Origin: a virus
Virus record (IMG/VR): IMGVR_UViG_3300005882_000548
Coordinates: 1-20,316 of that record
DNA: 20,316 nucleotides
Strand: one strand, 5' to 3'
Shown: piece by piece, positions 1 to 20,316 of the stretch
Position numbering within the stretch: position 1 is the first letter of the stretch
Layout of the letters: each line of letters starts with the position of its first letter
The notes under the pieces: model-generated
Told to the model about the DNA's origin: nothing
The model's database searches: none
What the model saw: the letters and a program-made list of their open reading frames with translations, nothing else
Made by a program: the position numbers and the translations under genes

Positions 1-3
1 ATT

Positions 4-228
4 GTGCCGACATTGGCTGAATTAAAAGAAGAACTTGCGGAACTCAAGGCGGCCCGGTCCAGGGTATTGAACGCCCAGAGTTATGGGCACGGGAGTAGAA
101 CCCTGTCACGTGTTCCATATGCAGACCTCCAGCGCTCCATTAAAGATCTGGAACAGCGTATTGCAATGTACGATCTTAACGGATCAATTGCCGGGTCTAA
201 CCCTGTCTTCGGAGGGCACCTTGGGTAG
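4..228 (+). CDS. gpW/DUF6148-like head-tail joining protein
   Basis: A 74-residue protein with a GTG start. It opens with a charged helix rich in Leu, Glu and Lys (residues 3-25) and has a second helix around residues 41-55 (ADLQRSIKDLEQRI). Between them is a short turn with SYGHGSRTLSRV. This helix, hairpin, helix layout and length match the small head-tail joining proteins of the lambda gpW and DUF6148 type, which sit at the head-neck vertex. Its place directly before the portal gene is where lambda W lies before B. The reading frame is open to the left edge and no ribosome binding site is visible, so the true start could lie outside the window. Its stop overlaps the likely TTG start of the portal by 8 bases. 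Confidence 0.7.
   Translation: MPTLAELKEELAELKAARSRVLNAQSYGHGSRTLSRVPYADLQRSIKDLEQRIAMYDLNGSIAGSNPVFGGHLG
211..223 (+). promoter_or_regulatory. Ribosome binding site deciding the portal start
   Basis: GGAGGG at 211-216 lies five bases before a TTG at 221 in the portal frame. No other in-frame start nearby has as good a Shine-Dalgarno. The first ATG after it (263) has only a G-rich GGGTGGG stretch upstream. This favours a TTG start that overlaps the end of the preceding gene, normal in tightly packed phage late operons. Confidence 0.6.
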
Positions 229-1672
229 CATAAATCAGACATGGACCCGTGGGTGGGCGGCTATGATTGGTTTGTTTGCACCGGCTACTGCCATGGCATA
301 TATGCGGCGGCGTCAAGCCCTTGCGTCCTATGCTGCAGCATCTACCAGCGGGCCAAATCAAGCGTGGCGGCCCGGCAACAAATCCGCAGATGAAATCATT
401 AAGACAGACCATAAACTCATGCGTGGGCGTGGGCGGTCTTTGATCAGGGACTCATCGCATGTATCAGGCGCCGTCCGTAAAATATGCAACAACGTCGTGT
501 TCAGAGGTATCAAACCCCAGGCAAATTTAACCCTTCCGGATGGCAATCTATCAAAAAACCAGAATAATGAAGCTGAAGCAGCCCGAAGACGTTGGGCTGA
601 AAAGGTTCGATTCCATGAAATGGAAAACCTTGTGCTTCGGCATTTATGGTCAGACGGAGAACTGTTTGTCCATTATTATTTTGACTCATCTTTCATGGAT
701 GAAGGAATTATTCCGCTTGGCATTGAGCTGCTGGAATGCGACCACCTGGACACATCAAAAAATAGCGATACCCCTGGCCGAAGAATCAAACAAGGCATCC
801 AGTATGATTCCGGAGGCCATGTTGAAGGATATTGGTTGTTTCCGGAGCATCCAGGAGACAGCGGCTGGCTTGGTATTGGTGATTCAAAGTTTTATCCTGC
901 ATCCGTTGTTGACCATATTTTTGTCAGGGACAGGATTTCCCAAAACCGTGGCGTGTCCTGGCTGGCTTCCATTGTTATGGAAATGCGAGATTTCTATGAG
1001 TACCAAAGCGGGGAACGTATTGCCAAACGCTTGGCTGCGGCCATGGGTTTATACGTTACAACCCCATACCCTGAACAACTGGGGACTTTCAACCCGTTCA
1101 CGGGGAGCGACCCGTTAACTGTTGATAGCATACCAAGGTATATGGAGCCTGGACGAATACTAACCCTGCCGCCGGGTATGACCATTGAATCCCCAAACTC
1201 TGACCGTCCAGGCCAAACCTATGAACCTTACACAAAAACCAGCCTGAGGGGAGCGTCTACAGGTGTCGGCGTGAGTTATGAGGCGTATTCTAACGATTAC
1301 ACAGACGCCAGTTATTCCTCTGCAAGATCCGCGTCCCTTGAGGAGCGTAGGGGTTACATGGTCCAGCAGATAATTCTAAGTAGCCGGTTTCATGCGCCGG
1401 GATGGGTGAGGTTGTGGCAGATGAATTATTTATCAAAAACAGTTCCGACGGTGCCGGAAACAATACCGGTATCATGGCAGATGCCAGGATGGCCTTGGGT
1501 AGAGCCGTTGAAAGACAGTAAGGCCGCAGCACAAGATTTGGCGAACGGTATCACGTCCAGACATAAATTATGCATGGAGCGTGGCGTTGATTACGACGAA
1601 ATTCAGGCGGACAGGGAACGTGAGAAAAAGGACGGGTTTGACGCGACATATCCGGAAGGACAAAACGTATGA
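221..1672 (+). CDS. Phage portal protein, lambda gpB family
   Basis: A 483-residue portal. It forms the dodecameric ring at the capsid vertex through which DNA enters and to which the tail joins. The N-terminus (AAMIGLFAPATAMAYMRRRQ, residues 13-32) matches the usual lambda-family opening. Later segments such as IRDSSHVSGAVRKICNNVVF, the central LLECDHLD stretch and the C-terminal GVDYDEIQADREREKK are also typical. The TTG at 221 is chosen because of the GGAGGG before it; the ATG at 263 would give a protein 14 residues shorter and is the main alternative. The frame stays open upstream to 83, but that would overlap the previous gene deeply without a ribosome site. The stop overlaps the next start (ATGA at 1669). 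Confidence 0.88.
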   Translation: MGSINQTWTRGWAAMIGLFAPATAMAYMRRRQALASYAAASTSGPNQAWRPGNKSADEIIKTDHKLMRGRGRSLIRDSSHVSGAVRKICNNVVFRGIKPQANLTLPDGNLSKNQNNEAEAARRRWAEKVRFHEMENLVLRHLWSDGELFVHYYFDSSFMDEGIIPLGIELLECDHLDTSKNSDTPGRRIKQGIQYDSGGHVEGYWLFPEHPGDSGWLGIGDSKFYPASVVDHIFVRDRISQNRGVSWLASIVMEMRDFYEYQSGERIAKRLAAAMGLYVTTPYPEQLGTFNPFTGSDPLTVDSIPRYMEPGRILTLPPGMTIESPNSDRPGQTYEPYTKTSLRGASTGVGVSYEAYSNDYTDASYSSARSASLEERRGYMVQQIILSSRFHAPGWVRLWQMNYLSKTVPTVPETIPVSWQMPGWPWVEPLKDSKAAAQDLANGITSRHKLCMERGVDYDEIQADREREKKDGFDATYPEGQNV

Positions 1673-3921
1673 ATAAAAAAAGAATAGGTCGGATCCGGGC
1701 TGAAATTAAAGCGCCGGACAAAGACCTGGACCGGCAGAAAGCCCGGCTGGCAAAATTGAGGAGCTCAAAACTTGGCAAGGCAACGGATGTAAGGGTTGCG
1801 GCAACGGGTGAAACTGTTGACGTCCATCTGTTTGACGTGATCGGATGGCCGTTTATAGAGGCACAGGATCTTTTATACCGGATACCTAAAGGTGCCTCTA
1901 CCATAAACGTATATCTCAACACCCCGGGCGGAGACGTGTTCGAGGGCATGGCAATTTACAACATGCTTTGCGATCACAAGGCCACTGTCAACGTAATCGT
2001 CACAGGTCTGGCAGCGTCCAGCGGTTCCTTGATCGCCATGGCCGGGGATACCATCAAGATGTCCAAAGCCTCTTTTATGATGATCCACAACCCCTGGTCT
2101 ATGATGTCCGGGGATGCGGACGATTTTAGAAAAGAGGCGGACCTGCTTGACCAAATCAGCGACGTGTTTGCCACGGCTTATGCGGAAAAAACAGGACTTG
2201 AAAAAAGCCAGCTGCGGGATTTGATGAAAGAAGAGACCTGGTACACGCCTGAAGAGGCCGTGTCTGCCGGATTTGCAAACGAAATTACCGGAGAGATGCC
2301 TGCGGATGATCCATCCGCAAGGTTTGATCTGTCCGTTTTTAATAACACTCCAACATCAATAAGGCAGGGAGCAGCCCAGCCAAAAAAGGAGAATAAAATG
2401 GATCCAAAATTAAGAGCCCTTTTGGAAAGGCTTGGGATGTCAAAGGATGCCACTGAGGATCAGGCCAAGCAATTTCTGGCAGGCATCAATTTAGACGACA
2501 TCGCCGATCCTGAAGAATTGAAAACCTTGAAAAAGGCATTGGCAGATAAACCGTCGGGTGGCCATCCCGGTGCAACCCCGTCAGACCCTTCATTCAGCAT
2601 GGAAGACCTTGACGCGGCTGCCAAGAAAGCCGCAGTTGAAGAACGCCACCGGGCGGCAGAAATCAAGAAAAGTTGCCGGTTGGCAGGTCTGAATGATGAA
2701 TTTGCCCAGGCCCTGATTGACGGCGGAAATACAGTTGAGCAGGCCCGTGCAGACATTTTTGCGGAGATGGAAAAAAGTAACCCGCCGATGGGTTCCGGCA
2801 GTATTTCCATGGGCGAAACAGACGGCGAAAAATTTAGGGCAGCCGTGGTGGACGGCCTGTCCTTCCGCTGTAACTTCAGGGCAGAAAAACCGGCGGCGGG
2901 CCATGAAACCTTCCGTGCGGCGTCCATTGAGTTCATTGCCCGGAAGTGTCTGGAGCGCAATGGTATAAACCCGGATGCCTTTTCAACCCGCGACCAGGTT
3001 GCCCGGGAAATCCTGCGTCGGTCCGGACAGGGAGGAGGGTTTACCACGGATGATTTCACAAGCATTTTTCTGGACGTGTCCAACAAGACCCTGCATAAGG
3101 CCTACCTGGATTCACCGGCCACATGGCGGCCCATTGTAAATATTGTGGGTGCGTCTGACTTTAAAACCATATACGGCGTATCTTTGAGCGAGGCGCCGTC
3201 CCTGGACCTCATTGGCGAAAACGGAGAATATAAAGAGGGGTCCATGAGCGATAATCAGGAAAGTTACTCTGTGGCTTCCTACGGCAAAATGATCTACCTG
3301 ACACGGCAGATGATCGTTAATGACGACCTTCGTGCCTTTACCCGCCTGCCACAGCTCATGGGGTCGGCTGCCAGGCGCAAAGAATCTGATTTGGTATGGG
3401 GAAAAATCACGAGCAACCCCGCCATGAAAGACGGTAAGGATCTGTTCCATGAAGATCATAACAATCTGGCGGCGAGCGGCGGTGGAGTTTCCTCAACAAC
3501 GCTGAGTGCGGGCCGAGCCGCCATGCGTGTCCAGAAAGGTTCCGCTGGTGAGGCTTACCTGGATCTCATGCCTGCGTATCTTGCTCACCCGGTGGATATT
3601 GAAACGGAAGTTGAAATCCTGCTTCGCTCAGTGGCGTTGCCGGATGATAACAAGTCTTCCGGGGTATACAATCCCTGGGGCGGGAAACTGACGCCAATCT
3701 CTGACCCGCGTCTGGATGCAAATTCAAAAACAGCCTGGTATCTCATTGCAGATCCAAGCCAGATTGACACCATAGAGGTGGCCTATCTGGACGGAAACGA
3801 AATGCCTTACACCGAAGAGAAGACCCTGTTTGAACGTGATGCGGTTGGGTACAAGATTCGCCATGACATCGGCGTTGGCGCCATGGATTATCGCGGCTTT
3901 TATAAAAACCCGGGGGCATAA
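1669..3921 (+). CDS. Prohead protease / scaffold / major capsid fusion protein
   Basis: A 750-residue fusion. Residues about 45-210 are a ClpP-like (S14) protease: VYLNTPGGDVFEGMAIYNML, the nucleophile region GLAASSGS (Ser117) and the histidine in MMIHNPW (His140). The third catalytic position is probably acidic near residues 188-189. Residues about 244-400 are charged and helical, including a KKAAVEERHRAAEIKK segment, and resemble an internal scaffold. Residues about 450-750 are a Mu gpT-like major capsid domain (TLHKAYLDSPATWRPIV, YGKMIYLTRQMIVNDDLRAF, ending DIGVGAMDYRGFYKNPGA). The protease normally processes the scaffold during head maturation. Protease-capsid fusions of this kind are known in phages. 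An internal in-frame start at 2398 could supply capsid subunits without protease. It starts by a 4-base overlap with the portal stop. Confidence 0.92.
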   Translation: MNKKRIGRIRAEIKAPDKDLDRQKARLAKLRSSKLGKATDVRVAATGETVDVHLFDVIGWPFIEAQDLLYRIPKGASTINVYLNTPGGDVFEGMAIYNMLCDHKATVNVIVTGLAASSGSLIAMAGDTIKMSKASFMMIHNPWSMMSGDADDFRKEADLLDQISDVFATAYAEKTGLEKSQLRDLMKEETWYTPEEAVSAGFANEITGEMPADDPSARFDLSVFNNTPTSIRQGAAQPKKENKMDPKLRALLERLGMSKDATEDQAKQFLAGINLDDIADPEELKTLKKALADKPSGGHPGATPSDPSFSMEDLDAAAKKAAVEERHRAAEIKKSCRLAGLNDEFAQALIDGGNTVEQARADIFAEMEKSNPPMGSGSISMGETDGEKFRAAVVDGLSFRCNFRAEKPAAGHETFRAASIEFIARKCLERNGINPDAFSTRDQVAREILRRSGQGGGFTTDDFTSIFLDVSNKTLHKAYLDSPATWRPIVNIVGASDFKTIYGVSLSEAPSLDLIGENGEYKEGSMSDNQESYSVASYGKMIYLTRQMIVNDDLRAFTRLPQLMGSAARRKESDLVWGKITSNPAMKDGKDLFHEDHNNLAASGGGVSSTTLSAGRAAMRVQKGSAGEAYLDLMPAYLAHPVDIETEVEILLRSVALPDDNKSSGVYNPWGGKLTPISDPRLDANSKTAWYLIADPSQIDTIEVAYLDGNEMPYTEEKTLFERDAVGYKIRHDIGVGAMDYRGFYKNPGA
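2386..2400 (+). promoter_or_regulatory. Internal ribosome binding site and in-frame start within the protease-capsid fusion
   Basis: AAGGAG at 2386-2391 is followed after six bases by ATG at 2398, which is in frame with the 750-residue fusion (Met244). Initiation here would give a 507-residue scaffold-capsid protein starting MDPKLRALLERLGM. That opening looks like the N-terminus of a free-standing capsid or scaffold protein. The motif is as strong as the one before the next gene (AAGGAG before 3949). Lambda has a comparable nested start, where Nu3 is translated from inside gene C. Confidence 0.75.
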
Positions 3922-3948
3922 TCCCAATTAACCCATAAGGAGAATATT

Positions 3949-4287
3949 ATGGCTACAAATTATGTGCAGAAAGGCGATGTGATCAAACTCCCGGTGCCAT
4001 CCGGGAAAACGTCTGGGGACCATGCTCTTGTGGGGAATATCCCTGTGGTCTGTTTGACTGACCGGGACAGCGACGGAAATGCGGAATGTGCCTTGGTCGG
4101 TGTGTTTGATTTGCCCGTAACCGGTGCTGACGGGTCGGGCAATTCCGCCGTGGCTGTCGGAGACATCGTTTATGACGATTCCGGAACGCTCAATATTGAT
4201 GATGCAAACGGTACAGAGTTCGGAGTGGCACTGGGTGCGGTTTCGTCCGGTGCAACGGCAACTGTTAGTGTAAGGCTCAAGGGATAG
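3949..4287 (+). CDS. Capsid decoration protein, DUF2190 family
   Basis: A 112-residue protein, nearly all beta-type sequence with many Gly, Val, Asp and Thr. The opening NYVQKGDVIKLPVPSG, the middle GVFDLPVTGADGSGNSAVAV and GDIVYDD, and the final ATVSVRLKG are the pattern of DUF2190, small cement or decoration proteins that bind the outside of the capsid. The place just after the major capsid gene fits. The start has a good Shine-Dalgarno (AAGGAG, eight bases before ATG). The role is inferred from family and position. Confidence 0.8.
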   Translation: MATNYVQKGDVIKLPVPSGKTSGDHALVGNIPVVCLTDRDSDGNAECALVGVFDLPVTGADGSGNSAVAVGDIVYDDSGTLNIDDANGTEFGVALGAVSSGATATVSVRLKG

Positions 4288-4293
4288 TCTGCA

Positions 4294-4635
4294 GTGGCGG
4301 GCTTTAGAGACGATATGGCAACAGACCTGGGCGCTGTGTTTTATAACACGGACGAGTTCGCCGTTGACGGTGTTTATAATAACGGCGTACAGGATACTGA
4401 TATAACCCTGATTTTAGACGCTGACGCCGATGGGTCAGGAAGCCCAGGCGCAACAGCCGAGGCGTGGGTTAAAAAAACTCAGGTGCCATCTCCGGAGTAC
4501 CGTCAAACCATCACTGTAGATGGTACCACTTGGACAATTGATCAGGAAAAAGGCAGGGCTGGATATAAGCATGATGGCCTAAACTGGCATTTGCCTTTGA
4601 TCCGTGAGCGGAGGAGTACGCAATGGCGTCGGTAA
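4294..4635 (+). CDS. Head-tail joining protein, lambda FII-like
   Basis: A 113-residue protein with a GTG start. The N-terminus (MAGFRDDMATDLGAVFYNTD) followed by FAVDGVYNNG, the central strand region ITVDGTTWTIDQEK and the short basic end (ERRSTQWRR) resemble lambda FII and its relatives, which cap the filled head and provide the tail-docking surface. AAGGG lies about ten bases before the GTG; an in-frame ATG at 4315 is a weaker alternative. It overlaps the next gene by 13 bases. The similarity is by eye and the family is very divergent, so the name rests partly on gene order. Confidence 0.65.
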   Translation: MAGFRDDMATDLGAVFYNTDEFAVDGVYNNGVQDTDITLILDADADGSGSPGATAEAWVKKTQVPSPEYRQTITVDGTTWTIDQEKGRAGYKHDGLNWHLPLIRERRSTQWRR

Positions 4636-5096
4636 ATACGCTGCTTGATCTGGTCACAGCCGGGCTGATGTCTGACTCAGCTCTGGCTGCATGGTCAAGT
4701 TTACATTACGACAGGCAACATGCCGTTTTTGAGAATTGCGACCCACGGAACGACCCCGGGCCTGATGATTGTCCGCTGATTGTCGTATCTGCTGATGCCA
4801 AGTCAACCGGAGAGTCAAACGCTTTAAAGCGGCATGTTGTCCAGGTGTCCTGCATCGTACATGATGATAGAACGGAAACAACCATGGATGGTGTTATCCG
4901 GTTTACTGCCAGCCGGCGGGCTGAGGAAATGCGGATATTGGCTTTGGCTGCGGCCCGGGGCGCACTCCCAAATGATATACATCTTGAGGACATTGAAACA
5001 GAGTTTATGCCCATGGACGAATACCCGCTCGTGGCCGTCGTCATGGCCTTGAGTTTAACCCAGGAAAAATTAATCGGGCACGACCCGTTTGAGTAA
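4623..5096 (+). CDS. Probable tail terminator / minor tail completion protein
   Basis: A 157-residue protein. The N-terminus is helical (NTLLDLVTAGLMSDSALAAW). It is followed by alternating strands (DCPLIVVSADAKSTG, KRHVVQVSCIVHDD), a helix (RRAEEMRILALAAARGAL) and a last strand (YPLVAVVMALSLTQEKLIG). That strand, helix, strand order suits the lambda gpU/gpZ class of tail-end proteins that cap the tail tube. I do not recognise a definite family. It lies between the connector and the tail tube gene, where lambda Z and U lie. GGAGG stands about seven bases before the ATG, inside the end of the previous gene. Confidence 0.5.
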   Translation: MASVNTLLDLVTAGLMSDSALAAWSSLHYDRQHAVFENCDPRNDPGPDDCPLIVVSADAKSTGESNALKRHVVQVSCIVHDDRTETTMDGVIRFTASRRAEEMRILALAAARGALPNDIHLEDIETEFMPMDEYPLVAVVMALSLTQEKLIGHDPFE

Positions 5097-5107
5097 AGGA
5101 TAAAAAA

Positions 5108-6055
5108 ATGGCACAGCAATCGGGCGCATTTTCAAGGTTATTGCTTGGCTTTGAAACGACATTCAAGACGGCGGCAACTGCTGGCTTTGTGATGCCCATT
5201 AATTCAAGTTCAGTTAAGGGATCTCGGAACCAGAATACGGCGGCGACCATCCGGGGGAATTTAAACCCGGTCGAACCGTTTGATGGAAATACGTCGGTAT
5301 CCGGACAGGTGGTTGTGCCGGTGGACTCCATCGCGTTCTGGTACTGGCTGAAAGCCCTGTTTGGCGATCCGACAACGACCGGCACAAGCCCGTATGTCCA
5401 TGTGTTCAAGGCCGGGAACGAAAGGCCGTCTTTGACATTGGAACATCAGTTTCCTGACTTGGATACGGCTAAGTATTTTCAGTACACCGGATGCAAGGTC
5501 AATGGCATGTCGCTGAATGTCGGCGGAGATGGAGAGCTTACGGCGTCTTTTGATATCATTGGTGCGAAAGAAACCATTGCGGCAGCGTCTTTTGACGCAT
5601 CTCCAACAGCAGTTGGATTCAGCCGGTTAAAAAATAATCAGGCAGCAATACAAGAGGGTGGATCGTCTGCCACGAACGTGACCCAGGTTGATACATCAAT
5701 CAACATTAACTGCGACTCTACACAATATGTAATCGGTGGGGGCGGAGAGCTTGGGTCAATTCCTGACGGTGTTATGGCCGTATCTGGAAATTTTAACGCC
5801 TTGTTTGAAAATACGATATCGCTTGAAAAGGCAGTGAACAGCACAGAATCAAGCTTGCAAACGACGATTGCAGATGGGCCAAGCTCAATTCTGGATATCC
5901 TTATGCCGGAACTTAAATACTCACTGAACAGCCCTGGAATAGACGGTCCGCAAGGCATCGCCATTTCCCTGCCGTATTCTGCTTATTATGAGGATGCGAC
6001 AGAGGAAACATCCGTACAAATCACCCTTACCAACACTGAGGAGCACGCTGTATAA
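5108..6055 (+). CDS. Phage tail tube protein
   Basis: A 315-residue major tail protein that would stack as hexameric rings to form the tail tube. The opening (SGAFSRLLLGFETTFKT) and the repeated pattern of strands joined by Gly/Thr/Asn loops are typical of the Phage_tube_2 type: QVVVPVDSIAFWYWLKALFG, then the KYFQYTGCKVNGMSLNVGGD and GELTASFDIIGAK pair. The C-terminal part (SIPDGVMAVSGNFNALFEN onward) repeats the same kind of strand pattern, suggesting two related halves. The start has AAGGA about eight bases upstream. Its stop shares one base with the next ATG. No contractile sheath gene is nearby and the later genes are lambda-like, so the tail is probably flexible and non-contractile. Confidence 0.8.
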   Translation: MAQQSGAFSRLLLGFETTFKTAATAGFVMPINSSSVKGSRNQNTAATIRGNLNPVEPFDGNTSVSGQVVVPVDSIAFWYWLKALFGDPTTTGTSPYVHVFKAGNERPSLTLEHQFPDLDTAKYFQYTGCKVNGMSLNVGGDGELTASFDIIGAKETIAAASFDASPTAVGFSRLKNNQAAIQEGGSSATNVTQVDTSININCDSTQYVIGGGGELGSIPDGVMAVSGNFNALFENTISLEKAVNSTESSLQTTIADGPSSILDILMPELKYSLNSPGIDGPQGIAISLPYSAYYEDATEETSVQITLTNTEEHAV

Positions 6056-6402
6056 TGGAAACAGTTGTAATTGACAGCCATAAGATTGACGTATACCCGC
6101 TTAAAAAGGAACAGATCCGGGAATTAGAAGACTATGGATTTTCTTTTTTCTTCTGCCGGCCGCCGTTGGAAAACGCACACGGCGCCATGGATGCAGCGTT
6201 TGAACTTGCCCTGTCTGAATCTGATCGAGACTTCCTAGAAGGAAGGCCAGTAAAAGACTCTATAACGGTCTGGAAGGCTTTACTGGCAGAGACATACGGC
6301 GGAGGTGAAGACGAAAAAAACTTGAACGGCACCTCTCCTGGTGGATCGACAGAAAACGAATCGAATACTGCCGGCGCTGCGGGTGCCGAAAAACAGATAT
6401 AG
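6055..6402 (+). CDS. Tail assembly chaperone (lambda gpG position)
   Basis: A 115-residue acidic protein just after the tail tube gene. Residues 1-80 look folded (VYPLKKEQIRELEDYGFSFF, AFELALSESDRDFLEGRPVK). The last 30 residues are Gly, Ser, Asn and Thr rich and look unstructured. In lambda the equivalent gpG and its frameshift product gpGT coat the tape measure before the tube polymerises around it. The same arrangement is present here: codons 87-89 read GAA AAA AAC and contain an A AAA AAC slippery heptamer. A -1 shift there leaves the disordered tail and enters the next gene's frame. The function is assigned from position and the frameshift signal rather than from clear sequence similarity. 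Confidence 0.7.
   Translation: METVVIDSHKIDVYPLKKEQIRELEDYGFSFFFCRPPLENAHGAMDAAFELALSESDRDFLEGRPVKDSITVWKALLAETYGGGEDEKNLNGTSPGGSTENESNTAGAAGAEKQI
6315..6321 (+). other. Programmed -1 ribosomal frameshift site (A AAA AAC)
   Basis: The heptamer A AAA AAC lies in the correct register: zero-frame codons are GAA, AAA, AAC. After a -1 slip reading continues at 6321 with CTT GAA CGG. That frame is open without a stop through the GTG at 6402 and on to 6650. The predicted product is 89 residues of the first chaperone joined to 109 residues of the -1 frame, 198 in all. Only a weak hairpin (CACC/GGTG, 6330-6333 with 6340-6343) follows. A comparable G/GT frameshift is a conserved feature of long-tailed phages. 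Confidence 0.8.
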
Positions 6403-6650
6403 TGCGGTGCCGGGATTGTGAGTATGGCAGCCCGGTGCCGCTTTGGGAAATCAACCAGGGTGTCTGGCATGTATGGCAGGAAGTCCAGACGCAATGGCGG
6501 GCCGGGGCCATGGGTATCATTGGCCTTGACTATGCGGAAGTCAGGAATGCTTTTGAAGAACTTGGAATTGATTACACCCGGAGAAACAAACTTAAAATCA
6601 TGCTCATGGAAAGGCTATTTTTAGAGAGTGTCAAACCAAGCGACAAATAG
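6402..6650 (+). CDS. Tail assembly chaperone extension, DUF1799-like (lambda gpT position)
   Basis: An 82-residue reading frame if started at the GTG that overlaps the preceding TAG. The segment VWQEVQTQWRAGAMGIIGLD followed by YAEVRNAFEELGI matches the DUF1799 signature of the second tail assembly chaperone. There is no convincing ribosome site before the GTG. The frame is open upstream to 6321, and the upstream A AAA AAC site suits expression mainly as a fusion to the previous protein. In the fusion the residues before Val-Arg-Cys (the GTG codon) contain extra cysteines, so this ORF alone has only half of that motif. It would act in tape-measure loading and tube assembly. Confidence 0.75.
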   Translation: MRCRDCEYGSPVPLWEINQGVWHVWQEVQTQWRAGAMGIIGLDYAEVRNAFEELGIDYTRRNKLKIMLMERLFLESVKPSDK

Positions 6651-7371
6651 TGCGGCATCCTTCACTCTGAAAGGTGGTAAGAAAGTTGCAAGTTGGCTTG
6701 AGCAACAACGCGAAGCTGCGCAAAAAGCGCATAATACTGCGCTTAGAGCAGAGGGGTACCGCCTTAAAAATTTGTTGCAGAAAGAGATCCGGCAAGGTTC
6801 CCCGGGCGGCAGACCGTTTAAAAAATTATCGTATATTTCTAAATACCATTGGAAGCGGCCAAACCGCAAACCGCTTGACACCCTGGCAAAAGGTGTCCGC
6901 TATTCTGTAAATCCAAGGCCTCCATACGCCGTCGCAGTTGGCTTTGTTGGACCGATGACATGGAACGATGCTGATTTAGGCCTTGGATACGAAGGCGTCA
7001 GGGTAAATCAATATTCGCAATCAAAAGTCAGAAACGAAAGTTTAAACCCTCTTGGCCGTGGAATCTCAAGATCGAACATTTCGTCTAAGAAATGGAGATA
7101 TCTTGCCAAGATACATCAAGATGGTTTTGAGCGGGAAGTGTCTGAAAGCCAAAGAAAATGGTTAATTCGGCGTGGGTCTGACTTGATAAAGCACTCTAAG
7201 TTTGATCGGGAAGATGTTTCGCAAACTCCTTTTTTTCTTAAGAAATCAACAAAATCCATGACCACGGCTGCCCGGCCCATCATTGCTCCATTCTGGCAGG
7301 CCCACCAAGCCGCGGCGCGGTCCAATATCCGTAACAACTTTAAACGTAAAATGTCCGGGGAAAGAATATGA
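6628..7371 (+). CDS. Putative tail completion / virion morphogenesis protein
   Basis: A 247-residue, very basic protein with a GTG start, overlapping the chaperone frame by 23 bases and the tape measure start by 4. The N-terminal half has a long helix (WLEQQREAAQKAHNTALRAE) then LLQKEIRQGSPGGRPFKKL. The middle has PPYAVAVGFVG, and the end is helical and basic (IAPFWQAHQAAARSNIRNNF). Basic helix, GRPF-type loop and beta-strand layouts are seen in the HK97 gp10 / Mu gpG / lambda Z group of tail completion proteins. I could not settle the family by eye. Its position between the chaperones and the tape measure is slightly unusual, since the chaperones normally abut the tape measure gene. Confidence 0.45.
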   Translation: MSNQATNSAASFTLKGGKKVASWLEQQREAAQKAHNTALRAEGYRLKNLLQKEIRQGSPGGRPFKKLSYISKYHWKRPNRKPLDTLAKGVRYSVNPRPPYAVAVGFVGPMTWNDADLGLGYEGVRVNQYSQSKVRNESLNPLGRGISRSNISSKKWRYLAKIHQDGFEREVSESQRKWLIRRGSDLIKHSKFDREDVSQTPFFLKKSTKSMTTAARPIIAPFWQAHQAAARSNIRNNFKRKMSGERI

Positions 7372-9347
7372 CAGACAGCCGACTTGAAATTGTTTTAGCT
7401 GCGAAAGACATCACGGGTAAGGCCTTTGATAACGTCCAGGCCAGCATAGCCGGTTTGGGTAAAAGCCTTTTTTCTGTTAACGGCATGATTGCCGGTTTTA
7501 CTGGAGCTGCCGGGCTTGGCCTGGTTGCTAAACAGTCCATGGATGCCGTTGCAGAGATTGACCGGCTGTCCACTATGGCTGGGGTTGGCTCAGAATCTTT
7601 TCAGGAGCTATCATATGCTGCTGGGCAGTATCAGATTACTCAGGATGCCTTGACCGACGGGTTAAAAGAATTGTCTCTGCGGGGGGATGAGTTCGCTGTT
7701 ACAGGCAAGGGGCCAGCAGAAGAATCGTTTAAACGACTTGGGTACTCTGCCGAAGAGCTTAACGGAATGCTTGATGACACCCCGGGGTTGTTACGGGACA
7801 TTATATCCCGCATGGAAGGACTCGACAAAGCGTCCCAGATCCGCATTGCAGATGAGCTATTCGGCGGTACCGGGGGTGAGCAGTTTGTTTCCATGATCCA
7901 GGGCGGGGCCAAGGCACTGGACGACATGCGGCAGTCTGCCCATGATCTGGGCGTAGTCATTGACGACGATATGGTTAAGCAGAGCGTTGAGGCTAAAAAG
8001 CAAGTTGAAAATCTTACGACCGTTTTGTCATCAAATTTCAACGGCGTGGTGGCTGAACTTTCTCCGCATATAATTAATGTGTCAACCGGAACACTTGATT
8101 GGGTAAAGGCAAATAAAGACCTGATAGGTCAGGGCGTTGATGTATTTGTCCATGAAGTAGGAGATGCTTTTGACTTTGTATCAAATGCCGTAACACGCAC
8201 CACCGAGGCCGTTGACAAACTCGTTTCTACTTACAATAAATTCCCGGATTCTCTGCTTACTCGGTTTTTAAAATCCCAGCTCGCAGAAGGTCAGAGTTAT
8301 GTAGATTTTTTAAATAGTGATCAAGGGCTTGGTTATGTGGATAGCTGGCTTAAGAAGGCGCAAGGTCAGCCGAAGCATTCCAAATCTCTACAATCTTCAT
8401 CTCGCGCAAACGTGGCCATTAGTACCGCATCAGAAACCACAAAAGCCATGCAAAAAGAGGTTAACGACCTCGTTGATGCAAAGTTGGCAGGTTGGTTCAA
8501 CGAGGTAGATATTGCCGCCGAAAAATACATTGATATGTTTAAAGAAGGTGCACAAGTAACGCTTGACATGCGCACCCCCACAGAACAGCTCGCAGACGAA
8601 ACAGATCGCCTGAATGAATTGTTAAGCGCAGGGGCGATAAATGCAGAGACGTTTGGCAGGGCCATGGTTAATGCTCAGGAAGATATAAAAGGCAGCGCTG
8701 TGGATGCTGACCTTGAGGCGTTTTTCAGCGAAATTGATAGAAAGTCAGATGAATTGGCAAAGAAAACGACCACGGATTGGGATAACGCCTTCGCAGGCTG
8801 GGCCAACTCTTATTCATCAACACTAAACGATATGCTCTGGGGGTCAGAGACAACATTCGAAGGTATAGCCACATCTTTTGGCAAAATGATCACGGAAATG
8901 ATTATTCAGCAGGAGTTGATAAAGCCGTTTGTGAGTGGTGCGACTGGTGATGATGGATGGATTAGCCAAGGGTTCGGCGCAATAACTAACTGGATTGCAT
9001 CTGAGCACGGCAATGTTTTTGCGTCAAACCAATGTGGAATATCCGCATACTCAAATCAGATTGTATCATCTCCAACTGTTTTCCCGTTTGCCTCCGGTAT
9101 CGGGCTCATGGGTGAGGCAGGTGCAGAGGCAATATTCCCATTAACCAGGATGCCAACCGGAAACCTTGGAGTAGAGGCAAAATTAAACGGTGGATCGTCT
9201 ATAAACGTTGTCAATAACATAACGGTCGAATCATCCGGAAACGCAGACGATGACCAGGAGCTGGCCAGAAACATTGCAACCCAAATAGATGTGGCCGTGC
9301 GCCGGATCATTGCCGATGAAAAACGGCATGGGGGATTGATCGCGTAA
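7368..9347 (+). CDS. Tail tape measure protein
   Basis: A 659-residue protein that sets tail length and is ejected ahead of the DNA. The start (MTDSRLEIVLAAKDITGKAF) and the following hydrophobic stretch (residues about 33-53, with GMIAGFTGAAGLGLVAKQ) are typical. The region about 60-230 holds the usual LSTMAGVGSESFQELSYAAG and LADELFGGTGG-like segments. The central part is helical. The C-terminus (SGIGLMGEAGAEAIFPLTRM, then SSINVVNNITVESSG) matches the conserved lambda H-like end. At roughly 1.5 angstrom per residue this length would give a tail near 100 nm. It overlaps both neighbours by a few bases. It is short compared with lambda H (853 residues). Confidence 0.93.
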   Translation: MTDSRLEIVLAAKDITGKAFDNVQASIAGLGKSLFSVNGMIAGFTGAAGLGLVAKQSMDAVAEIDRLSTMAGVGSESFQELSYAAGQYQITQDALTDGLKELSLRGDEFAVTGKGPAEESFKRLGYSAEELNGMLDDTPGLLRDIISRMEGLDKASQIRIADELFGGTGGEQFVSMIQGGAKALDDMRQSAHDLGVVIDDDMVKQSVEAKKQVENLTTVLSSNFNGVVAELSPHIINVSTGTLDWVKANKDLIGQGVDVFVHEVGDAFDFVSNAVTRTTEAVDKLVSTYNKFPDSLLTRFLKSQLAEGQSYVDFLNSDQGLGYVDSWLKKAQGQPKHSKSLQSSSRANVAISTASETTKAMQKEVNDLVDAKLAGWFNEVDIAAEKYIDMFKEGAQVTLDMRTPTEQLADETDRLNELLSAGAINAETFGRAMVNAQEDIKGSAVDADLEAFFSEIDRKSDELAKKTTTDWDNAFAGWANSYSSTLNDMLWGSETTFEGIATSFGKMITEMIIQQELIKPFVSGATGDDGWISQGFGAITNWIASEHGNVFASNQCGISAYSNQIVSSPTVFPFASGIGLMGEAGAEAIFPLTRMPTGNLGVEAKLNGGSSINVVNNITVESSGNADDDQELARNIATQIDVAVRRIIADEKRHGGLIA

Positions 9348-9712
9348 TGGCCGTAACGCTGGACACAGACTCAACATATAAGCTTGTAAAAGATAATTGC
9401 TCTTTTAATCCATCGTTGAGAGTTAACGAACTTCCGTTCGGAGACGGATATGATCAAGTTTCGCAGGATGGCTTAAATACAGAAATAGACGAATGGGATT
9501 TGTCTTTTAGACTCCTGCCTTTAGAAAACGCCACAACTCTATATGAAATATTACGGGCCAGCAAAGCATCAACAGCAAGTGTTTTGGCTTGGACTATGCC
9601 CGGAAGGTCTGTTGAGCAATACTGGAGGGCCAAAACAATTAAAATGGCCCCATCAACAGGAGTAAATTGGAAAGTCACCTGCACACTAAAACGGGTGAAT
9701 ATTTTAGGATAA
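9347..9712 (+). CDS. Minor tail protein M (lambda gpM family)
   Basis: A 121-residue tail-tip protein. The motif LPFGDGYDQVSQDGLNTEID followed by EWDLSFRLL is the hallmark of the lambda gpM family (Phage_min_tail), and the ending (WKVTCTLKRVNIL) also fits. In lambda, gpM joins the tip complex with gpL, gpI, gpK and gpJ, and gpH binds to it. The start codon overlaps the tape measure stop (TAATGG), and the next gene begins one base after its stop. Confidence 0.88.
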   Translation: MAVTLDTDSTYKLVKDNCSFNPSLRVNELPFGDGYDQVSQDGLNTEIDEWDLSFRLLPLENATTLYEILRASKASTASVLAWTMPGRSVEQYWRAKTIKMAPSTGVNWKVTCTLKRVNILG

Positions 9713-9713
9713 C

Positions 9714-10451
9714 ATGGACGGTCAAATAAAAGAAGACATCCAGTCGCCTGACGCTGGGGCATCACCGGAAGTGAGTCTTTACACTCTGGACCTTACCGGG
9801 TTTGGTGGGGCTGTGCATTACCTTACGCCTGCGCCTAATGGTGACAGCCTGGTTGTTTTTAACGGCATCACGTATGAAGCCCTTCCCATTGAAGTAAAAG
9901 GTATGAAATGGACCGGAGACGGCAAATTCCCCAGACCCACGGTGTCAATATCAAATATCTCTTTGGCGCTTCATGCGCAGGTTGTTTCAATGGGGGACAT
10001 GGTGGCCGGGCTTTTTACCAGAAACCGCACTTTTAAGAAATACCTGGATGGAGAACCAGAGGCAAATTCAACGGCATTGTTCCCGCCTGACATCTACGAA
10101 ATCAACCGGAAACTAAAACACAACAAGCAGTTTTTGCAGTTTGAATTAAAATCCCCTTTGGATATGGAGGGCCAGTATCTGCCACGTCGGCAGATACTCC
10201 CATTTTGTCAGCACACTTATCGGTCTTGGGATGGATCTTCATTCGATTATACGGGCGTGACATGCCCGTACACCGACATAGATTGTTATGACGATACCGG
10301 CGCAGTGGTAACGGCAGCGTCTGATAAGTGCGGGAAAACAAGATACGATTGCAGCCTTCGGTTTCCGTCAACGAATAATTCTGACAATCAACTGCCAATG
10401 AAGGATGCCGTGCCAGGCGTAGGCAGGTTTGGGAGGTCTTACAGAAAATGA
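9714..10451 (+). CDS. Minor tail protein L (lambda gpL family), probable Fe-S tail-tip protein
   Basis: A 245-residue tail-tip protein. The N-terminal half is the gpL domain (ALPIEVKGMKWTGDGKFPRP, then TVSISNIS). The C-terminal half has five cysteines: Cys165 (PFCQHTYRSW), Cys184 and Cys191 (VTCPYTDIDC), Cys206 and Cys213 (KCGKTRYDC). Lambda gpL and relatives bind a 4Fe-4S cluster through four C-terminal cysteines; the spacing here allows the same, with Cys191 as the likely extra one. The protein would link the distal tube to the central fibre protein J. It overlaps the next gene by four bases (ATGA). Confidence 0.9.
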   Translation: MDGQIKEDIQSPDAGASPEVSLYTLDLTGFGGAVHYLTPAPNGDSLVVFNGITYEALPIEVKGMKWTGDGKFPRPTVSISNISLALHAQVVSMGDMVAGLFTRNRTFKKYLDGEPEANSTALFPPDIYEINRKLKHNKQFLQFELKSPLDMEGQYLPRRQILPFCQHTYRSWDGSSFDYTGVTCPYTDIDCYDDTGAVVTAASDKCGKTRYDCSLRFPSTNNSDNQLPMKDAVPGVGRFGRSYRK

Positions 10452-11194
10452 TTTTGAATACACACGAAATATTTCCGGCAGCCATTATAAACGCCTCAAT
10501 TGCACACGCCCGGGAAACTTACCCGCTGGAGTGTTGCGGGGCGGTGATCAGCTGTGAGTATGTCAGGTTTGAGAATACATCGAACGATCCGGCAAACGAA
10601 TTTGTCATTGATGATCCGGCATTTGATGCTGCATACGCAGCCGGGAACGTCGAGGCGGTTATCCATAGCCACGATGATTGCGGATATGCCTCGTATGCAG
10701 ATATGGCGCAGCAGCAAGCCGTTGATGTGCCTTATGGCATAATAAATATGCGCGGTGGTGCTCCTTTCCAGATCGTGTTTTTTGGCGATTGCCTGCAAGC
10801 TGAATCGCTTTTAGGGCGCCCTTGGTTTTTCGGCGTGTGGGACTGCTGGACACTTGTTCGCGATTACTTCACAAAAGAGTTTGGCCGGACCGGTCCCAAC
10901 CCTCCTAAAGAATACGGATTTTGGGAGCGGGGAGAATCCGTTTTTGAGGAATACATTGAGTCTGCCCCGATAAGAAAAATAAGAGTTTCAGACGCCATGT
11001 CCGGGGATCTACTATTTTACAGGCTGTCAAGTACGACAAAATACTTCGACCATTGCGGCATCATGCAGGACAAAAGCCTTGTCTTACACCATTTTTTAGG
11101 CCGGCAATCTGCCAGATATCCTGTATCGTTTCAGCGTCAGGCGCTCAGGGCCGCATACCGGTTTGATCCTGGGAAGGAGGGATGGAATGATTAG
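10448..11194 (+). CDS. Tail tip assembly protein K: JAB/MPN peptidase plus NlpC/P60 domain
   Basis: A 248-residue lambda gpK-like protein with two domains. Residues 1-115 are a JAB/MPN-type metallopeptidase: Glu28 (PLECCG), His73 and His75 (IHSHDD), Ser82 and Asp85 (ASYAD). Residues about 125-240 are an NlpC/P60 cysteine peptidase: Cys133 (WDCWTLVRDYF), GDLLFYRL, His202 (FDHCGIM) and His214 (LVLHHFLG). Such tail-tip enzymes are thought to trim tail proteins and to open peptidoglycan during DNA injection. One oddity is that only six residues separate the second metal histidine from the Ser of the SxxD motif, against seven in classical JAMM proteins. GGGAGG lies 11 bases before the ATG. Confidence 0.9.
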   Translation: MILNTHEIFPAAIINASIAHARETYPLECCGAVISCEYVRFENTSNDPANEFVIDDPAFDAAYAAGNVEAVIHSHDDCGYASYADMAQQQAVDVPYGIINMRGGAPFQIVFFGDCLQAESLLGRPWFFGVWDCWTLVRDYFTKEFGRTGPNPPKEYGFWERGESVFEEYIESAPIRKIRVSDAMSGDLLFYRLSSTTKYFDHCGIMQDKSLVLHHFLGRQSARYPVSFQRQALRAAYRFDPGKEGWND

Positions 11195-11789
11195 TCTTTA
11201 TGGATCTCTGGCCAGGGCATTCCGGAAAAAATATAAAACAGACCCCAAAAATATCCCCATTTGCGCCCAGTCTGGCCGGGATGTGGTCCAGGCGTTGGAT
11301 GCAAATTTCCGTGGCTTCCGGGCTATGATCAAAAGGGGCGGTCAATATAAATTCACGCGCGGTGCGGCCTTGTTAGGCGGCAAGGATGTATCTGAGCGCG
11401 AACTCGAAATTGGATTCGGAGGAGAGGATTGGCACCTGATGCCTGTTGCCGCAGGGTGCAAAAATGGTGTTTTGCAAACAATAGCAGGTGTCGTCCTTAT
11501 CGTTGTTGGGGCTGTGGTCTCATATGCATCATCAGGCACATTAGCATCTATTGGCGGCGGAATGATGAATGTAGGCGCGGCAATGGCTATTGGCGGCGTA
11601 GCTCAAATGCTCTTTCAATCGCCTACGTCTGACTACTCATCCAGGGAGTCTGCGGACGAAAGGCCGTCATACTTGTTCGATGGGCCTGTTAACACATCTG
11701 GCCCGGGGGCAACTCTCCCATTGGCTTTTGGTAAAACTTGGATCGGGACCCATACGGTTTCCGCAGGGATGACGGTTGAAGATGTTTAA
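11187..11789 (+). CDS. Tail assembly protein I (lambda gpI family)
   Basis: A 200-residue protein. Residues 1-90 form the N-terminal domain (LYGSLARAFRKKY, ALDANFRGFRAMI, ELEIGFGG). Residues about 94-143 form a long hydrophobic Gly/Ala-rich region (QTIAGVVLIVVGAVVSYASS, MMNVGAAMAIGGVAQMLF) typical of gpI. The end (GATLPLAFGKTWIGTHTVSAG) is also characteristic, since gpI proteins end with a segment resembling a virion surface or fibre link. The ATG at 11187 is chosen because AAGGAGGG lies six bases upstream; the frame stays open to 11163. It overlaps the K gene by 8 bases and the J gene by 8. Confidence 0.85.
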   Translation: MISLYGSLARAFRKKYKTDPKNIPICAQSGRDVVQALDANFRGFRAMIKRGGQYKFTRGAALLGGKDVSERELEIGFGGEDWHLMPVAAGCKNGVLQTIAGVVLIVVGAVVSYASSGTLASIGGGMMNVGAAMAIGGVAQMLFQSPTSDYSSRESADERPSYLFDGPVNTSGPGATLPLAFGKTWIGTHTVSAGMTVEDV

Positions 11790-14700
11790 AGTAAGTGGCC
11801 GGGGCGGGTCGTCATCATCGTCATCAAAAACATATGTGCCCTATGAAGCAGAAAATAGCTTGCAATCAAACACGCAGGCCCGGTTGCTTGAATTTATTTG
11901 CTCCGGAAGAATCAAGGGTCCTGCCATCGGTGATTCGTGGGCAAAGTCCCTATTTTTGAACGAAACACCTGTGGTTTCAGAAGATGGCACTGAAAATTTT
12001 CAGGGTGTCACCGTTGCGGGGCGGCTTGGGACATCAGATCAAAACTATATCACTGGGCACGGTGCGATAGAAATTGAAACGGACATGCTGTCCGTGGACG
12101 TTACTCAATCAGGCGGACCCATTGCCCATTCCATCGTGAACGGTGATATTGATGATTTGCGCATTACTCTGCAATGGCCGTATATGGTTACCCAAACCGA
12201 CAAAGGAGATCTTGAAACAACGTCAGTGGCTTATCGGATAACGGTAACACCTGACGGCGGGTCAGGTGCAGAGCAGACCGCTATAGAAAAAACGTTATCT
12301 GGGAAATGTGTATCGACATACCGAAATCAGCATACCATAAAAAATATCGCACAATATGGTGTATCACCATGGGTAGTAAGGGTTTACCGCATCACTGCAG
12401 ATGCGGCAGACTCAAAGACAAAAAATACAATGCAGTGGTACTCTTATACTGAGATCACAAATGCAAAAATGCGTCATCCGAACACAGCATTCTTCGGGCT
12501 TATTTTCGATTCTAAATTGTTTGGTGACACCCTGCCGTCAAGGGCGCTCTACATTTACGGTTGTGACGAAATTGAGTATCCGGCTAATTTTAACCCTGAG
12601 ACCGGTGAGTATACCGGAATATGGGACGGTGAAACATGGGAAACCGGATGGACTGACAGCGCGCCATGGATATTGCGGTATCTCATCACAAACGAAACCA
12701 ATGGCCTCGGCCTGCCAGAATCATACGTAAACAAGTGGTTTCTTTATACAGTCGGACAATTTTCCGATGAACATATTGAGCACACAAGGAGATACCGGCA
12801 GCCTAACGGGACATATGCCACTGAGACAATCACAAGGCCAAGGTTCTCATTCAACGGCGTAATCCAGGATCGGGGCCAGGCACTAAAAGTAATCAGCAAT
12901 CTTGCATCTGTTTTTATGGGATTCCCTGTGTGGTCATCTGGCGAAGTCTCTTTTGTCAATGATATGCCAAAGGACGTTACCCGTATTGCGTGCCCTGCGA
13001 ACGTAAAAGACGGTTTTTTTGAATATGGACCTGGTGCTGAAAAATCAGCACGAACTACGGTTGTCAACGTGTCTTATAATGACCCTGATAACTTTGGGAG
13101 ATTGACGACATATCCGGTCCAGGACGATGATGAAATCAAACGGTATGGATATAATACATCTGATATCACAGCCATCGGCTGCAACAATGCGGCTGAGGCA
13201 ATATACCGGGCGCGGCACCACCTCAGAACGAACAATATACAAACTGACCCGATTTCGTTCATAGGTGGAAAAGAATGGGCCGACTTGGAGCCAGGTGAAA
13301 TTATCGGCGTGCAAGATCCTAATTATGCCGATGTCAACTTGTCCGGCAGGATCGCTGGATCAACCACAACATCCATAACGGTTGATCGGGATGTCGAAAT
13401 TGAATCAGGTGTAACATATACGCTGATTGTCCCGTTGTCAGATATAGAGGGATCGGTTGAAAGGACCCTGACAAATACCCCTGGCACAACCAGGGAGCTG
13501 ACATGGGAAACGGCTATGGACTATGCACCTAATGTGGCATTGCCATGGGTGCTGTCCAGTTCGTCTGTTGCTATCCGAAAGTTTATGGCCCTTGGCGCAG
13601 AAGAAAAAGACGATGGTAGTTACGAGGTTTCCGGGTGGGAATACGACGAAAATAAGTGGGATATCATAGAGAATGGTATTATCGTTGATGATCCACCCGA
13701 TACAACCATATCCAGCGGTGCGATGTCCCCGCCATCCGGAATAAACATCCAGACATACACCTACACCGAGGGTGATCACAATATCCGCAAATACGGCATG
13801 TTGATATCCTGGGAAAAAAGCACCGATACCCGTTTATCTCATTATAGAATAATCGCATCAAAGGACGGTGGCGGATGGTATTCTCTCGATGGCGGTGACA
13901 CGGCCAAGACATCATATGATTATAAAAGCGTAACGTCAGGCGATTATAGTTTTGCTGTCCAGGCCATCGGCGTTGCCTCTCAATCTACATGGGTTTATTA
14001 CAACGATTTTACGTTAAATGTCGGCCTGAATGCGCCAGAACCGCCAACAAACTTAAGGTGTGTTGATAACCCAACGCAGAGTTATTTTACTGGGAAAGAC
14101 TGCGAAATTGCTTGGGATGCGTCAATCGGCGCAGAATACACCCCTGACGGCAGTGATGACGCTCCATTCACCACGGCGGATGCCGCCGGAGACGCCAATG
14201 TAGCCGGTTATAAAATTGAGGTTTACGACGGCTTAACGCTTGTCCGTACCGCATACACAGAAGGGAAAACCGTCCTTTCATGGTCTTATACTTTTCAGAT
14301 GAATGGGGATGATAATGGTGAACCGATACGGAATATAAATTTCCGCGTCTACACCCTGGACGTTTCGGGCGTTGAGTCTGAAACTTATGAGTCCTTGTCC
14401 GCATCGAATCCGTTGCCATCACTTGCAACATCAACCCCCACTATTGTTGAGTATGGCGGCGGAATATCGGTCTCATGGCCGCTTGTTGATGACAATGACA
14501 TGCTTGGATATTCAATTGAGGTAGACGGTTCGGCAGTTGCTTTTATAAATCACCCTGGCAACACACATCAATATACCAACGTTGAATTTGGCACAGACTA
14601 CGATTTTGAGATTATCCCATATGACGAATTCGGGGCCGGGACGGGCAGCCTTTCCGCAACCGGGTCACCGGTCAAAATACCTGGTGTAAATGTTGACGTC

Positions 14701-15795
14701 GAAGTGTCTGGATCTATCACTATGTCAGATTCTGACGGCAACACAGCAGAGACGATGGCCGCGCTGTATGACGGGCTTATAAGCGCAGGAGGCGTGAGTT
14801 ATACCGTTGCCGGTACTGACAAATACATTGAGTACTCATACAGCCTTACAAACTACTTTGACCGGGTGTCTGTCTGCACATCAGATGCAAACGGCCAGGT
14901 TTATTTTGCTTTCTCAGATGATGGAACGACATGGACATGGTTAAAAGCCCAAACCGATCATAGCCTTGACTCCGAAGGTAAGCTTGTTTCGGCCACAGAC
15001 CAGGCCGACGCAGCGACGAACTATTGGCAGCTTGATGCCGGCCAAAATATTGCATTATTCCCGAATCGCCTTGTTGCAAAAAAAGTCAGGCTTTATTTCA
15101 CCGGCAGCTACTCCACTACCATTTTTGAGTTTGTGCCGGCCAGGATTTTGATATCTGAGCTTGGGGCGATAAGCGAACTTTCGGTTATTACCGAAAATTG
15201 CGGACGGCTCCGGGCAGGCCGGATAGAGAGCAACGATGGCGGCTCGTATTGGGATCTTGACAACGGAATGCTTGTTGTCGGGTCTGGGCAAGGCAGTATC
15301 CATGGCAACTCAATCACAGCAGGGACTGTTACAGCCACACAGATAGGCGCAAACGAAATCATATCATCATCTGCCAACCTTGGGAATGCCGTGGTCAACA
15401 CCCTAAAAATAAAGAATCAGGCTGTTACGATACCTGTGAGCACAAATACAAGTTCAACTAAAACATTAACATCAACGTCCTCTACTTTGCTATTGTCATT
15501 GACAATAGCATCGACTGGTTCTCCCATAACCGTAATGATTAGTTGCTATGGTTACAATACTAACGGTGATTACGCCAATGCTTTAGGTGTAATTATTAAA
15601 AGAGGGTCCACGACGTTAAGGACGGCCCAACCATTTATTTTTGGAGACCGTGCTCAACCAACAAACTTTATACTGTCAGATACACCAGGGGCCGGAAATC
15701 ATACATATTATATTTATGGGTATAATGTGATTCCATCGTTCGGGAATATTATAATTACTAATAGGTACATAGGGCTGTTGGAGACAAAAAAATGA
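11782..15795 (+). CDS. Tail tip / central fibre protein J (host specificity)
   Basis: A 1337-residue lambda gpJ-like protein that forms the tail tip and central fibre and contacts the host receptor. After a Gly/Ser run (residues about 6-15) comes the conserved core (ARLLEFICSGRIKGPAIGDS, ILRYLITNETNGLGLPE, KSARTTVVNVSYNDPDNFGR). Fibronectin III-like repeats follow near residues 647-745, 750-870 and 876-965. Residues about 985-1110 look like a jelly-roll carbohydrate-binding domain (YFDRVSVCTSDANGQVYFAF, KVRLYFTGSYSTTIF). Then come the J-type linker (SITAGTVTATQIGANEI) and a separate C-terminal beta-domain of about 120 residues. The ATG at 11782 is preferred to a TTG two codons earlier. The C-terminal domain is the likely receptor-binding part. 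Confidence 0.92.
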   Translation: MFKVSGRGGSSSSSSKTYVPYEAENSLQSNTQARLLEFICSGRIKGPAIGDSWAKSLFLNETPVVSEDGTENFQGVTVAGRLGTSDQNYITGHGAIEIETDMLSVDVTQSGGPIAHSIVNGDIDDLRITLQWPYMVTQTDKGDLETTSVAYRITVTPDGGSGAEQTAIEKTLSGKCVSTYRNQHTIKNIAQYGVSPWVVRVYRITADAADSKTKNTMQWYSYTEITNAKMRHPNTAFFGLIFDSKLFGDTLPSRALYIYGCDEIEYPANFNPETGEYTGIWDGETWETGWTDSAPWILRYLITNETNGLGLPESYVNKWFLYTVGQFSDEHIEHTRRYRQPNGTYATETITRPRFSFNGVIQDRGQALKVISNLASVFMGFPVWSSGEVSFVNDMPKDVTRIACPANVKDGFFEYGPGAEKSARTTVVNVSYNDPDNFGRLTTYPVQDDDEIKRYGYNTSDITAIGCNNAAEAIYRARHHLRTNNIQTDPISFIGGKEWADLEPGEIIGVQDPNYADVNLSGRIAGSTTTSITVDRDVEIESGVTYTLIVPLSDIEGSVERTLTNTPGTTRELTWETAMDYAPNVALPWVLSSSSVAIRKFMALGAEEKDDGSYEVSGWEYDENKWDIIENGIIVDDPPDTTISSGAMSPPSGINIQTYTYTEGDHNIRKYGMLISWEKSTDTRLSHYRIIASKDGGGWYSLDGGDTAKTSYDYKSVTSGDYSFAVQAIGVASQSTWVYYNDFTLNVGLNAPEPPTNLRCVDNPTQSYFTGKDCEIAWDASIGAEYTPDGSDDAPFTTADAAGDANVAGYKIEVYDGLTLVRTAYTEGKTVLSWSYTFQMNGDDNGEPIRNINFRVYTLDVSGVESETYESLSASNPLPSLATSTPTIVEYGGGISVSWPLVDDNDMLGYSIEVDGSAVAFINHPGNTHQYTNVEFGTDYDFEIIPYDEFGAGTGSLSATGSPVKIPGVNVDVEVSGSITMSDSDGNTAETMAALYDGLISAGGVSYTVAGTDKYIEYSYSLTNYFDRVSVCTSDANGQVYFAFSDDGTTWTWLKAQTDHSLDSEGKLVSATDQADAATNYWQLDAGQNIALFPNRLVAKKVRLYFTGSYSTTIFEFVPARILISELGAISELSVITENCGRLRAGRIESNDGGSYWDLDNGMLVVGSGQGSIHGNSITAGTVTATQIGANEIISSSANLGNAVVNTLKIKNQAVTIPVSTNTSSTKTLTSTSSTLLLSLTIASTGSPITVMISCYGYNTNGDYANALGVIIKRGSTTLRTAQPFIFGDRAQPTNFILSDTPGAGNHTYYIYGYNVIPSFGNIIITNRYIGLLETKK

Positions 15796-16301
15796 TTGTT
15801 AATTACGCTATATATGACAAGTCCACAGGTGAAATTTTATCCACAGGCATATGTCCTGAGGATCTTGTCAAATTACAAGCTACCCAAGAGCATACGGCTG
15901 TTTATATCGGTGCGGTTAGCCAAGCAGATCAAAAGATAGATTTAACCACTCAAGAGCCTACTGACAAAACGGACGACGAGGTTATTGATTACCGGTATCG
16001 ACAGGTACGGTTTCAAACGCCGGATCTTTATGACATCAATGATATCGACGATGCAGCCCTAAATGAACGGATAGAGGTTTTTTATTTTGGGCAAGTCACA
16101 GCCACAACATGGCGCACTGAGAATTATAAGGCCCTTCGAAAGGCCGCATACTCAAATATTTCAGATCGTGCAGACGCAGCAGTAAAAATCAAAAGAGGTA
16201 CAAAAACCGGAAACGCGGACCTGGTCGCCGAGGGTGAGGCACAATTGGATGCCCTGGATGATCACGATTGGGCCGTGAAAGAGCGGTTTCCGAAGGAATA
16301 A
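15792..16301 (+). CDS. Tail-fibre-assembly-like protein of unknown function
   Basis: A 169-residue protein, overlapping the J stop by four bases (ATGA) with GGAG eight bases upstream. The N-terminal half has strands (NYAIYDKSTGEILSTGIC, HTAVYIGAVSQADQKIDL) and an acidic region. The C-terminus is helical: YKALRKAAYSNISDRADAAV, then GEAQLDALDDHDWAVKERF. Small proteins encoded right after fibre genes often share this layout (a strand-rich start and a YxxIxDQxDA-type helix at the end) and help fold or attach the fibre. I see no catalytic motif. The role is inferred mainly from position. Confidence 0.5.
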   Translation: MIVNYAIYDKSTGEILSTGICPEDLVKLQATQEHTAVYIGAVSQADQKIDLTTQEPTDKTDDEVIDYRYRQVRFQTPDLYDINDIDDAALNERIEVFYFGQVTATTWRTENYKALRKAAYSNISDRADAAVKIKRGTKTGNADLVAEGEAQLDALDDHDWAVKERFPKE

Positions 16302-16313
16302 GGAAATAAAAGG

Positions 16314-16370
16314 ATGGATACACTTATCAACGCCGCCACTGCGGCTGTAACAACAAACAGAACAGCTTAA
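16314..16370 (+). CDS. Very small ORF (18 residues), doubtful
   Basis: ATG followed by 17 codons and TAA, encoding MDTLINAATAAVTTNRTA. AAGGA lies about ten bases upstream, overlapping the end of the previous gene, and another AAGGA/TAAGGA just after its stop serves the next gene. The peptide has one mildly hydrophobic stretch. Translation is plausible from position between two coupled genes, but nothing else supports it. Confidence 0.25.
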   Translation: MDTLINAATAAVTTNRTA

Positions 16371-16382
16371 GGATTTAACGAA

Positions 16383-16640
16383 ATGAAAACACCATCTCCT
16401 GTTTTTGCAAAATTTAATATTCCGATTGGGGTCCCCTGGGGACCAATGGTAACTATTCCGGCAAATACAGATCTATCAACCCTGGGTTACCCAGCAATTG
16501 CCAGTGAAACTGGATTTACAGTCTATTGGGGGGATGATGCATCATCTACATATAACTGGCCGGCACACACGGCCTTTGTGGTTCATCCGACTGCTAAACC
16601 CAAATTGGTTTCTGACACGCTTTGTGTGATTGTTGGTTAA
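16383..16640 (+). CDS. Hypothetical phage protein (85 aa)
   Basis: An 85-residue protein with AAGGA eight bases before the ATG. It is rich in Pro, Thr, Ala and aromatic residues (FNIPIGVPWGPMVTIPANTD, TGFTVYWGDDASSTYNWPAH) and ends in strands (KPKLVSDTLCVIVG). No signal peptide, membrane segment or catalytic motif is visible. I do not recognise it. It lies between the fibre-related genes and the deacetylase-like remnant, whose frame continues directly after this stop codon, so a relation between the two cannot be excluded. It may be a fibre-associated or virion accessory protein. Confidence 0.5.
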   Translation: MKTPSPVFAKFNIPIGVPWGPMVTIPANTDLSTLGYPAIASETGFTVYWGDDASSTYNWPAHTAFVVHPTAKPKLVSDTLCVIVG

Positions 16641-17258
16641 ATAATAAAGTTAAATACTGAAATATACTCCGGGCATTTTGCTGATGCCGGAACGACTCCG
16701 TTTAAGATTTGTCGGATGAACGGGCAACCGTATTTAAGTGAGATCGATATGTCGAATCTGCCTGCTATCAGTATGCAAACCCTTATCGGGCCAGGAGAAT
16801 CGGAAGACGTTATAAAGCAGAAATCAAACTCGGCTGGAGTTTTCCAGGCCCATCAAGGTTTGTGCATAATGCCCTATGACCACTCTGCTAATGCCTTTTC
16901 AGTCGAAGAATGGGAAGCCTATATTAAGTACACTAAAAAGATATCAGGCATGCGTATATTAACCATGAAAGAAGCTTACAAACTAATAGCGCTTTCCGGG
17001 GCATGGGTTAATTCAGAAGGAACGACATATATCAGGAGCTTCGATGACAAATGGGATGACAAGATAAGGCAAGACTCCGTTGCTGTTAGTGCAGGCATAC
17101 ATGTGCCTGCTCTCTATGGGCAAACAGACCCTTGGGGAGCCGGTGTTTATGATAAAAACAATATAGGCAGGGATCAGAAAGCGGGAGCCTCAGATGGTGG
17201 GTCAACCCCACAACTCCTAATCGGCGGTGGCGTCCTGGCAGGCGCGGCCTACATTTAA
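16641..17258 (+). pseudogene. Probable 5'-truncated remnant of a polysaccharide-deacetylase-like gene
   Basis: The frame is open from the codon after the preceding TAA (16641) to 17258, but the first start codon is ATG at 16716, which would give 180 residues. It has no visible Shine-Dalgarno. The 25 codons before it read like protein (NTEIYSGHFADAGTTPFK), as if the true N-terminus were lost. GLCIMPYDHSANAFSVEEWE followed by AYIKYTKKISGMRILTMKEA resembles the last conserved part of NodB-type polysaccharide deacetylases. The upstream metal-binding and catalytic motifs of that fold are absent. The end (PQLLIGGGVLAGAAYI) is hydrophobic. It may be a decayed virion-associated carbohydrate-active protein, or a short expressed protein starting at 16716. 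Confidence 0.5.
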
Positions 17259-17276
17259 TATTGTATAAAATTGATT

Positions 17277-17525
17277 ATGAAAATTAAAAAATCATACGTT
17301 TCAAACTGCCTAATATTCGCAGTTTTAGAGGCTATAAAAAAAGGCAAATACATAGTTTTCAGAAAAACCAGGCACAAGCACAATTGGTTTTGTTTCAATT
17401 ATCACGTTTTAACGATTCCGCCTGAAATTGTAGAGCAACACGCCGAAAGTTTTGTGCCTGAAAAAGGAGACTTGGGCCCATTGCCTCAGCCGCTTTTCCG
17501 GGGGCGGGTTAAGAAAGGGGATTGA
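17277..17525 (+). CDS. Hypothetical phage protein (82 aa)
   Basis: An 82-residue basic protein starting MKIKKSYVSNCLIFAVLEAI. A TTG two codons earlier (17271) is a possible alternative start. No clear Shine-Dalgarno is visible. The N-terminal segment NCLIFAVLEAIKKGKYIVFR is amphipathic rather than a clear membrane span, and a His/Trp-rich middle (RHKHNWFCFNYHV) follows. The ending (LPQPLFRGRVKKGD) is basic. Small proteins of this kind (SNCLIFA...R...FVP) occur next to lysis genes in related prophages. No function can be named. Its stop overlaps the neighbouring TTG region, and its last bases carry the ribosome site of the next gene. Confidence 0.55.
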   Translation: MKIKKSYVSNCLIFAVLEAIKKGKYIVFRKTRHKHNWFCFNYHVLTIPPEIVEQHAESFVPEKGDLGPLPQPLFRGRVKKGD

Positions 17526-17527
17526 TA

Positions 17528-17692
17528 TTGGAAAGACACGACCTTTGGCAATGGGCGAGCATAGCTGCTCTGTGGTTTTGTCACAATTTAAACGCAGTTT
17601 TGGCCGCAATTTTAACGGTTATGAATATTGTCTGGGTCGGGGCCAGGCTATGGGATTGGTTTAAGAAAAAAAAGGTGAAGGCAGTAAAATGA
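17528..17692 (+). CDS. Small holin-like membrane protein (54 aa), TTG start
   Basis: A 54-residue protein that begins ERHDLWQWASIAALWF and continues with a hydrophobic span (AVLAAILTVMNIVWVGARLW, about residues 23-42). It ends in a Lys-rich tail (FKKKKVKAVK). This is the design of a small phage holin or lysis-associated membrane protein: a hydrophobic core and a strongly basic cytoplasmic end. AAAGGGG at 17514-17520 lies seven bases before TTG 17528; a TTG at 17522 would sit too close to it. The stop overlaps the next start (ATGA). It lies upstream of the probable lysin and of a second, three-span holin. Confidence 0.6.
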   Translation: MERHDLWQWASIAALWFCHNLNAVLAAILTVMNIVWVGARLWDWFKKKKVKAVK

Positions 17693-17907
17693 AAAGCAAA
17701 ATTTATTTAGGCGAGAAGGTAGACAACAAAGAGAGAAAGTTCGGGTCGGCGTTGGGGTATTGCCCTGCGTTAATCATTGATGAAGACGGCACAGAATCAA
17801 ACGCCTTGTTTACAAAGGAACAACTCGATGTGGCCATCGCCAGGGCAGAGCGCAACCCGGAGGATATTCCGGAAAAAACAATATGGCAGTCTTTTTTTGG
17901 AGCGTAA
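17689..17907 (+). CDS. Hypothetical phage protein (72 aa)
   Basis: A 72-residue soluble, acidic protein. It opens MKSKIYLGEKVDNKERKFGS and has a compact middle (YCPALIIDEDGTESNALFTK) and an amphipathic helix (EQLDVAIARAERNPEDI). GGTGAAGG lies upstream of the ATG, which overlaps the stop of the holin-like gene. It has no membrane segment. I do not recognise a family. Its place inside the lysis cassette suggests a small accessory protein, but that is only context. Confidence 0.5.
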   Translation: MKSKIYLGEKVDNKERKFGSALGYCPALIIDEDGTESNALFTKEQLDVAIARAERNPEDIPEKTIWQSFFGA

Positions 17908-17908
17908 T

Positions 17909-18376
17909 ATGAGAATAACCGTAAACAGATTTATATCAGATGATAACACTACGATAAGCCAGGTTTTTGTAGATGGCCGGTTTGTTTGCTTCGGCCTTGA
18001 GGACGAATACCGGGCAGAAAAAATTAGAGGCGAAACTCGGATACATGAAGGAGTATATAATATTGGCATCCGTGATACTGGTGGGTTCCATGGTAGATAC
18101 TCAAAACGGTTCGGACATTTACATCAAGGGATGCTTCAAATTTTAGATGTCCCTGGATTTGAATATATACTCATTCATTGTGGTAACACGGACAAAGACA
18201 CAGCAGGTTGCCTGCTTGTCGGAGAAGGAGCCATCACGACTTACGGAAACATGATGATCACGCAGAGCGTGGCGGCATACAAACGACTCTATTCCGATGT
18301 AATCTTTGCGGCCATGTCAGGCAATTTAGACATCAGTTTTATTGATGCTGATATGGATCTAAAAGGATCAGCCTGA
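17909..18376 (+). CDS. DUF5675 family protein, candidate lysin
   Basis: A 155-residue protein starting MRITVNRFISDDNTTISQVF. The motif ILIHCGNTDKDTAGCLLVGE (residues 87-106, with His90 and Cys101) is the DUF5675 signature. It resembles the His...GC active-site strip of L,D-transpeptidase-like (YkuD) enzymes. A peptidoglycan role is therefore plausible but unproven. The ATG at 17909 is chosen because GGAG lies six bases upstream; the open frame reaches back to 17777 only as overlap with the previous gene. It stands between two holin-like genes where an endolysin is expected, and no classic lysozyme, amidase or transglycosylase is found in the window. There is no signal peptide. Confidence 0.65.
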   Translation: MRITVNRFISDDNTTISQVFVDGRFVCFGLEDEYRAEKIRGETRIHEGVYNIGIRDTGGFHGRYSKRFGHLHQGMLQILDVPGFEYILIHCGNTDKDTAGCLLVGEGAITTYGNMMITQSVAAYKRLYSDVIFAAMSGNLDISFIDADMDLKGSA

Positions 18377-18798
18377 TGGATATCAGCGGAATAGGTACGG
18401 CATTGTCAGGGGCTATCGACACCGTGGCTGATAAATTTTTTGTCGATGCAAAAGATAAAGAGGCCTTCAAACTCAAGGCGATTGAACTGCAGCAGCATGG
18501 AGAGTTCAAAGCCCAGGAGATTCAACTTTCTGCAATACTTGCCGAGGCAAAAAGCAAAGATCCGTGGACGAGCCGGGCTCGTCCATCTTTTTTATATGTC
18601 ATTTATATAATGATCTTGGCAGGTATACCCATGGGTATTCTGTCTGTGTTTAAGCCGGACATGTCTGTGCAGATTGCGGCGGGGATGCAAGCTTGGCTTG
18701 CTGCGATCCCTGATCCATTATGGACCGTATTTGGGGTTGGATATCTGGGTTACACCGGGGCACGGAGTCTTATTGATAAAAAATCTCTGAAAAAATAA
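18376..18798 (+). CDS. Holin of the 3-TM type (GTA holin family)
   Basis: A 140-residue protein. Residues 1-65 are a helical, amphipathic cytoplasmic-style region ([20 protein letters not shown], then [20 protein letters not shown]). Then come hydrophobic spans near residues 72-91 ([20 protein letters not shown]), about 98-112 and about 114-130. [16 protein letters not shown] is the conserved entry to the membrane part of the GTA_holin_3TM family. It would form membrane lesions that let the lysin reach the wall. The start overlaps the previous stop (TGATG). It is the last phage gene, ending about 108 bases from the tRNA. Confidence 0.85.
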
Positions 18799-18814
18799 AC
18801 ACACCCATGTTTAT

Positions 18815-18829
18815 CCTGCTTTTTGCAGG
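18815..18829 (+). repeat. Short hairpin after the last phage gene
   Basis: CCTGC and GCAGG enclose a TTTTT loop, a five-pair stem. No T-run follows on the plus strand, so it is at most a weak end-of-operon structure or mRNA 3' stabiliser. Confidence 0.3.
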
Positions 18830-18837
18830 GGGGCTCT

Positions 18838-18853
18838 GGTCATAAATATGACC
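18838..18853. repeat. Perfect 6-bp inverted repeat
   Basis: GGTCAT and ATGACC surround an AAAT loop. It stands in the phage-tRNA junction zone and is not followed by a T-run on either strand. It might be a protein-binding or recombination-related site; nothing proves either. Confidence 0.3.
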
Positions 18854-18861
18854 AAAATCAC

Positions 18862-18894
18862 AAAATAAAAAAGGTCTCGGAAAACTCCGAAACC
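18862..18894 (-). terminator. Rho-independent terminator for the purA / tRNA-Pro transcript
   Basis: On the minus strand, GGTTTCGG and CCGAGACC form an eight-pair stem with one mismatch around AGTTTT, followed directly by six T residues (18872 down to 18867). It lies 12 bases past the tRNA 3' end. It would end transcription from purA through the tRNA and shield the phage genes from antisense reading. Confidence 0.8.
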
Positions 18895-18906
18895 CTTGTT
18901 GTTTGG

Positions 18907-18955
18907 TGGTCGGGATGAGAGGATTTGAACCTCCGACCCCCTCGTCCCGAACGAG
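18907..18955. other. Inferred prophage attachment site within the tRNA-Pro 3' half
   Basis: Phage genes stop just left of the tRNA 3' end and host genes begin on its 5' side, the usual arrangement when a prophage integrates into a tRNA gene and restores its 3' part. The exact core cannot be fixed because the other end of the prophage is outside the window; a second copy of this 3' segment is expected there. Confidence 0.45.
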
Positions 18956-18983
18956 GTGCTCTACCAGGCTGAGCCACATCCCG
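18907..18983 (-). tRNA. tRNA-Pro (anticodon CGG)
   Basis: 77 bases including an encoded CCA. Acceptor stem CGGGATG pairs with CATCCCG, discriminator A. The anticodon stem CCTCG/CGAGG holds loop TTCGGGA, giving anticodon CGG. D-arm (GCTCAGCCTGGTAGAGC) and T-arm (GGAGG TTCAAAT CCTCT) are complete. It closely resembles E. coli proK tRNA. It lies 46 bases after the purA stop on the same strand, so the two are probably co-transcribed. Its 3' end faces the phage, which suggests it is the attachment gene. Confidence 0.95.
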
Positions 18984-19029
18984 ACGCATAAACCGCTACT
19001 TAATATACCAGAATTAAGAAAATGTCAAT

Positions 19030-20316
<1,287 letters not shown>

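Follow-up and report, generated by a model that had tools for sequence, protein, structure and literature searches.

The window analysed here is an IMG/VR virus record (IMGVR_UViG_3300005882_000548) of 20,316 nucleotides, and the analysis was directed at its tail module around positions 6055-6650. In this module a tail tube gene is followed by a putative tail assembly chaperone pair, one extra gene, and the tape measure gene (Table 1), placing the pair in the position of G/GT-type chaperones; minor tail genes are also present. The 247-residue protein of the extra gene shows weak similarity to tail completion/Neck1 PHROGs, and as the sole scan query it retrieved nothing beyond copies of the same phage. 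Compared with window positions 8401-8739, a co-occurring variant of this phage (L012/L014/L002) has a tape measure protein lengthened by ∼70-80 residues through an in-frame tandem duplication, which predicts a longer tail. The variant also has clustered substitutions at 7500-8400, and its frameshift region is identical to that of the window (no differences in L012/L014). At the right end (18907-20316), a minus-strand tRNA-Pro(CGG) adjoins an ORF that, from its sequence, we take to be a putative purA (adenylosuccinate synthetase-like); these neighbors suggest that the phage is an integrated prophage whose candidate attachment site is the tRNA.

Table 1. Window coordinates of the putative frameshift site, its flanking elements, and neighboring tail genes.
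Feature	Position	Strand	Basis
Tail tube protein, PF18906	5108-6055		Pfam match
Zero-frame ORF, putative tail assembly chaperone (gpG-like), 115 aa; residues 1-89 common to both products	6055-6402	+	ORF, synteny
Internal Shine-Dalgarno (SD) match, GGAGGTGA	6301-6308	+	Anti-SD pairing energy; missed in the initial annotation
Slippery heptamer, A AAA AAC	6315-6321	+	In register with ORF 6055-6402
-1 part of predicted fusion, 109 aa + stop: Cys4 zinc-ribbon-like segment, then DUF1799; gpT-like	6321-6650	+	Open frame
Zero-frame 26-codon Gly/Ser/Glu tail past the shift site	6322-6399	+	Alignment with relatives
Stem 5' arm, CGGCACCU, 5 nt past the heptamer	6327-6334	+	Folding; homologous stem covaries
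CxxC...CxxC, codons 6369, 6378, 6408, and 6417	6369-6419	+	-1 frame, four invariant Cys
Stem 3' arm, GGGUGCCG	6381-6388	+	Folding; register one base off relatives
DUF1799 domain, residues 30-98 of the -1 product	6408-6614	+	PF08809
Gene of 247 aa between chaperone pair and tape measure gene	6628-7371		
Tape measure gene	7368-9347		

An initial annotation of this DNA had placed A AAA AAC in the exact register for a -1 shift, and its account of the reading frames was borne out. The zero frame of the upstream ORF reads GAC GAA AAA AAC TTG across the site, and the -1 frame is open from after TGA 6306-6308 to TAG 6648-6650 with no internal stop. A shift at the heptamer would give the 198-residue product described there (89 + 109 residues), 26 codons ahead of the zero-frame stop. 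The recognition of DUF1799 in the second frame was equally sound, as PF08809 matched with an E value of 3e-12 (47 bits versus a curated cut-off of 26). As a bare 7-mer, AAAAAAC is not rare (10 in the window versus 6.3 expected). Over the 31 codons in which a shift would be productive, the chance expectation is 0.01 for an in-register A AAA AAC and 0.08 for any A6/GGGAAA/TTTAAA heptamer, and the remaining doubt over a chance heptamer is removed by its conservation in relatives. Sequencing error was excluded because other contigs are identical over the frameshift region.

Conservation of the slip site

We assembled the clade of the window via relatives of the tail tube protein and alignment scans, which yielded 24 non-redundant relatives that encode DUF1799 in the -1 frame. 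Scans using the query proteins singly (P0001/P0002) returned copies of the same phage and distant matches with no close relatives, and the fusion protein as a query against genome contigs found nothing. A canonical heptamer was present at the aligned site in all 24 relatives, being A AAA AAC in 23 and G GGA AAC in one. The latter is the nearest relative (L158/L212), with protein identities of 64% in the zero frame and 76% in the -1 frame. Relative to the window, GAA AAA AAC is replaced by GAG GGA AAC (L158), a change of three bases and one amino acid that keeps the X XXY YYZ pattern. At the A-type sites (23 relatives and the window), the base preceding AAA AAC was A in 24 of 24, although the codon that it completes may specify Glu, Ile, Leu, Thr, or Val; because the third base is A whatever the amino acid, selection is on the nucleotide run and not on the protein. 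The codon one position further upstream was GAG in 17 of 25 sequences.

The -1 product is conserved as well. Its (K/G)KL at the junction is kept in the clade, and nearly all 24 relatives have a Cys4 segment ahead of DUF1799 (four are cut off or spaced differently). Between the heptamer and the first CxxC, the -1 frame contains no ATG, GTG, or TTG in the window or in 23 of the 24 relatives, and few such codons occur upstream of the heptamer.

Wider loci were gathered by DUF1799 protein similarity, not by heptamer. A AAA AAC or G GGA AAC was found in the correct register, with DUF1799 in the -1 frame, in 111 of these 115 loci, the exceptions being four Webervirus copies that lack a canonical heptamer. 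The 111 loci form 42 clusters at 80% nucleotide identity, 21 with A AAA AAC and 21 with G GGA AAC, and 37 of the 42 have the zero-frame stop immediately next to the heptamer. Taken with the 24 clade relatives, these loci answer the concern raised in the initial annotation that homologues might lack a slippery site or carry stops in the -1 frame. A further set of loci agreed in 44 of 46 cases; in L197 the heptamer is present but the ORF runs off the end of the contig, and in L246 a canonical heptamer is absent. Among nine upstream proteins of the wider loci that were tested, seven passed the cut-off for PF08748 (Phage_TAC_4), one (L024) fell just under it, and one (L005) had no match.

Annotation of such pairs varies. 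DUF1799 is listed as a separate gene in PMC9658991. In phage HK578 (L018, 1399-1722), gp15 and gp16 are annotated as two genes at the junction GAA AAA AAC TAA, with gp16 starting at ATT because a normal start codon is absent; there is probably an unannotated frameshift throughout Dhillonvirus. The depositors of Klebsiella phage Sweeny do annotate a DUF1799-type frameshift product, and in Sweeny and other Webervirus (L019, about 1440-1470) the annotated chaperone frameshift has the junction GCA AAA GTT TAA without a canonical heptamer.

Elements flanking the slip site

The initial annotation had seen only a weak 4-bp hairpin downstream of the heptamer, which was incorrect. Folding gave a stem with eight outer pairs (6327-6334 with 6381-6388; -24.4 kcal/mol, z -2.2 to -2.5), and its start 5 nt past the slip site lies within the range of about 5-9 nt of a dnaX-like signal. 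The fold energy alone is not extreme for the G+C content, as 7.9% of matched windows were as stable; only 58 of 20,246 windows combined equal stability with a helix of at least seven pairs starting 4-9 nt in.

When the stem was aligned in six distinct relatives, 89.7% of cells were paired, as compared to 36-46% when the alignment was slid, and 7 of the 13 stem pairs had changed on both sides (GGCACC/GGUGCC, ACCAUUAC/GUAAUGGU, ACCACUAC/GUGGUGGU). The covariation score, which derives from only six distinct sequences with shared ancestry, was 0.564; shuffles gave 0.274 (0/500), and slid alignments gave no more than 0.185. In per-sequence dinucleotide shuffles, all seven members including the window outscored their shuffles (p 0.01-0.04). 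The 3' arm of the window pairs one base further 3' than that of the relatives, and because its stem is one base out of register, the window is counted as mostly unpaired in the strict covariation analysis. An Rfam search gave no match. A second subclade (L168, L174, and L176-L178) has a short hairpin (GTCTGGG/CTCAGAC) ∼7-8 nt past the heptamer that replaces the long stem; taken singly, these sequences were mostly not significant versus shuffles.

Upstream of the heptamer lies GGAGGTGA, whose pairing to the 16S anti-SD has an energy of -15.4 kcal/mol. None of the other 20,306 window positions scored pairs as well, whereas real start sites tested in the window reached -11.4 at most. The sequence has no ATG, GTG, or TTG at initiation distance 3' of this match. 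Its GGAG (6301-6304) is followed after 10 nt by the heptamer at 6315. This is the spacing of E. coli dnaX, our control (AGGGAG-10 nt-AAAAAAG; anti-SD -7.4), and falls within the 9-14 nt at which an SD stimulates -1 frameshifting (PMC5009743). In clade relatives the purine-rich matches are weaker (-5.3 to -7.7); an average of 30% of the control positions upstream were as good, compared with 50% expected. An SD as a family-wide stimulator was rejected, as enrichment is absent in the wider DUF1799 family. Because the clade matches are weaker and the wider family is unenriched, a stimulatory role for the SD, which is strong in the window only, is suggestive. With an SD match and a conserved stem flanking the heptamer, the earlier proposal that efficiency may come from the heptamer alone is not supported.

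Products of the two frames

The N-terminal part shared by both predicted products could be aligned among 14 clade members and ends in an invariant ETYG...N. This protein had no Pfam or PHROG match, and profile comparison with the PF08748 set revealed no similarity. Its fold model (pLDDT 86) gave repeated but weak BFVD matches to phage tail assembly chaperones (TM about 0.45-0.65), the best match (E 0.015) being an unnamed protein, and a PDB fold search with both model parts found nothing. These weak fold matches, the synteny, and the presence of PF08748 (Phage_TAC_4) in the same position of wider relatives support the earlier assignment as a tail chaperone. The -1 part was modeled by AlphaFold with a pLDDT of 90. 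C19, C22, C32, and C35 of the -1 product are invariant in clade alignments, and the first two precede GTG 6402, the sole possible start of the -1 ORF in the window.

In most clade members the zero-frame stop (TAG/TAA) is 39 nt past the heptamer, as compared to 78 nt in the window and L158, and the distance ranges from 3 to 117 nt across the clade. The triplet at 6361-6363 is TCG in the window and TAG/TAA in relatives; read in the -1 frame, the same change is synonymous (Ile, ATA to ATC). The zero-frame tail of the window is longer because the ancestral stop became TCG, and we infer that the Gly/Ser tail is a stop-loss extension.

Discussion

We are nearly certain, judging from the sequence, that this putative tail assembly chaperone gene undergoes -1 programmed ribosomal frameshifting. 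The analysis established the register, the open -1 frame, the conservation, the heptamer swap, and the stem covariation in relatives, and from these we infer production of the fusion, a G:GT ratio, stimulator roles for the flanking elements, and a role for each protein part. Most ribosomes would translate 6055-6402 into the 115-residue G-like protein. A smaller share would slip at A AAA AAC while the P site is occupied by tRNA-Lys (AAA) and the A site by tRNA-Asn (AAC); having retreated by a single base, these ribosomes would read on in the -1 frame to 6650, yielding a 198-residue G-T-like fusion with the Cys4 zinc ribbon and DUF1799 at its C terminus. Both GGAGGTGA (10 nt upstream) and the stem (5 nt downstream) are probable stimulators of this slip. 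By analogy with lambda gpG/gpGT (PMC5009743), coating of the tape measure protein would fall to the shared part and recruitment of tail tube subunits to the fusion-only part. Efficiencies of 6% and 7% were measured for two tail-chaperone frameshift genes of an HK97-like cluster (PMC3711429).

Were the locus instead two separate genes, the DUF1799 ORF would start at GTG 6402, coupled to TAG 6400-6402, and the heptamer would be incidental. The GTG does overlap the zero-frame stop, and databases often annotate the pair in this way (e.g., HK578 gp15/gp16). However, independent initiation fails because conserved codons precede GTG 6402: those of the first CxxC in the invariant Cys4 are among them, and the heptamer-to-CxxC stretch of the -1 frame is conserved while lacking a start codon in 23 of 24 relatives. 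Moreover, the heptamer is not only conserved but swapped from A AAA AAC to G GGA AAC, and HK578 gp16 must be started at ATT for want of a normal start, making separate genes exceedingly improbable. The same swap bears on transcriptional slippage, by which the polymerase would add or drop an A in the seven-A run (6314-6320) and generate -1-fused mRNAs. Seven A is short for such slippage, and it fails because relatives carry G GGA AAC; the nearest has GAGGGAAAC there, with equal-base runs of at most three, and half of the wider-family clusters have G GGA AAC. Ribosomal slippage, in addition, would be expected to involve a stem and a heptamer in frame. Thus, although seven consecutive A are present and cases of this kind have been described (PMC5009743), we find this origin of the fusion very hard to credit.

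It is also conceivable, if rather unlikely, that the frameshift is real but needs only the heptamer, with the SD match and stem of the window arising as by-products of coding sequence. The wider family, with its unenriched SD and a stop codon mostly right after the heptamer, is consistent with this, as is the proportion of G+C-matched windows that equal the fold energy (7.9%). The stem covariation in the clade and the per-sequence shuffles argue against it, as does an SD match that is the best in the window and stands at the dnaX spacing. We see an even chance that this clade of uncultured phages and prophages rebuilt the family signal, with dnaX-like stimulators (the SD and the covarying stem, its 3' arm falling within the codons for the first CxxC of the zinc ribbon) replacing the stop that abuts the heptamer and freeing the tail to lengthen by stop loss.

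Frameshifting in phage tail chaperones is already known, and what is added here is a complete three-part signal and a stop-loss tail. Three features, namely the heptamer swap at one site, the third-base constraint, and the covarying stem, allowed the frameshift to be established from sequence alone. Annotation is corrected as well, as DUF1799 phages are often entered as two genes and nearly all of those examined carry the shift site. Because the zero-frame stop is 78 nt from the heptamer, members like the window may be missed by software of the PRFect type, which weighs the distance to that stop (PMC10885494). The clade also provides a natural series, varying in heptamer type, stop distance (3-117 nt), SD strength, and stem, for the study of stimulators of the G:GT ratio.

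The -1 frameshift of the lambda tail assembly chaperone genes (gpG/gpGT) is described in PMC5009743, and for tail-chaperone -1 frameshifting of this type PMC3711429 cites Xu, Hendrix and Duda 2004. By its arrangement, the window locus appears to belong to the G/GT-type tail chaperone frameshifts, as it lies, like the lambda pair, between the genes for tail tube and tape measure and shares with that pair the overlapping -1 ORF and a conserved X XXY YYZ near the end of the first ORF. Unlike lambda, whose heptamer is GGGAAAG, the window has A AAA AAC, an N-terminal protein without a Pfam match, a T-part of zinc ribbon and DUF1799, an extra gene before the tape measure gene, and the SD and stem elements. 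Pairs of PF08748 and PF08809 (Dhillonvirus HK578 and many Pseudomonas prophages) resemble it in having DUF1799 in the -1 frame, both heptamers, and the (K/G)KL start; however, their stop nearly always abuts the heptamer and they have no Cys4, whereas in the clade of the window the stop comes 3-117 nt later and Cys4 precedes DUF1799. Sweeny (Webervirus) likewise has an annotated fusion ending in a DUF1799-like part, but its GCA AAA GTT TAA junction has no canonical heptamer and it lacks Cys4. In its signal the locus resembles E. coli dnaX, in which an SD, 10 nt, an A AAA AAG/C heptamer, 5 nt, and a stem follow one another as in the window. The dnaX gene is unrelated, its shift stops at once to give a shorter protein, and its slip codon is AAG where that of the window is AAC. 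The locus would thus represent an ordinary type of event, a G/GT-type tail chaperone frameshift, with an unusually complete dnaX-like three-part signal.
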